64,000 nt of DNA, from assembly GCA_021817245.1 (NCBI GenBank), contig JAKAVQ010000010.1:24583-88582 (forward strand). The letters run 5' to 3'. Below, in pieces: positions 1-64,000 of the stretch (position 1 is the stretch's first letter; every line of letters begins with the position of its first letter). The notes beneath the pieces were generated by a model, which ran no database searches, was not told the DNA's origin, and saw only the letters and a program-made list of their open reading frames with translations. This DNA comes from Thermoplasmata archaeon. Its GTDB lineage: Archaea; Thermoplasmatota; Thermoplasmata; Lutacidiplasmatales; UBA184. The position numbers and the translations under genes are program-made.

Positions 1-1366
1 ACGCGACCCATCGGGACGCACCGAGCGCTTCGGCTCCCTCGCGGACCGACGGAGAGAGACCGGTGAGCGGGATCTCGATGCTCTGGAGCGCGAACGGGAG
101 CGCGAGGATCGACTGGCTGACGATCACCAGGATCCACACGTTCGGCGCCCCTCCGAGCAAGGGCCGCCAGAACTCGGCGAGCGCGACCGCGAGCACGACC
201 GGCGAGAGCAGAAGGGGGACGAACAGCACGAGGCCGAGCGCGCCCGCCCGCGCGGGACGCCCCTGGACCGCGTACCCGAGCACGATCCCGAGGAGGAGGG
301 CGACGACCGCGGCCCCCGTGGCGAAGAGGAGCGTGTTCGCGACCAGCCCGACCGCACTGACCCCGAGGCGCGCCGTCGTCGCGTCCGAGAAGAGGGCGAC
401 CCAGGCGCTCGCGGGTCCCCGGCTCCCGATCGGCGCGAGCGTGCGGTCGAGGACGGCCGCGAGGAGGACCACGACGCTCCCGAGGACGAGCGCGGTCTCG
501 GCCGCGAGGGCGACGCCGACGACCGACCGCCCGGGGACGGAGCGCCGGCGCGGCCGGGCCCGGCCCGAGGCGCCGCGAAGGCGCCCGAGCAGCGCGAGGT
601 AGGCGACCGTCGGAAGGAGGAAAAGCCCGACCATCGCGAGCGCGAGCGCGCCGGCGGCGGTCGGCTCGAGCGTGAGGGACGCGAGCGACCAGATCCGGGC
701 CTCGACCGTGTAGCATCGGGGACCGCACAGGAGCAGGGGCGGCGCGAACGACAGCGACGAGAACAGGAACGTGAGCAGCCCTCCCGCGGCCGCGCCGACC
801 CAGGTCGGGGCCGCCCATACGTCGACGTACGCGCGCCCCGGCGAACCGCCGAGCGAGGCGACTGTCTCCTCGAGGTCGCGCGGAGCGCTCTCGCCACCGG
901 TCGAGGTGAAGAGGACGACGATCGGGACGTTGAAGGCGAGGTTCGCGACGACGATCGCGGGAAGGCCGGAACCGAACGTCCCGAACCACGGCACGGCCGA
1001 CGAGAGCACCCCGTCCGCGCCGAACAGGTCGAGGACGCCGAAGACGACGATCAGGCTCGGGAGGAGGAACGGGACCAGGAGCAGCGAGCGCAGGATGTCC
1101 CGCCCGGGAAAGGCGTATCGGCCGAAGAAGACCCCGGCGGGGTACCCGAGCGCGACCGCGAGCAGCGCCGACAGGCCCCCCTGCTCGAGGGAGTTCTCGA
1201 TCGACGCGACGTTGAGGGGGCTCGAAACGATGGCGACGATCCCGCCGAGACCCCCGGCCGCCGCGGCGGTGCTCGCGAACAGGACGACCGCCGGCACGAG
1301 GGCGAACAGGACGACGAACGCGAGCGCCGGCGAGAGCGCGAGCATGTCGCGCCCGGAGATCCTCAT
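1..1366 (-). CDS. ABC transporter permease, thiamine (ThiP)-like, partial at left edge
   Basis: Open minus frame from ATG at 1366, overlapping the upstream gene's stop (ATGA). Hydrophobic translation [32 protein letters not shown]...LLLVPFLLPSLIVVFGVLDLFG...SQSILALPFALQSIEIPLTGLSP. Not in the ORF track because it runs off the window. Confidence 0.8.
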   Translation of the reverse strand, partial: MRISGRDMLALSPALAFVVLFALVPAVVLFASTAAAAGGLGGIVAIVSSPLNVASIENSLEQGGLSALLAVALGYPAGVFFGRYAFPGRDILRSLLLVPFLLPSLIVVFGVLDLFGADGVLSSAVPWFGTFGSGLPAIVVANLAFNVPIVVLFTSTGGESAPRDLEETVASLGGSPGRAYVDVWAAPTWVGAAAGGLLTFLFSSLSFAPPLLLCGPRCYTVEARIWSLASLTLEPTAAGALALAMVGLFLLPTVAYLALLGRLRGASGRARPRRRSVPGRSVVGVALAAETALVLGSVVVLLAAVLDRTLAPIGSRGPASAWVALFSDATTARLGVSAVGLVANTLLFATGAAVVALLLGIVLGYAVQGRPARAGALGLVLFVPLLLSPVVLAVALAEFWRPLLGGAPNVWILVIVSQSILALPFALQSIEIPLTGLSPSVREGAEALGASRWVA

Positions 1367-2529
1367 GGCGGCAGGAGCTGGTTCGCGAGCTGCTCGTACG
1401 TCGCGACCCAACCCGGAAGGGAACCGGCGACCGCGTCCGGCGTCGTTAGGGCGTTCAGCGGAACGATCGTGGACGGCGGCACCGCGGCGCCGAAGACGGC
1501 CGGCAGAGGGATCGTCGCGTTCGCGGGGTATTCCCACTCGTTCGTCGGGATCTGGGCCTGGACGGCCCCGCTCAGGAACCACTGCTCGAACTCCTGGTCG
1601 AGGGTCAGGTGGCGGGAGCCGGCCACGATCCCGATCCCGTAGACCGTCCGCCAGCCGTACGCGGTGCCGTTCCACCAGCTCACGGTCGAGTTGAACTGAC
1701 CGGCCTGCCCGTAGAAGGCGGCGTAGGCGGGGTCGGTCGAGTAGCTCACGACCATCCGGGGGTTCCCCGGGGGTGTCGAGAACTGGCCGAACGCGGTGCC
1801 CCAATCGGGCGCCGGCTTGTAGGCGAGGTGTGGGAGCATGCTCGTCCAGAACGACGTCCAGTTCTCGTGGAGGACCTGGAGGTAGTATTCCACTTCCCAG
1901 ACGAGGAACTCCTCGCCCGTGATGTCCGTGGTCGGGTCCTCGTAAAGGAACTGGGCCGCCCAGCTGGCGTTCGTCGCCAGCTCGGGGAAGCTCGCGGTGG
2001 CGACCGCGCCCCGGGTCGCCGCGTAGAACGACGCGTTGTAGTCGATCGCCAAGTATCCCCACTCGTACGGGACCGCTCCGAAGGCGGGGCTCAGCTCGCT
2101 CGCGAGCGCCGGCGACACGTTGGCGAGCTCGGGAGGGGCGTACGGGACGAGGAGATGGTGGGCCTCCGCCTGGGGGGCGGTGATCTCGTCGAGCCCGATC
2201 ACGAGGTCCGCCGCGGGGGCGTTCGCCTGCTGGAGGAGCGTGTTCACCAGCGTTCCGCTCGGGTACTCCACGTCGATGCGCACGTGGTGGGCGCTCTCGA
2301 ACGGCGCGAAGACGCTCTCGAACGCCGGCGTCCCGGCGCCCCCGAAAAGACTGGGGTAGGTGTAGACGACGAGCGTGGGTTCGCCGAGCACCGAGTTCAC
2401 GTAGAGCGCAATGCCGACGCCGGCCAGGACGACAACGACCGCCACGGCCGTGGTGGTCACCACGCGGCCGAGCCTCCCGGGCGCTCGCAGGCGTCGTGGC
2501 GGAGCCGGAGCGACGGGGGGTCCGGTCAT
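1363..2529 (-). CDS. Extracellular solute-binding protein, thiamine ABC transporter type (TbpA/ThiB-like)
   Basis: N-terminal TM anchor, then [13 protein letters not shown]...[41 protein letters not shown]. Linked to a TPP riboswitch and a permease. Confidence 0.85.
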
Positions 2530-2570
2530 CCTCGACCGCGACCGGTCGAGAGTCCTCTCAAGGGCGGCAT

Positions 2571-2662
2571 CGCAATCCCTTCGCGGGCATTATCCCGTGC
2601 AGGTTCGTGGGGTCGACGGGACGCTGTCCCGTCCTCTCAGCCGGTGCCCAGCTCCCCCTGCG
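2571..2662 (-). promoter_or_regulatory. TPP riboswitch (THI element)
   Basis: Minus strand reads CGCAGGGGGAGCTGGGCACCGGCTGAGAGGACGGGACAGCGTCCCGTCGACCCCACGAACCTGCACGGGATAATGCCCGCGAAGGGATTGCG. It contains the conserved CTGAGA, GACCC..GAACCTG and GGATAATGCC..CGAAGGGA cores, P1 CGCAG/TTGCG, and a GACGGGAC/GTCCCGTC P3 extension. Confidence 0.92.
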
Positions 2663-2761
2663 GGACCTCGGACGACCCGCCGGGAATTAAGGTTTGAGGC
2701 GGGCGCGGACGCGGGCCCACCGTCTTATAGACCTCCGCGATTTTCCGGTTTGGACTTCTCA

Positions 2762-3709
2762 ATGGCCGACCTGATGGGAAAGCTCCGGTTCGGGACCGAG
2801 CTCGTGAAGCGCGGGTTCGCCCGCATGCAGCAGGGGGGCGTGATCATGGACGTCACGAACGCCGACCAGGCCGGGATCGCGGAGGAGGCCGGCGCTGTCG
2901 CCGTGATGGCGCTCGAGCGCGTCCCTTCCGATATCCGGGCGATGGGCGGCGTGGCCCGGATGGCCGACCCCCAGAAGATTCGCGAGATCCGGGAGCGGGT
3001 CTCGATACCGGTGATGGCGAAGTGCCGCATCGGCCACACCGCCGAAGCGCAGATCCTTCAGGCCCTCGCGGTCGACATGATCGACGAGTCCGAGGTGCTG
3101 ACGCCGGCCGACCCGTTCCAGCACGTCGACAAGAAGCCGTTCAAGGTCCCATTCGTCTGCGGCGCCCGCAACCTCGGCGAGGCGTTGCGGCGGATCGACG
3201 AAGGGGCCGCGATGATCCGGACGAAGGGCGAGGCGGGCACCGGCAACGTCGTCGAGGCGGTGCGGCACATCCGCCAGATGAACTACGACATCCGCGAGGT
3301 CCTCGGTCTGAGCAAGAAGGACGTCGCCGCGTGGGCGAAGAAGGAGCGGGTCTCCGAGGCGACCGTCCTCGAGGTCCGCGAGCTGAAGCGCCTGCCCGTC
3401 GTCAATTTCGCGGCGGGCGGGATCGCGACACCGGCCGACGCGGCGCTCTGTCGGGAGCTCGGGGTCGACGGCGTGTTCGTCGGCAGCGGGATCTTCAAGT
3501 CGCAGCATCCGATGAAGGTCGCCCGGGCGATCGTCGAGGCCTCGTTGCATTACGACGACCCCGACGTGCTCGCGCGAGTCTCGACCGGTCTCGGCGAGGC
3601 GATGCGCGGCCTCGACGTGGCGACCCTGCCCGCCGAGCAGCTGCTCCAAGGCCGGGAGTCGGAGCCGCTCGACTCGGGCGCGCGACGGCATCCCCCGACC
3701 GCGGCGTGA
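2762..3709 (+). CDS. pdxS: Pyridoxal 5'-phosphate synthase subunit PdxS
   Basis: [60 protein letters not shown]; internal start of ORF 2411..3709; TATA-like cttatag at about 2723. Confidence 0.97.
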
Positions 3710-3773
3710 CCCCTCGGACCCGACCGTGCCGTCCGCCGATGAGCTGAAACCCGAGGGACGATAGTCCTCGACC

Positions 3774-4907
3774 GTGCGGATCGTCCAGGTCTCCCCGTTC
3801 TTCCACCCTCACGCCGGCGGGGTGGAGTCGCACGTCCGAGGGCTGGCCGGTGAATTCACCCGCGAGGGCCACGACGTCACCGTCGTGACGTCCCGCTACG
3901 ACCGGCACCTTCCCGCGGAGGAGTCGTTCGAGGGGTACCGGATCCGGCGGTCGAGGACGCTCGGGATCGCGCTCAACACTCCGATCGATGTCGGCACGGG
4001 CCGACTCCTTCGGTCCCTCCCGGCGGACATCGTCCACCTCCACTATCCTCCGCCGCTCACGTCGTACTTCGCCACCCGTGCGCTCGCGGCGACGCGGGTC
4101 CCGATCTGCCTCACCTACCACTGCGACCTCTTCCTCGGAGGACTCGGCGGCCGGGCGCTCGCCGCCCTCTACCAGCGGGCGTTCCTGCCGCCGACCCTGC
4201 GCCGCGTCGACCGGATCGTCGTGCACACCCGCAGTTACGGGGACACGTCCGCCGTGCTGCGCGGGCGCACCCTCTCGGTCATCCCGTCGGTGGTCGACCT
4301 GGCCCGCTTCCGTCCCGGGCTCGACGCGAGCGCGCTCCGTGGCGACCTGAGGCTCGAGGGGAAGCGGGTGCTCGGCTTCACCGGGCGACTCGTTCCCCAC
4401 AAGGGCGTCGACGTGATCCTCGAGGCGCTCTCGCTCCTCCCGAAGGATGTCGTGCTGCTCGTCGTCGGGGCCGGTCCGCGGCTGCCGAGCCTCATCGGCC
4501 ACGCGCGCCGCCTCGGCGTCGAGGGCCGCGTTCGCTTCTGTCCCGCGGTCTCCGACGACGAGCTCCCCCGGTACCTCGCGCTCGCCGACGTCTTCGTCTT
4601 CCCGAGCCAGAACCGGCTCGAGGGGTTCGGCCTCGTCGTCGCCGAAGCGATGGCGGCCGGTCTGCCGGTCGTGATCGCCGACATGCCCGGGGTGCGCGAG
4701 GTCATCGAGCCCGGCACGGAGGGGCTGCTCACCGAACCGCTCCTCGCGCCGGACCTCGCTGAAAAGGTCCGCCGCCTCCTCGACCAGCCCGAACTCGCGC
4801 GGACGATGGGTGCGGCCGGGCGGCGACGGGCGGAGGCCCGCTACGGGCTCGCAACCGTCGCGCGCGAGCTCCTCACTCTTTACGAAGACCTGCGCGCAAC
4901 TGGTTGA
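3774..4907 (+). CDS. Glycosyltransferase family 4 protein
   Basis: GT4 pattern: FFHPHAGGVESHVRGLA, FTGRLVPHKGVDVILEAL, PSQNRLEGFGLVVAEAMAAGLPVV; GTG start. Confidence 0.9.
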   Translation: MRIVQVSPFFHPHAGGVESHVRGLAGEFTREGHDVTVVTSRYDRHLPAEESFEGYRIRRSRTLGIALNTPIDVGTGRLLRSLPADIVHLHYPPPLTSYFATRALAATRVPICLTYHCDLFLGGLGGRALAALYQRAFLPPTLRRVDRIVVHTRSYGDTSAVLRGRTLSVIPSVVDLARFRPGLDASALRGDLRLEGKRVLGFTGRLVPHKGVDVILEALSLLPKDVVLLVVGAGPRLPSLIGHARRLGVEGRVRFCPAVSDDELPRYLALADVFVFPSQNRLEGFGLVVAEAMAAGLPVVIADMPGVREVIEPGTEGLLTEPLLAPDLAEKVRRLLDQPELARTMGAAGRRRAEARYGLATVARELLTLYEDLRATG

Positions 4908-5742
4908 TCTGGACCTTGAGGCGCTCGGCCTCCGCGCCGGCCGCGCGCTTCCAGTCGGCACCCGAGGAGGCGTAGAGGATGCTGCGCGAGGCGTTGACGA
5001 CCAGCGCGCGACCCCGCGCATCGACGCCTTCCCGCACGGCGGTCGAGAGCGAGCCTCCCTGGGCCCCGACGCCGGGGACGAGGATCGGGATCCCGTTGCC
5101 GAGCGCGGCGCGCGCGTGGCGGAACGCGTCCGAGAACGTCGCCCCGATGACCACCCCGAGGTTCCCGTGCGCGTGGGCGAGCCGTCGGACCTCGCCCACG
5201 ACCGCAAGCCAGAGCGGCCCGCGGGGCGTGGGGATCTCCTGGAAGTCGAGCGCGCCCGGGTTCGACGAGTGGGCGACCACGAACGCACCGTGCGCGCTGT
5301 CGTCCAGGAACGGCTGGAGCGTTTCCCAGCCGAGCCAGGGAGTGAGCGTCACCGCGTCGAACCCCAGCGCCCGGAACGCCCCGTCGCGGTGCATGCGCAT
5401 CACGTTCGGGATGTCGTTCGCCTTGAGGTCGAGGATTCGTAGGCGGGTCGGCCCGATCTTCTTCGGCAGCGACGCGAGGACCTCGATCCCCTTCGGGCCG
5501 TACTGGAGGTAAGCGCCGAGCTGCATCTTGTACGCAGCGGCGTGCGGGTACGTCGCCTGGAGGACCCCGCCGAGGAACCGCTCGAGCTGGGCTCGCGGCG
5601 CGAGCCGCTTGAGCGCCTTCGGCATCATCGCGGGGTCGGGGTCGAGCCCGACGCAGACGAGGGAGTTCCGGGCGGCGAGGATCCGGTCGACCTTTTGGTT
5701 GAACCTGAGCGCCAAGTCGCTCGGGCATCGTGCGCGGGGCAA
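4873..5742 (-). CDS. pyrF: Orotidine 5'-phosphate decarboxylase
   Basis: SLVCVGLDPDPAMMPKAL, AYKMQLGAYLQYGPKG, RILDLKANDIPNV; tail-to-tail 35-nt overlap with the glycosyltransferase. Confidence 0.88.
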   Translation of the reverse strand: MPRARCPSDLALRFNQKVDRILAARNSLVCVGLDPDPAMMPKALKRLAPRAQLERFLGGVLQATYPHAAAYKMQLGAYLQYGPKGIEVLASLPKKIGPTRLRILDLKANDIPNVMRMHRDGAFRALGFDAVTLTPWLGWETLQPFLDDSAHGAFVVAHSSNPGALDFQEIPTPRGPLWLAVVGEVRRLAHAHGNLGVVIGATFSDAFRHARAALGNGIPILVPGVGAQGGSLSTAVREGVDARGRALVVNASRSILYASSGADWKRAAGAEAERLKVQINQLRAGLRKE

Positions 5743-5864
5743 AAGGCTTGCCGCCGCACGGCCTCGGGGCCGGGGCGCGCGGGGCCGGCCCGCCGTTCAT
5801 CGCCCGCGGGGGCCGCGGCAGCTTTATCGGTACCCGCCGTTCCTCGCGCTCGGTCCCGCGCGCG

Positions 5865-7031
5865 ATGGCTCCCGCCGAACCTTCCACGGCCCCTCCCGAG
5901 GTGCGACTGCGCGACCTCCGTGCCGAGACCTCTCCGGTCGAGCTGGTCGCCCGCGTCGTCTCGTTCGAACGACGGGAGATCACCCGCCAGTCCGACGGGA
6001 GCCGCCGGCCCCTCCTCTCGGGCCTCCTGAGCGACGGCAGCGCCACGGTCCGGTTCACCTGGTGGGACCCGCCCAAGGAGGGTATCGAGAGAGGCACCGT
6101 ATTGAGGGCGGTCGGCGCCGAGGTCCGAGAGTTCCGCGGCAAGCCCGAGGTATCGTTCACCTGGCGGACCCGGGTCGGCCCGGCGAGCCCGGCCGAACTG
6201 CCGCGGATCGCAGCGGAGGACCTGCCCCGGAGGTCCGTTCGGGAGCTCGCCCCGCCCGACGAAGGGTTCCGGGTCGAGGTGCGCGTCGTCCGGGTCGCGC
6301 CTCGGTCGGTCACCGTCGGGGAGGAACGCCGCGTCGTCCACGACGGGCTCGTGGCCGACCGGACCGGTGCGATCGCGCTCTCCGCGTGGAGCGACTTCGG
6401 ACTGCGGCCGGGAGAGGCCGTCGACATCCTCGGGGCGTACGTACGGACCTTCCGCAACCGGCCCCAGCTCGTCCTCGACGAACGGTCGACGGTCCTCCGC
6501 GTCGACGGCCGGGACCTTCCCGAGCCCGCCACCTTCCTCGCGTCGGCCCCCCGCACGATCGCCCGCGTGGAAGACGAAGGCGGGGGCGAGGCGGTGGCGG
6601 TCGAGGGGATTGTCGTGGGACTACTGCCCCCGAGCGGGCTTGTCTACCGGTGCCCGACGTGCCACCGGTCGGTCAAGAACGGCCTCTGCCGGGTCCACGG
6701 CACCGTGGACGGCCAGGCCGACCTGAGGGCCCGGATCGTCCTCGACGACGGGACGGGCGCCCTGACCGTGAACGCCGGGCGCGCCGACACCGAACGACTT
6801 TCGGGGATGACGCTCGAAGAGGCGCAGCGCCGTCTGCGCGAGCAACCCGACCCGACGCTCCTCGAGGAGCGGATCTTCGAGCACCTGTTCGGCCGCCGCC
6901 TGCGCGTCCGCGGCCTCGGCACGAAGGACGACTTCGGCGTTACCATCACCCCCGAGTCGATCGAGACGGTCGAGCTCGACCTTTCCTCCACGGCCGACGA
7001 GCTCTCCGCCCGCCTCGGGGGGAACCGATAG
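5865..7031 (+). CDS. Single-stranded DNA-binding protein, RPA large subunit with zinc finger
   Basis: OB-fold repeats and C-terminal zinc motif YRCPTCHRSVKNGLCRVHG; TATA-like box upstream. Confidence 0.85.
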   Translation: MAPAEPSTAPPEVRLRDLRAETSPVELVARVVSFERREITRQSDGSRRPLLSGLLSDGSATVRFTWWDPPKEGIERGTVLRAVGAEVREFRGKPEVSFTWRTRVGPASPAELPRIAAEDLPRRSVRELAPPDEGFRVEVRVVRVAPRSVTVGEERRVVHDGLVADRTGAIALSAWSDFGLRPGEAVDILGAYVRTFRNRPQLVLDERSTVLRVDGRDLPEPATFLASAPRTIARVEDEGGGEAVAVEGIVVGLLPPSGLVYRCPTCHRSVKNGLCRVHGTVDGQADLRARIVLDDGTGALTVNAGRADTERLSGMTLEEAQRRLREQPDPTLLEERIFEHLFGRRLRVRGLGTKDDFGVTITPESIETVELDLSSTADELSARLGGNR

Positions 7032-7951
7032 TGGCGTTGCGCGAACTGGCCTGGCGCGTGACGACCCGCGAGCTCGAGGGCTCGCTCGAGGAGGAGCCAG
7101 GCGAAGGAGAGCGCGCGGCGTCGTATCTTGTGAGCCCGTTCGGTGCGCGGATGAACCGCGTCCTCGTCGCGGGCACGCTTTCGCCGGCCGAGCCGATCGG
7201 TCGGGACGCTTCGCAGCCGTTCTGGCGCGCGCGCCTGAACGACCCGACGGGCGCGGTGGCCGTCACCGCAGGGTCGTTCCAGCCCCGGGCGATGGCCGCC
7301 CTTCGCTCCTCGACCGCCCCGCGACCCGCGGTCGTGGTCGGCAAGGTCCACCTCTACCGGGGCCGGGACGGGGTCGGGTACGTCTCCGTGCGGGCGGAGG
7401 CGGTCCGTTTCGTCGGCGAAACGGACGAACGAGGGGTCCTCGCCGACGTCGTCCGCCAGACCCTCGACCGGCTCGACCTCGTCGACCGCCTCGCCGCCGA
7501 GCCCGACCTCTCCGACGAGACGCTCGCCGCCGAAGGCGTGCCGCGGGTCTGGGCCCGGGCGGCGCGCATCGCCCTTCGCCGCTACCCGAACGTCGACCGG
7601 CCCGGCTTCCGCGACGAGCTGCGCACGGCGATCCGTCGGGTCGCCGGCGACTCCGGGCCGATCGCCGCGCCGGAACCCCTTCCGCCGACCGTGACCGTCA
7701 CGCGCACCCCACCTCCTCGAGCTCCGCCCCCCGCGCCTACCGCCGCCGAGCGCGACGAGGAGGCGGTCTTCCTCGACCTGCTCGACGAGATCGCCGACGT
7801 CGCGGTCGACGGCTACGCCGACCTCAAAGAGCTCCTCGCCCGGGTCGGGGCCCGGGGAATCGCGGCGGTCCGTGCCGAGGCAATCCTCAATCGGCTCGAA
7901 GAGGAGGGCGTCCTCGAGGAGCCGATCGTCGGGAAGCTTCGCCGGGCCTGA
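7031..7951 (+). CDS. RPA-associated protein (COG3390-type)
   Basis: GTG at 7031 overlaps the RPA stop; SYLVSPFGARMNRVLVAGTLSPAEPIG...FWRARLNDPTGAVAVTAGSFQPRA; C-terminal winged-helix-like tail. Confidence 0.75.
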   Translation: MALRELAWRVTTRELEGSLEEEPGEGERAASYLVSPFGARMNRVLVAGTLSPAEPIGRDASQPFWRARLNDPTGAVAVTAGSFQPRAMAALRSSTAPRPAVVVGKVHLYRGRDGVGYVSVRAEAVRFVGETDERGVLADVVRQTLDRLDLVDRLAAEPDLSDETLAAEGVPRVWARAARIALRRYPNVDRPGFRDELRTAIRRVAGDSGPIAAPEPLPPTVTVTRTPPPRAPPPAPTAAERDEEAVFLDLLDEIADVAVDGYADLKELLARVGARGIAAVRAEAILNRLEEEGVLEEPIVGKLRRA

Positions 7952-8086
7952 CCGACCCCTTGCCCGGACGAGGATTTATATCGCCCCCCGGCTCGGGGCT
8001 CGGGGGAATGAGGAACACCTGTCTCTCCGAACTCGTGACGAGACCAGCGACACGCTGACCCCCAACCCGACCGCACGGTAAGACCC

Positions 8087-9007
8087 ATGGCGAACCCGAA
8101 CCGGCCGTCCCTCCTTCTCCCCATCGTCCTGGTCGTCGTGGTGCTGGTCGCCGCGGGCGTGGGTACCGTGCTCCTCTACGAGCACAACAACGTGCGGCCC
8201 ACGGCCCCCATCCGCGTCGTGCAGGTCGGGGACAACGTCACCGTGAACTACATCGGCTACTTCGGGAGCGGACCCCAGGCGGGCCGGGTCTTCGACACCT
8301 CGATCTACTCGGTCGCGACGAACAACCTGACGTGGCCCAAGTCGCTCGAGTTCTCCTACCGCGGGAGCGCCGCCGCGTACTCCCCGCTCCCCGTACACGT
8401 CGGGCCGTCCGCGCCCCCGGGCGGATATGCGGTCGGCGGTCTCACGTTCTCGAGCGTCGTCCCGGGGTTCTGGCAGGGGCTCCTCGGCCTGCCGGTCAAC
8501 ACGAGCCAGACCGTCCCCGTGCCGCCGGACCTCGGCTACGGGCCGGGGAACCCGGCGTGCCTCGTCCTCCGACCGCTGACGACCACCGTGCCGGTGACGG
8601 TGAACGTTCCGCCGGCGAACTTCACGAAGAGCTACCCGGGCACGAACGCGACCCCGGGGGTCGAGTTCGTCGACCCGACGTATGGGTGGAACGACCTTAT
8701 CCTCTCCGCGAACGCCTCCGCGGTGGTCGTCGAGAACCTTCCATCGGTCGGCTGGACCGTGCCCGGTACCGGCTGGCCCGTCGTGGTGACGAACGTCACG
8801 ACGACGACGATCACGGTCACGAACCGACTCGCGCTCTCCGACCAGGGTCTCGTCCTGGGCCAAGGCACCGCCCCGAGCGGCTGCTCCCAGTCGAAGTACA
8901 TCGTCTCCGCCGTGGACCCCGCGGAAGGGACGTACACCCAGGACTTCAACCCCGAGGTCGACGGCCAGACGCTCGTCTTCGTCGTCAGCGTCTACGAGTT
9001 CTACTAG
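8087..9007 (+). CDS. Membrane-anchored FKBP-type peptidyl-prolyl isomerase
   Basis: N-terminal TM (LLLPIVLVVVVLVAAGVGTVLLY), then VGDNVTVNYIGYF..GRVFDTS...VVPGFWQGLLGLPVNTSQTVPVPPDLGYG. Confidence 0.82.
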   Translation: MANPNRPSLLLPIVLVVVVLVAAGVGTVLLYEHNNVRPTAPIRVVQVGDNVTVNYIGYFGSGPQAGRVFDTSIYSVATNNLTWPKSLEFSYRGSAAAYSPLPVHVGPSAPPGGYAVGGLTFSSVVPGFWQGLLGLPVNTSQTVPVPPDLGYGPGNPACLVLRPLTTTVPVTVNVPPANFTKSYPGTNATPGVEFVDPTYGWNDLILSANASAVVVENLPSVGWTVPGTGWPVVVTNVTTTTITVTNRLALSDQGLVLGQGTAPSGCSQSKYIVSAVDPAEGTYTQDFNPEVDGQTLVFVVSVYEFY

Positions 9008-9025
9008 GCCAGGACCGGCCCCGGC

Positions 9026-9931
9026 TCACGACGAGCCGCCGAGCGTGACCTTCCCGCGCTTCATCAGCTCGGCGAGCTGGGCCTCGGCGGCCGTGTCGAG
9101 GAGGTCCGCGTTCGGACCGCGGTGCCGCGTGAACTCGCGGAGCGTCTTGCGGCTCTCCTCGCGCCGGGCCCTCGCGGCCCCGACGAGGCGCCGGCCCTCC
9201 CGCTCGAGATCGGCGATCTCGCGGCCGAGCGCGTCGACCCGCGCCATGAGCTCGGCCCGCTCGCGTCCCTTCGCACGCATCTCGGCGACGAGCGCTCCCG
9301 CGCCCTCGAGCGTCTCGCGGATCTCGTCCATCCGCCGGTCGCGCGCCGTCCGGGCCTCGGCCATCGCGGCTCCGAGCGCGTCGACCTCCGCCCGGGCGGC
9401 CGCGACCGCGGCCTCGGCCTCCCGGCGCAGGCGTTCGTGCTCGGAGACGAGGCCGGCTCGGGCCTCGGCGACCTTGAGTTCCTGCGCCCGCTGGCGGAGG
9501 CGGGCGATCAGGGCGTTCTCCTCGTCGATCGGCACCGCGCGGGTCTGCTGGAGGAGTTCGAGCTGCGCGATCTCGCGCTTCAGATTCTCGGGGCGGACCC
9601 GTTCCCCCGGGTCGAACGTGAGCCGCAGCTCGCGCAAGTGGATCAGCGCCTCGTCGACCTTCGTCCGGGCGCGGTCGCGCTGCCCCTTGAGCTCGGCGGC
9701 CTTCCGGCCGAGCTCGCCGTGCTCCCGGTACAGCTTCTCGACCAGGTCCTGGGGGACCTGGCGACGGTCGTAGAGCGCCCGCTGTTCGGCGCCGAGCCGT
9801 TGGATCTCCGCGATCAGCGGCTGGCGCTGCCGGTGCAGGGCATCGAGGCGGGCATCGAGCGCGCGCAAACGGTTGCGGTCTTCCCGCTCGTCCCGCTCTT
9901 CCTGGTCGCTGAGGAACGGCCGGGGGGGCAC
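9026..9931 (-). CDS. Coiled-coil protein (COG1340-like archaeal family)
   Basis: Long heptad-rich helix; FTRHRGPNADLLDTAAEAQLAELMKRGKVTL C-terminal signature. Confidence 0.7.
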   Translation of the reverse strand: MPPRPFLSDQEERDEREDRNRLRALDARLDALHRQRQPLIAEIQRLGAEQRALYDRRQVPQDLVEKLYREHGELGRKAAELKGQRDRARTKVDEALIHLRELRLTFDPGERVRPENLKREIAQLELLQQTRAVPIDEENALIARLRQRAQELKVAEARAGLVSEHERLRREAEAAVAAARAEVDALGAAMAEARTARDRRMDEIRETLEGAGALVAEMRAKGRERAELMARVDALGREIADLEREGRRLVGAARARREESRKTLREFTRHRGPNADLLDTAAEAQLAELMKRGKVTLGGSS

Positions 9932-9990
9932 GCCGGTGCGAAGGCGCCTGTCCCCACAAAAGGCCTTCTAGCGGACCGCAGACTCGACCC

Positions 9991-10590
9991 TTACGGCCTG
10001 CGGTCGCAGACGAACCAGAGGCGGGCGCCCCTCTCGTAGTGACGGGCGACGCGTACGAACCCCGCCCGGGTCAGGGTGTCGAGGGTGCGGGCCCGGAAGT
10101 AGCGGAACGGGGTGCGGTGGGGCCCTCCCCTCCAGACGCCGGGCGCGACCTCACGGCTGACGAGGGTCCTCGGATCCGTCGACGCCCGGACCGCGAACAG
10201 GTGGAGGCCCCCGGGGCGGAGCACCCGACGGACCTCCGCGAGCAACCGCGCCAGCTCCCGGTCCGGCAGCATCATGTAGAGCGCGTGGGCGCAGACGACG
10301 TCGAACGATCCCGACCGCCGCCGCTCGAGGGCGGCCCGCGCCTCCGCGAGCTCGAACGTGAGGTTCGACGGTGCGGGCGCGATCGCCCGAGCCCTCGCGA
10401 TCGCGGGAGCCGCATGGTCGACGGCGTGCACTCGGAACCCGGCGTCGGCGAGGTAGCGCGCGTCGCGGCCGGGGCCGCAGCCGAGCTCGAGGATCCGCGC
10501 CCCCGGGCCCAACTTTCGGATCCTTGGGCCGATCCATCGTGCGAACCGGGACGGACGTCCCTCGAAGAGACCGGGAGTCCTCCGGTACAT
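9991..10590 (-). CDS. Class I SAM-dependent methyltransferase
   Basis: ILELGCGPGRDARYLADAGFRVHAVD; likely start at internal Met (MYRRTPGLFEG). Confidence 0.8.
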   Translation of the reverse strand: MYRRTPGLFEGRPSRFARWIGPRIRKLGPGARILELGCGPGRDARYLADAGFRVHAVDHAAPAIARARAIAPAPSNLTFELAEARAALERRRSGSFDVVCAHALYMMLPDRELARLLAEVRRVLRPGGLHLFAVRASTDPRTLVSREVAPGVWRGGPHRTPFRYFRARTLDTLTRAGFVRVARHYERGARLWFVCDRRP

Positions 10591-10631
10591 CGCCTCGGAC
10601 GCCCGGCGACGGGCGGCCCGGGAGGGCCACC

Positions 10632-11375
10632 TCACGACCGAACGCGTCGTGGACGCCCCCGCGTCCGCCGGGCGGGACGTCCGACGAAATGGTGCGCGGC
10701 GAAAAGGGCCGCCGGCACCGCCGCATCGATGTTCACGACCCCGATCGGGGCGCACGACTGCAGCATCGCGAGGAGCGCCGCCTCACCGGAACCGCCGCGT
10801 CCGTAGCCGACCGAGGTCGGCACCCCGACCACCGGCGACCGGACGAGCCCGCTCACGACCGTGGGCAGCGCGCCCTCCCGGCCCGCGAAGACGAGGTAGA
10901 TCGTGGGACGGTGGCGCTCGAGCTCGTCGAGGGCGCGGAGGAGCCGGTGCAGTCCGGCGACCCCCACGTCGTACGCCCGAACCACCCGGACGCCGAGCTC
11001 GACGAGCACCGCGCGGGCCTCCTCGGCGAGCGCGACGTCGCTCGTGCCGGCCGCAACGATCGCTGCGGTGCCGCCGAGGGGAGCCGACCCGAGGGGGCCC
11101 CGAAGCCGAACCAGGCGGCCCCCCGCGAGCTCGCGGACCGGGAGGCCCGCCCCGCGCGCGCGCGCGAGGACCCTCCGCTGCTCAGCGGTAGGGCGAGAGA
11201 CGAGCGCGCCGTGGCCGCCGTCCGAGAGCGCCCGCAGGATCCCGAGGAGGTGCTCGGGGCTCTTGCCTTCCGCGAGGACCACTTCGGGAAGGCCGACACG
11301 TCGCGCGCGGTCCCGGTCGAGCCTGGCGTACGCGCGAACCCTCAACTCCCGCCCGCGAGCGCGACGCACCGTCAT
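10632..11375 (-). CDS. larB: Nickel pincer cofactor biosynthesis protein LarB (PurE/AIR carboxylase-like)
   Basis: TAAIVAAGTSDVALAEEARAVLVELGVRVVRAYDVGVAGLHRLL...VFAGREGALPTVVSGLVRSPVVGVPTSVGYG. Confidence 0.88.
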   Translation of the reverse strand: MTVRRARGRELRVRAYARLDRDRARRVGLPEVVLAEGKSPEHLLGILRALSDGGHGALVSRPTAEQRRVLARARGAGLPVRELAGGRLVRLRGPLGSAPLGGTAAIVAAGTSDVALAEEARAVLVELGVRVVRAYDVGVAGLHRLLRALDELERHRPTIYLVFAGREGALPTVVSGLVRSPVVGVPTSVGYGRGGSGEAALLAMLQSCAPIGVVNIDAAVPAALFAAHHFVGRPARRTRGRPRRVRS

Positions 11376-11439
11376 CGACGGACCCGCACGCACCCAAGCG
11401 TGATATAGCGGATGCCGGTGGCACGCCGACCCCCGGTAC

Positions 11440-12588
11440 ATGCCCGATTTCTCCCTGACCCCGGAGGAGGAAAGCCTGCGGGACCTCGCCCGGAAGTTCG
11501 CCCGCGGCGAGATGGCGCCGGTCGCGGCCGAATGCGACCGGTCCGGACGGTTCCCCGAGGAGGTCTACCGCAAGGCGCACGGGCTGGGGCTGATGAACCT
11601 CAACGTCCCGACCGAGTACGGGGGCAGCGGCCTCGGCGTCTTCGCCCAGTGCCTCATCGTCGAGGAGCTCGCGTACGCCTGTGGCGGCATGACCACCTCG
11701 ATCATCGCGAACTGCCTCGCGCTCGAGCCGATCCTCCTCGGAGGCACGGCCGAGCAGAAGACCCGGATCCTGACGCCGTTCTGCGCCGACTACCGGTTCG
11801 CCGCGTTCTGCCTGACCGAGCCGAGCGGTGGGAGCGACGCCGGAGCGCTGCGGACGGTCGCCCGGCGGGACGGAGAGTCGTACGTCCTCGACGGGGAGAA
11901 GTGCTTCATCACGAACGGCCCCCACGCCGAGCTCTACACGGTCTTCGCGACCGTCGACCCGAGCCTCCGCCACCGGGGGATCACGGCGTTCGTCGTCCCC
12001 CGCGCGACCGAGGGCGTGCTCCCGGGAAAGGACGAAGAGAAGATGGGCCACCGCGCCTCCTCGACCGGCACGATCCGCTTCGAGAAGGTCCGGGTCCCGG
12101 CGACCCAGCGCCTCGGTGGGGAAGGCGAGGGGTTCGCGCTCGCGATGCGCACCCTCGACCAGACCCGGACGCCGATCGGGGCCCTCGCGACGGGGATCGC
12201 CCAGGCGGCGCTCGACCACGCGGCGCGCTACGCGACCAAGCGCTACACCTTCGGCAAGCCGATCGCCGAGCACCAGGCGATCCAGATCAAGCTCGCGAAC
12301 ATGGCCCAGGCGATCCGCGCCGCCCGCCTGCTCACCTGGCACGCGGCGTGGACGATCGACCGCGGCGCGCGCGGCACGCTCGAGTCGTCGATCGCGAAGT
12401 GCTTCGCCTCCGACGCCGCGCTCCACGTTGCGGACGAGGCGATCCAGACGTTCGGCGGGTACGGGTACATGAAGGACTATCCCGTCGAGAAGCTCCTGCG
12501 CGACGCGAAGCTCACCCAGATCTACGAAGGCGCGAACGAGATCCAGCGGACCGTGATCGCCCGCGAGCTCCTCAAGTCGTACGACTGA
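11440..12588 (+). CDS. Acyl-CoA dehydrogenase
   Basis: [61 protein letters not shown]. Confidence 0.95.
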
Positions 12589-12600
12589 AGGGGGCGCTTC

Positions 12601-13383
12601 GTGGAGATCGTCGTCTGCGTCAAGCCGGTCCCCGAGAGTGAGACGCGCCTGAGGGTCTCGGCGGACGGGACTTCGCTCGACCCCGAGGCGGTGAAGTTCG
12701 TCCTCGCGGGGTACGACGAGTCGGCGGTCGAGCAGGCGCTCCTCCTCAAGGAGTCGCTCCCCGGTTCGAAGGTCCACGCCGTGTCGTTCGGGCCGGCGCC
12801 GCGCACCGAGGAGGTCCTGCGGGCCGCGATCGCGCTCGGCTGCGACCAGGCGACCTGGGTCGAGGCCCCTCCCGGGCCGGCCCCGGACCCGGTCGCGACC
12901 GGGAGGGCGCTCGCGCGGCCGATCTTCGCGATGCCGCACGACCTCGTCCTCTGCGGGAAGCAGGCCGGCGACGACGAGGCCGGTCTCGTCGCGGCCGTGC
13001 TCGGCGAACTTCTTGGCGTGCCGGACGTGGGGTTCGTGGTCGACCTTCGGTTCGACGTGCCGAGCGGCCGGCTCCGGTTCCGACGGGCGACCGAGGGTGG
13101 CCTCGAGCTCTGGGAGGCCCCGACCCCGTGCGTGATCGGCCTCCAGCAGGCGTGGAACGACCCGCGCACGGCGAAGCTCCCCGCGATCCTCAAGTCCCGG
13201 CGGGTGGCGATCGCGAAGGTCCCGTACGCCCCCGAGGATTCCTCGGCGCCCCGGAGCGTGGCCGAGAAGTTCGAACTTCCCCCGCCGCGGACGGGCGCCG
13301 CGATGATCGAGTACAAGACCCCGGCCGAGGCCGCGGCGAAGCTCGTCCGGGTACTGCGCGAGGAGGCGAAGGTCTTCCCGTGA
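12601..13383 (+). CDS. etfB: Electron transfer flavoprotein beta subunit
   Basis: [19 protein letters not shown]...[14 protein letters not shown]...[24 protein letters not shown]. Confidence 0.93.
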
Positions 13384-14366
13384 CGCCCACGGTCCTCGTG
13401 GTCGGCGAGTCGAGCGGCGGCCGCCTCGCCGGCGCCTCGCTCGAGGCGGCCGGCACCGCGCGCCGCCTCGCGGCGGGCGACGGGGAGGTCGTCGGCTTCC
13501 TCGCGGGCGCCGGAACCGGCGCGGCGGCCGCCGAGTTCGCCCGTTACGGCGTCGGACGGGTCCGGGTCGTCGACGACGCGCGGTTCGACGCCGCTCCCGC
13601 GGCGGCGACCGCCCACGCCGCGGCCGCCGCCGCGGACGCGGTCGGGGCGAAGTGGGTGGTCCTCGCCGGCACGACGTTCGGACGAGACCTCCTCGGCCGT
13701 CTCGCGACGCGCTGGAACGCCGCCGCCGCGAGCGGGGTGACCGAGGTCGCGGGAGACGCCGAAGGGCTCACGGTGCGGCGGCCGGTCTTCGGGGGCCGGG
13801 CCACCGAGACCCGACGCCTCGTGGGCGACCGCGCCGCGGTGGCGCTGCGGCCGCACGCGTTCCCTTCCCCGGCCGAGGTGCCGGTCGCGCTCGCGATCGA
13901 GGCGGTCGGGGCCCCGGATATCCCCGCCGCCCTTTTCGGACCGAAGCGCACCGCGGTCGAGACCGCGGGGGCGGGGTCGGGGCCGGGCCTCGCGGACGCG
14001 GCGATCGTCGTCTCGGGAGGGCGCGGCCTCCGGGCGCCCGAGAACTTCCGCCTGATCGACGAGCTCGCCGCCTCGCTCGGGGCGGCGGTCGGCGCCTCCC
14101 GGGCGGTCACCGACGCCGGATGGCGGCCCGCGTCGCTCCAGGTCGGCCAGACCGGGCGTGCCGTCTCCCCGCAGCTCTACATCGCGGTCGGGATCTCGGG
14201 CGCGATCCAGCACCTCGTCGGGATGGTGAGCTCGCGCGTGATCGTCGCGATCAACTCGGACGCGTCCGCCCCGATCTTCAAGGTCGCCGACTACGGGATC
14301 GCGGGGGACCTCTTCGAGATCGTGCCGGCGCTCACGGCCGAGGTCCGACGGGTCCGCGGGATCTAG
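13380..14366 (+). CDS. etfA: Electron transfer flavoprotein alpha subunit
   Basis: GTGA overlap with etf[40 protein letters not shown]...[29 protein letters not shown]. Confidence 0.93.
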
Positions 14367-14380
14367 ACGAGGGGGCGTCC

Positions 14381-15682
14381 CTAGACGCTCCGGACCACGT
14401 CCGACCCGTCCTTGAGGAGGCGGAAGAGGGAGATCCCGGACTCCTTCTGCACCTCCCGGAGGAGGTGGCGGAGCGGACGCTTCGGACCGCCGGTCTCCGA
14501 CATCATGGAGTGGAAGAGCGCGGTCGCGAACTTCGGGTACGCCGTGTAGATCCGGGGATTCCACTTCACGTCGTCCATCCGCTCGAAGTCGCGGAAGTCG
14601 GGGAGCACTCCGCTCGCCTCCAGGCGGCGGTCGTACTCCGCAAGACGCGCGGCGGACGGATCGTTCGCGGCCTTCGCGGCGAGCGCCGTTTCGGCCGCGG
14701 CGAGGCCGGTGCGGACCGCGTAGTTCATTCCCTGGATCACGAGCCCGTTCGAGAAGACGAACCCGGCGGCGTCCCCCGCGACCATCCAACCGTCACCGTG
14801 GAACGCCGCCGGACGGCTGGCCCACCCCGAGCTGATCAGCTTCGCCCCGTACTCGACGAGCTCGGCTCCGCGCAGGGTCCGCGCGATCGCCGGGTGGAGC
14901 TTGAACTGTTCGATCATCTCCGTCGAGTAGGTGTTCCGTCCGAAGAGCGACCGGAGGTTGATGATCAGCCCGAGCGAGATCGTGTCCCGGTTCGTGTAGA
15001 GGAATCCCCCCGCCATGACGCCGGGCGCGAAGATCCCGGTGACCCACTCCTCGGCGTGTCCCTCGCCCGGGCCGAGCTGGAACCGTTCCTCGATGACCGA
15101 CGCGTCGAGCCGATAGACCTCCTTGACGCCGAGCTCGGTCGCCGTTCCCGAGAGGCGTGGGTTCGGCCGGATCGGGGTGCCGAGGGTGACCCGGGAGTTG
15201 GTCCCGTCCGCCACGATCGTGACGGGCGCCTTCATGGTCTCGCCGCCCTGGACCACGCCGCGCACGCGCGTCCCCTCCCAGTTCAACCGGTCGACCGGTA
15301 CGGAGGTGACGACGGTCGCCCCCGCCTCCTCCGCCTTCCGGGCCAGCCAAGCGTCCGTGCGCGCGCGCAGGACGGAGTGGGCGACGAACGGCTCGCGTCG
15401 CCACCCCCCGTCCTCGTAGTCGAAGGCGAGGGAACGCTCGGGGGTCATGAGGCCGAAGCGCTTGCGCACGATGTGCCGCTCGACGGGCATATCGTGCCAC
15501 CACCCCGGGACGATCGCGTCGAGGTCGTGGCCCCAGAGGACGCCCCCCGAGAGGTTCTTCGCCCCCGCTTCCGCGCCGCGTTCGAGGAGGAGGACGTTCG
15601 CCCCACCCTGGGCGAGGCGGATCGCCGCAGAGCTGCCGGCGAGGCCGGCACCGACGACGATCGCGTCGAACTCGTCCGCCAT
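14381..15682 (-). CDS. fixC: FixC-like flavoprotein (ETF:quinone oxidoreductase type)
   Basis: DAIVVGAGLAGSSAAIRLAQGGANVLLLERGAEAGAKNLSGGVLWGHDL...AGDAAGFVFSNGLVIQGMNYA; convergent with etfA. Confidence 0.87.
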   Translation of the reverse strand: MADEFDAIVVGAGLAGSSAAIRLAQGGANVLLLERGAEAGAKNLSGGVLWGHDLDAIVPGWWHDMPVERHIVRKRFGLMTPERSLAFDYEDGGWRREPFVAHSVLRARTDAWLARKAEEAGATVVTSVPVDRLNWEGTRVRGVVQGGETMKAPVTIVADGTNSRVTLGTPIRPNPRLSGTATELGVKEVYRLDASVIEERFQLGPGEGHAEEWVTGIFAPGVMAGGFLYTNRDTISLGLIINLRSLFGRNTYSTEMIEQFKLHPAIARTLRGAELVEYGAKLISSGWASRPAAFHGDGWMVAGDAAGFVFSNGLVIQGMNYAVRTGLAAAETALAAKAANDPSAARLAEYDRRLEASGVLPDFRDFERMDDVKWNPRIYTAYPKFATALFHSMMSETGGPKRPLRHLLREVQKESGISLFRLLKDGSDVVRSV

Positions 15683-15756
15683 GGGGAGTGCTCACGCACT
15701 CGGCCCGGCGCATTTAACGGTGCGCGGACCGGGCGCCCGTTCGGACGCCCCGTCCG

Positions 15757-16389
15757 TCAGCGGGGAGGTGGGTTGTTCCACACGACCGGACCCCGGGCGC
15801 TCTGGAGGTCGACCGTCGCGTTCTCGATGCGCTTCTGGAACGTGAACGGCTTCGGCACGCCCTTCCAGTCCTCGTTGCCCAGGTGCTGGCCGCCTTCCGA
15901 GCTGACGCGGACCGTCCCGTAGCCAAGGAGCCGCCGGCCGGCCGTCTGGTGGACGTCCACCCCGCGGACCTGGAGGATGGGGATCTCGTCGAATTCGCGG
16001 CCGAGGATCCCGCGTTGGACGATCACCCGGCGACTCGTGACCGCGTAGACGGTCGAGATCCACCGGAGATAGCGGACCAGGATCCAGAGGAGGCCGATCA
16101 GCGCGAGGAGACCGAAGAGGTACTCGATGTAGCGCGGGGCCGTCCCGAGTCGGGAGAGGGCGTCCGAGTAGGCCGCGATCTGTCCGAACCAGCCGTGGAT
16201 CTTGGCGGCCGTCAGATAGGTGAGCGCTCCGAAGAGGAGGGTGAAGACGACCGGCCCGGGGAAGTAGAACAGACCCGTCGCGCGGGTCTCGTCGAGCAGA
16301 ACCTCCTGGTCGGCGAGGTACGTCGCCTTGAGGAGCCGCGGCATCGACCGAGGGGAGGCGGGGGTGGCCATCGAGCGTTGTACGGGCAT
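15757..16389 (-). CDS. PH domain-containing membrane protein
   Basis: Two hydrophobic helices followed by YAVTSRRVIVQRGILGREFDEIPILQVRGVDVHQT. Confidence 0.75.
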   Translation of the reverse strand: MPVQRSMATPASPRSMPRLLKATYLADQEVLLDETRATGLFYFPGPVVFTLLFGALTYLTAAKIHGWFGQIAAYSDALSRLGTAPRYIEYLFGLLALIGLLWILVRYLRWISTVYAVTSRRVIVQRGILGREFDEIPILQVRGVDVHQTAGRRLLGYGTVRVSSEGGQHLGNEDWKGVPKPFTFQKRIENATVDLQSARGPVVWNNPPPR

Positions 16390-16463
16390 CGCTCGGTCAT
16401 AAGCCCTCGGCCCGAGCGGTCGCGGAGCTCCCCCCTTATAATCCCCCTCCGTACGGGACGACC

Positions 16464-17315
16464 GTGGGGGTCACGGACTGCCACGTGCACATCAACCCGA
16501 TCGCCGAGATGCGCCCGGACGCGCTCGGACTGCTCGCCGGCGTCGACCCCGCGAACGCCCGCCTCCTCGGCGATCCGACGGCGTTCCTCGAGTACCTCGA
16601 TACGTGCGGGGTCGAACGTGCAGTGCTCGTGAACTACGTGGCTCCCGAGGTGATCGGGTACACGGAGGCGACGAACCGGTTCGTCGGGGAGTACGTCCGG
16701 GCCGACCCCGACCGCCTGATCGCGTGCGGAGGGATCCGTCCCGATCACCCGGACCCGGAACGCGAGGTCGACCGGCTCGTGAGCGAGTTCGGGATCCGGG
16801 CGATCAAGCTCCACCCTCCGCATCAGCTGTTCCGTCCGAACGCGTACGTGGACGACCCGCGTTCGACCCTGCGAGCGCTCTACGCGGCGGCCGAGCGGCG
16901 GCGACTCCCCGTGATCTTCCATACCGGCACGTCGGTCTTCCCCCGGGCCCGCAACCGGTACTCGGACCCGCTCTACGTCGAGGACGTCGCCCTCGATTTC
17001 CCCGACCTCACGATCGTCCTCGCTCACGGGGGCCGGCCGATATGGATGGAGACGGCCGTCTTTCTCGCCCGGCGGTTTCCGAACGTCTGGCTCGAACTCT
17101 CGGGTGTACCGCCGAACCGTCTCCTCGAGTACTTTCCCCAGCTTGCGCGGATCGCCGCGAAGACGCTCTTCGGGACCGACTGGCCGGGCCCCGGCGTTCG
17201 CGACCTCGGGGCGAACCTGCGCGCGTTCCGGGCCCTCCCGCTCGCGGAGGAGGCCGCCCGCCGTATCCTCGAGGAGAACCCGCTCGTCGTCTTTCCCCGC
17301 CGGGCGCCCTCTTGA
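16464..17315 (+). CDS. Amidohydrolase-family (TIM-barrel metal-dependent hydrolase)
   Basis: VTDCHVHINP, IKLHPPHQLFRPN, LTIVLAHGGRPIWMETAVFLARRFPNVWLELSG, FGTDWPGPGVRD. Confidence 0.85.
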   Translation: MGVTDCHVHINPIAEMRPDALGLLAGVDPANARLLGDPTAFLEYLDTCGVERAVLVNYVAPEVIGYTEATNRFVGEYVRADPDRLIACGGIRPDHPDPEREVDRLVSEFGIRAIKLHPPHQLFRPNAYVDDPRSTLRALYAAAERRRLPVIFHTGTSVFPRARNRYSDPLYVEDVALDFPDLTIVLAHGGRPIWMETAVFLARRFPNVWLELSGVPPNRLLEYFPQLARIAAKTLFGTDWPGPGVRDLGANLRAFRALPLAEEAARRILEENPLVVFPRRAPS

Positions 17316-17340
17316 AATAGTCGGCACCGCTCGGCCGGCC

Positions 17341-17769
17341 GTGCCCGACACTCCCGACCCCCCCGCCGAGACGTCGACCCCTCCGGCCGGCGAGCGAGAG
17401 GTCGCGAGCGTCGAGGTCGTGGAGGGCGGCGAGGAGCTCGGGCGGCTTCCGTTGCCGCGGCGCAACCGGGGGGAAGTCTTCGGGATCGCGAACCAGCTCC
17501 TCGGCGCGGCCCGGATCCGCGTCATGTGCGAGGACAACGTCTCGCGGATGGGACGGATCACCGGGAAGATGAAGAAGAAGATGTGGATCCGCGAGGGGGA
17601 CCTGCTCATCCTCCGGCCCTGGGGATTCCAGGAAGGGAAGGCCGATATCCTCTTCCGCTACAGCCGGACGCAGGCGCAGTACCTCGCCCGCCGCAGCCTT
17701 TTGCCGGCGTCGGTCAATGTTTTCGGAGGCTCCGAGGCCCCGGCGCCCGCCGGCGCCTCCGCCGCGTAG
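17341..17769 (+). CDS. Translation initiation factor aIF-1A
   Basis: GEVFGIANQLLGAARIRVMCEDNVSRMGRITGKMKKKMWIREGDLLILRPWGFQEGKADILFRY; GTG start. Confidence 0.94.
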   Translation: MPDTPDPPAETSTPPAGEREVASVEVVEGGEELGRLPLPRRNRGEVFGIANQLLGAARIRVMCEDNVSRMGRITGKMKKKMWIREGDLLILRPWGFQEGKADILFRYSRTQAQYLARRSLLPASVNVFGGSEAPAPAGASAA

Positions 17770-17780
17770 CCTCGGTACCG

Positions 17781-19283
17781 ATGTGGGCCGCCTCGCGCCG
17801 CGCGCTCTCCTCGGTGGAGATGGCCGTCATCGAGGAGAACGCGGTCGCGCTCGGCGTCACGATCGATGCCCTGATGGAGAGCGCCGGTCGCGCCGTCGCC
17901 GAGGAGGTCGTGCGCCACCTTCCGCCGCCTCCGGCCCGGGTCGCGGTCGTCGCCGGCTCGGGCAACAACGGTGGGGACGGGACGTGCGCCACGTTCTACC
18001 TCCAGCAGTGGGGGTACTCGCCCGAGGTGTGGCTCGTTCACCCTCCCTCGGAGATCCGCTCGCGCGCCGCGCGCCGATGCTTCGACCGGATCGAACACCG
18101 CTGTCCCGTGCACGTCCGCGTCCCGCGGCCGGAGGAGCTCGCGACCATGCCGCTCGTGGTTGACGCCCTCCTCGGCACGGGCCAGTCCGACCGGATGCGG
18201 TCTCCCGTCCGGGAAGCCGTCGAGGCGATCCGATCGAGCCGGGCCCCCGTCCTCTCGGTCGACCTCCCGACGGGCGTCGCCGACCCCGAGGGACTGCGGC
18301 CGTCGTGGACCGTGACGTTCACCACCGTGAAGGAGGAGATCGCGCGCGGGAACGCGGGGCAGGTCGCCGTCCGGGAGATCGGGATCCCGCCCGACGCTTG
18401 GCGGCGGACCGGTCCGGGCGAGTTCCTCCTTTTCCGCGTGCCGAGCGGCACGTCCGACCGGGGCCGGACGGGCCGTCTGATCGTGGTGGGAGGGGGCCCG
18501 TACGCGGGCGCACCGGCCCTCGCCGGCCTCGCGGCGCTGCGCTCGGGGGCGGAGCGGGCGACGATCGTCGCTCCCCACGGCGCGAGCGAGTCGGTCCAAT
18601 CGTTCAGCCCGAACCTCGTCGTCCGGGCGGTCGGCCTCGGACGCTTTCGCCCGAACGACGTTCCCGAGATCCTCGAGTTCGTGCGCGCGGCACCCCCCCG
18701 GGCGCTCGCGGTCGGCATGGGGGCGGGGGCGCATCCCGAGACGATCGAGGCGCTCCGCACGTTACTGCGGGAGCTCGTGGGAACCGTCCCGCTCGTCGTG
18801 GACGCCGACGCGCTCGCCGCGCTTCCCACGTCGCAGGAGATCGCCGAGCGGCCGGCGTCGGCCGGCGTCGTCGCGACGCCCAACACGGGCGAGTTCGAGC
18901 GGGTCCTCGGCGGCGTCGCCACCGGCCCGCAGGAGCGGACGAGCGCCGACGTCGCCCGCATCGCGTCGGAGCGCCGGCTCACGTTGCTCGTCAAGGGGCC
19001 GTCGGACCTGGGCTCGGATGGGGAGAGCTCGTTCGAGAATGCGCACCACCACGCGGCGATGACGGTCGCCGGGGCGGGCGACGTGCTCGCCGGGGTGGTC
19101 GCGAGCCTGCTCGCCCAGGGACTCTCCCCGTTGCACGCCGCCCGCCTCGGCACGTACTGGACCGGCGAGGCCGGTCAGCGCGCGGCCGCACGCCGGGGGT
19201 TCGGGCTGCTCGCGACGGACGTCCTCGACGAACTGCCGGGGGCCTTGGTCGCGGGGCTCGAGCGGGTCCACCGCGCCGCGTAG
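17781..19283 (+). CDS. nnr: Bifunctional NAD(P)H-hydrate epimerase / ADP-dependent dehydratase
   Basis: VAVVAGSGNNGGDGTCATFYLQQWGY (epimerase) and RLIVVGGGPYAGAPALAGLAALRSGA...VVATPNTGEFERVLGG...AMTVAGAGDVLAGVVASLLAQG (dehydratase). Confidence 0.92.
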   Translation: MWAASRRALSSVEMAVIEENAVALGVTIDALMESAGRAVAEEVVRHLPPPPARVAVVAGSGNNGGDGTCATFYLQQWGYSPEVWLVHPPSEIRSRAARRCFDRIEHRCPVHVRVPRPEELATMPLVVDALLGTGQSDRMRSPVREAVEAIRSSRAPVLSVDLPTGVADPEGLRPSWTVTFTTVKEEIARGNAGQVAVREIGIPPDAWRRTGPGEFLLFRVPSGTSDRGRTGRLIVVGGGPYAGAPALAGLAALRSGAERATIVAPHGASESVQSFSPNLVVRAVGLGRFRPNDVPEILEFVRAAPPRALAVGMGAGAHPETIEALRTLLRELVGTVPLVVDADALAALPTSQEIAERPASAGVVATPNTGEFERVLGGVATGPQERTSADVARIASERRLTLLVKGPSDLGSDGESSFENAHHHAAMTVAGAGDVLAGVVASLLAQGLSPLHAARLGTYWTGEAGQRAAARRGFGLLATDVLDELPGALVAGLERVHRAA

Positions 19284-19704
19284 AACCGGGCCGCGCGCTC
19301 GGAAGGCGTCCGGCCCCCGGACCTCTCGGTCGAGGGGGTCGATGGGTGCGTCCGCCCGGGCTCGCGAGCGGAACGGGGACGGCCGGGGGCCCGACCAATG
19401 CCGGTCGGCGCGTGCCGACGCTCCGGTTCCGACTCGCCCGGGAGAGACCGCGGGGCACGTGCGCCGGGGCTCCTTCGAAACCGGGGACTCCGAGCGTGGC
19501 CGGTCGGCGAGGACGGTCTGCGGCGCATTCGCCCCGTTCTTCGTGGTCGTCCGAAGGCTCGGAGACGGGGCATCGCGCCACGTACGCGTCGGCCGGAACC
19601 GGCCCCTCGGGCCAGCCCCGTTCGCCCGCGAACGCCCCCGCGCAGGATGCGAGGGCGCCGACCGCGCGCGAGGAACGGACGCGCCCAGCCGGGGGATTCC
19701 ACGT

Positions 19705-20358
19705 CTAGGCGTAGCGGACGCGGCCGCGGATCGCCTTCGCCCGCGCTCGGACGGCCGACTCGCCGCGAGGATTCCCTTCGGCGTACCCCTCATGGAACGA
19801 TCGGACGAGCTGGTCGGCGTTCGAGTGAAGCGCACGGAGGTCCTCCTCGACCAGATGGAGGTCGATCCCGAGCTCCTCGACGCCCGGGTTGCGCGAGCCC
19901 ATCGACAGGTCGAGGAAGGCGGGCGGCTGGAGGGGGCCGTTCGGGAACAGAACGTTCGAGCTCGTGAGGTCACCGTGGGCGATCGACCCGGCGTGCAGTC
20001 GTCCCAGCGCGAGGCCGAATCCGCGGACGGCCGCGACCACGGAGGAAGCCGGGATCGCGGGGTCCTCGAGGAGCTGGCGGAGCGTCGGTCCCGGCAGCTC
20101 CTCGAGAATCAACCGGTGGCGAGGGAGGTCGATGTCGTAGACGATCGGGGTCCGCACGCCGAGGCGACGCGCGTCGACGAGGAGACGCGCCTCGGTACGG
20201 GTCCGCTCGCGCCTCAGCCGCTCGTCGAGCGCCTTCGGACGGTACGATTTGAGGTCGCGCTCCTTGAGGAGGGCCGGGAACCCCCACCAGTCGACCCGAC
20301 GGATCGTGGCTTCCGCGCCGCGAGAGAGCGGCCGCTCGGCGGCGGGGGGGTCGTCCAT
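19705..20358 (-). CDS. KEOPS complex kinase Bud32
   Basis: RGAEATIRRV, LLKERDLKSYRPKALDERLRRERTRTEARLL, GLALGRLHAGSIAHGDLTSSNVLF, FLDLSMGSRNPGVEELGIDLHLVEEDLRALH. Confidence 0.93.
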   Translation of the reverse strand: MDDPPAAERPLSRGAEATIRRVDWWGFPALLKERDLKSYRPKALDERLRRERTRTEARLLVDARRLGVRTPIVYDIDLPRHRLILEELPGPTLRQLLEDPAIPASSVVAAVRGFGLALGRLHAGSIAHGDLTSSNVLFPNGPLQPPAFLDLSMGSRNPGVEELGIDLHLVEEDLRALHSNADQLVRSFHEGYAEGNPRGESAVRARAKAIRGRVRYA

Positions 20359-20364
20359 CGGACC

Positions 20365-21240
20365 CTAGCGGCCCTTCCGGGCCTGAAGGATGCGGGCGAT
20401 CGCCTCGCGCGCGAGGCGAGCCGCGAGCGCGCTCGTGTTGCCGTTGTCGTAGTGCGGGCTCACTTCCATGATGTCGAGTCCCGCGAGCCGGGGGGCCGCT
20501 TGGTCGATGACATACTTCACGTCGCGGGGGGTGAGGCCGAACGGCTCGGGGGTGCCGGTACCCCCCGCGTAGGCAGGGTCGATCGCGTCGATGTCGAGCG
20601 AGATGTAGATCCGCTCCGTCTTCAGCATGTTCAACGCTCGCTGGACGGACGCCGAGATCCCCTCCTTCGCGATCTCGTGGGCGGTAACGATGGACATCCC
20701 GATCGACCGGTTGTCGTCGACCTCCTCGTGCGACACCGACCGGACCCCGAGGACGACGATGTTGCGCGCGCCGACCTTCTCGAGGATCCGGCGGGAGGAG
20801 CAGGCGTGGCTGCGCGCGTCGCCGAGGTAGCTCGCGCGGAAGTCCATGTGCGCGTCCAGGTAGAGGACCCCCAGGCTCGGCGCGCCGTCCGGATACGCCT
20901 CGACGACCGGCGGAGAGCACGCGTGGTCCCCGCCGAGGACGATCGGAACCTTCTTCGCCGCGTAGATCGGACGGATCTCCTCGCGCAGCGCCCCGACCAT
21001 ATCGGCCGCGCTGCCGAACTCCTCGGTGTTTCCGAGGTCGTGGATCGGGGCGTCCGAGAGGTCGATGCCGGTCTCGAGGTCGTAGGACTCGAAGTTCCAC
21101 GAGTGTGTCCGGATCGAATCCGGACCGAAGCGGGCGCCCGGCCGGAACGATGTCGTGCGGTCGAACGGGACCCCCACGATGACGAACTCGGCGTCCTCGA
21201 AAGAGGCCCGGGCGTCGGCGAACGTCGTCGGCCGCTGCAC
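20365..21240 (-). CDS. speB: Agmatinase / ureohydrolase
   Basis: PIVLGGDHACSPPVVEAYP, LYLDAHMDFRASYLG..RSHACSSRRI, IYISLDIDAIDPAYAGGTGTPEPFGLTPRDV. Confidence 0.93.
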   Translation of the reverse strand: MQRPTTFADARASFEDAEFVIVGVPFDRTTSFRPGARFGPDSIRTHSWNFESYDLETGIDLSDAPIHDLGNTEEFGSAADMVGALREEIRPIYAAKKVPIVLGGDHACSPPVVEAYPDGAPSLGVLYLDAHMDFRASYLGDARSHACSSRRILEKVGARNIVVLGVRSVSHEEVDDNRSIGMSIVTAHEIAKEGISASVQRALNMLKTERIYISLDIDAIDPAYAGGTGTPEPFGLTPRDVKYVIDQAAPRLAGLDIMEVSPHYDNGNTSALAARLAREAIARILQARKGR

Positions 21241-21289
21241 GACGGGGCGACAACCGTGCCCTATAAGAATCGGCGCCTGGCCGGCGAGG

Positions 21290-22477
21290 CTACGGCGGGC
21301 CGTTCGCGGCCGCCGGCGGTCGGTGGAGGCGACCCCGAACGGTCGGCCCGCCGTAGACGAGCTGAAGGGCGACCAACGAGACCACGGTCACCCCGATCGC
21401 CATCGCGAGGAGCCCGGGGTACCCGCCGAACTCGATCGCGACCGCGCCGACGAGCGGTCCGAGGCTCCAGAGCGAGGAGTTGACGAGGGCGAAGACGCCC
21501 AGGTACTCCGCCCGGCGGTCGGCCGGAGCTATCCGGGCGACCCAAGCGCTCATCGCCGGGTTGAGCCAAGAGATCCCCGCGCTGCGAACCGCCTGGGCGG
21601 GAACGACCTCCTCCCACGTCGTCGCGGCCAGGAAGATCCCATACGCGGCGAGGCTCAGGACCGTCCCGTACCAGATCCCGCGGATCTCGCCGAAACGGTC
21701 GACCAGCCGCCCGAGGGGGAGCGAAATGACGGCGGCGGTCAGCAGACCTCCGACGGCGACCAGGCTCACCTCGAAGCTGTTCGCGCCGAGGCCTGCGGCG
21801 AGGAAACCGTAGAACGTCGCCACCGCTCCGCTCCCGATCGAGCGGACCGACACCACGAGCGAGAACGACACGACGGGCTTGAGCTCGCTCAACGGGCGGC
21901 TCCGCGCGCGGGGGCGCTCGAGGCGGACGTCGGGGACGAGGAAGACCACCACGAGGAGCGTCCCGACCATGATCGCGACGACGAACGGGAAGAGCGCCTC
22001 GAGGCCGAACGCGAGCGTGACGACGCCGGCGACCAGAAACCCCGCGACCCCACCCGCGTTCGACGTGGCGTTGAGGAGCCCGTACCCTTCGCCGCGTTCC
22101 TGGGTTCGGGTGAGGTCCGCGACGTACGCGGTGTAGGCCGGTCCCCCGATCGCGAGGAGGACGACGGCGGTGATGAAGAGCCCGCCGGCGAAGAGATACC
22201 CCGGAGCGAACGTGATCGCGAGGAAGACGGGGAGCGCGGCCGCCTCGCCGACCAGGAGGAACGGTCGCCGGCGACCCCACCGGTCGGAAAGGCGGCCGAC
22301 CCAGGGGCCGATCAGGCTCGCGGGCAGCCAGCCGAGGGTGAGGATCGTCAGCGCGATCGGGAGGGTCGCCCCTTTCACCTCGACAAGGTACAGCGGCAGG
22401 AAGACGAGGAACAGGCCTCCGCGGTTGCTCGCGAGGAGCGAGTAGAGCGAGAGCGACAGGAGCTGGCGCGAAACCAT
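21290..22477 (-). CDS. MFS transporter
   Basis: About 12 hydrophobic segments; LIGPWVGRLSDRWGRRRPFLLVG; YTAYVADLTRTQERGEGYGLLNATSNAGG. Confidence 0.85.
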   Translation of the reverse strand: MVSRQLLSLSLYSLLASNRGGLFLVFLPLYLVEVKGATLPIALTILTLGWLPASLIGPWVGRLSDRWGRRRPFLLVGEAAALPVFLAITFAPGYLFAGGLFITAVVLLAIGGPAYTAYVADLTRTQERGEGYGLLNATSNAGGVAGFLVAGVVTLAFGLEALFPFVVAIMVGTLLVVVFLVPDVRLERPRARSRPLSELKPVVSFSLVVSVRSIGSGAVATFYGFLAAGLGANSFEVSLVAVGGLLTAAVISLPLGRLVDRFGEIRGIWYGTVLSLAAYGIFLAATTWEEVVPAQAVRSAGISWLNPAMSAWVARIAPADRRAEYLGVFALVNSSLWSLGPLVGAVAIEFGGYPGLLAMAIGVTVVSLVALQLVYGGPTVRGRLHRPPAAANGPP

Positions 22478-22655
22478 GCGCGCGCGAGAAGGGCCGGCTA
22501 CTTACGTCCAAGCGCCTCCGCACCGCCGGGACCTTCACAGACCCGAGGGGAGCGGTCGGGGATCCGACGAGGGTGAGGTCGCGCCGGTTCCGCCCCGAGA
22601 AAGGGCGGGGCGGGGGACGCATTAAGAGGGGGTATCCGCCTCTCCCCGACGGGAG

Positions 22656-23447
22656 ATGTCGATGGCCGAGGGAGAGAAGGTCGGACGCCGGAGCGAAGGG
22701 GGCGGCGTCGAGATCCTGGTGATGAAGAACCCGCCGGTGAACGCGCTGAGCACCGCGCTCCTCGCCGACCTCCGCCGCGAGGTCGAGGCGCTCGGAGCGG
22801 ACGCGGAAGTACGGGCGGTGATCCTCACGGGCGACGGCCAGTACTTCAGCGCCGGGGCCGACCTCAAGGAGATGGCCACGATGGACCTCGCGAACGCCCC
22901 GGCGGTCGTCCGCCGCGGCCACGAGCTCTTCGGTCAGATCGCGGGCCTCCCGGTCCCGGTGATTGCCGCGGTCAACGGCCTCGCGCTCGGCGGCGGCCTC
23001 GAGCTCGCGCTCGCCTGCGACCTCCGGGTCGCGGGCGAGTCGGCCAAGCTGGGGGCTCCCGAGGTCAACTACGGACTCATGCCGGCGTACGGCGGCACCC
23101 AGCGGCTGCCGCGGCTCGTCGGGGTCTCGAAGGCGAAGGAGCTCATCTTCACCGGGGCGATGATCTCGGCGGCGGAAGCGCTCAAGATCGGCCTCGTCAA
23201 CAAGACCGTCCCGGCGGGCCAAGAGTTGCGCGCCGCTCGCGACCTCGCGCACACGATCGCCGAGCGCGCCCCCAAGGCCGTCCGGGCGGCCAAGCGATCG
23301 ATCTCGGAGGGGATCCAGCTCCCGCTCGCCGAAGGGATCGAGGGGGAGGCGCGCCTCTTCGAGACCGAAGTGCTCCCGAGCCAGGACCTCGCCGAGGGTA
23401 TCGTCGCCTTCGCCGAGCGCCGCCCGCCCAAGTTCCGGGGGGAGTGA
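22656..23447 (+). CDS. Enoyl-CoA hydratase/isomerase
   Basis: GQYFSAGADLKEMATMD, IAAVNGLALGGGLELALACDLRVAGESAKLGAPEVNYGLMPAYGGTQRLPRLVG. Confidence 0.95.
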   Translation: MSMAEGEKVGRRSEGGGVEILVMKNPPVNALSTALLADLRREVEALGADAEVRAVILTGDGQYFSAGADLKEMATMDLANAPAVVRRGHELFGQIAGLPVPVIAAVNGLALGGGLELALACDLRVAGESAKLGAPEVNYGLMPAYGGTQRLPRLVGVSKAKELIFTGAMISAAEALKIGLVNKTVPAGQELRAARDLAHTIAERAPKAVRAAKRSISEGIQLPLAEGIEGEARLFETEVLPSQDLAEGIVAFAERRPPKFRGE

Positions 23448-24643
23448 CCGTGGCGATCGAGTTCTCGTTCACCGCCGACCAGGAGGCCTTCCGCGACGCG
23501 GTGCGCGCGTTCCTCGCGAAGGAGGTCGCCCCGGTCGTGGCCGAGATGGACGAAACGGAGGAGTTCCCGACCGCGACCGTGCGCCGGATGCAGGAGGAAG
23601 GATATTTCGGCGTCCCGATCCCCGAGGAGTACGGCGGGCTCGGCCTCGGGAAGGTCGGCTACTGCCTCTTCCTCGAAGAGCTCGGGAAGGTCGACGCCTC
23701 CCACGGCACGATCGTCGGGGCGCACACGTCCCTCGGCACGACGCCGCTCCTCTCGTACGGGACCGAGGAGCAAAAGCAGCGTTGGCTCGTTCCCGCGGCG
23801 AAGGGCGAGAAGCTGCTCGCCTTCAGCCTGACCGAGCCCGGATCGGGCAGCGACTCCGGGGCGGTCCACACGGTCGCGGAAAAGCACGGCGACGGCTTCT
23901 CGATCACCGGCAACAAGATCTACGTGTCGAACGGTCGCGAAGCCGACACGGTCGTGCTGATGGCCGCGAACAACGTCTCGCTCGGCCCGAACGGCGGCGT
24001 GACGGCGTTCCTCGTCGACACGGACCTCCCCGGCTTCAAGGTCGGACGGTGCGAGAAGAAGATGGGCCTCCACGGCACGTCGACGGCGGAGCTGATCCTC
24101 GACCACGTCGAGGTCGGCCCGGACCGCGTCCTCGGCGAGGTCGGCAAAGGGTTCCACGTCGCGATGACCGCGCTCGACGTCGGCCGGGTCTCGCTCGGTG
24201 CCGCGTCGCTCGGTGGCATGCAGGCCGCTACCCAGCAGGCGGTCGACTTCTCGAAGAATCGCACCCAGTTCGGTCTTCCCATCAGCGAGTACGAGGCGAT
24301 CCAGTTCAAGATCGCCGACATGGCGATGCGGATCTCGGCGCTCCGCTACCTCGTGTACCACGCCGCCGCGCGCCAGGACCGGATGGGCCCCGACCCGAAG
24401 TCGTGGAGCCGGCTCGAGCGGTACGACAAGACCCGAGAGGCGGCGACCGTGAAGTGCCTCGCGTCGGAGTGGGCGAGCGAGGTGATCGACGAGGCGCTCC
24501 AGATCCACGGCGGGCTCGGTTACATCCGCGGGACGCCGATCGAGCGGGCGTACCGCGACGCCCGCATCAGCGAGATCTTCGAGGGGACCAACGAGATCCA
24601 GCGCCTCGTCGTCTCGCGCGACGTCCTCGGCCGGGGGCTCTAG
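23444..24643 (+). CDS. Acyl-CoA dehydrogenase
   Basis: GTGA overlap with the enoyl-CoA hydratase; FSLTEPGSGSDSGAVHTVA; IHGGLGYIRGTPIERAYRDARISEIFEGTNEIQRLVVSR. Confidence 0.95.
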   Translation: MTVAIEFSFTADQEAFRDAVRAFLAKEVAPVVAEMDETEEFPTATVRRMQEEGYFGVPIPEEYGGLGLGKVGYCLFLEELGKVDASHGTIVGAHTSLGTTPLLSYGTEEQKQRWLVPAAKGEKLLAFSLTEPGSGSDSGAVHTVAEKHGDGFSITGNKIYVSNGREADTVVLMAANNVSLGPNGGVTAFLVDTDLPGFKVGRCEKKMGLHGTSTAELILDHVEVGPDRVLGEVGKGFHVAMTALDVGRVSLGAASLGGMQAATQQAVDFSKNRTQFGLPISEYEAIQFKIADMAMRISALRYLVYHAAARQDRMGPDPKSWSRLERYDKTREAATVKCLASEWASEVIDEALQIHGGLGYIRGTPIERAYRDARISEIFEGTNEIQRLVVSRDVLGRGL

Positions 24644-24834
24644 GCTCCCGGGACCCCTCCCGTCCTTCCGCCGACGCGGGAGCGGCGCGCTCGCCGTCGT
24701 CCGGGATTCGGCGGCGGACGAGAGCCCACGGGGGACCCGGTTACCGCCGGGGCGAGGGCAGGAGATCGGGGCCCCGCCCGCGGAACGGGCCAAGAACGCG
24801 AGATGGGCCGAGCGGGCCGTCCCCGGGAGCCGGG

Positions 24835-26583
24835 TCACGCGCCGGTCCGGCGCGGCGGAGGGCGAGCCTCCGGTCGCTGCGCCTCGGAAGGACTCGACGG
24901 GTTCGAGGTCGGTTCGCGCAGCACCCGGCGCAGGACCTTCTGCACGCCGCTGCGCGGCAGACTGTCCCGGAACTCGACCGTCCGCGGCGCCTTATAGTGA
25001 GCGATCCGCTCGCGCACGAACGCGATCAGCTCCTCCGCCGTGACGGCCGCGCCGGGCTTCCGCACGACGAACGCTTTGACGACCTCGCCGTGCTCCTCGT
25101 CGGGGACCCCGATCGCGGCGGCGTCGGCCACCGCCGGGTGCTGGAAGAGGACCTCCTCGACCTCGCGCGGGTAGACCTTGAGGCCCGAGACGTTGATCAT
25201 GTCCTTCTTGCGGTCGACGATGTACGCGTAGCCGTCCGCGTCGATCCGGGCGATATCGCCGGTGAGGAACCACCCGTCCTCGAGCACCGCGGCGGTCTCT
25301 TCGGGCTGGTGGTAGTAACCCAGCATCACCTGCGGCCCCCGGACGCTGAGCTCGCCGACCTCGTCGGGCCCGAGCACCCGGTGGGGGTCCTCCGGGTCGA
25401 CGATCCGCTCCTCCGTGTTCGGCAGCGGCAGTCCGATCGACCCGGCCCGACGCTCGCCGGCGACCGGGTTCACGTGCGTCGCCGGCGAAGTCTCGGAGAG
25501 CCCGTACCCCTCGACCAGGCTCGCCCCGGTCAGCGCCTCGAACCGCCGCGCGACCTCGAGGGGCAGCGGGGCCGACCCGCTGAGGCAGAACTTGATCGAG
25601 TGGATCCGGAAGCTGGCGACGTCCGGCTGCTGGTTGAACGCCTGGTAGAGCGCGGGGACGCCGGGGAACTGCGTCGGGCGGTACCGGTCGATCAGCCGGA
25701 GAAGTTCCCGGATCTCGGGCCGGGTCTGGATGACGACGGTCGCCCCGTCGGCGAGGCCCATCAGCATCCCGACCGTGAGGCCGTAGATGTGGAAGAACGG
25801 GATCGCGGCGACGAGGGTCTCGGACCCCGAGATCCGGGTCGTGTTCCACGTGTTCGCCTGCGTTACGTTGGCGACGAGGTTGCGGTGGCTCAGCATCGCC
25901 GCTTTCGGTCGGCCGGTCGTTCCTCCCGTGTACTGGAGGACGGCCACGGTGGTCGAGGGAGCGGCCCGGTAGAGGGGAGGGGCTCCCGGCGTCCGGAGGG
26001 CCGCCCTCAGCGGACGGATCGACGGACCCTCCGGGAAGGCGGTCGGCATCCGCTGCCGGCGGAGCACGCGATTGACGAACGGGCGGGCGTACCAGGGATA
26101 GAGGTCGCGCAACCGGCCGACGTACGCGACCGGCACCTCGTGCTCCGAGCGCACCTTCGCCAGGTTCGGGTAGAGGATCTCGAGCGTCACGATCGCCTTC
26201 GGCTCGGAGTCGCGGAGGAGCCGCACAAGGTCCTGCCCGATGTAGAGGGGGCTCACCTGGACCGCGATCGCGCCGAGCCTGAGGATCCCGAAGAGCGCGA
26301 TGGGGTAGGCGGGGCAGTTCGGCAAGTAGATCGCGACGCGGTCCCCCGGGCCGATCCCGTCCCGAGCGAGCGCCGCCGCGAACCCTTCGCTCTCCCGCCA
26401 GAAGCGACGGTAGGTCCAGGTGGCTCCGTAGTAGACGAGCGCCGTCCGGTCGCCCCACTTCTCAGCGCTCTCGGCGACGAGCTCGGTGAGCATGCGGTCC
26501 GGGATCTCGATCCGCGGAGGCACTCCGGCCGGGTAGCGCCGGACCCACACCGGTGGCACTTCCGGGGTCGGCGAGCTGGCCAT
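24835..26583 (-). CDS. Long-chain acyl-CoA synthetase (AMP-dependent)
   Basis: AVLQYTGGTTGRPKAAMLSHRNLVANV, EGYGLSETSPATHVNP, DGWFLTGDIARIDADGYAYIVDRKKDMINVSGLKVYPREVEE. Confidence 0.95.
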   Translation of the reverse strand: MASSPTPEVPPVWVRRYPAGVPPRIEIPDRMLTELVAESAEKWGDRTALVYYGATWTYRRFWRESEGFAAALARDGIGPGDRVAIYLPNCPAYPIALFGILRLGAIAVQVSPLYIGQDLVRLLRDSEPKAIVTLEILYPNLAKVRSEHEVPVAYVGRLRDLYPWYARPFVNRVLRRQRMPTAFPEGPSIRPLRAALRTPGAPPLYRAAPSTTVAVLQYTGGTTGRPKAAMLSHRNLVANVTQANTWNTTRISGSETLVAAIPFFHIYGLTVGMLMGLADGATVVIQTRPEIRELLRLIDRYRPTQFPGVPALYQAFNQQPDVASFRIHSIKFCLSGSAPLPLEVARRFEALTGASLVEGYGLSETSPATHVNPVAGERRAGSIGLPLPNTEERIVDPEDPHRVLGPDEVGELSVRGPQVMLGYYHQPEETAAVLEDGWFLTGDIARIDADGYAYIVDRKKDMINVSGLKVYPREVEEVLFQHPAVADAAAIGVPDEEHGEVVKAFVVRKPGAAVTAEELIAFVRERIAHYKAPRTVEFRDSLPRSGVQKVLRRVLREPTSNPSSPSEAQRPEARPPPRRTGA

Positions 26584-26589
26584 CCGTTC

Positions 26590-27000
26590 CTACCCCGTCG
26601 CGGTCGGCCCGGGGTCCTTGGCGAATTGCACGCCCGGCTTATAACTCGGTACGAACCGGACGCGCTCGCCGATCGACAGGTCCGCCTCGCGCCGCACGGC
26701 CGGCATCCATCCGGTGACGCGGCCGCCGCCGTCGAGCTCGACGACGACGTAGGCGTACGGCGCATCGTTGAGAAACTCGTCGCCCGGCACGCTGAGAACG
26801 GTGAACGCGGCGACCTTCCCGGTCGGTGCGAGCTCGGTCTCGACGAGGTCGGCCGCCCCGCACCGGGAGCACGCGAGCCCCCAGGTCGCGGTGACGAGCC
26901 CGCACGCCGGGCAGCGGAACCCCCTCAGCTTCCCCGCGTCCTCGTAGGCGTGGACGAACTCGTCGATCGTGTGCGGCGCGGACGGTAGCGGTTCGGACAT
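26590..27000 (-). CDS. DUF35 Zn-ribbon/OB-fold thiolase-associated protein
   Basis: GFRCPACGLVTATWGLACSRCGAADLVETELAPTGKVAAFTVLSVP; immediately upstream of the acyl-CoA ligase and downstream of the thiolase on the minus strand. Confidence 0.88.
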   Translation of the reverse strand: MSEPLPSAPHTIDEFVHAYEDAGKLRGFRCPACGLVTATWGLACSRCGAADLVETELAPTGKVAAFTVLSVPGDEFLNDAPYAYVVVELDGGGRVTGWMPAVRREADLSIGERVRFVPSYKPGVQFAKDPGPTATG

Positions 27001-27018
27001 GGTGGATCCCCCCTCGGT

Positions 27019-28173
27019 CTAACGGCGGGCGAAGATGTGGACGGAGCACGAGCCGCCCGTTGCGCCGACGTTGTGGGCGAGGGCGGTCTCGGTCTTCGGC
27101 ACCTCTCGGCCCTTCGCGAGGCCGTTCACCTGCTCGAAGATCTCCACGACCTGGCTCGCCCCAGTCGCGCTCACCGGATGGCCCTTCGCTTTGAGACCAC
27201 CGGACGAGTTCACCGGGAGCGAGCCGTCCCGGGTGGTCGTCCCTTCTTGGGCGGCCGACGCCGCCGAACCCTTCGGGAAGAACCCGAGGTCCTCCAGCGC
27301 GAGCACCTCGGCGATCGTGAAACAATCGTGGACCTCGAGGAAGTCGATGTCCTTCGGCTCCATCTTGGCCTGACGGAACGCTTTCGCGGCCGCGGTCCGG
27401 GTCGCCGGGAGGCCCAGAAGGTCGGGTCGGTCCTGCATGTCGGTGACCGAGCCCGAGCGCGCGCTCGCCCGAACGACCAACGGCTCGGTCACGGGCGACT
27501 TCATCACGTCCTTCGCGGCCACGACGACCGCCGCGGCGCCGTCGGAGAACGGGCAGCAGTCGTAGAGGCGCAGGGGGGTCGCGATCATCGGCGAGGCGAG
27601 GTACGTGGCCATCGAGATCTCCTTCTGGAAGTGGGCGTGGGGGTTCCGGGCCGCGTTCGCGTGGTTCTTCACCGCGATTGCGCCGAACATCTCGTCCTTG
27701 GTCGGGAACGCCTGGCGGTACGCGCTCGCGAGGGTCGCATACAGGCCGGGGAACGTCGCACCGTTCTTCGTTTCGAACGCGTAGTCCGCGGCGATCGCGA
27801 AGTAGCTCGTCGCCGACAGCGTGTCCATGTGCGAGAGCTTCTCGGCGCCGACGACGAGCGCGGCGTCGATGAACCCACCCGCGACCTGGACGAACGCCTC
27901 GTGGAGCGCAGCGCTCGACGAGGAGCACGCCGATTCAAGCGTGACGGACGGGACGTCGGGGATCCCGAGGCCGTTGTTGATGAGCGGGCCGACGTGCGCC
28001 TGGTGCTCGGAGATCCCGAACGCGTTCGCGACGAACGTGTAGCCGATGTCCTTCGGTGCGAGCCCGGCCTGACGGATCGCCTGCAGGGAGACCCGGGTGG
28101 CCGCCTCGCGGCCGGTCTCGCTCATCTTCCCGAAGCGATTCGAGGCCGCCCCCACCACCCACGTCTCGCGCAT
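27019..28173 (-). CDS. Thiolase (archaeal acetyl-CoA acetyltransferase / SCP-x-like)
   Basis: SVTLESACSSSSAALHEAFVQVAGG, DFLEVHDCFTIAEVLALEDLGFF, PVNSSGGLKAKGHPVSATGASQVVEIFEQ. Confidence 0.93.
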   Translation of the reverse strand: MRETWVVGAASNRFGKMSETGREAATRVSLQAIRQAGLAPKDIGYTFVANAFGISEHQAHVGPLINNGLGIPDVPSVTLESACSSSSAALHEAFVQVAGGFIDAALVVGAEKLSHMDTLSATSYFAIAADYAFETKNGATFPGLYATLASAYRQAFPTKDEMFGAIAVKNHANAARNPHAHFQKEISMATYLASPMIATPLRLYDCCPFSDGAAAVVVAAKDVMKSPVTEPLVVRASARSGSVTDMQDRPDLLGLPATRTAAAKAFRQAKMEPKDIDFLEVHDCFTIAEVLALEDLGFFPKGSAASAAQEGTTTRDGSLPVNSSGGLKAKGHPVSATGASQVVEIFEQVNGLAKGREVPKTETALAHNVGATGGSCSVHIFARR

Positions 28174-28215
28174 GGTGCTCCGGTGCGACCTAGGACTGGG
28201 GCGGGTTTAACGCTG

Positions 28216-28593
28216 CTACCTCCGACCCGGGTCCGGAACGCTCCCCGAGGGGAGTCGCGCGTCCGGGGGGGAGGCGGGGAGGTCGAGGAGCCCGCGAAGT
28301 CGGGCGAACGAGTGCTCGGCGAGCGCGAGGTCCGGGGTCTTGAACAGAAGCCGTCCGCTCTGGCCGATCGTCACGTCGACCTCGAGGGCCGCGATCAACA
28401 TTACCCGCGCGTCCACGAACTCGACGCCGGCCGCCGTGAGTCTTCGCCGAGCTTCGGAAAGGTCGAGCGGTCGCGGTGGGTCGGGAACTGCTTCGAACCC
28501 ACCGCGGTTCGAGCAGAGGGTAAGCGTGCGGTACACGGGTCGATCCCTTCCGCTCGAGGCACCTCGGGCTCTTGGGGGTTGTCGTCCCCTCAT
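28216..28593 (-). CDS. Hypothetical small protein (start uncertain)
   Basis: Non-shadow composition RRLTAAGVEFVDARVMLIAALEVDVTIGQSGRLLFKTPDLALAEHSFARLRGLLDLP. Confidence 0.5.
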   Translation of the reverse strand: MRGRQPPRARGASSGRDRPVYRTLTLCSNRGGFEAVPDPPRPLDLSEARRRLTAAGVEFVDARVMLIAALEVDVTIGQSGRLLFKTPDLALAEHSFARLRGLLDLPASPPDARLPSGSVPDPGRR

Positions 28594-28731
28594 CGGCGCG
28601 AGTCGGTACGATCGGCGAGGGTCCGCGACCCCGATACAGCCCGCCCGAGTTCCGCCGGCCGAACGGGACGCTACCCCGACCGCGGGTCGGCGAGAGCCGG
28701 GAAGGAGTTCGGGCCGGGACCGTCGGAGCGC

Positions 28732-29346
28732 TCAGCGGGCCATCGGGGCACCACACTTCGCACAGAACATGGCGCCCGGCGCGTTCGGCGAACCGCACGA
28801 CGAGCAGAACTTCTGGCCCGGCGTCGCCGGCGCCGCACCCGTCACCGCCGCCGGGGGGGCGACCGGGGCACCCGCGTAGGCAGCGCCGCCCGACATCTGG
28901 TTTCGTTGCCAGCTGATCAGCGGGTCGAACTTCAGGTAGGCGATGAGCAGGAGGATGCCGAGGAGGATCCCGCCGATGATGAACCCGAGGATCATCCACA
29001 CCAGGGTCTTCGACTTGGCGGACTCGTACTGGTGCTGGTTGACGAGTCCCTCGATCTCCTTCATCTTGAGGTAGATGATGACGTCGACCACCCCCCAGAT
29101 CACGACGAAGAACGGGAAGATGAGCAGGCCTCCGAGAGCCCCGCCGCAGTAGAGCCCGACCGTGGAGGTACACGCCGCGTACGCGGCGTAGACCACGGCC
29201 ACGTACGCGATCCCGCCGATGAACAGGAGGATCCCGAAGATGACCGCGAGGATCCGCACGATGTGGAGCATCGAGCGGACCGACTGAGCTTCGGGTGGTT
29301 CCATACCGGCGGGTGCCGGGGCACCGGCGTACGGTTGATATCCCAT
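28732..29346 (-). CDS. Membrane protein with C-terminal zinc ribbon
   Basis: About 3 TM helices; C-terminal KFCSSCGSPNAPGAMFCAKCGAPMAR. Confidence 0.8.
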   Translation of the reverse strand: MGYQPYAGAPAPAGMEPPEAQSVRSMLHIVRILAVIFGILLFIGGIAYVAVVYAAYAACTSTVGLYCGGALGGLLIFPFFVVIWGVVDVIIYLKMKEIEGLVNQHQYESAKSKTLVWMILGFIIGGILLGILLLIAYLKFDPLISWQRNQMSGGAAYAGAPVAPPAAVTGAAPATPGQKFCSSCGSPNAPGAMFCAKCGAPMAR

Positions 29347-29523
29347 GTTACTGCGCTCTCCGCCGAGAGGGAACATGACCCTGTTGATAGACCCTTCGTT
29401 CGCTGCAGGAATCATCCGCCTCGGCGCGGCCCCGGCGTCCGACCGCTCCGGGGCGATCGGAGCGCGTTGGGAACCCTCGGCCGGGACCGCACGGTCCGGA
29501 AAGGGCGGCGCCCCTCTCCGGGC

Positions 29524-30150
29524 TCAGAGCTGGACCGCCCGACGCACGCAGTCGTCGATGATCCCGTCGACGTCGACCTTCTCCTCTTCGCGGAGAATCT
29601 GCAGCAGGTTCGAACGAGTCGCCGGCCGGTCGGGGACCGCCTGGCAACAGACCCCCGGGCGCGTCGAGATCCCGTAGGTGCCGATCTCCTTCGCCACGCG
29701 CTCGATCTCGTGCTTGTCGAACCCGATAAGCGGGCGGACGATCGGCAGGCGTACGGCGGCGGTCGCCTGGCGCATGTTCGAGAGGGTCTGGGACGCGACC
29801 TGGCCGAGCGCCTCCCCGGTCGCGAGGAACGTGCCGTTCTCCCGCTCGGCGATCCGCTCGGCCGAGCGCCACATGAAGCGTCGACACAGCACGCACCCCA
29901 CGTGCCGCTCGGTGTTCCGCATCAGGGTCACTTGAGTCGAGCCGTGCGGGACCACGTACAGCGGGATCGGCTGGCGGTAGCGCTCCCGCAGGACGGTGAG
30001 GTGATCGACGACTTTCTCAAGGGGGGTGTCGTCGGTGAACGGTCGGTTGTCCATGTGGACGGCGAACAACTCGTGGCCCTGCCGAAGGAGGTAGTGGAGT
30101 GCGACGGGAGAGTCGATCCCGCCGCTCATCAGCATCACTCCCCGCGCCAT
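29524..30150 (-). CDS. ThiI-like adenine nucleotide alpha-hydrolase (PP-loop) domain protein without THUMP domain
   Basis: MLMSGGIDSPVALHYLLRQGHELFAVHMDN...VGCVLCRRFMWRSAERIA...LATGEALGQVASQTLSNM. Confidence 0.85.
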   Translation of the reverse strand: MARGVMLMSGGIDSPVALHYLLRQGHELFAVHMDNRPFTDDTPLEKVVDHLTVLRERYRQPIPLYVVPHGSTQVTLMRNTERHVGCVLCRRFMWRSAERIAERENGTFLATGEALGQVASQTLSNMRQATAAVRLPIVRPLIGFDKHEIERVAKEIGTYGISTRPGVCCQAVPDRPATRSNLLQILREEEKVDVDGIIDDCVRRAVQL

Positions 30151-30396
30151 CAGGGGGGACGGAGCCGGCGGCCGGTATTAAGGTGTGTCTTCCGCCCTCC
30201 CCCGCGCCCCCGGAGCGGTCGGGTCGCGGGCGCCAGGCCTCCCCGTTGTCCCGCGCGCCGGGGCGGCGTCCGATACACCCCGCGCAGCACCTGCGAGCGT
30301 GCCTCCGCCCGGATCGGTCCGGGACCGGGGTCGCGAGCGCGACGCCCGCGAGATGTGCCGGACCCAAGGTAAATACCCGCGCGCGTCGTCCGGACG

Positions 30397-31206
30397 ATGG
30401 CCGAGGAAGCCGCTCCGCCGGTCGATCTCTTTGCCCGCGACGAAGGCCACGGTCCCACGGTCGTTCTGTTGCACGGCATCGGCTCGAACCACACGGTCTG
30501 GAACGGCGTCCTGCCGCTCCTCGTCCCGGAGTTCCGCGTGGTCGCCCCCGACCTGCGCGGGCACGGACGCACCTCCGCTCCGCCCGGTTCGAGCTACACG
30601 TTCTCCGAGCTTGCCGAGGATGTCCGTCGGCTCCTCGAGGGCCGCAAGATCGATGCCGCCCACCTGGTCGGATTGAGCGGGGGCGCTCTCCTCGCGCTCC
30701 GCATCGCGCTCGACCGGCCCGAGCGACTGCGCAGCCTCACGATGGTGAGCGGGGCCGCGTACACGGATGCCCACACCCGCTCGGTCTCCCAGCGGTGGAC
30801 CGAAACGTACGCGAAGGAGGGCCGCGACCCGTTCGCACTTCGCCTGCTCAAGGACCTCTATTACCCCGACTGGATCGAGGCGCACCTCGACTTCGCCGAC
30901 CAGCTGCGCGCCCAGGTGAAGCGCCAGGACTTCGGGCCGGCGGTCCGCTGGGCCCGCTCCATGGAGACGTTTGACGAGCGTCCGAGGATCGCCTCCCTCC
31001 GGTTGCCGACGCTGATCGTCCAGGCGATGGACGACGACGTGGTCGATGCCTCCCATGGTCGCATCCTGCGCCAGTCGATCGCCGGCGCGAAGATCCGGAT
31101 CCTCGCCGAGACCGGCCACATGGTCCCCGTCGAGCGTCCGAAAGAGACCGCGGAGGCGATCGCCGCGTTCGTCCGTCAGGTGGAGTCCCCGTCCACTCCC
31201 GGTTAG
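30397..31206 (+). CDS. Alpha/beta hydrolase
   Basis: VVLLHGIGSNHTVWNGVLPLL, VAPDLRGHGRTSAPPG, AHLVGLSGGALLALRIAL, ILAETGHMVPVERP. Confidence 0.9.
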   Translation: MAEEAAPPVDLFARDEGHGPTVVLLHGIGSNHTVWNGVLPLLVPEFRVVAPDLRGHGRTSAPPGSSYTFSELAEDVRRLLEGRKIDAAHLVGLSGGALLALRIALDRPERLRSLTMVSGAAYTDAHTRSVSQRWTETYAKEGRDPFALRLLKDLYYPDWIEAHLDFADQLRAQVKRQDFGPAVRWARSMETFDERPRIASLRLPTLIVQAMDDDVVDASHGRILRQSIAGAKIRILAETGHMVPVERPKETAEAIAAFVRQVESPSTPG

Positions 31207-31260
31207 CTAACGGGCGGCCGGCCGCCCGGTTTATCTGTCGGTCGGAGTATTCGTCCGTCG

Positions 31261-31434
31261 ATGGCCGAGGACCCGGCGACGTCCCTCGAGGCCCGGCTGG
31301 AAGCCCTGGACCGTGAGCTCCGGGAGCTGCGGGCGCGGGTCCTCGCGCTCGAGCGACTGATGGGCAGCGGCGGGGAACACCCGTCGGACCAGACCACCGT
31401 GCGGCAGAAGGTCGCCTACGACTGGCAGGCGTGA
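31261..31434 (+). CDS. Small coiled-coil protein (57 aa)
   Basis: MAEDPATSLEARLEALDRELRELRARVLALERLMGSGGEHPSDQTTVRQKVAYDWQA; stop overlaps the NUDIX GTG start; below the ORF-track length cutoff. Confidence 0.6.
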   Translation: MAEDPATSLEARLEALDRELRELRARVLALERLMGSGGEHPSDQTTVRQKVAYDWQA

Positions 31435-32075
31435 ACGTGGCCGACCCGTTGCACCTCGAGCCCGGGGCCGCACCACGGGAACTGGACGCCCTGCTCGACC
31501 GCTTTCCCGCCGTTCGGCCCCCGGCCTCGATCGCCGGTGCGGCGGTCACGATCGTGCTCCGGGACGACCGCAATGAGGTCGAGACGTTGCTCATCGAGCG
31601 CGCGTCGAACCCCCGGGACCCTGCGTCGGGGCACGTCGCGTTCCCCGGCGGAGGTGTCGAGGAGAGCGACCGTTCGCTCGCTACGACCGCCCTCCGCGAG
31701 CTCGAAGAGGAGGTCGGTCTGGGGCCGGACGACCTCGCGGGGCCACCGCGGTTCGTGGGCACGCTCTACGCGGCCCGGTTCCGCCTCGAGGTCGGAGTCT
31801 TCGCGGCGCGCCTCGGATCCGGCGCGCGTCCCCCGACCGCCCGGAGCCCGGACGAGGTCGCCCAAGTCTTCTGGCTCCCTCGGTCGGCGCTCGCCTCTAC
31901 GCGCGAGGTCCCCCGGGAGACCGGGCTCGGGCCGGCCACCGTCCGAGCGACCGTTTTCGACGGCCACGTCCTCTGGGGGTTCACCCGCCGCGTCCTGCGC
32001 CGGTTCTTCGAGCTTCCGGCGGAGGAAGAGTGGATCGGGTCCGGGCTCGACGGTTACCGGTCCGGCCTGTCGTAA
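31431..32075 (+). CDS. NUDIX hydrolase (CoA pyrophosphatase-like)
   Basis: GHVAFPGGGVEESDRSLATTALRELEEEVGL Nudix box. Confidence 0.9.
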   Translation: MNVADPLHLEPGAAPRELDALLDRFPAVRPPASIAGAAVTIVLRDDRNEVETLLIERASNPRDPASGHVAFPGGGVEESDRSLATTALRELEEEVGLGPDDLAGPPRFVGTLYAARFRLEVGVFAARLGSGARPPTARSPDEVAQVFWLPRSALASTREVPRETGLGPATVRATVFDGHVLWGFTRRVLRRFFELPAEEEWIGSGLDGYRSGLS

Positions 32076-32149
32076 TCGCAAGCCTTCGACGGCGGTCGCC
32101 GCCCCGTTCGGCTTCGGGGCCGGAGGGCGCGCGGACGGTCGCACGATGG

Positions 32150-32169
32150 TTTAAATACCTCCTTAAATA
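32150..32169 (+). promoter_or_regulatory. Two TATA-like boxes upstream of tbp
   Basis: tttaaata at 32150-32157 and ttaaata at 32163-32169, ahead of the TTG start at 32191. Confidence 0.55.
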
Positions 32170-32190
32170 GTTCGGCGGCGAGGGATTACC

Positions 32191-32739
32191 TTGGTCAAGA
32201 TCCGCATCGAGAACGTCGTCGCGTCGACCTCGCTCGGGGATGAACTCGACCTCCAGTCGATCGCGCTCGGCCTCGACGGGGCCGAGTACGAGCCCGAGCA
32301 GTTCCCGGGGCTCATCTACCGACTCAAGCAGCCGAAGACCGCGATCCTCCTCTTCCGGTCGGGCAAGGTCGTCTGCACCGGCGCGAAGAGCATGCACGAG
32401 GTCGAGGAATCGATCCGCACGGTCGCCGGCCAGATCAAGAAGGGCGGCCAGAAGATCAACATGCACCCGAAGATCGAGGTGCAGAACATCGTCGCGAGCT
32501 CGGACCTCGAGAGCGAGATCAACCTCAATGCGATCGCGGTCACTCTGGGACTCGACCGGGTCGAATACGAGCCCGAGCAGTTCCCCGGCCTCGTCTGCCG
32601 TATCGACGAGCCCCGGGTCGTGGTCCTCCTCTTCGGGAGCGGCAAGCTCGTATGCACGGGCGCGCGCAAGCCGTCCGACGTCGAGGTCGCGGTCAAGAAG
32701 ATCACGAAGGAGCTCCAGGGCGCGGGCCTCCTTCGCTAG
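32191..32739 (+). CDS. tbp: TATA-box-binding protein
   Basis: Two direct-repeat halves, each with EYEPEQFPGL[IV][YC]R...LLF.SGK[VL]VCTGA; TTG start. Confidence 0.97.
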   Translation: MVKIRIENVVASTSLGDELDLQSIALGLDGAEYEPEQFPGLIYRLKQPKTAILLFRSGKVVCTGAKSMHEVEESIRTVAGQIKKGGQKINMHPKIEVQNIVASSDLESEINLNAIAVTLGLDRVEYEPEQFPGLVCRIDEPRVVVLLFGSGKLVCTGARKPSDVEVAVKKITKELQGAGLLR

Positions 32740-32761
32740 CGCGCGTCCGCGAGCTCGCGGC

Positions 32762-33637
32762 GTGGCGCTTCCTCCCGGCCTGCCGGTCGTCGACCACCAC
32801 TGCCACCTGTCGCCGTCCGGAGAAGGGGTCGAGGCGGCCCGCCGGTTCCGCGCGGCGGGAGGGACCCACCTCTTCCTCGCGACCCAGAACTACTCCGGGA
32901 AGGTTCCGAGGTCCCTCGGGGAGTACCGGGACCAGTTCGAGACCACCGAGGCGCTGGCGCGGCGCGTGGCCGAGGGCGCCCGGGTGGTCGTGTATCCCGT
33001 CGTCGCCCCGTACCCGGTCGACCTCGTCGGCGCGGCGGAGTCGCTCGGCATCGGTCCGGCCCTCGAGCTCCACCGCTCGGCGATCGACCTCGCCGGCGAG
33101 TGGGTGCGCGAGCGTCGCGCCGTGGCGCTCGGCGAGGTCGGCCGGCCGCACTTCGCGGTGCCGCCCGATATTGCCGACGCGGCGACGCAGGCGTTCCGCC
33201 ACGCCCTCGAGGTCGCGCGGGAGTCCCACTGCCCGGTCGTCGTGCACTCCGCCGACCTCGACGCCGGCGGCTACCTCGATCTCGCCACGGCGGCCGCGAG
33301 GGCCGGCGTCGACGCGCGACGGGTGGTGAAGCATTATGCACGCCACCGCATCGCGCCCGCCGAGCGGGCCTCCGTGACGCCTTCGTTCCTGGCGCGCCGC
33401 GACCTCGTCCGAGAAGTTCTCCACGACCCGGCCCCCTGGTTCCTCGAGACCGACTTCCTCGACGATCCGAGCCGCCCGGGCGCCGTCCTCGACCTGGCGA
33501 CCGTCCCGCGACGCGCGAACCAGATCGCGTCGAGCGTGCCGGGCGATATCGACCGTCTCTACGTGCCGTTCGTCGAGGCCGTCGAGCAGGTCTACGGCTT
33601 CCGGCCCGAGGCCCCGGCTCGAGAGGGGAGCCCGTGA
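32762..33637 (+). CDS. TatD-related metal-dependent hydrolase
   Basis: VVDHHCHLSPSGEGVEAARRFRAAGGTHLFL, VALGEVGRPHF, CPVVVHSADLDAGGYLDL, WFLETDFLDDPSRPG. Confidence 0.85.
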   Translation: MALPPGLPVVDHHCHLSPSGEGVEAARRFRAAGGTHLFLATQNYSGKVPRSLGEYRDQFETTEALARRVAEGARVVVYPVVAPYPVDLVGAAESLGIGPALELHRSAIDLAGEWVRERRAVALGEVGRPHFAVPPDIADAATQAFRHALEVARESHCPVVVHSADLDAGGYLDLATAAARAGVDARRVVKHYARHRIAPAERASVTPSFLARRDLVREVLHDPAPWFLETDFLDDPSRPGAVLDLATVPRRANQIASSVPGDIDRLYVPFVEAVEQVYGFRPEAPAREGSP

Positions 33638-34272
33638 GCGCGCGCCGGCGGAGCCCCGGACTCCTTGTCGCCATCGAGGGGGTCGACGGGACCGGCAAGT
33701 CGACGCTCGTGAACGCTCTGGCCCGAGCCTTGCGCCGGCGGGGATGGTCGGTGGCCACCCGCCGCGAACCCGCCGACTCGAACCTGGGCGCGCTCGCCCA
33801 ACGCGTCGGCCGGGACGATCCGTGGAGCGGGGCGGTCTACTTTACCCTCGACCGGCACCTCGCCCGGCCCTCGCTCGAGCACGACCTCGCCCGTCACGAC
33901 CTCGTTCTGAGCGACCGCTCGTTCTACTCGACCCTCGCCTACCAGGGGAGCGAACTGTCCGTGCCGCAGCGACGCCGCCTCGCCGCGCTCCAGAGGTCGG
34001 CGACGTGCGCGCCCGACCGTGTGATCCTTCTCGACCTCGCCGCGTCCGCGGCCCTCGAGCGCGTCCGGGGACGTCGGCGGGTCCGTGGCCCGCTCGAGGA
34101 GCTCCGGACCCTCGAGCGCGTTGCCCGAGCGTACCGGGCGCTCGCCCGGACGCATCACTGGATCGTGCTCGACGCCCGCGCCCCCGCCTCCGGTCTCGTT
34201 CGCGAAGCGCTCGGCCGGCTCGAGCTCCCGCCGTCGTCGCGGGGCCGGGGTCGACGTCGGCCGCGAGCGTGA
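33634..34272 (+). CDS. tmk: Thymidylate kinase
   Basis: LLVAIEGVDGTGKSTLVNALARALRRRGWSVATRREP...LVLSDRSFYSTLAYQG; GTGA overlap with the TatD gene. Confidence 0.9.
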   Translation: MSARRRSPGLLVAIEGVDGTGKSTLVNALARALRRRGWSVATRREPADSNLGALAQRVGRDDPWSGAVYFTLDRHLARPSLEHDLARHDLVLSDRSFYSTLAYQGSELSVPQRRRLAALQRSATCAPDRVILLDLAASAALERVRGRRRVRGPLEELRTLERVARAYRALARTHHWIVLDARAPASGLVREALGRLELPPSSRGRGRRRPRA

Positions 34273-34273
34273 T

Positions 34274-35461
34274 ATGGGCCATCGGGGTCCCGCCGTGCGT
34301 CCGGAGGGCCCCGTGAACCGCATCCTCGTCAAGGAAGAGACGCTCGACGCGTCGTACCTTCCGGGCCGGCTCGTTCGACGCGAGAAGGAGCTCGACCTCA
34401 CGTCGCGACGCTTTCGCGAGGCGCTCGGGAAGGGGCTCCCGTACCACCTCCTCCTGACGGGAGGCGTCGGGAGCGGCAAGACCGCGCTCGCCCGACGCCT
34501 CGGCCAGGACCTCGAGCGCGGCGGCCGCCTCGGCGGGTTCCCGGTGAAGACGGCGTACGTGAACTGCTGGCGGCGCGCCAGCGACCGGACGGTGATGCTC
34601 GACCTTTTGCGGAGCGTTCACGTCTCACTTCCCGACCGGGGGTACAGCTTGAGCGAGATGCTCGACGTCTTCGAGCAGGGGATCCGCCGAAACCCCCAGC
34701 ACCTCGTCATCGAGCTCGACGAGGCGTCGAGCCTGGTCCGCCAGGAGACAAAGCTCGTCTACCTTCTCTCTCGGGCGCAGGAGGTCGGGCTCGGCTCGAT
34801 CTCGCTTCTCCTGATCGCGGTCGAAGACCTGTTTCCGTTCCTCGACCCCGCGAGCCGGTCGAGCTTTGGCGTAACGCACCGGCTGTCGCTCGCCCCGTAC
34901 GACCGGGCGGCGCTCGCGGAGATCCTCGCCTCGCGCGCCGAGCTCGCCTTGCGACCGGGCAGCTTCGACCGTGACGTCCTCGACCAGATCGCTCGGATCG
35001 CCGAGGCGAACGGCGACGCTCGCTTCGCGCTCGAGCTCCTCGCGGGCGCCGCGCACGCGGCGGAGGACGACGGGGACAACGCGATCGCGTCCGAGCACGT
35101 GCGGCGCGCCAAAGGCTCGCTCCTGCCGACCGTTTCCGAAACGCAGCTCGACTCGCTCTCGACGAACGAACTCGGCGTCCTCCTTTCGCTCTCCCGCACG
35201 CTGAAGGGCCGGGGCAGCTCGACCACGAGCCAGAAACTGAGGGCGAACCACACGACGCTCCTCGAGGAGCTCCGGGCTCCGGCGATGAGCCGCACGACCT
35301 TCTGGAGGACGCTCAAGGAGCTCGAGCGGGACGGCCTCGTCTCGCTCGAAGCGGGTGAAACCGGGGAGTCGAGCAAGGTCGCCATGGACGAGCTGCCGGC
35401 GAGCTACCTCACGACCCTGCTCGAGGAGCGCCTGGGACGAGGCCGGGCGAGTAAACGCTAA
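34274..35461 (+). CDS. Orc1/Cdc6-like AAA ATPase
   Basis: YHLLLTGGVGSGKTALARRLGQDLE, LVIELDEASSLVRQE, C-terminal winged-helix region. Confidence 0.82.
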   Translation: MGHRGPAVRPEGPVNRILVKEETLDASYLPGRLVRREKELDLTSRRFREALGKGLPYHLLLTGGVGSGKTALARRLGQDLERGGRLGGFPVKTAYVNCWRRASDRTVMLDLLRSVHVSLPDRGYSLSEMLDVFEQGIRRNPQHLVIELDEASSLVRQETKLVYLLSRAQEVGLGSISLLLIAVEDLFPFLDPASRSSFGVTHRLSLAPYDRAALAEILASRAELALRPGSFDRDVLDQIARIAEANGDARFALELLAGAAHAAEDDGDNAIASEHVRRAKGSLLPTVSETQLDSLSTNELGVLLSLSRTLKGRGSSTTSQKLRANHTTLLEELRAPAMSRTTFWRTLKELERDGLVSLEAGETGESSKVAMDELPASYLTTLLEERLGRGRASKR

Positions 35462-35485
35462 ACCGCCGACCCCCGTCCGCCGGGC

Positions 35486-36394
35486 GTGGCGACTTCGGTG
35501 GCTCCCGCCGGGGAGCTCGAACGGCTCCCGCCGTGGATACGCGTCCGCCCGCCCCGGGGGGCCGCGTATCCCGAGGTGCGGGGCCTGCTCGACGAGCTTG
35601 CGCTGGGGACCGTCTGCCGGGAGGCGCGGTGCCCGAATCTCCCCGAATGCTGGTCCGCGGGCGCGGCGACCCTTATGCTCCTCGGAACGGACTGCACGCG
35701 TCGCTGCGGGTTCTGCGCCGTTTCGACCCGCTGGCCGAAGGGCGTGGTGGACGGGACCGAACCCGCCCGGGTCGCCGAGGCCGTACGACGCTGGGGCCTG
35801 CGGTACGTGGTCCTCACCCAGGTGTGCCGGGACGACCTCGAGGACGGCGGCGCGGGGCTCCTCGCCGAGACGGTCCGGCGGATCCGCGTCGCGTCCCCCG
35901 GGACGCGGGTGGAGCTTCTGATCGGCGACCTCGGTGGACGCCCGGAGCCGCTCGAGACCCTCTGGTCGAGCCCGCCGGACGTCCTCGCGCACAACCTCGA
36001 GACCACGCGCGAGCTCTCGGGCCGCGTCCGCGACCGGCGCGCGGGGTACGACCGGTCGCTCGGCGTGCTCGCGGCGGCCCGTCGCACCGGCCCCTCGCAC
36101 TTGGTCGTCAAGAGCTCGGTCATGCTCGGACTCGGCGAGACCGAAGAGGGGCTGCGCGCCGCCTTCGAGGACCTGCGGCGCGCCGGCGTCGACCTCCTCA
36201 CGCTCGGCCAGTACTTGCGGCCCGGGCCCGGCCACGTTCCGGTCGCCCGGTACGTACCTCCCGAGGAGTTCGAACGGTGGAAGGCGGCCGCGCTCGCCCT
36301 CGGCTTCGAGGGCGTCGAGGCGGGACCCCTCGTGCGGAGCTCCTACCGGGCCGAGGAGCTCTACCGTCGGGCGCGAGTCGCCCGGGGAGGCTAG
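35486..36394 (+). CDS. lipA: Lipoyl synthase
   Basis: CREARCPNLPECWSAGAATLMLLGTDCTRRCGFCAVSTRWP; both LipA Fe-S motifs present. Confidence 0.95.
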   Translation: MATSVAPAGELERLPPWIRVRPPRGAAYPEVRGLLDELALGTVCREARCPNLPECWSAGAATLMLLGTDCTRRCGFCAVSTRWPKGVVDGTEPARVAEAVRRWGLRYVVLTQVCRDDLEDGGAGLLAETVRRIRVASPGTRVELLIGDLGGRPEPLETLWSSPPDVLAHNLETTRELSGRVRDRRAGYDRSLGVLAAARRTGPSHLVVKSSVMLGLGETEEGLRAAFEDLRRAGVDLLTLGQYLRPGPGHVPVARYVPPEEFERWKAAALALGFEGVEAGPLVRSSYRAEELYRRARVARGG

Positions 36395-36397
36395 CCC

Positions 36398-36763
36398 GTG
36401 GCGAAGAAGGTCCGGCGCAAGCTCGAGGAGGAAGAGGCCGCCGCGTTCGAGTTCCCGGTGTTCGACGAGGTCGCCTTCGTCTCGAAGGAGTTCGAGCTGA
36501 TGGGCGCCTACCTCGTGGCGGTCGCGATCGCGGTCCTCCTCGGGGTCTTCGCGTGGGCGGCGACGGTCGCCGCGGGGCTCTCCTGGTTCCCGTTCCCGAT
36601 CGGGATCGCGGTCATCGCGCTCAGCCCGTACCTCATCCGCCGCCTGCGCACGAGCGCCCTCACCTACACGAAGGGCGACTGGGCCGGGCTCATCATGCTC
36701 GAGTTCTTCGGATTCCTCGCGCTCTGGTTCGTGCTCCTCGACATCTCGCCGCACGCGATCTAG
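36398..36763 (+). CDS. Small integral membrane protein
   Basis: Three hydrophobic segments after an acidic/basic N-terminus; GTG start just after lipA. Confidence 0.65.
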   Translation: MAKKVRRKLEEEEAAAFEFPVFDEVAFVSKEFELMGAYLVAVAIAVLLGVFAWAATVAAGLSWFPFPIGIAVIALSPYLIRRLRTSALTYTKGDWAGLIMLEFFGFLALWFVLLDISPHAI

Positions 36764-38178
36764 CGCGGCGGAAGCCAGGGAAGCCGCTTGTCGAACAGTT
36801 CGCCGAGCGCCTCGGCGAGCGACGGGAGGTCCTCCGTGTCGCCGAGCGCGCGCACTTCGATGCGGGAGGGGTCGCGCGGCGTCAGGTCCTTTCCGAGCGC
36901 GAGACGCGGACGCGCGGCCTCCACTACCGACTCGACCGAGCGCTCCTTGCGCGCGGTCTCGACGCCGAAGCTCCCGTCCTCGCGCACGTACGGCCCCTGA
37001 AGCACCCGCGCTCCGGCTCCGGCCCACTTCGCGAGGAAGTCGCCGGCGCGGTCGATCCCCGGCGGCGGGCCGGACCGCAGCTGCACGGCCGGGCGGTCGG
37101 CGTGCGCCACCTCGAGGACCACGTGGACGCGCTCGGCGTCGAGCGCGGTCGTCACACCGAGTACGACGAACTCCGCCCGCGCGAGCGTCTCCGCGACCGC
37201 TCGCGCCGCCTTGCGGACCTGCGGGTAGAGGGTGTCGTCCACGACCTCGGCCGGACGGGGCAGCGACACGACCGTGACGTGGGTGCCGCGCTCGGCGAGG
37301 TGGCGAAGGGCCTCGGCGCGCGAATGCATCGACGGCCGGCGGACGTCGAACCACGACTCCGCGGGGCGGTCGAGGTACGCGGCTGCCGCCGCGATGACGA
37401 GCCCCAGGTTGCGGCGCGAGAGGGCGGTCGCGACGTTGCGGTTCGGGTCGACCGGATCGGCGAGGACGAGCGCGACGTCCTCCGGGAGGCGAGGGGGCTC
37501 GCGGCCGGGCTCCGCGAGCCGGACGGGGACCGGCCAGTGGCGAGCCGCGGCGAGCAGCCGACGCAACGACCCGAACCGGAGCACGAGCAGCTCCACGAGG
37601 TATCCCGAGAACCCCTCGGTCCGAGCCTCGGAACCGTAGACGCCGAGGTGGTCGAGGAACCGCTTCGTGAGGCGGACCTCCCGGACGACCTCGGGGGTCT
37701 CCCGCGCGGCGAGCCACGCTTGGTGGAACGGGGTCCGGTCGACGGCCGAGAGCGGACGGGACGGGTCGGTGACGGCGAACCCGGGCACGGCATCGACCCG
37801 GAACCCTTCGAACGTCCCGCGCAGGTACGGGTGCTCGGCGTACCGCGTCTCGGGGTCGGCGAGCACCGCTCGTCCGAGGGCGAGGCCCTCCTCGCGCAGC
37901 CGCTCCCGCGGAAGGTCGGACGGGAACAGGAGGAAGAGGTCGACGTCGAGCCGGTCGGCCAGGAACGTACCGCGCGCGGCACTCCCCGCCACGAGCGCGC
38001 GAACGAGCGGACTCGAACGCGCCCTCGCCGCCTCCTCGACTCGCCGGACGAGCTCGGTCCGAACCTCGGCGACCCGTTCGAGGAGCGCGGGCGACGGCGC
38101 GAGCCGCCTCGCCGCGGCCGCTTCCACGCGGTCTGCCTCGGCCGCCGTGTCGACGGACGGGTCCGCCCGGGACGTCAT
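36760..38178 (-). CDS. cca: CCA-adding enzyme (archaeal class I tRNA nucleotidyltransferase)
   Basis: LVAGSAARGTFLADRLDVDLFLLFPSDLPRERLREEGLALGRAVL...YAEHPYLRG.F.GFRVDAVPGF. Confidence 0.93.
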   Translation of the reverse strand: MTSRADPSVDTAAEADRVEAAAARRLAPSPALLERVAEVRTELVRRVEEAARARSSPLVRALVAGSAARGTFLADRLDVDLFLLFPSDLPRERLREEGLALGRAVLADPETRYAEHPYLRGTFEGFRVDAVPGFAVTDPSRPLSAVDRTPFHQAWLAARETPEVVREVRLTKRFLDHLGVYGSEARTEGFSGYLVELLVLRFGSLRRLLAAARHWPVPVRLAEPGREPPRLPEDVALVLADPVDPNRNVATALSRRNLGLVIAAAAAYLDRPAESWFDVRRPSMHSRAEALRHLAERGTHVTVVSLPRPAEVVDDTLYPQVRKAARAVAETLARAEFVVLGVTTALDAERVHVVLEVAHADRPAVQLRSGPPPGIDRAGDFLAKWAGAGARVLQGPYVREDGSFGVETARKERSVESVVEAARPRLALGKDLTPRDPSRIEVRALGDTEDLPSLAEALGELFDKRLPWLPPR

Positions 38179-38284
38179 CGATACGGGCCGGACGGTTCGA
38201 AAGAGATGAACCTTCGCGTCGAACCCGTGGGCGGCCCGGGCACTGTTATCGGGGTCGGCGCCGTCTCGGCGGTCGGAGGCCACG

Positions 38285-39349
38285 ATGGTCGGGGTCGGGC
38301 ATCCGGCCACTCTCTACGAACCGCTCGGGGGCGGTAAGGTCCGGTGCACTGCGTGTGCCCGGTACTGCACGATCCCGAGCGGCTCGCACGGGTTCTGCTT
38401 CGTCCGCAAGAACGTGAACGGGCGGCTCGTCCTCCTGAGCTACGGGAGGGCCTCCGCGGTCCAGGTCGACCCGATCGAGAAGAAGCCGCTAGCGCACTTC
38501 CGCCCGGGCGCCCGGGTCTACTCGATCGGCACCGTCGGCTGCAACTGGCGCTGCCAGTACTGCCAGAACGCCGAGATCTCCCAGGAGCGGGAGGTGGTCG
38601 GCCGGCCGCTCTCTCCTTCGGCCGCGGTCCGGGGCGCACTCGGGTACGGATGCGAGGGCGTCACGTTCACGTACAACGAGCCGACGATCTTCGCCGAGTA
38701 CGCGCTCGACGTGATGCGCGAAGCGTGCGCGGCCGGACTGTTCTCGACCTTCGTGACGAACGGCTACATGACGCCCGAGGCGGTCGAGGCGCTCGGGCCT
38801 CACCTGGACGCGGTGAGCGTCGACTTCAAGGGGAGCGGGGAAGCCGGGTTCCTGCGCAAGTACATCGCCGCGAAAGGCCCCGAGCCGATCTTCGATTCTG
38901 CCGTCGGGCTGAAGAGACGGGGGGTCCACGTGGAGGTCACCGACCTGATCGTCCCCGATGTCGGGGACTCGGTCGCGGCGACGCGAACGCTCGCGCGCTT
39001 CGTCGTCGACGAGCTCGGCGCGTCCACGCCGTTCCATCTCCTCAGGTTCCACCCCGACTACAAGATGATGGGGTTTCCGTCGACACCGGTCGCGACCCTC
39101 GAGAGACTGCACGCGGTGGCGGCGGGAGAGGGGCTCGAGTACGTCTACCTCGGGAACGTCTGGGGGCACCCGCTCGAGCACACGTACTGCCCGAAGTGCG
39201 GCGACATCGCGGTCGAGCGCTACGGCTTCACGATCCGTTCGTGGAACCTCGACGCGGAGAACCGCTGCCGCCTCTGCGGTCACCGCCTACCGTTCGTCGG
39301 GCGCTTGTCCGAGCGGTACGAGCCGACGTTCGCGACCCCTGTGGCCTAG
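38285..39349 (+). CDS. amrS: AmmeMemoRadiSam system radical SAM enzyme
   Basis: VRCTACARYCTIPSGSHGFCFVRKNVNGRL, SIGTVGCNWRCQYCQNAEISQ, VTFTYNEPTIFAEYALDVM. Confidence 0.93.
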   Translation: MVGVGHPATLYEPLGGGKVRCTACARYCTIPSGSHGFCFVRKNVNGRLVLLSYGRASAVQVDPIEKKPLAHFRPGARVYSIGTVGCNWRCQYCQNAEISQEREVVGRPLSPSAAVRGALGYGCEGVTFTYNEPTIFAEYALDVMREACAAGLFSTFVTNGYMTPEAVEALGPHLDAVSVDFKGSGEAGFLRKYIAAKGPEPIFDSAVGLKRRGVHVEVTDLIVPDVGDSVAATRTLARFVVDELGASTPFHLLRFHPDYKMMGFPSTPVATLERLHAVAAGEGLEYVYLGNVWGHPLEHTYCPKCGDIAVERYGFTIRSWNLDAENRCRLCGHRLPFVGRLSERYEPTFATPVA

Positions 39350-40157
39350 CCTCGTCGGTCCGGGTCCGGCGCGATGGGGGCCGGCGGACGACCGCCTCGA
39401 CGACGAGGTGAAGCGGTATCTCCGCGATGAGCGGTCCCTGCGGGCTGTTCGCGACGAGCTCGGGAGCGGGCGTCGGCTCCTCGATCCTCGCGATCGCGAG
39501 CCCCGCGTCCCGCAGGATCCGAGAGTAGGTCGAGAGGGTCCGGTGGTAGCTGCGCGTGTACCCGACTTCGGACGGGGAGATCGGCCACGGTACGCGGACC
39601 GAGCGCTCGTCGCGATAGAGCCGGACCTTCCGCCAGATCTGGTCGCGAAAGACCCCGTCCCCCTGCCGCGACCGCTCCACGATCCAGGCGGACCGGTCGT
39701 CGAGGTCGAAGCACGGGTGGGCCACGGAGAAGACGAACCGTCCTACGGCGTCGAGGACCCGCGCCACCTCTCGAACCGCGCCCGCCGCGTCCTCGATATC
39801 GAGGAGCGCCATGTTCGCCACGACGAGGTCGAACGACCGGTCCGCGATCCCCGAGAGGCGGCTCGCGTCCCGTCGGAGGAATCGGGCGCCTGTCCGCGAG
39901 GCCGCTTCCCGTCGTCGGGCGTGAGCCAGCGACCGGGACGAGAGGTCGACCCCCAGGGCGACCGCCGCGCCCTCGCGCGCCCAGCGTCGCGTCAGGTAGC
40001 CGTTCCCGCACGCGAGGTCGAGCACACGGAGCCCCCGCACGGGCCCGACGACGTCGAGCAGGGTCGGGTCGATGAGCGCTCGATGCCAGAGGTCGCCGTC
40101 CTCCCCCATCCGCTCGTCGCGCCACCGCGCCATCGCGTCCCAACCTTCGCGCGTCAT
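39228..40157 (-). CDS. Class I SAM-dependent methyltransferase
   Basis: LRVLDLACGNGYLTRRWAREGAAVALGVDLS; SVAHPCFDLDDRS; C-terminal about 40 aa overlaps amrS antisense. Confidence 0.85.
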   Translation of the reverse strand: MTREGWDAMARWRDERMGEDGDLWHRALIDPTLLDVVGPVRGLRVLDLACGNGYLTRRWAREGAAVALGVDLSSRSLAHARRREAASRTGARFLRRDASRLSGIADRSFDLVVANMALLDIEDAAGAVREVARVLDAVGRFVFSVAHPCFDLDDRSAWIVERSRQGDGVFRDQIWRKVRLYRDERSVRVPWPISPSEVGYTRSYHRTLSTYSRILRDAGLAIARIEEPTPAPELVANSPQGPLIAEIPLHLVVEAVVRRPPSRRTRTDEARPQGSRTSARTARTSARRTVGGDRRGGSGSPRRGSTNGS

Positions 40158-40277
40158 CGCTGCCGCCGAACGGGCGGGCCCCAAAGTCGTTTCGCCGCCC
40201 CGTTCGGCGAAACCGTTTGCCCTCCCTTCACCTTCATAGTCCCCGGCGGCTCGGTCCGACGGTCGTCCGGAGCGCAC

Positions 40278-41018
40278 GTGACCCAGCGTTCACTTTCAAA
40301 GCCCTCCCGTTCCCCGCGGCCGGTCCGAGCTCCGGCACCTCCCCTCATCGAGGTCGAGGTCGACCTCGACCGTTCGGACGACCGCCTCCGGACGCTGCTC
40401 GTCGGGCACGGCGTCCGCTCGCGCCTCACGGCGTGCCGCCCCCTCGGCTCGGGCCGCAAGGCGCGCCTCGTGCGCTGGGTCGACCTCGAGGCTCCTCCGG
40501 TCGACCTCGATCGATTGGTCGAGGCGCTCGAAGCCTCGGCCGACCCCCACTCGGTGTCGGTCTCCACCGACGGGAGCGACCGGGCCATGCTGCGGCTCGC
40601 GCAGGCCCTACCGGAGTTCTGCGCGGCGGTCTTCACATCGGGGGGCGCGTGCGTGACCTGCCCGATGCTCCACGGCGCGGACGGGGACGGCTCGACCCGG
40701 GCCCGGGTCCTCGTGCCCCGGAACGGCGAAGCGAGCCGGTTCGCCCGCGAGCTCGCCCGCCGCCGCCTCGGACCGGCCTCGATCCAGCGCACGGGGCCGT
40801 ACCGGCCGCGGGCGAAGCTGACCGCCCGACAGGAGGCGGCGCTCCGCGCAGCGTTCGAGCTCGGGTTCTTCGCCTATCCCCGGCGCTCGGATCTCTCCGC
40901 GGTCGCCCGCCGGCTCGGCGTCGGCCGCTCGGCTACTCTCGAGCTCCTGCGCCGGGCAATATCCGAGCTCGCGGCCCGTCGGTACGACTCGCCGGATCCC
41001 ACGCGGGACCGGCTTTAG
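40278..41018 (+). CDS. HTH (Bat/HTH_10-like) transcriptional regulator
   Basis: C-terminal KLTARQEAALRAAFELGFFAYPRRSDLSAVARRLGVGRSATLELLRRAISELA; GTG start. Confidence 0.85.
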   Translation: MTQRSLSKPSRSPRPVRAPAPPLIEVEVDLDRSDDRLRTLLVGHGVRSRLTACRPLGSGRKARLVRWVDLEAPPVDLDRLVEALEASADPHSVSVSTDGSDRAMLRLAQALPEFCAAVFTSGGACVTCPMLHGADGDGSTRARVLVPRNGEASRFARELARRRLGPASIQRTGPYRPRAKLTARQEAALRAAFELGFFAYPRRSDLSAVARRLGVGRSATLELLRRAISELAARRYDSPDPTRDRL

Positions 41019-41404
41019 GCGCCGAGGACGGACGCCCGCATCGGAGCGGTCTCCGCCGGAGTCTCGGACGGGAGCCCGGGCGCGCGAGGGGCGGAGGCGC
41101 GGGATGGGGGAAGCGACAGGGTCGCCCGGGCGGCGCCGGATTTCGCGCTCTCCATCAGCTCCCGGAAGAGACGGTCGACCAACTCGGGGGGCACGCCGGA
41201 TTCGAGGGCCCACCGGCGCGCCCGGTCGACCACCCGGCGCTCCTGGGCCGTGTCGCTGACGTCGCCCCCCAAGCTCGTGCGGGTCCGGATGGCGCGTTGG
41301 GCGACCCTCAGGCGCGTCGCGACGAGCCGGATCAGGAGGTGGTCCAACCGGGCGATCTCCTCGCGCAGCTCGTCGAGGGACGGGGGGTACGCGGCCGAAG
41401 GCAT
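41015..41404 (-). CDS. Chorismate mutase (AroQ type)
   Basis: SLDELREEIARLDHLLIRLVATRLRVAQRAIRTR...AQERRVVDRARRWALESGVPPELVDRLFRELMES. Confidence 0.85.
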   Translation of the reverse strand: MPSAAYPPSLDELREEIARLDHLLIRLVATRLRVAQRAIRTRTSLGGDVSDTAQERRVVDRARRWALESGVPPELVDRLFRELMESAKSGAARATLSLPPSRASAPRAPGLPSETPAETAPMRASVLGA

Positions 41405-41494
41405 TGCGGAGAAAGGTAGGGTCCGGCACGGAAGTCTCCTCACCCGCACCGGTGCGGGAGGAGGCTCTTGTTTGGCCTCCGTTGATAGCGGAAG

Positions 41495-42685
41495 ATGGAA
41501 CTTGTCCTCGCCTCGAACTTCGACGACCGCCTCGTGCGGGACACCGCCGACCTCCCGATCGCTGCGTTCTTCGGCGGCTATCCGATCCAGCTGACCGGCG
41601 CGGGGCGACCTCCCCGGATCCTCCCCGCGATCGGTCCCGAGCGGTTCCGGGAGCACGTGGCGGCGATCCACCGTCACGGTCGCGACTTCTACGCCACGCT
41701 CAACAGCAACGACCTCGGACTGCACGAGTACCGACCCGGCTACATCGATGCGTTCCTCTCCGAGGTCGGCCACCTCCTCGACCTCGGCGTCGACGGACTC
41801 GTCATCGCGCTCCCGGCGCTTATCGAGGCCGTCCGCACGGCGTGGCCCGACGTGCCGATCTCCGTCTCGACGTTCGCGCGCATCCGGACGGTGACCCAGG
41901 CCGAGTACTTCCTCAAGCTCGGCGCTCGCACGATCATCCTCGAAGAGGCGAACCGGGACTTCAAGCTCATCCGCGGCCTCGTGCGCCTCGGGGCCGAGGT
42001 CGAGATCCTCGTGAACCAGACCTGCCTCCCCTCGTGTCCGTACCGCGGCCACCACCTGAACACGAGCTCGCTCGCGTCGCAGCCCGGCGCCGCCTGTCCG
42101 GCGTTCGAGTACCCGATCCTCGAGTGTGGGGTGGAGTACGTCCGCGACCCGGCGAAGATCATTTCGGGGATCTTCGTCCGGCCCGAGGACCTCGAGGTCT
42201 ACGAGGAGGCCGGCGTCACCCGCTTCAAGGTCTCGGGGCGCAACCGGACCACCGACTGGCTCGTCCGCGCCGCGCGCGGCTACGCCGCGCGGTCCTACCC
42301 CGGCAACCTCGCCGAGATCCTAAGTCTCGTCCAGGTGAAGGGGCCCCGGATGATCTTGTCGCGCGTCGCGGAGAGCTCGGGCGACCCCACCGCGGAGAAG
42401 ATGGTCGCTGCGTTCGCGCCGTTCGAGGCCGTGACGATCGACAACAGCCGGTTCCCCAACGGGTTCCTGCGTCATATCGCGGCGGTGGACTGCGAGCACA
42501 CGACGTGCACGGCGTGCGGCTACTGTCGCGGCGTCGCCGAGAAGGTGCTCCGAGTCGGGGGTCGCGCGCTGGCAGAGTACGAGCCGCCTCAGGAGCTCCC
42601 GGCTCCCGTCCGGTTACTTCCCGGGCTCGGAACGGACGAGCCGACGGGAGCGCGCCCGTCGATCGTACCGGTCTCTCCGGCGTAA
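41495..42685 (+). CDS. U32-family protein (peptidase U32 / Fe-S hydroxylase-like fold)
   Basis: YATLNSNDLGLHEYRPGYIDAFLSEVGHLLDLGVDGLVIALPALIEAVR; VNQTCLPSCPYRGHH; C-terminal CEHTTCTACGYC. Confidence 0.82.
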   Translation: MELVLASNFDDRLVRDTADLPIAAFFGGYPIQLTGAGRPPRILPAIGPERFREHVAAIHRHGRDFYATLNSNDLGLHEYRPGYIDAFLSEVGHLLDLGVDGLVIALPALIEAVRTAWPDVPISVSTFARIRTVTQAEYFLKLGARTIILEEANRDFKLIRGLVRLGAEVEILVNQTCLPSCPYRGHHLNTSSLASQPGAACPAFEYPILECGVEYVRDPAKIISGIFVRPEDLEVYEEAGVTRFKVSGRNRTTDWLVRAARGYAARSYPGNLAEILSLVQVKGPRMILSRVAESSGDPTAEKMVAAFAPFEAVTIDNSRFPNGFLRHIAAVDCEHTTCTACGYCRGVAEKVLRVGGRALAEYEPPQELPAPVRLLPGLGTDEPTGARPSIVPVSPA

Positions 42686-42927
42686 CGACCGCGCCGGCCC
42701 GCGCTCGACCCCCGCGCCGACGGACGCCGTGGGCCTCTCGCCTCTACCTCGGGCCGGTCGGGTCGCCGTACGGGACCCGGTCCGGGCCGCAGCGACGCCG
42801 CGCCCGAATCCCGCTGGCCGGGTCGACAAGGGGGGTCGGGGATCCGGGTGCGCGGCGAGGCGACCGGGTTCTGCCTCGCCGTTCCTCGATCGTCCCCCGG
42901 CTCCCCTGCGATCTCCCGACGGGGACC

Positions 42928-44379
42928 TCACGCTTCCCGGGGTCTCGCGGGGCCGGTCGATAGGCCCCACCACGAGGTGACCAGGAACGATATCCCGATC
43001 AGAATGAGCCCGACGGCCGCGAGGTACCCCCCGGCGGGTAGGCCGGTCGAGACATAGACCAGCACGCCCGCGAAAGTGACGAGGGTGCCGGCGATCGCGG
43101 TCCAGCCGATCCGCACCGGCTGACGTCCGGCCAGCAAGCGCTCCGCGAGGAGAATCACGAGCACGACCAGCATCGTGAGATAGAACGCGACGAACAGTCG
43201 GATCCAGGCCTGGGGCGGGGTGCCGATCGCCGTTCCGTTCGCCGGTTCGGTGACGGCCGTGAGGACGGTGAACACGACGAGCATCAGGAGCGGCAGCGCC
43301 CGCAGCGGCAGGCCCGCCCGATCCTTCCATTTCTGCACGCGGCCGCTGCCGATCACGAGGGCCGAGAGGAGGAGCAGACCGCCGAGCACCAGGAACACGA
43401 AGTTGCTCGCGTCGTTCAGCGCCAGGAAGCTCGGCACGCCCGGTATCGCCAAGATCTGGGGCGGCAGGTTGCCCGGCCAGTTCGAGAATCCGATGAGGAG
43501 CGCCATTCCGGTCTGAATCACAAGGTCGATGCACACGAGCGCGAAGCCGACCTGGGCCATCATCTTCGTTCCCCCGTCCAGCCGATAGTAACCGAATCGG
43601 ACGGCCGCGAGCGCCATGATCCCCGCCGGAACCGCCGTGATCATGAGATACGAGTGCGCGCCGATGAGGCTCGCCGCCCAGTCGTCGAGCGACAGGCCCA
43701 TCTCTTGGGAGGCGTATTGGCCGAGCAGGGTCGGATTGTCTCCGAACCCCAAGATCGTGCCGGCGAGGTGCCCCATCAGTGCCGCGACCAGCATGACGGC
43801 TCCGGTCAGCGCGGCGGTGATGAACGGAAAGGTCCGGCTCCGCGGCGCGCCGTCCCGCCAGACCGAGAGCATCCCCCACAGGAAGAGGATCACGATCTCG
43901 TCGAGCGCGAGGAACGCCGTGACTTGGACCCACAGGCCCGCGTTCGTCCAAGGGGCCGAGGTGTTGAACACGGCGCCTATTGGAGAGAGGACCCCGGCGA
44001 TGAGGACTCCCGCCAGGATGCCTCGCCGAACGTGGACGGACGGGAGCTCGAAGAAATCGCACGCCACCAGGGCGGCGAGCCCGACGAGCCCGGTGTTGAG
44101 GCCATGGAGATACATCACGACCCAATAGTAGTGCGGCGACCCGGCGCCGAGGTCCCAATTCGACGCCGCGCCGGAGCCGGTGAACGGGTTGTTCACTAAG
44201 AGGCTCCCGGCGAAGAAGATCGTCACCCAGAAGATCAGGAAGAACGCCAGCCGCCGCGGCGTCAGCCACCGCATCCGGGGGAACAGCGCTCCTTCGGGCT
44301 CGTCGAGGAATCGGGTCGAACTCGCGGTCGTCGTTGCTCCTTCTCCCATCGTTCGGTTTCTCCGTTCATCCGTCGGCAA
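42928..44379 (-). CDS. Polytopic membrane protein of unknown function (about 12 TM, several membrane-proximal His)
   Basis: Hydrophobic throughout; YYWVVMYLHGLNTGLVGLAAL, VAALMGHLAGTILGFGDN, LIGAHSYLMITAVPAGIMALA. Start could be 44349. Confidence 0.8.
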   Translation of the reverse strand: MPTDERRNRTMGEGATTTASSTRFLDEPEGALFPRMRWLTPRRLAFFLIFWVTIFFAGSLLVNNPFTGSGAASNWDLGAGSPHYYWVVMYLHGLNTGLVGLAALVACDFFELPSVHVRRGILAGVLIAGVLSPIGAVFNTSAPWTNAGLWVQVTAFLALDEIVILFLWGMLSVWRDGAPRSRTFPFITAALTGAVMLVAALMGHLAGTILGFGDNPTLLGQYASQEMGLSLDDWAASLIGAHSYLMITAVPAGIMALAAVRFGYYRLDGGTKMMAQVGFALVCIDLVIQTGMALLIGFSNWPGNLPPQILAIPGVPSFLALNDASNFVFLVLGGLLLLSALVIGSGRVQKWKDRAGLPLRALPLLMLVVFTVLTAVTEPANGTAIGTPPQAWIRLFVAFYLTMLVVLVILLAERLLAGRQPVRIGWTAIAGTLVTFAGVLVYVSTGLPAGGYLAAVGLILIGISFLVTSWWGLSTGPARPREA

Positions 44380-44957
44380 ACCGGTGTCCCGCGCGGAGGC
44401 GCCGAAGGACTCCGCACCGGCCGCCGGCCGGGGAGACTCGGAACACGGACCGCGGGGAGTGGGGCACGGACACGCGCGCAGCGGACGGGACCGTGCGCCC
44501 TCCGATCCGATTCAGCGGGAGTTTCGCCACCGCGGATGACTCCGAGCCTGGCCGAGAAGGTCGCCGTAGGACGGCATCATAAGTCTTACGTCGAAGCCGA
44601 TTGACGCATTCGAATCGATCTTCTTCGCCCGGGTCGCGCATCGTTCGAGCGTCTACGAGAGCACGCGCTCGGCCGGCTGCCGGGGCGTGGACTTGCCCGT
44701 CAAGCATCGGTTCCGGGAGGAGCGAAGACCCCGGGGGGTCCTCCGAAAAGCCCCCCGTCGACCTCGGGAACTCGGTCCGCGTCGTGCCTACCGCGCGGCG
44801 GGGAGGGCCTTTCGGTCGTTCTTGAGCGTCCCACCGCGCCCCACGTGCTCGCCGTACGCGACGCAAGGGCGCCTTGGTCGGCCGGACGAGGTCTCGGCCC
44901 TGGCGCCGTTCTCCTAAAGAACGCCTCGAGCTACTAGTGTGAGGAGAGGGAACTCTC

Positions 44958-45407
44958 ATGCCCGTGCGTTTCCAAGTTGTGATCGATTGCCACGACCCCC
45001 GTCGTCTCGTTCGGTTCTGGAGCTCCGCGATTCGGTACCGACCCGAGCCACCTCCGCCGGGTTTCGGGGGGTGGCGGGAGTATTGGAGGAGCACCGGGGT
45101 CCCGGAGGAAGAGATCCGGGATGTGACGAGTCCGGAGTCGATCGATGACCCGAAAGGAGAGGGACCGCGGATCTGGTTCCATGCGGTCCCCGAGGCGAAG
45201 ACTTGCAAGAATCGCCTCCACCTCGACATTCGAGCGAGCGGGAGTCGCGACCTTCCTCGGACGACGCGAAAGGACCAGGTGGAGGCCGAAGTTGGCCGAC
45301 TCGTGGCTCTCGGGGCGATTCGCCTCGAGACGCTCTCCGAGGAGGGCGAAGACCACTACGCCGTCGCCATGGCCGACCCGGAAGGCAACGAGTTCGACGT
45401 CAACTGA
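44958..45407 (+). CDS. VOC-family (glyoxalase-like) protein
   Basis: FQVVIDCHDPRRLVRFWSSAI...NRLHLDIRASG...HYAVAMADPEGNEFDVN. Confidence 0.88.
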   Translation: MPVRFQVVIDCHDPRRLVRFWSSAIRYRPEPPPPGFGGWREYWRSTGVPEEEIRDVTSPESIDDPKGEGPRIWFHAVPEAKTCKNRLHLDIRASGSRDLPRTTRKDQVEAEVGRLVALGAIRLETLSEEGEDHYAVAMADPEGNEFDVN

Positions 45408-45674
45408 TACGCGACCGGCGAGGGCGGTCGACCCACCCGCATCTTGAGTCGGAAGTCCCTTGCGCCCGGAAGGGGTGCTTCTCCCCCGGAGTTCCGGTCC
45501 CCACTCCTCCGTGGGAACTTCGAGGATGCAGCGAACCGGCGGCTGTCGGGGCCAGGATTGGTCGCTATGATTTCGAATCCCGGACAGTTCATGGTGGCCC
45601 CCCCGTCCACGCCGCTCCGGCAACCCCGACGAACAGAACTTATATCTCGACATTACAATGAGTTACTCGAAGAT

Positions 45675-45911
45675 ATGCCCAAGGCTGTCGTCGAGCTCTC
45701 GGAACATGCCAACCGAATCGTCAACGTCGTTAAGGCGCGAGATGGTCTGAAAGGGAAGTCGGAAGCGATTGAAAGTATCGTGGTTGCCTATGAGGAGAAG
45801 ATCCTCGAGCCTTCATTGAAACCGGAATTCGTGGAACAGATTCAGCGGATCCGCTCGGGTAGTTTTCGAAAGGTTCGTTCTTTGGATGAAGTTCTGAGGG
45901 ACCCCCGGTGA
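45675..45911 (+). CDS. DUF2683-family antitoxin-like protein
   Basis: MPKAVVELSEHANRIVNVVKARDGLKGKSEAIESIVVAYEEKILEPSLKPEFVEQIQRIRSGSFRKV; TATA box acttatatct at about 45638; overlaps the toxin start. Confidence 0.85.
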   Translation: MPKAVVELSEHANRIVNVVKARDGLKGKSEAIESIVVAYEEKILEPSLKPEFVEQIQRIRSGSFRKVRSLDEVLRDPR

Positions 45912-46177
45912 ACTGGAGGCTCGAGGTCTCGCCCGAGTTCGAGCAGGACTACCGAAAGCTCTGCTCACGGAACGCGGGGTTCAAGCGCGCCATCGACGTG
46001 AAGGTACGCCAGATCCTGCAGAACCCACTCCACTACAAGCCCTTGCATGCGCCCCTCGACGGGGTCCGTCGTGTCCATGTTGGCGGATCGTTCGTCCTTC
46101 TGTTCGAGCCTCTCCTCGCGAGACAGACCGTGCGGTTGCTCCGTCTCGCTCATCATGACGAGGCCTACGGAATCTGA
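45908..46177 (+). CDS. RelE/ParE-superfamily toxin
   Basis: MNWRLEVSPEFEQDYRKLCSRNAGFKRAIDVKVRQILQNPLHYKPLHAPLDGVRRVHVGGSFVLLFEPLLARQTVRLLRLAHHDEAYGI; GTGA overlap. Confidence 0.9.
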   Translation: MNWRLEVSPEFEQDYRKLCSRNAGFKRAIDVKVRQILQNPLHYKPLHAPLDGVRRVHVGGSFVLLFEPLLARQTVRLLRLAHHDEAYGI

Positions 46178-46290
46178 AGCACGGAGGTCCGTTGCCAACA
46201 CTCGAGCGGTGTGCTCCAACTCCTGGCTCTCGGGCTCAAGTCGTTGGGCCGAACTTCGTCCCTTCCGTGGAGAGCGACCCTCGCGCCGGT

Positions 46291-46920
46291 TCAGTCTGGC
46301 TTCCGTGTGATGACCACGTCCATCGCCTTCCGATGGGGAACGCCGCCTCCGTGGGAAACCGACTCCACCTGCCCCGAGTCCAAGGTCTGCCAATCCCAGT
46401 TATCGCTCAGCCGCTCTCCCGAGCGGAAGGGAGACGCGATTGGATTCATCGAGTAGGGTGGGATGTAGGGCTTCGGTACGTCGGCGTTCATGGCATTGCT
46501 TCCTCCCGGCGCGGTGTTCGCTTTGAAGTGTTCCGATCGGCTCGCCCGAATTCGACGAGGGAGGTCAGTCAGGGCACCCGAGCAAAACACCACGTCCACT
46601 CGATGACTCAGTCGGTAGGTCCGAATGTCCCCGACTTGAAATCGAACGTCGACCCCGAGCCGAGACGCTCGGTGCTCCGCCTTTCGGACTCCGACACTCG
46701 AGATATCCACGCCCAAGACGCGGTAGCCTCGCCGGGCAAAGTAGATCGAGTCTCGGCCCTCGCCCGCACCAGGGTCGACCAACGTACGGGACGAGGGCGG
46801 GAGGGAGCGGGCTAGGCGAACGACATCGCGTGCCAGTCTGGTGGGCTTGCTTCCCCAGTACCGACCGGGCCGAGCGTAACGCTCATCGTAGATCGGCTCG
46901 CTCAGCGCTAGCGCCCCTCC
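46291..46920 (-). pseudogene. TehB-like SAM methyltransferase, open frame without an ATG/GTG/TTG before the SAM motif (possible pseudogene or CTG start)
   Basis: Frame reads ALSEPIYDERYARPGRYWGSKPTRLARDVVRLARSLPPSSRTLVDPGAGEGRDSIYFARRGYRVLGVDIS; the in-track ORF begins only at TTG 46782 inside motif I. Confidence 0.6.
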
Positions 46921-47054
46921 CTACCCTCGGTGTAACTGCCTCGACCTGACGAGAGAGGCCGCCGCCGCATAGGAATTCGGTGGGATCGAGCCGGGGTGGC
47001 GACCTTAGCTTCATCTACTGACCACGAGCATGTGGCTCGGGCTGCCTGGTCGTC

Positions 47055-47492
47055 ATGGAGGAAGTGCGGAAGTCTCCCCGCACGCCTGAGATCGAGGTTC
47101 GATCCGAGAGAGCCATGAGCGGCGCAAAGGACGTCGACACGTACATTGATGGCGCCCCGAATGAGGTCCGGCCGAGACTCCGGCAGGTGAGAAGGGCAAT
47201 CCGCCAGTCCGCCCCCGATGCCGTCGAGAGCATCAGCTACGGAATGCCCTTTTACAGTTTCAAAGGAGAGACGGGATTCGGGGCCCGACTTTGCTACTTC
47301 GGGCTCCTGAAGAAGAAAATCGTCTTCTACACTCGCCCGGTCTTCCTCGAGGAGCACGCAGACGAGGTAAAGAGGTACCAGTCCGCTAAGTCAGCCCTAC
47401 ACTTCGCACTGGACAAGCCGATTCCGGTTCGGTTGATCGAGAAGATCGTGAGTACCGGGACACGGCTGCACGACGTCGGGGAGAGGAACTGA
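47055..47492 (+). CDS. DUF1801 (YdhG-like) protein
   Basis: DVDTYIDGAPNEVRPRLRQVRRAIRQSAPDAVESISYGMPFYSFKGE...LCYFGLLKKKIVFY; start could be 47115. Confidence 0.85.
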   Translation: MEEVRKSPRTPEIEVRSERAMSGAKDVDTYIDGAPNEVRPRLRQVRRAIRQSAPDAVESISYGMPFYSFKGETGFGARLCYFGLLKKKIVFYTRPVFLEEHADEVKRYQSAKSALHFALDKPIPVRLIEKIVSTGTRLHDVGERN

Positions 47493-47636
47493 GCGCGCCT
47501 GAAACCAGGACTTCGAAGACGTACCAGGGTCCCCTGGATCGCGATTGGCCGGGATAAGGGCGGGGGTTCCGGTCACGTAGACGTCGTGGTCCGCGAACAG
47601 CGGTTCCCCCTCCAGGAGTCGATGCGCAGCCTCAGG

Positions 47637-47719
47637 TGCCGGGGCCAGGATTCGAACCTGGGAACTCCTGCGAGAGCAGATCTTGAGTCTGCCGCCTTTG
47701 GCCGCTCGGCCACCCCGGC
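47637..47719 (-). tRNA. tRNA-Leu(CAA), no intron
   Basis: GCCGGGGTGGCCGAGCGGCCAAAGGCGGCAGACTCAAGATCTGCTCTCGCAGGAGTTCCCAGGTTCGAATCCTGGCCCCGGCA; full class II cloverleaf. Confidence 0.97.
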
Positions 47720-47746
47720 GCGCGATCGCCATGGAACGGGACCGCC

Positions 47747-48205
47747 TTAATTCGTTTCGTCGGCCTCCTCGTCGGAGACTTCCTCGTCCTCTTCCGCCCC
47801 GGGGATCGGCTCCGATAGGGCGCCCTCGTCCCGGGGGGCTTGGCCCGGGGCCGTCGTGCTGGGAGCGGCGGAGCCGGGCCGCACGTCGCGCGTCCGGGTC
47901 CGACGCGCTCGGCCGCAGACGAGACACGTCCGTACCCGGCGGCCGGAGCGCAGTCGAGTGCGCACGCTCCGTCCCTCGGCCCAGAACGAGGAGCACCCGC
48001 GACAGTAGAGCTCGCGGTACTCGGCGAGCAGCCGCACGTTGTAGCGCATTCCAATCCGCCGCGCCAGCCGGACGTACCGATCCGCGAGCTCGCCGTGACC
48101 GTTGGCGGATTCCCGCTCGGCGAGCGCGAAGAGGTCCGAGATGCGCCCCCGGGCGATCCGGACCATCGCCGCCGTCCGCCGACCCCGGCGGCCCCCCGAC
48201 CTCAT
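47747..48205 (-). CDS. rnp4: Ribonuclease P protein component 4 (Rpp21/Rpr2)
   Basis: ISDLFALAERESANGHGELADRYVRLARRIGMRYNVRLLAEYRELYCRGCSSFWAEGRSVRTRLRSGRRVRTCLVCGRARR. Confidence 0.9.
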   Translation of the reverse strand: MRSGGRRGRRTAAMVRIARGRISDLFALAERESANGHGELADRYVRLARRIGMRYNVRLLAEYRELYCRGCSSFWAEGRSVRTRLRSGRRVRTCLVCGRARRTRTRDVRPGSAAPSTTAPGQAPRDEGALSEPIPGAEEDEEVSDEEADETN

Positions 48206-48580
48206 GCCTGCGGCTGCTGGCATACCGGACAATATACGGCGGCTTGCGAGATCGGCGTTCGACACTTCACGCAGTACTTCGCACTCGGCGGCGGCGCGAT
48301 GGGTCCCACGGCGCCCGGCACGGCGGCGAGCGGGGCCGCGTACGGCGCCGGAAGCGGGGGGACGCGATAGGGCGAAGGGGGGGGACGGAAGGCCGGAGGG
48401 GCGGCGCCGTGCGGCATCGCCCCCGCGGGTACCGATGCGATGGGCGAGGGCGGCGTGGGACCGGCGCCCTCCTGGGGAAGGGTGTAGCCGCATTTGGTGC
48501 AGAAGAGGGCTCCGTCGGGGCCGATCTCCCCGCAGTGAAGACAGACGGGCACGCCGGGGGCAAGATTAATGGCGTATATC
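48202..48580 (-). CDS. Double zinc-ribbon protein with Pro/Ala-rich linker (start uncertain)
   Basis: VCLHCGEIGPDGALFCTKCGYTL ... YCVKCRTPISQAAVYCPVCQ; ATGA overlap with rnp4. Confidence 0.72.
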
Positions 48581-48596
48581 ACCGTCAGGTACCACG

Positions 48597-49418
48597 GTGA
48601 GATACCGGTCGGTCGCACTCGTAACCCGAGACCCTCGGCTGTACCACGAGCTCGCGGGGTTCCTGCGGGAGAGGCGATGGCCGGTGACGAGCCTGTTTCC
48701 GGGCGACCGCATCCCGGACCACGTGACCGCGGTGCTCACGTCCCCCGAGGAGGCCGGGCGCATCTCCCACCGCAACGTCATCGCGGTTTCGGAGGGCGGG
48801 GATCGTCGGGTGCTCGGCGCGGCGGTCGCGCACGCCCTCGGCATGGCGGACCCGGGGGACTCGTTGATCGTCGGGATCGACCCGGGTCCGCGCCCCGGCT
48901 ACGCGATCTTCGCCGGCCCGGTGGTGCTCGACCAGGGCGTGCTCGAGTCGCCCGAGGCCACGGGGGCCTTCTCCGTCCAGCTTCGGCACCGGTTCCCATC
49001 TCGGCATCTTCTGTTCCGAGTTGGCACGGGCGATCCTCCGGCCCGGAACCGGATCGTGAACAGCCTCCTCGAGCATCATCGCGCCGTCGAGCTCGTCGAC
49101 GAACAGGGCACTACGCCCCGCGGCCACCGCCGCCCGCGGGACCCTGAGGCCGCTCGTACCATCGCGCGCAGCCGGGGCCACCCCGTCCGCGAGCGCCTGG
49201 AACTCACGACCACTCCGGGTGAGATCGCGAACCTCCAGCGCCTCAGCCGCGAGGGGAGCGACGGTCGGGTGACGATCTCCCGTGCGTCGGCCCACCGGGT
49301 CCTGCTCGGCGAGCTCACTCTCGCCGAGGCCCTTGACCAGGCGATGGCCCCCCGGGCGGCCCCTCCGGCGGCGCCCCGGCCGGCCGCCCGACGATCCCCC
49401 GCCCGCGAACCCATATAA
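48597..49418 (+). CDS. Uncharacterised protein with putative RuvC/RNase H-like domain
   Basis: DSLIVGIDPGPRPGYAIFAGPVVLDQGVLE ... AVELVDEQGT ... RDPEAARTIARSRGHPV resembles the RuvC-fold acidic motif order. Confidence 0.6.
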   Translation: MRYRSVALVTRDPRLYHELAGFLRERRWPVTSLFPGDRIPDHVTAVLTSPEEAGRISHRNVIAVSEGGDRRVLGAAVAHALGMADPGDSLIVGIDPGPRPGYAIFAGPVVLDQGVLESPEATGAFSVQLRHRFPSRHLLFRVGTGDPPARNRIVNSLLEHHRAVELVDEQGTTPRGHRRPRDPEAARTIARSRGHPVRERLELTTTPGEIANLQRLSREGSDGRVTISRASAHRVLLGELTLAEALDQAMAPRAAPPAAPRPAARRSPAREPI

Positions 49419-49442
49419 TCACGGGGAAGTCGCCCCGTCGAC

Positions 49443-51173
49443 ATGGTGCTCTCGCCCGAGGTCGAGCAGCGGGCCCGACGGGTCGTGCTCGAGAACGCGG
49501 TCGCCCACGCCGGCGAGGCGCAGTCCGGCCCGGTCGTCGCGCGGCTTCTCGCGACCGACCCGACCCTCCGTCCCCACGCGGCCGACCTCCGCTCGCTCGT
49601 GTCGGGGATCGTCGCCGAGCTGAGGGGGGTACCGACGCCCGAGCTCGAGGACCGCCTCGCCACCCTCGGCGGTCCGGAGCCCGAGCGTCCCAAGGTCGAG
49701 AGGTCAGAGTCCGCCGGCTTCCCGGAGCTTCCGGGCGCCACGCGCGGGGGGGTCGTTCTGCGCCTCGCGCCGTTCCCGAGCGGCGCCCTCCACATTGGCA
49801 ACGGGCGGATGCTCTTCCTGAACGAATACTACCGAACGCGCTACGACGCGAAGCTCCTGCTCGTCTTCGACGACACCATCGGCACGGAGGAGAAGCGGGT
49901 AGAGACCGAGTTCTTCCACCTGATCCGCGGCGACCTCGAGCTCGCCGGACTCCGGCCCGACGCGACGTACTACAAGTCGGACCGGATCCCCTTCCACTAC
50001 CCGTGGGCGCGACGGGTCATCGAAAGAGGCGGCGCCTACGTCTGCCGTTGCCCGGTCGAAACGCTCCGCGAGAACCGCGCACGGGGAGTGGCGTGCCCGG
50101 AACGCGCGCAGACCGTCTCCGAGAGCCTCGAGGAGTGGGATCGGATGCTGGGCGGGACGTATGCGCCCGGAGAGGCGGTGCTGCGATTGCGGACCGACCT
50201 CGCCGACCCGGACCCCGCCTTCCGGGACCGGGTCCTCTTCCGGATCAGCGACCTCGACCACCCGCGCGTCGGGCGCAAGTACCGTGTCTGGCCGCTCCTC
50301 GAGTTCTCGTGGGCGGTCGACGACATCGAACTCGGGGTCACGCACGTGGTGCGTGGCAAGGACCTCGTGATGGAGGACCGGATGCAGCGGTACATCTGGG
50401 ACCTCCTCGGGATCCGGGGCCCGTCGTTCCTGCACTGGGGCCTCCTGAGGGTCCGCGAGGCGAAGGTCTCGAAGAGCAAGTCGTATCGGGAGGTCCGGTC
50501 GGGCGCGTACGACGGTTGGTCGGATCCGCGAACGTGGTCGCTGCGCTCCCTCGACCGCCGCGGGATCTCGATGGACGCGCTGCGCGACTTCACGCTGTCG
50601 TTCGGGCTCTCCCTTGCGGACATCGAGGTGCCGGCGGAGACGCTCTACGCCGAGAACCGCAAGCGGATCGACGCCTCGACCGTCCGCCGTACGTTCGTCC
50701 CCGACCCGGTACGCGTCGAGGTGGACGGCTACCCGTTCGACCTCTCCGAGGTCTCGCTCGCGAACCACCCCGACCGGCCCGAGCTCGGCCGCCGCACCGT
50801 CCGCGCCGGGCCCGCGTTCTACCTCCCGCACCGGGACCTCGTCGAGCTCGCGGGGACCGAGCTCCGGCTCAAGGAGCTCATCAACATCCGCCTCCCCGAA
50901 ACGATCGCACCCCCTGGCGGGACCGTGCGCGCGACGTTCGCGAGCCGGGAGAACCGACGCCTCCCGCGCCTTCAGTGGATCGGGGCTACGGATGCGGTCG
51001 AGGTGGACGTCTTCGGGACCGATGGGGAACATCGGCGCGGCCTCGGCGAAGGGGCGTTGCGGGACGCCCGACCGCGGGAGATCTTCCAGTTCGAGAGGTA
51101 CGGGTTCGTCCGGGTCGACCGGGACGTGGCCCCGGGCGAGACCCCGCTGCGGGTCGTCTACGGACACCCGTAG
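49443..51173 (+). CDS. gltX: Glutamyl-tRNA synthetase (archaeal)
   Basis: LRLAPFPSGALHIGNGRMLFLNEYY; KVSKSKSYREV; archaeal N-terminal extension. Confidence 0.95.
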   Translation: MVLSPEVEQRARRVVLENAVAHAGEAQSGPVVARLLATDPTLRPHAADLRSLVSGIVAELRGVPTPELEDRLATLGGPEPERPKVERSESAGFPELPGATRGGVVLRLAPFPSGALHIGNGRMLFLNEYYRTRYDAKLLLVFDDTIGTEEKRVETEFFHLIRGDLELAGLRPDATYYKSDRIPFHYPWARRVIERGGAYVCRCPVETLRENRARGVACPERAQTVSESLEEWDRMLGGTYAPGEAVLRLRTDLADPDPAFRDRVLFRISDLDHPRVGRKYRVWPLLEFSWAVDDIELGVTHVVRGKDLVMEDRMQRYIWDLLGIRGPSFLHWGLLRVREAKVSKSKSYREVRSGAYDGWSDPRTWSLRSLDRRGISMDALRDFTLSFGLSLADIEVPAETLYAENRKRIDASTVRRTFVPDPVRVEVDGYPFDLSEVSLANHPDRPELGRRTVRAGPAFYLPHRDLVELAGTELRLKELINIRLPETIAPPGGTVRATFASRENRRLPRLQWIGATDAVEVDVFGTDGEHRRGLGEGALRDARPREIFQFERYGFVRVDRDVAPGETPLRVVYGHP

Positions 51174-51252
51174 CCCGGAGAGGACGCCGGGGCGCTGCCG
51201 TGGGCCGACCGAACGGGGACTTTTGTAGGTCCGGCGCGTCGCCGGCCCCACC

Positions 51253-51642
51253 ATGAAGTTCCTGCACACCTCGATCACGGTCCGCAACATGGAGGAGAGC
51301 CTCTCGTTCTACACGAAGGTCCTCGGGCTCGAGTTCGAACGGCGGCGCGCGATCCCCGAGAACCGCGCGGAGATCGCGTTCGTCCGGGACCCGGCGAGCG
51401 GGGCGAGGGTCGAGCTCACCCACTGGGACGGCAAGGAGACGTTCGACGCCGGCGAGCAGCTCGACCATCTCGCGTTCGAGGTCGCCGACCTCGACGCGGT
51501 ACTCCGGGAGGTCCGGGACCAGGGCGTGCGGGTCGCCAAGGAGCCGTACCGCCTGTCGGGCGGCTCGTCCCGGATCGCGTTCATCCTCGACCCGAACGAC
51601 GTCTGGATCGAGCTGATCGAGCCGCGACCGGCCCCCGGCTGA
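51253..51642 (+). CDS. VOC-family protein (glyoxalase I-like)
   Basis: MKFLHTSITVRNMEESLSFYTKVLGLEFERRRAIPENRAEIAFVRD..GARVELTHW...LDHLAFEV..FILDPNDVWIELIEP. Confidence 0.93.
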   Translation: MKFLHTSITVRNMEESLSFYTKVLGLEFERRRAIPENRAEIAFVRDPASGARVELTHWDGKETFDAGEQLDHLAFEVADLDAVLREVRDQGVRVAKEPYRLSGGSSRIAFILDPNDVWIELIEPRPAPG

Positions 51643-51652
51643 CGGCACGACC

Positions 51653-52903
51653 GTGGCGGAGACGGCGCCCGACCGGTCCGCGCGCGAGCACCGGCGGGCG
51701 CTGCTCGCCGTCTTCTCGTCGACCTACTTCGTCCGCTTCGCGTTCGGGATCACCGTCGCCGTCTTCGCGAGCTACATCCAGGGGCAAACGGCGGGGATCG
51801 GCCAGGGCGAGGTCGGGGTCGTCGGGTTCGTGAGCGCGATGGCGCCGGTCGGCGAGCTCTCGACCGTGCTCGTCTCGGGCCTGGCGGCCGACCGCTACGG
51901 ACGGTTCCCCGTCCTCTTCGCCGGTATCGGCGCGTCCGCCCTCATATTCGCCCTGAAGGCGACGAGCCGTTCGCCGGTCGTGCTCGGCGGGCTCAACCTC
52001 CTCTTCGGGATCGCGAGCGGCGCCATCCTCGCGGCGAGCCTCGCACTGGTCGCCGACTGGTCCCGAAGCGACGAGCGCGGGTTCGAGATGGGGCGGTTCG
52101 ACGCGATGAACCTCTTCGGCTGGGTCTCGGGGTTCGCGTTCGGCTTCGCGGCGCTCGGGCTCCTCCCGAACGCGCGCCTCAACGTCGTCTTCGGGGTCGG
52201 CGCGGCGATGCTCGCGGGGGGTCTACTTCTCGCGTACCGGCTCGTCCGGGGCCTTCCCTCGCGTCCGCGGACCGCCACGTTCGACCTTTCGGAAGTGCTC
52301 CGCCACGCGTTCCGGCGCAGCGTTCTGCTCGTGATCCTGCCGTGGCTCGTGATCTACATGCTGATCGGTACGGCGCTCGTCTTCCTCGGTTCGGCGGCGA
52401 GCGGGCTCGGGATCTCCCCGACGTACCTCGCGCTCGCCATCGGCCTGGGCGGCGCGGTCCTCGTCGTCACGCAGCCGTACTTCGGTCGTCTGTCCGACCG
52501 CACCGGCCGCATGCGTCTCATGATGGTCGGCACCGTCGGGTTCGTCGCGCTGATGGGGTTCGCCTCGCTCGCGGTCGCCTACGGCGCCCGCCCGGTGATC
52601 CTTGGCGGGATCGCCGCGAGCGTGCTGCCGGCGCTCGCCTACGGCCCGGCCGCCCTCGCCGCGCTCGCCGACCTCGCTGCGGAGATGAGCCGGGCGACGA
52701 CGATGGCGATCTACTCCCTGACGATCTCGGCGGGGATGGTGGTCGGGCTCGTCCTCTCGACCTCGCTGTTTGCCGTGCTCGGCACCGGGGGCCTCTACCT
52801 CTTCTTCGGGGTGATCGCGGGGGGGCTCGTCGGGCTCACGGTCGCCCGGTACCGGGACGAGGAGGCCCTCCTGAGCGAGGGGCTCACGACTCGGGCTCGA
52901 TGA
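51653..52903 (+). CDS. MFS transporter
   Basis: About 12 TM segments; VLVSGLAADRYGRFPVLFAGIG; LVVTQPYFGRLSDRTGRMRLMMVG. Confidence 0.85.
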   Translation: MAETAPDRSAREHRRALLAVFSSTYFVRFAFGITVAVFASYIQGQTAGIGQGEVGVVGFVSAMAPVGELSTVLVSGLAADRYGRFPVLFAGIGASALIFALKATSRSPVVLGGLNLLFGIASGAILAASLALVADWSRSDERGFEMGRFDAMNLFGWVSGFAFGFAALGLLPNARLNVVFGVGAAMLAGGLLLAYRLVRGLPSRPRTATFDLSEVLRHAFRRSVLLVILPWLVIYMLIGTALVFLGSAASGLGISPTYLALAIGLGGAVLVVTQPYFGRLSDRTGRMRLMMVGTVGFVALMGFASLAVAYGARPVILGGIAASVLPALAYGPAALAALADLAAEMSRATTMAIYSLTISAGMVVGLVLSTSLFAVLGTGGLYLFFGVIAGGLVGLTVARYRDEEALLSEGLTTRAR

Positions 52904-53768
52904 CGATGTGCCGCAGGACCGGGTGCGTCTGCTTGAGCGCGAGCGTGACGCGGTCGATGGTGTTCTCGATCTGGTCCGTCGTGAGCCCGTCCTGGAAGTT
53001 GATCCTCAGGGCCAGAAGCGCGTCGTCCGGGCCTAGGAGCATCGACTGGAGACCGCGGACCCGGCGGACGTGCGGGTCGCGCTCGACCTCGGCGAGAAGC
53101 GAGCGGGCGACCCGGGGATCGAGCGCCCGGCCGATGAGGTATTCCCGGCTCTCCGCGGTGAGGATGAACCCGGTCGCGATGAGGAGGAACCCTTCGAGCG
53201 CCCCCGTGAACCCGTCGACGCCGAAGTCCCCCGTGCGGTACACGACGAGGAGTCCGACGAACGCCACGACGCACCCGGCGATCGTCACGAGGTCCTGGAA
53301 GAAGATCGACTTGAGCCCCTGGTTCGCCGATTCGAGGAGCGCCCGGAGCGTCTGACGTCCGATCCGCAGCTCCCGCAGCGTGACCGCGATGCTGCCCACG
53401 CTCGCCGCGAGCGTGGCCCCGACGACGACCAGCGAGACCCCGATGTGGGTCACCCGGTCGGGAACGAGGTACTGTTCGACGCCGACGACCAGCGCGAGGA
53501 GGCCCGCGATCGTGAACGTCACGAGGATGGAAACGAACGCCCAGAAGAACCGCTCCTTCCCTCGGCCGAACGGGTACTGGTAGTCGGCGGGACGGAGCGA
53601 GGCGTGGAGGCCCCAGAGGAGGAGCCCGCTGCCGATGAGGTCCGTGATGGTGTAGATCGCCTGAGCCAGGACCGCCCGGCTGCCGGACTCGAGTGCGACC
53701 ACGAGGTTGACGGCGAACAGCGCCGCGTTCAACAGCAGGGTTGCGACGATAACGACCTGAGGGCGCAT
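52884..53768 (-). CDS. Cation diffusion facilitator-family transporter
   Basis: [43 protein letters not shown]...[14 protein letters not shown]. Confidence 0.88.
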
Positions 53769-53896
53769 CCGCGTCCGACGGGGGAGCCGGTGACGTTCGC
53801 TACGCTTCCCCGAAGGATAAAGGGGCATGGCGCACCGTCGGGGCCCGCGGCGCACGCGGTCGGGACCAACCGTTAAATCGCGAGACCCTGTTCTCG

Positions 53897-54886
53897 ATGC
53901 GAGGTTTCCCGATGAGCGAGTCGAGCCACGGGACCCCGGCCTCGTCGGGGCCCGGGGAAGCGAAGGCGGCCCCAAGCGACCGGTCCCCGCGTCCCTCGCT
54001 CCGGCGTCTCGGCCTCTCGCCGGGCAAGACGACCCGTCTCAAGCGACTGCTGTACGACCACGGTCCCGGCGGGGGGACGATGCTGGTCCTGCCGATCGAC
54101 CAGGGGCTCGAGCACGGACCGGTCGACTTCTTTGCGAACCCCGATGCGCTCTCGCCCACGTACCAGTACGACCTCGCCCGGGAAGGGAACTTCAGCGCGA
54201 TCGCCCTCCACATCGGGCTCGCGGAGAAGTACTTCCACGAGTACGCGGGCGACGTTCCGCTGATCCTGAAGCTCAACGGGAAGACCGGTATCCCGTCGGA
54301 CGCGCAGGCGTTCAGCCCGCTCACGGGAACGGTCGAGGACGCGGTGCGCCTGGGAGCGGACGCCGTTGGCTACACGATCTACGTCGGCTCGCCCGCGCAG
54401 GATCGGGACTTTCTGCAGTTCGTCGGGGTCCGGCGCGACGCCGAGCGGCTCGGCATGCCCGTGATCGTATGGGCGTACCCCCGCGGGGAGGCGGTCTCGA
54501 AGCGCGGCGGCAAGGAGAGCCTCTACGCGGTCGACTACGCGGCGCGCGTCGCGCTCGAGCTCGGGGCCGACGTCGTCAAGGTGAACTACCCGGTCCCGTC
54601 CGAGAAGGATGCCGAGAGCCCTCCGCCCTACAACACGCTCCGACCCTCCCCCGACGGGGCGTTCCGCAAGGTCGTCGAGAGCGCGGGCCGCTGCCTTGTC
54701 CTCGTCTCGGGCGGAGAGAAGGTGGGCGACGCCGAGCTCCTGCGCAAGGTCCGCTCGTCGATGGACGCGGGCGCGACCGGGATCATCTTCGGCCGCAACC
54801 TCTGGCAACGTCCGAAGGCCGAGGCGCTCCGCCTGACCCGGGAGCTCCATGCGATCTTCCGGGAATACGCCGAACCGTTCGCCTAG
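53897..54886 (+). CDS. Archaeal class I fructose-bisphosphate aldolase (DeoC/LacD family)
   Basis: [46 protein letters not shown]...ADVVKVNYP...[11 protein letters not shown]...[12 protein letters not shown]. Confidence 0.9.
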
Positions 54887-55415
54887 GCCCCCGATCCGCC
54901 GGCTCGTGGTCGTCCTCGGCGACGACGACCCGAGGGCCTGCACCGGTCGCCGGATGTTGCGTCGCGGTCTCGCGCAACCGTCCTCCCGACGCGACCCGGG
55001 GGCGAGACCGATCGTGCTCGACCCGTTCGCCGCCGAGCCGCTCTCCCGGAAGGACCGGGCGACCGCCGAAACGCACGGGATCCTCGTCGTCGACGGATCC
55101 TGGAACCGCCTCTCGGTCCGTGGCCGTTTCGACCTTCCGGCCCCCGGGGGGATCCCCCGGGGCCCGCACCGTCGGCTTCCGATGCTCGTGGCCGCGAACC
55201 CCCAGCATTACGGCCGACTGGGGGAGCTCAACAGCGTAGAGGCCCTCGGGGCGGCGCTTTACCTCGTCGGCCGGCCCGACGAGGCGGCGACCCTCCTCTC
55301 CGAGTTCGCCGGGGGCGACGCGTTCCTTGAGATCAACCGCGGTCGGTTCGCGGTCTATGCGCGCGCTCCCTCGCCGGACGGGATCCGACGAGCCGAGCAA
55401 CGGCTTTTCCGCTGA
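54849..55415 (+). CDS. Tsr3-like 18S/16S rRNA aminocarboxypropyltransferase (DUF367)
   Basis: [16 protein letters not shown]...[34 protein letters not shown]...[34 protein letters not shown]. Confidence 0.85.
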
Positions 55416-55554
55416 ACGCTTCCGCCTTCGGGGCGACGGGTGCGCCGCGGGTCCTGGCAATCTCCGTTCGCTCCGTCGGCGACGGACCGCACCCCACCCG
55501 GGGCTCGAGCACGGGTCGACGTCCGCCCGCGGCCCGGACGCGCACGGGCCGCCG

Positions 55555-56454
55555 CTAGTCGTCGAACGACCGGCCCTCGGTCGATAGGTGCTCGACCTCG
55601 AGGTCGCGGATCGAGAGGAGGGGATGTCCCAGGGGCACCCGTGCGACGATCACGCCCCCGAACCGCTCGTAGATACGGGTCGTCTGCAGCGTGAGGCAAC
55701 GGTCCCCGTAGAGGCTTCGGCCGGTGACATCCGGGTCGTGGCCGCGCAGGAAGACGGTGAGGTTCGTCGCCCGAAGGAACGTGTCGAGGTCGGCGGCCCC
55801 CCACGGGGCCGACCCGCCTCGCCGACTGCGGGAAGCGTCGCACTCGGCCCAGACGACCTCCGCGAGGAGATCGTCGGAAGCCGACTCGAACGAGGAGGCC
55901 CAGTCGGGGGCCGCCAGCGCGCGGGGGAACCCCGCGTGGGCGAAGTACGCTCCGTTCGCGCTGGTCGCGGCGATCGGCCCGCGCTCCAGCAAGGCGAGGA
56001 GCCGGTCGTACCGGTCGGCCTCGGGGCCCCAGAGCTCGTCGACCTCGTCCGGCAACGTCTGGGGGTACGCCGCGATCCGCCGGACCGTCTCATGGTTCCC
56101 CTGGAGCAGAACGACCCGGCTCGGGTCGTGGGCCGCCCACTGCAGAAGGAAGAGCGCGTTCGCCACGGAGCCTCCTGGGCAATCCGTGGGCGACCGATCG
56201 ACGTAGTCCCCGAGTCCGATCAGGAACCGACCCTCTCCGCCCGCGCCGAACCGGTTCACGACCTCCGCGGTCGACCGCCAGTCTCCGTGGGTGTCGCCGA
56301 AGACGACCGCCTCGCGGTCCGGCCCGCCGGCGATGCGGGCGAGCGGTGGATGGACCGGCACGGCCCTCTCGAGGTCGTCGAGGAGCCGGTCGGCCCCCGA
56401 CGGGGAGAGCCCGAGGATCTCGGGCGGAGAGAGGAGGTCGGCCGTCTTCCCCAT
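55555..56454 (-). CDS. Calcineurin-like serine/threonine phosphoesterase
   Basis: VFGDTHGDWRSTAEVVNRF, LIGLGDYVDRSPTDCPGG, VVLLQGNHETVRRI, FLRGHDPDVTGRSLYGDRCLTL. Confidence 0.9.
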   Translation of the reverse strand: MGKTADLLSPPEILGLSPSGADRLLDDLERAVPVHPPLARIAGGPDREAVVFGDTHGDWRSTAEVVNRFGAGGEGRFLIGLGDYVDRSPTDCPGGSVANALFLLQWAAHDPSRVVLLQGNHETVRRIAAYPQTLPDEVDELWGPEADRYDRLLALLERGPIAATSANGAYFAHAGFPRALAAPDWASSFESASDDLLAEVVWAECDASRSRRGGSAPWGAADLDTFLRATNLTVFLRGHDPDVTGRSLYGDRCLTLQTTRIYERFGGVIVARVPLGHPLLSIRDLEVEHLSTEGRSFDD

Positions 56455-56490
56455 AGCGTGCCGTCCGGCGCCGGCCTAAGGTCGGCGGAA

Positions 56491-56635
56491 TGCGGGGGGC
56501 CGGAATCCCCGGCCGCCGGTCCACGGAACCGGTCGGCCCTTTGAACCGGCGCATGCCCTAGGCAACAGGGTCCTAAGCCCTGCCTCGTAGGCCCCGCCGT
56601 CCTTCGACGGTTTGGCCGAGCTGGAGCACCCCCGC
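56491..56635 (-). tRNA. tRNA-Leu(UAG) with two non-canonical introns (D-loop 56588-56611, T-loop 56505-56539)
   Basis: Acceptor GCGGGGG/CCCCCGC, anticodon arm CAGGG-CTTAGGA-CCCTG, variable stem TGCC/GGCA, T-stem GCCGG/CCGGC split by 35 nt, D-stem CTC/GAG split by 24 nt. Predicted mature: GCGGGGGTGCTCCAGCTCGGCCAACGAGGCAGGGCTTAGGACCCTGTTGCCTAGGGCATGCGCCGGTTCAAATCCGGCCCCCCGCA. Confidence 0.88.
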
Positions 56636-56662
56636 ACAGGAAGTTCGAAACCGTGGAGAGAG

Positions 56663-56769
56663 TAGCCCCGGCAGGAGTCTCGGCCGGCGGAGTTAGGAGC
56701 GTCCGCGGCGTTCGAACCTGCGTCGCGAGATCCAGAGTCTCGCATGATTGGCCACTACACCACGGGGCT
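56663..56769 (-). tRNA. tRNA-Gln(CUG) with a non-canonical T-loop intron (56677-56710)
   Basis: Acceptor AGCCCCG/CGGGGCT, anticodon arm CGAGA-CTCTGGA-TCTCG, T-stem GCAGG/CCTGC separated by TTCGAA + 34 nt + T. BHB: TTCG pairs with CGAG, GCCG pairs with CGGC, with 3-nt bulges at both junctions. Confidence 0.92.
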
Positions 56770-57137
56770 ACACGGAAGCCAGCGTCGGGCCGTTGATAAA
56801 CGTTGCCGCGCGGAGGCTCGCGCTCGTGTCCGGGACGGGGGAGGAAGAGCTGCCGGAGGGAACACCAGTTCTGCCTTCCCATGGGTTTGGGTAGGAAACA
56901 GATACTCGCTTGCCCCGGGCGGCGAGGAGTCCCCACAGCTCCGCTCGGCCGGGCGCACCGATCCCGGACCGTTCTACCGGCCCCAAACCGCACTCACGAG
57001 ACGCTCTCGAATCGACCGATGCTCGATCGTCGCCGGGCCAGTTGACCGGCTCGCCATCGTGGAGTTGGGCCCGAGTTCGACCCAACGGCACAAATACGCC
57101 GGGAGAGTCCCACGGCGGTCCATGCCACGGAGGTTGC

Positions 57138-58967
57138 ATGGCGAAGGACGAAGGGACCCGGCCGGTCGTTCCCGCCCACTTGCCCAACTGCTCGCGGGGG
57201 TCGGCCCTCGCCGGCCGGCCGGGTCCCCCGGCGGGTTGTCGTAAGCTTCTCCGCTGGCCGTCGGCCCGCTGGGCGGCCGGGATCTACGTCGCGGTTCCGC
57301 TGATCTTTGGCGGGAGCCTCGCCGCCACCACGGGCCTTTCGCTCGGCGGGCTCGCGGGGTACCTTCCCCAAGCGAGCCTCGACACCGCCTACTCGTTCTT
57401 GCGCATGCTCGCCGCTTACGCGCTGTCGCTCGGGTTCTCGCTGGCGTACGGGTACTACGCCGCCACTCATCGTAGCGGGGAGCGGGTCATGATCCCGATC
57501 CTCGACATCCTCCAATCGGTCCCGATCCTCGGGTTTTTCCCGTTCGCCCTACTATTTTTTGCGGACGCAACCCCAGGGAGTTGGATCGGACCGAATTTCG
57601 CCTCGGTCTTCCTGATCTTCACGTCGATGGCCTGGAACATGGTCTTTGGCGTCTACGAGTCGCTCAAAACGCTCCCGGCCGACCTCAAGGAGGCGGCGGA
57701 CACGTTCGGGCTCGGGGGTTCGCTGCGGTTCCGGCGGGTGCTCTTTCCCGCGACCGTAAACCGACTCGTCTACAACTCGGTTCTCTCGTGGACCGCGGGA
57801 TGGTTCTTCCTGGTCGAGGCCGAGATCTTTTCGACCGGCCGTTCCCCTCTTCCCGGTATCGGCAGCTATCTCTCCCTGGCCGCGAGCCAGCACCACGGGG
57901 AGGAGTTCCTCGCCGGTCTCGTCGTGCTGGTGACCTTGATCGCCTTCCTCGACTTCGCAGTATGGCGTCCGCTCGGCCATTGGGCCGAACGGTTCCGCTA
58001 CGACCAGGCGCCGGCCGGAGAGGGCGGCGAACTGACCCCGACCCGCGACACCTCCGGGAGGTTCCGGCGCGCGGCTTCGTACGTGACGCGGGGGGTCCGT
58101 ACGGGGGTGACGCGAATCCGCACCCCGCTCGTCCAACTGGCGGCCATCGGCGGCCGGTCGGGCCGTCGGCCGAGCGAGCGCCGGCGATCCCTCACCTATT
58201 ACGCCACCCTCGGCGCGATCCTCGTGGTCGGTTGGCTGTTGCTCATCGCGATCGTCGTGGGGGTCTTTGATGCCCTGACGGGGCCGATCAGCGGACCGGT
58301 CCGCCACTTGATCTTCGAGGTCCCGACCGCGATGGGCGTCTCGGTCGTTCGGGTCGTCGTCGCCTACCTGCTCTGCCTCGCGATCGCCCTCCCGCTCGCC
58401 ATCCAGTTCGCCCGCAGTCGCCGCGCGAGCCGGTTGGGCCTGCCCGTGATCGAGGTTGTCGCCTCGTTCCCGGCGACCGCGCTCTTCCCGGTGATCGTCT
58501 TCGAGCTGATCCCGTACCTGTCGGCCGAAGGCGCCGCCGTGCTGATGCTGATGACCGGGATGATGTGGTATCTCTTCTTCAACGTCCTCTCGGGGATTCG
58601 GTCCCTCCCGCCGGACCTCGAGGAAGCGGCCCGGTCGTACGGGCTCACGGGACGCCGGTTCCTTCGACGGGTCCTCTTGCCGGGCATCTTCCCCGCCCTC
58701 GTGACCGGGTCGATCACGGCGTTCGGCGGGGGTTGGAACACCCTCATCGTGGCGGAGTACCTCAGTGTTGGGGGTGGAGGGACCGGCCAGTCGCTGAGCG
58801 TGCTCGGGATCGGCCAGCTGATCGACATCGCGACCGAACTCGGACAACCGGGCAACCCCCTCATGGCGGTGGCCCTGCTCACGCTCGTCGCGACCGTGAT
58901 CGCCATCAACGAGCTCATATGGAAGCCGCTCTACCGCCGGGCGGTCACGCAGTATCGGTACGACTGA
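57138..58967 (+). CDS. ABC transporter fused double-permease (nitrate/sulfonate-type)
   Basis: Two homologous BPD_transp_1-like halves: LPADLKEAADTFGLGGSLRFRRVLFPATVNRLVYN and LPPDLEEAARSYGLTGRRFLRRVLLPGIFPALVTG. Confidence 0.9.
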   Translation: MAKDEGTRPVVPAHLPNCSRGSALAGRPGPPAGCRKLLRWPSARWAAGIYVAVPLIFGGSLAATTGLSLGGLAGYLPQASLDTAYSFLRMLAAYALSLGFSLAYGYYAATHRSGERVMIPILDILQSVPILGFFPFALLFFADATPGSWIGPNFASVFLIFTSMAWNMVFGVYESLKTLPADLKEAADTFGLGGSLRFRRVLFPATVNRLVYNSVLSWTAGWFFLVEAEIFSTGRSPLPGIGSYLSLAASQHHGEEFLAGLVVLVTLIAFLDFAVWRPLGHWAERFRYDQAPAGEGGELTPTRDTSGRFRRAASYVTRGVRTGVTRIRTPLVQLAAIGGRSGRRPSERRRSLTYYATLGAILVVGWLLLIAIVVGVFDALTGPISGPVRHLIFEVPTAMGVSVVRVVVAYLLCLAIALPLAIQFARSRRASRLGLPVIEVVASFPATALFPVIVFELIPYLSAEGAAVLMLMTGMMWYLFFNVLSGIRSLPPDLEEAARSYGLTGRRFLRRVLLPGIFPALVTGSITAFGGGWNTLIVAEYLSVGGGGTGQSLSVLGIGQLIDIATELGQPGNPLMAVALLTLVATVIAINELIWKPLYRRAVTQYRYD

Positions 58968-59000
58968 CGGTGGGCCGGACGCGGTCGGAGGGACGTAGCG

Positions 59001-59816
59001 ATGTCGCTCATCCGCATCGAGCACGTCGACAAGAGCTACGCGTCGCGTCACGGCACGATCTCGATCATGCAGGACGTCTCCTTCACCGTCAAGGACTCCG
59101 ACTTCCTCGCGATCGTCGGTCCCTCGGGATGCGGGAAGTCGACCCTGCTGCGCCTCATCCAGGGCCTCGACCGACCGAGCGCGGGCCGGATCTACTTCCA
59201 GGATCGTCCGGTCGACCGGGTCTGCAAGAAGATGGCCATGGTCTTCCAGAGCTTTGCCCTCTACCCATGGCTCACCGTGTCGCAGAACGTCGCCTTTGGC
59301 CTCGAAGCGCTCGGCTGGCCGGAGGAACGGATCGGGCCCCAGGTCGAACGGTACGTCTCCGTGACCGGGCTCGACGGCTTCCAGGAGGCGTTTCCCCGAG
59401 AGCTCTCGGGTGGAATGCGCCAGCGGGTCGGGCTCGCCCGCGCGCTCGCGGTGGAGCCGGCGGTCCTCCTGATGGACGAACCGTTCAGCGCGCTCGACCC
59501 GCTCACGGCGGAGAACCTGCGCGAGGAGGTCCTCCAGCTTTGGAGGGACCCTCAGCTTCCCCCGGACGCGGTCCTTCTCGTGAGCCACAACATCGAAGAG
59601 GCGATCGAGCTCGCCGATCGCGTGATCGTGCTCTCCCGACGTCCCGGCCACATCCTCGCCGAAGTTGAGGTGACCCTCCCGAGGCCCCGGGACCGGAAAT
59701 CGGCGGCGTTCTACGAGCTCACCGATCGTGTCTACTCCTTGATCACCGCCGGGGGGCAGAGCCTCGCGACCGCGCCCGCCCCGGAGGGCGCCGGACGCTC
59801 CGGAGAAGCCTTATAG
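59001..59816 (+). CDS. ABC transporter ATP-binding protein (nitrate/sulfonate type)
   Basis: IVGPSGCGKSTLLRLIQGL; LSGGMRQRVGLARALAVEPAVLLMDEPFSALDP. Confidence 0.96.
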   Translation: MSLIRIEHVDKSYASRHGTISIMQDVSFTVKDSDFLAIVGPSGCGKSTLLRLIQGLDRPSAGRIYFQDRPVDRVCKKMAMVFQSFALYPWLTVSQNVAFGLEALGWPEERIGPQVERYVSVTGLDGFQEAFPRELSGGMRQRVGLARALAVEPAVLLMDEPFSALDPLTAENLREEVLQLWRDPQLPPDAVLLVSHNIEEAIELADRVIVLSRRPGHILAEVEVTLPRPRDRKSAAFYELTDRVYSLITAGGQSLATAPAPEGAGRSGEAL

Positions 59817-60479
59817 ATGGCTCCGGCCGTAAGGATGTCCCCCGAACGATCCGTGCCGACCACCTACCCAAAGTGCAACCCCACCGAGATGCTGGGCCTC
59901 TTGGTCCTGCTGAACTCCCACAAGGGCTCGGAGGACGTAGCGCTCCTCGCCGATGACCTCGACCTTGAGATCGACGAGATCCTCCCCTCGCTCGAGTACG
60001 CGGAGGTCCTCCAGCTCGTGAAGGTGACGGAGGGCCGGGCGACGTTCACCGACCTCGGAAAGCGCCTCGTCCAGGGAACGATCCGCGACCGCAAGGGGAT
60101 CATTCGGGAGCAGCTGCGCCGCACCACGCTCTTCCGGACGCTCCTTCGCGCGCTCGACAACTCCCCCGACCATTGCTTGTCGGACGAGCAGCTCGGCCAG
60201 ATCGTCTCGTTCACCACGGCCCCGGCCGACGAGGCCGTGCAGAACATCGTGAACTGGGGCCGGTACGCCGACCTCTTCCGATACGACGCGGGGCAGCACC
60301 GCTTGGTGGCGGTCCTTACCCCGGCGTCCGGCCGCACGGGCGGCAATCGTCCCCCTCCCACGGGGGGCCCGACGTCCCGCGGCGGGGGCCCGGTGACCGA
60401 GCCCCGGTCCGCGCGGGGTCGCCCCGCGTCCGAAACGACCGAGCCCCCGCCCAGCGGGGTCGTTCCGGTCCTCGCGTAG
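59817..60479 (+). CDS. Stand-alone AAA-associated domain protein (PF09821-like) of ABC operon
   Basis: MLGLLVLLNSHKGSEDVALLADDLDLEIDEILPSLEYAEVLQLVKVTEGRATFTDLGKRLVQ; ATG directly abuts the ATPase stop. Confidence 0.8.
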   Translation: MAPAVRMSPERSVPTTYPKCNPTEMLGLLVLLNSHKGSEDVALLADDLDLEIDEILPSLEYAEVLQLVKVTEGRATFTDLGKRLVQGTIRDRKGIIREQLRRTTLFRTLLRALDNSPDHCLSDEQLGQIVSFTTAPADEAVQNIVNWGRYADLFRYDAGQHRLVAVLTPASGRTGGNRPPPTGGPTSRGGGPVTEPRSARGRPASETTEPPPSGVVPVLA

Positions 60480-60551
60480 CGGGCCCGAGGTAGCCTCGCC
60501 GCCACCTACGGACGGGTGCGTCCCTTGGACGTTTAAACGCCCGGAGGGTCC

Positions 60552-61133
60552 TTGCTCCCCGAGGGACGACACGTGAGCGAGCTCAAGATTCTCGGGGTGC
60601 CCGGTAGCCTGCGAAAGAACGCCTACAGCCTTGGCCTCCTCCGGGCGGCGGTCGAGGTCGCCCCAAAGGACGTGACGATCGAGATCGCGGACATCCGCGG
60701 ATTCCCGGTGTTCAACCAGGACGAGGAGGAGCCCGTCCCGGAGCCGGTGAGGGTGCTCCGGCAAAAGGCCCGCGTCGCCGACGCGATCCTCTTCTCGATC
60801 AACGAGCACAACTACGGACTCTCCGCCGCGGAGAAGAACGTGCTCGACTGGGGCTCGCGGCCGTACGTCGAGAACGTGTGGAACGGCAAACCCGCCGGCA
60901 TCATGAGCGCGAGCATTGGGATGCTCGGCGGGGCGCGGGCCCAGTACGAGCTGCGCCAGTCGATGGTGTTCCTGAACATGTTCCCGATCAACCGCCCCGA
61001 AGTGATCGTCCCGTTCGCTGCACAGAAGTACGACGAGAACGGCCACCTCACGGACGCGACGGTCCGCAAGTTCATCGCCGACCACCTCGCGGAGCTCGCG
61101 CGGTTCGCTCGGGTCCTCCAGCACGCGCACTAG
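60552..61133 (+). CDS. NADPH-dependent FMN reductase-family protein
   Basis: ILGVPGSLRKNAYSLGLLRAAVE...ADAILFSINEHNYGLSAAEKNVLDWGSRPYVENVWNGKPAGIMSASIGMLGGARAQYELRQ; alternative GTG start 60573. Confidence 0.92.
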   Translation: MLPEGRHVSELKILGVPGSLRKNAYSLGLLRAAVEVAPKDVTIEIADIRGFPVFNQDEEEPVPEPVRVLRQKARVADAILFSINEHNYGLSAAEKNVLDWGSRPYVENVWNGKPAGIMSASIGMLGGARAQYELRQSMVFLNMFPINRPEVIVPFAAQKYDENGHLTDATVRKFIADHLAELARFARVLQHAH

Positions 61134-61209
61134 GCGCCGAACGATGGGGCCCTCGGAGCGCCGGACATCTCAAAGCCCTTAAACGGGCCGGAACCTCCCC
61201 CGCCCGCGT

Positions 61210-61281
61210 GGGCACGTAGATCAGCGGAAGATCGCTGCTTTCGCAAAGCAGAGGTCGGGGGTTCAAATCCCCCCGTGTCCA
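61210..61281 (+). tRNA. tRNA-Ala(CGC)
   Basis: GGGCACGTAGATCAGCGGAAGATCGCTGCTTTCGCAAAGCAGAGGTCGGGGGTTCAAATCCCCCCGTGTCCA; full cloverleaf. Confidence 0.97.
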
Positions 61282-61511
61282 CTTCCGCCATTGCGCCACG
61301 GCGTGCGGGGGAGGACCACAGAATCTCCGAGAACGGCACGTCGTTCAGCGGCCCTGGGGATGCGGCGAGCTTGCGGGCTTGACTCCCGAGTTCCAGCAGC
61401 TGGAACCCCAATATCTGCCTCGGCACGGGCGGTCAGTCAAAATGGCCTTCGAACGAGGCCGGTCCGACAAAAAGGCATTACTTCTCATAGAGGTGATGGT
61501 GCTCTCGAATC

Positions 61512-62108
61512 ATGACTGCCACAGACTCACGCACCCACCGCCTGCTGCGCGTACGGTTGCCAATCCGAACGAAGAGAATGATGCTCCGACTGCCGGGACT
61601 GGCGGATGTTCCCGACCTGGAGCGGATGTTCCGTAACCCCCTGACAGCCCGAGCCGCCGGCGCCCCCCTTCATTCGAGTGCCGAGAGGAGGGACCCGGCA
61701 GTGATGGTCCGCCGGACCCGCCGGGAGTTCAGGGCAGACACCCACCTCTCGCTGTCGGTGATCCTGAACTCGACTTCCGAGTGCATCGGCAGAGTCGGAC
61801 TGAGGGGGCTCGACTGGAAATGGAAGAAGGTCGAGAGCCTATCCTACTGGCTCGATCCTCGCTACTGGAGTCAAGGATTGACAACAGAGGCCTCCTGGAT
61901 TCTGTGTAAGCTCGCCTTTGACCGGCTGGACATGCGCCGGATTGGTTCTCAAGCGCTCGATGGGAACCCGGCTTCTCAGGCCGTGCTTCGGCGACTCGGT
62001 TTCGTCGAGGAAGGGCGGGAGCGAGAAGCGGTCTGCGTGAAGGGACGCTGTATGGATATGGTTTGGTTCGGCCTCTTCGCGAGGGAGCTTCGCCCACTCG
62101 GAGACTGA
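61512..62108 (+). CDS. GNAT-family N-acetyltransferase (RimJ/RimL-like)
   Basis: RLPGLADVPDLERMFRNP...IGRVGLRGLDWKWKKVESLSYWLDPRYWSQGLTTEASWILCKLAFDRLDMRRIGSQALDGNPASQAVLRRLGFVEEG. Confidence 0.92.
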   Translation: MTATDSRTHRLLRVRLPIRTKRMMLRLPGLADVPDLERMFRNPLTARAAGAPLHSSAERRDPAVMVRRTRREFRADTHLSLSVILNSTSECIGRVGLRGLDWKWKKVESLSYWLDPRYWSQGLTTEASWILCKLAFDRLDMRRIGSQALDGNPASQAVLRRLGFVEEGREREAVCVKGRCMDMVWFGLFARELRPLGD

Positions 62109-62122
62109 GTCGCCTCCATGCG

Positions 62123-62464
62123 TCATCGGATAAGCCCGGCTTGATGTGAGCCGTCCCTTCTGCGGAACTGCCGGTACGCTTCGATCCATTCGATTCCGGG
62201 AGGTCGCTCCAACAGCTCGACATCCTGGAGCCGTACTCGGTACTTTCGGCCGTCCCGTTCGCAGACGGCCATCACATCGAGTCCGACACTGTCCTCGACC
62301 TTCAGCACGGACACCCTCTCCCCGATGACCCTCCCGGCGAGGGGGAATCGAACATGCTCTTCGATGGCGTATCCGAGGCCCATGGCGACGTCCTCCTCGG
62401 TGTCACAGTCCTGCTCGGCGATAGAATCTATCAATCGTTCGAGCTTCGGGTCGTTCCGGGGCAT
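62123..62464 (-). CDS. Small acidic protein, possibly CcbP-like calcium-binding family
   Basis: DTEEDVAMGLGYAIEEHVRFPLAGRVIGERVSVLKVEDSVGLDVMAVCERDGRKYRVRLQDVELLE. Confidence 0.6.
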   Translation of the reverse strand: MPRNDPKLERLIDSIAEQDCDTEEDVAMGLGYAIEEHVRFPLAGRVIGERVSVLKVEDSVGLDVMAVCERDGRKYRVRLQDVELLERPPGIEWIEAYRQFRRRDGSHQAGLIR

Positions 62465-62491
62465 CGGTGCCTTCGTGCAGAGGTCCGTAGA

Positions 62492-63875
62492 TTCATACGT
62501 GGCGTCATGAACCTCACGGGTGCCCGCGACTCTCCGACCCCGTCGAGATGCCCTCCCGCCGACCCTGCTTCAAGACACGCTCCTCGAGCTCTACCCCTCC
62601 GAGGTTCTGATCCGCCTCGCTGAGGAGAGCGGCTTCGTCCGCCGCTACCTCAAGCTCGACCCCGTGGCGTTCTTCTGGGCCGTCACGCTGGAGGCCGGGG
62701 TCTACCTCCAGCGCTCCCTCGACCAGTTGCGCCATGTCTACAACCAGAAGGCCGCCCGGCCGATTCACAGCTACGCGAGCTTCTACGACCGCTTCACCCC
62801 GGAACTCGTGGAGTTCCTCCACCTCTGTGTCGCCCACGGGCTCTCCCAGCTGAAGGCGGCCCCCGGGAACCAGCTCAGCCCGAAGCTTGCTGCCTTCGAG
62901 GACGTGCTGATCCAGGACTCCTCGATCGTACGGCTCTCGGCGTCGTTGATGACCCACTTCCCGGCCGCCCGGGCGAGCCAACCGACGGCGGGCGCCAAGA
63001 TCGCCACGCTCGTCAGTGTGAGAGCGAACGGACCGAAGCGGGTGGAGCTGATGCCGGAGAGCGTCAGCGAGCGGGATACGCTGAAGCCGGGCCCATGGGT
63101 CAAAGGATCGATCCTCCTCTTCGATCTCGGGTTCTACAAGCACCAGGCGTTCGCCCGGATCGCCGAGAACGGAGGGTCCTATCTCACCCGTCTACAGACC
63201 CAGGTCGATCCGACCATCGTCCGATCGCTCCGGGTCCACCGGGGCCGAGCGATCGATCTCGAAGGGAAGTCATGGAAGGACGTTCTCCCGAGCCTCAAGC
63301 GCGAGGTGCCCGACACCGAGGTGGAGATCGCCTTCGCGCGGAGGGCCTATGGCGGCCACCGTCGAGGGGACTCGCTCTCTGCTCGCCTCGTGGCGGTGTG
63401 GGACGAGGAAATCCGAAAGTACCACACTTACCTCAAAAACCTCGGGCCGGAGGTGTTGAGCGCCGAGGAAGTGGCGGAGCTCTACGGGTGCCGGTGGGAG
63501 ATCGAGCTGGTATTCAAGGAACTGAAGAGTCAGTATGCGCTCGACCGGGTGAACACTACGAATAGATCGGTGGCGGAGGCGTTGATCCGGGCCTTCCTAC
63601 TGACGTTGGTCATCAGCCGGCGCCTGCACAGTGAGATCCGTCGGCGACTCCCCGAGAAGGTGAGAGTACGGTATCCACCGATGGGCTGGGGGATTGACTT
63701 CCGAGAGCAGTCCGGGAAGATCCTCGAGCTTCTCCTGATGCGCCTCCGTAAGAAGCGCGTGGACCCGGAACCGCTGCTCGACTTGGCGAGAACGCTGATG
63801 GCCCGTGCGTTAGATCCGAGCGCCGGCCGAGAGAGATTCAGGGCGGAATGGTGGGGTTAAGCGATAACGCATGAA
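62492..63875 (+). mobile_element. IS4-type insertion sequence
   Basis: Transposase ORF flanked by imperfect short inverted repeats TTCATACGT (62492-62500) and rc TTCATGCGT (63867-63875). Confidence 0.7.
62520..63860 (+). CDS. IS4-family DDE transposase
   Basis: VLIQDSSIVRLSASL (D), LLFDLGFYKHQAF (D), YGCRWEIELVFKELKSQYALDRV (YREK-like E). Confidence 0.92.
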   Translation: MPATLRPRRDALPPTLLQDTLLELYPSEVLIRLAEESGFVRRYLKLDPVAFFWAVTLEAGVYLQRSLDQLRHVYNQKAARPIHSYASFYDRFTPELVEFLHLCVAHGLSQLKAAPGNQLSPKLAAFEDVLIQDSSIVRLSASLMTHFPAARASQPTAGAKIATLVSVRANGPKRVELMPESVSERDTLKPGPWVKGSILLFDLGFYKHQAFARIAENGGSYLTRLQTQVDPTIVRSLRVHRGRAIDLEGKSWKDVLPSLKREVPDTEVEIAFARRAYGGHRRGDSLSARLVAVWDEEIRKYHTYLKNLGPEVLSAEEVAELYGCRWEIELVFKELKSQYALDRVNTTNRSVAEALIRAFLLTLVISRRLHSEIRRRLPEKVRVRYPPMGWGIDFREQSGKILELLLMRLRKKRVDPEPLLDLARTLMARALDPSAGRERFRAEWWG

Positions 63876-64000
63876 GGGATCTCTATCTGCTCGACGAGCC
63901 CACCGCCAACCTGGATCCCAAGATCGCGGCCGAAATCCGGGACCTCATTCTCACGCTGAGCAAGGACCGGGTGGTGCTCTACTCGTCGCACAACCTGTTC
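63875..64000 (+). pseudogene. ABC transporter ATP-binding protein, 5'-truncated at IS boundary and partial at window edge
   Basis: RDLYLLDEPTANLDPKIAAEIRDLILTLSKDRVVLYSSHNLF (Walker B, D-loop, H-loop); in-frame stop just upstream within the IS end. Confidence 0.75.

Follow-up and report, generated by a model that had tools for sequence, protein, structure and literature searches.

The window, by which we mean the whole 64,000-nt stretch of DNA analysed here, carries on its minus strand a tRNA-Gln(CUG) gene that is interrupted inside the T-loop by an intron at position 59/60, and beside it a tRNA-Leu(UAG) gene that contains two introns (Table 1). Read from its 5′ end, the tRNA-Gln(CUG) gene consists of AGCCCCGTGGTGTAGTGGCCAATCATGCGAGACTCTGGATCTCGCGACGCAGGTTCGAA, the intron CGCCGCGGACGCTCCTAACTCCGCCGGCCGAGAC and TCCTGCCGGGGCTA. 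The exons alone make up a complete tRNA, with an acceptor stem paired at seven of seven positions (AGCCCCG/CGGGGCT), a T-stem paired at five of five and the anticodon CTG. The predicted spliced product is 73 nt long and folds as a cloverleaf, while the unspliced form has 107 nt. A canonical 37/38 intron was ruled out, as the insertion lies at 59/60.

Table 1. Coordinates of the two interrupted tRNA genes and their parts, numbered from the first letter of the window.
Feature	Position	Strand	Evidence or remark
tRNA-Gln(CUG) gene with T-loop intron	56663..56769	(-)	sequence and fold; kept in 83 of 95 sampled family genomes
tRNA-Gln(CUG) 5′ exon, tRNA positions 1-59	56711..56769	(-)	near-frozen across family f1
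tRNA-Gln(CUG) intron, 34 nt, position 59/60	56677..56710	(-)	sequence given in the text
tRNA-Gln(CUG) 3′ exon, tRNA positions 60-73	56663..56676	(-)	sequence and fold
Outer helix h, 5′ strand (T-stem GCAGG)	56717..56721	(-)	pairs with CCTGC, 56671-56675; fold
Central helix H, 5′ strand (T-loop TTCG)	56713..56716	(-)	99-100% paired, 71 distinct introns
Central helix H, 3′ strand (intron CGAG)	56679..56682	(-)	comparison of 71 introns
Inner helix h′, 5′ strand GCCG	56706..56709	(-)	pairs with CGGC, 56683-56686; compensatory changes
tRNA-Leu(UAG) gene with two introns	56491..56635	(-)	27 nt downstream of tRNA-Gln(CUG); not reported by the original prediction, ARAGORN or Rfam
tRNA-Leu(UAG) D-loop intron, 24 nt, about 21/22	56588..56611	(-)	bulges AA^A and TA^C; H = GGCC/GGCC
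tRNA-Leu(UAG) T-loop intron, 35 nt, position 59/60	56505..56539	(-)	strict scan, fold

The minimum-energy fold of the T-arm together with its intron is composed of the T-stem, a 4-bp helix (TTCG/CGAG) and an inner helix starting GCC/GGC, and it places two 3-nt bulges, AA^C and AC^T, on opposite strands with the 4-bp helix between them. Both bulges, the central helix and the flanking helices h and h′ of a strict hBHBh′ motif are thereby present. The original prediction had placed a 34-nt intron at this site, with coordinates that are exact on the minus strand, and had described its splice motif as near-perfect, which the fold confirms. Its pairings are likewise correct, but its helix names are not; conventionally, H denotes TTCG/CGAG, h′ denotes GCCG/CGGC, and h denotes the T-stem GCAGG/CCTGC. 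The mature T-loop that it proposed, TTCGAAT, is the one found in the intact CUG genes of the class.

Within the window, the pattern for the interrupted 3′ half of tRNA-Gln(CUG) has one match where 0.00 are expected, and a strict whole-gene scan returned two matches, tRNA-Gln(CUG) and tRNA-Leu(UAG), compared to a mean of 0.2 in dinucleotide shuffles. The strict whole-gene scan was preferred because loose criteria yield many chance matches in GC-rich DNA. Neither ARAGORN nor Rfam at its gathering cut-off reported the tRNA-Gln(CUG) gene; a permissive Rfam search scored it at 23.4 bits, below the cut-off, and misplaced its 3′ end inside the intron. The earlier expectation that annotation tools would miss the gene is correct for these two programs and probably incorrect for tRNAscan-SE, whose archaeal mode looks for non-canonical introns (PMC8450103). 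tRNAscan-SE has been run on a member of the same genus, and tRNAs for all 20 amino acids were reported (PMC9287336). Elsewhere in the window, a TPP riboswitch is found at 2558-2668 on the minus strand (61.5 bits).

The neighbouring tRNA-Leu(UAG) gene varies among relatives. Two of them (L043 and L258) lack exactly its D-loop intron and read CCAACGAGGC, which is the predicted spliced sequence, and in genus g17 its T-loop is intact and reads TTCAAAT. The arrangement of tRNA-Gln(CUG) and tRNA-Leu(UAG) as a pair is kept in many relatives.

The original prediction had named a second, intact tRNA-Gln(CUG), together with a missing spliced product, as what would refute its reading; we found no such copy in the window's genome. 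BLAST within the genome returned the tRNA-Gln(CUG) gene and tRNA-Gln(UUG) alone, the latter intact, and the intact-CUG pattern had no match there. Of 400 genomes of the class, 83 match the interrupted pattern; all 83 belong to family f1, from which 95 genomes were sampled, and the other 305 genomes have no match. The intact pattern is present in 138 genomes, 134 of them outside f1 and four in the f1 genus g21. None of the 400 genomes has both forms. Eight f1 genomes, with completeness of at most 88%, have neither form, and the assemblies compared are draft MAGs. The intron is 34 nt long in nearly all of f1 and 31-35 nt long in a few genera. Records of the same gene come from Thermoplasmata MAGs recovered in acid soils and comparable places. 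One of them is Candidatus Lutacidiplasma silvani AcS3-62, where the match occupies contig positions 83321-83393, as it does in genome G188, which is listed under the genus of the window's genome. The window's genome is itself a Thermoplasmata MAG of the Lutacidiplasma group, whose genomes are GC-rich and about 2.1 Mb in size (PMC9287336). In 28 ORFs of the window, CAG is used 178 times versus 17 times for CAA.

In the four g21 genomes (G192, G252, G264 and G288), the intact tRNA-Gln(CUG) has the T-stem ATCGG/CCGGT in place of GCAGG/CCTGC. The intron was lost along with this alteration of the T-stem, for which recombination with a different tRNA may be responsible. Other tRNAs of g21 still contain T-loop introns, and because the genus combines these with an intact tRNA-Gln(CUG), loss of the Gln intron does occur.

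Comparison between relatives gives stronger evidence than the chance estimates for the window. Among relatives, 71 distinct 34-nt introns are carried by just four exon sequences, with the introns varying freely, while the central-helix pairs remain 99-100% paired and the first three h′ pairs hold in 100, 82 and 93% of sequences, both partners of the pairs showing changes. Extending the comparison to 22 T-loop-intron tRNAs of eight kinds, 93.7% of cells are paired, and covariation is 0.739 compared to 0.226 when shuffled and at most 0.175 when slid. Introns in UUCG tRNAs end in CGRR and form four central-helix pairs, the C being conserved. Introns in UUCA tRNAs end in GGRR and form three pairs plus A57.G, except in the tRNA-Asn of G018 (UGAA); a G is retained opposite A57 where a U would pair. 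The splice motif of tRNA-Asn is poorer in two of three genomes. Some T-loop intron sites, those of the UUCA tRNAs and of tRNA-Asn, thus depart from the strict motif. Two tRNA-Asn genes (L269 and L270, on contigs C17 and C15 of G000) lie near contig ends and have introns with a degraded central helix; they could be strain variants or binned contaminants.

The original prediction considered a single gene, and its view of the tRNA-Gln(CUG) intron as real stands, but it was too narrow. According to the strict scan, at least 14 tRNA genes of the window's genome, with 13 anticodons, have 59/60 introns: Gln(CUG), Leu(UAG), Asp, Asn (two genes), Glu(CUC), Gly(UCC), Ala(GGC), Arg(UCU), Arg(UCG), Lys(UUU), Ser(GCU), Ser(GGA) and Ser(CGA). 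Eleven of the 13 interrupted kinds are present in each of two relatives. With at least 14 genes interrupted at 59/60, a large part of the lineage's tRNAs would have to be cut and rejoined there. Moreover, the tRNA matches of the window's genome include interrupted copies of the Asp and Asn genes and no intact one, from which we infer that T-loop splicing is very likely essential in this organism.

Those of the interrupted genes that lie beyond the window, at least 12 in number, were recorded at G000 loci L269-L279 and L320-L322 and include the only Asp and Asn genes found. D-loop insertions are also seen in the window's genome, in Arg(GCG) (two genes), initiator Met and Lys(UUU). His, Pro and Trp tRNAs were not recognised among its tRNA matches; these may have several introns each or may lie in assembly gaps.

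A covariance model of class-I T-loop-intron tRNAs separates interrupted from intact class-I genes of the window's genome at about 62-65 bits, and gives lower scores to tRNAs with long variable arms or extra introns. The model has matches in all 95 f1 genomes, from at least two to at least nine in each, counts that are lower bounds since at most nine candidates were scored per genome. Outside f1, most of the inspected matches are real 59/60 introns, of which a genome has one or two, with examples in Arg(UCU), Arg(CCG), Ala(CGC), Gly(CCC) and Lys(UUU); two other inspected matches are intact tRNAs, and a further one resisted parsing. The possibility that all model matches outside f1 are intact tRNAs was consequently rejected. 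The interruption of tRNA-Gln(CUG) at 59/60 is also found in records from Hadesarchaea, Micrarchaeota, Woesearchaeota, Aenigmatarchaeota and Thorarchaeota, with the central helix in nearly all of them. Therefore, the T-loop is a recurrent site of interruption, and f1 is the place of its expansion. At seven Hadesarchaea loci (L062, L079, L093, L123, L139, L141 and L165), the Gln(CUG) 59/60 intron has about 20 nt and an apparent second insertion lies in the 5′ half of the anticodon arm. Pattern matches in three bacterial records (L094, L131 and L164) were regarded as chance.

The window's genome also contains genes for the expected splicing machinery. PF01974 is found at one place, in a 354-aa frame with two domains that corresponds to EndA and matches the A. 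fulgidus EndA (1r0v/2gjw) at about 4e-27 as well as the EndA entry 5x89; an RtcB gene is present. On these matches, the single EndA gene found is assigned to the two-domain α′2 type. A 542-aa open frame had suggested an EndA fusion, which was rejected, the likely gene being 354 aa long with the usual two domains.

The catalytic domain of this EndA reads YGSRVGDRLELSLLEA. The loop before its first strand, YGSRVGD, is equal in length to the YGSEKGD of A. fulgidus, and there is therefore no CSL- or ASL-like insertion at that place; relative to the EndA of the window's genome, the A. pernix chain 3p1z does have the insertion, a Lys-bearing loop that marks broad-specificity EndAs. Aligning the EndA of the window's genome to a same-order enzyme revealed no family-specific insertions. 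That enzyme and the solved structures led us to reject the gain of a special loop by the EndA of family f1. The broad-specificity loops CSL and ASL have been linked to rich sets of non-canonical introns, and the α′2 EndAs of A. fulgidus and T. acidophilum are listed as narrow (PMC6379350, PMC12397907). An EndA without broad-specificity loops fits the strict splice motif of the introns.

We propose a mechanism in which the T-arm itself provides half of the splice site. In the tRNA-Gln(CUG) transcript, the T-stem would act as the outer helix, and the UUCG of the T-loop would pair with the CGAG near the intron's 3′ end. EndA would make its cuts in AA^C and AC^U, the two bulges, and ligation of the exons by RtcB would yield the mature tRNA with the T-loop UUCGAAU. 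More generally, the T-stem and UUCRAA, which are near-constant in elongator tRNAs, would contribute the whole of h, one of the two strands of H and, in the first bulge, the exon part. All that would be needed from the intron is a short hairpin ending in (C/G)GRR-NN, with a 3′ end that pairs with UUCR and is followed by two bases. The T-loop would in effect be a universal exon half of the splice site, used in at least 13 tRNA species. The constancy of the T-stem and UUCRAA would explain why so many tRNAs are interrupted at one position, and why introns with a variable body have a near-fixed 3′ end.

We are highly confident that the only tRNA-Gln(CUG) found contains an archaeal BHB intron at 59/60, which the encoded EndA would cut out and whose flanking exons RtcB would join. 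We favor, with more reserve, the broader proposal that a narrow-type α′2 EndA without CSL or ASL operates here on a T-loop that has been turned into a general splice site with a near-strict BHB.

Other readings have to be weighed against these proposals. If the insertion were never removed, the gene would be a decayed copy or would specify a giant T-loop tRNA, and CAG codons would be read through wobble by tRNA-Gln(UUG), which is indeed intact in the window's genome. However, a decayed or unspliced gene is hardly credible when the exons are near-frozen while the introns vary freely, when the splice helices covary, and when no sampled genome has both an interrupted and an intact tRNA-Gln(CUG); the only Asp and Asn genes found are interrupted as well, and wobble could not replace them. 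The intron could instead have its own function, for example by acting as a guide RNA or by forming a small regulatory circle. Its length is almost fixed at 34 nt in most of f1, and some archaeal tRNA introns, such as that of tRNA-Trp, contain box C/D RNAs (PMC4090602). Yet the inner intron sequence is hypervariable, inspection revealed neither a C nor a D box, a box C/D RNA would not fit into 34 nt, and hairpin geometry accounts equally well for the fixed length; we consider an independent function very unlikely.

Two further readings concern the origin and persistence of the introns. Protection from integrases is a proposed role of tRNA introns, and T-loop introns, which split the T-arm and the 3′ end, could be kept as a shield of the tRNA 3′ half, the attachment site, from the integrases of viruses and plasmids. 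A passive ratchet, with gain in the absence of benefit, accounts for the pattern equally well, and selection for such a shield appears rather unlikely. Alternatively, the set could have arisen by copying one intron from tRNA to tRNA instead of by independent gains, a process described for Thermoproteales by Fujishima 2010 as cited in PMC4090602. That at least 13 tRNAs share a single position and a single template would agree with copying, and paralogous introns of one genome score slightly above shuffles (mean score of 1.46 versus -0.18). This similarity is nevertheless weak; paralogues and shuffles reach the same top score (9.0), orthologues resemble each other more (4.41), and scores are inflated by GC-rich hairpins. 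Copying at some point in the family's past is thus conceivable, but we lean against it. Recent copying of the Thermoproteales type is unsupported because paralogous introns are barely above shuffles and orthologues are somewhat closer, and near-identical introns in different tRNAs of one genome are absent.

Several features of the f1 introns have counterparts in known systems. Position 59/60 is among the listed non-canonical positions of archaeal tRNA introns (PMC4090602), and the known 59/60 BHB introns resemble those of f1 in having an hBHBh′ motif and, presumably, in using the same enzymes. Crenarchaeota and Nanoarchaeota are described as the rich sources of non-canonical introns, while euryarchaeal tRNAs with introns have one each, at the canonical 37/38 (PMC4090602); unlike this picture, f1 is a Thermoplasmata family with 59/60 introns. 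The Thermoproteales, like f1, have a large share of non-canonical introns and some two-intron genes (PMC8450103, PMC4033280). Their introns, however, occupy many positions, are alike between tRNAs and are processed by an (αβ)2 EndA bearing a CSL loop, whereas in f1 the T-loop dominates, paralogous introns are only weakly similar and the EndA is α′2 without CSL. The Asgard archaea Atabeyarchaeia and Freyarchaeia, which like f1 are uncultured soil lineages, have non-canonical introns in most of their tRNA genes; PMC11291895 gives 92-95% of tRNA genes, a higher share than in f1, and several introns in over half of the genes. The α′2 EndAs of Ferroplasma and Thermoplasma, homodimers of a two-domain protein, come from the class of archaea to which the window's genome belongs. 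The Ferroplasma EndA cuts minimal BHB substrates (PMC8707768) and the Thermoplasma EndA is listed as narrow (PMC6379350), but the enzyme of the window's genome is longer (354 aa).

A literature search, covering few subscription papers, yielded no description of a T-loop expansion in Thermoplasmata, and the paper on the order Lutacidiplasmatales makes no mention of introns. Position 59/60 and large sets of non-canonical introns were already known; what is notable is the expansion at a single position together with a narrow-type EndA.

These findings point to T-loop splicing in a lineage whose group's relatives were thought to have no introns at that place. For those who analyse such genomes, tools that are blind to T-loop introns will make members of this acid-soil group seem deficient in tRNAs, with every Asp and Asn tRNA among the missing ones. 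In reviews, rich sets of non-canonical introns are tied to EndAs that bear special loops, and the introns of euryarchaea are said to be single and located at 37/38 (PMC4090602, PMC6379350, PMC12397907). Family f1 makes this EndA-loop rule directly testable, as it offers one enzyme and about 13 natural substrates. If the proposed mechanism is true, an intron-rich, non-canonical tRNA set would be possible without a broad-specificity EndA, and the position of introns would be limited by where the strict motif can form, and not by the enzyme.
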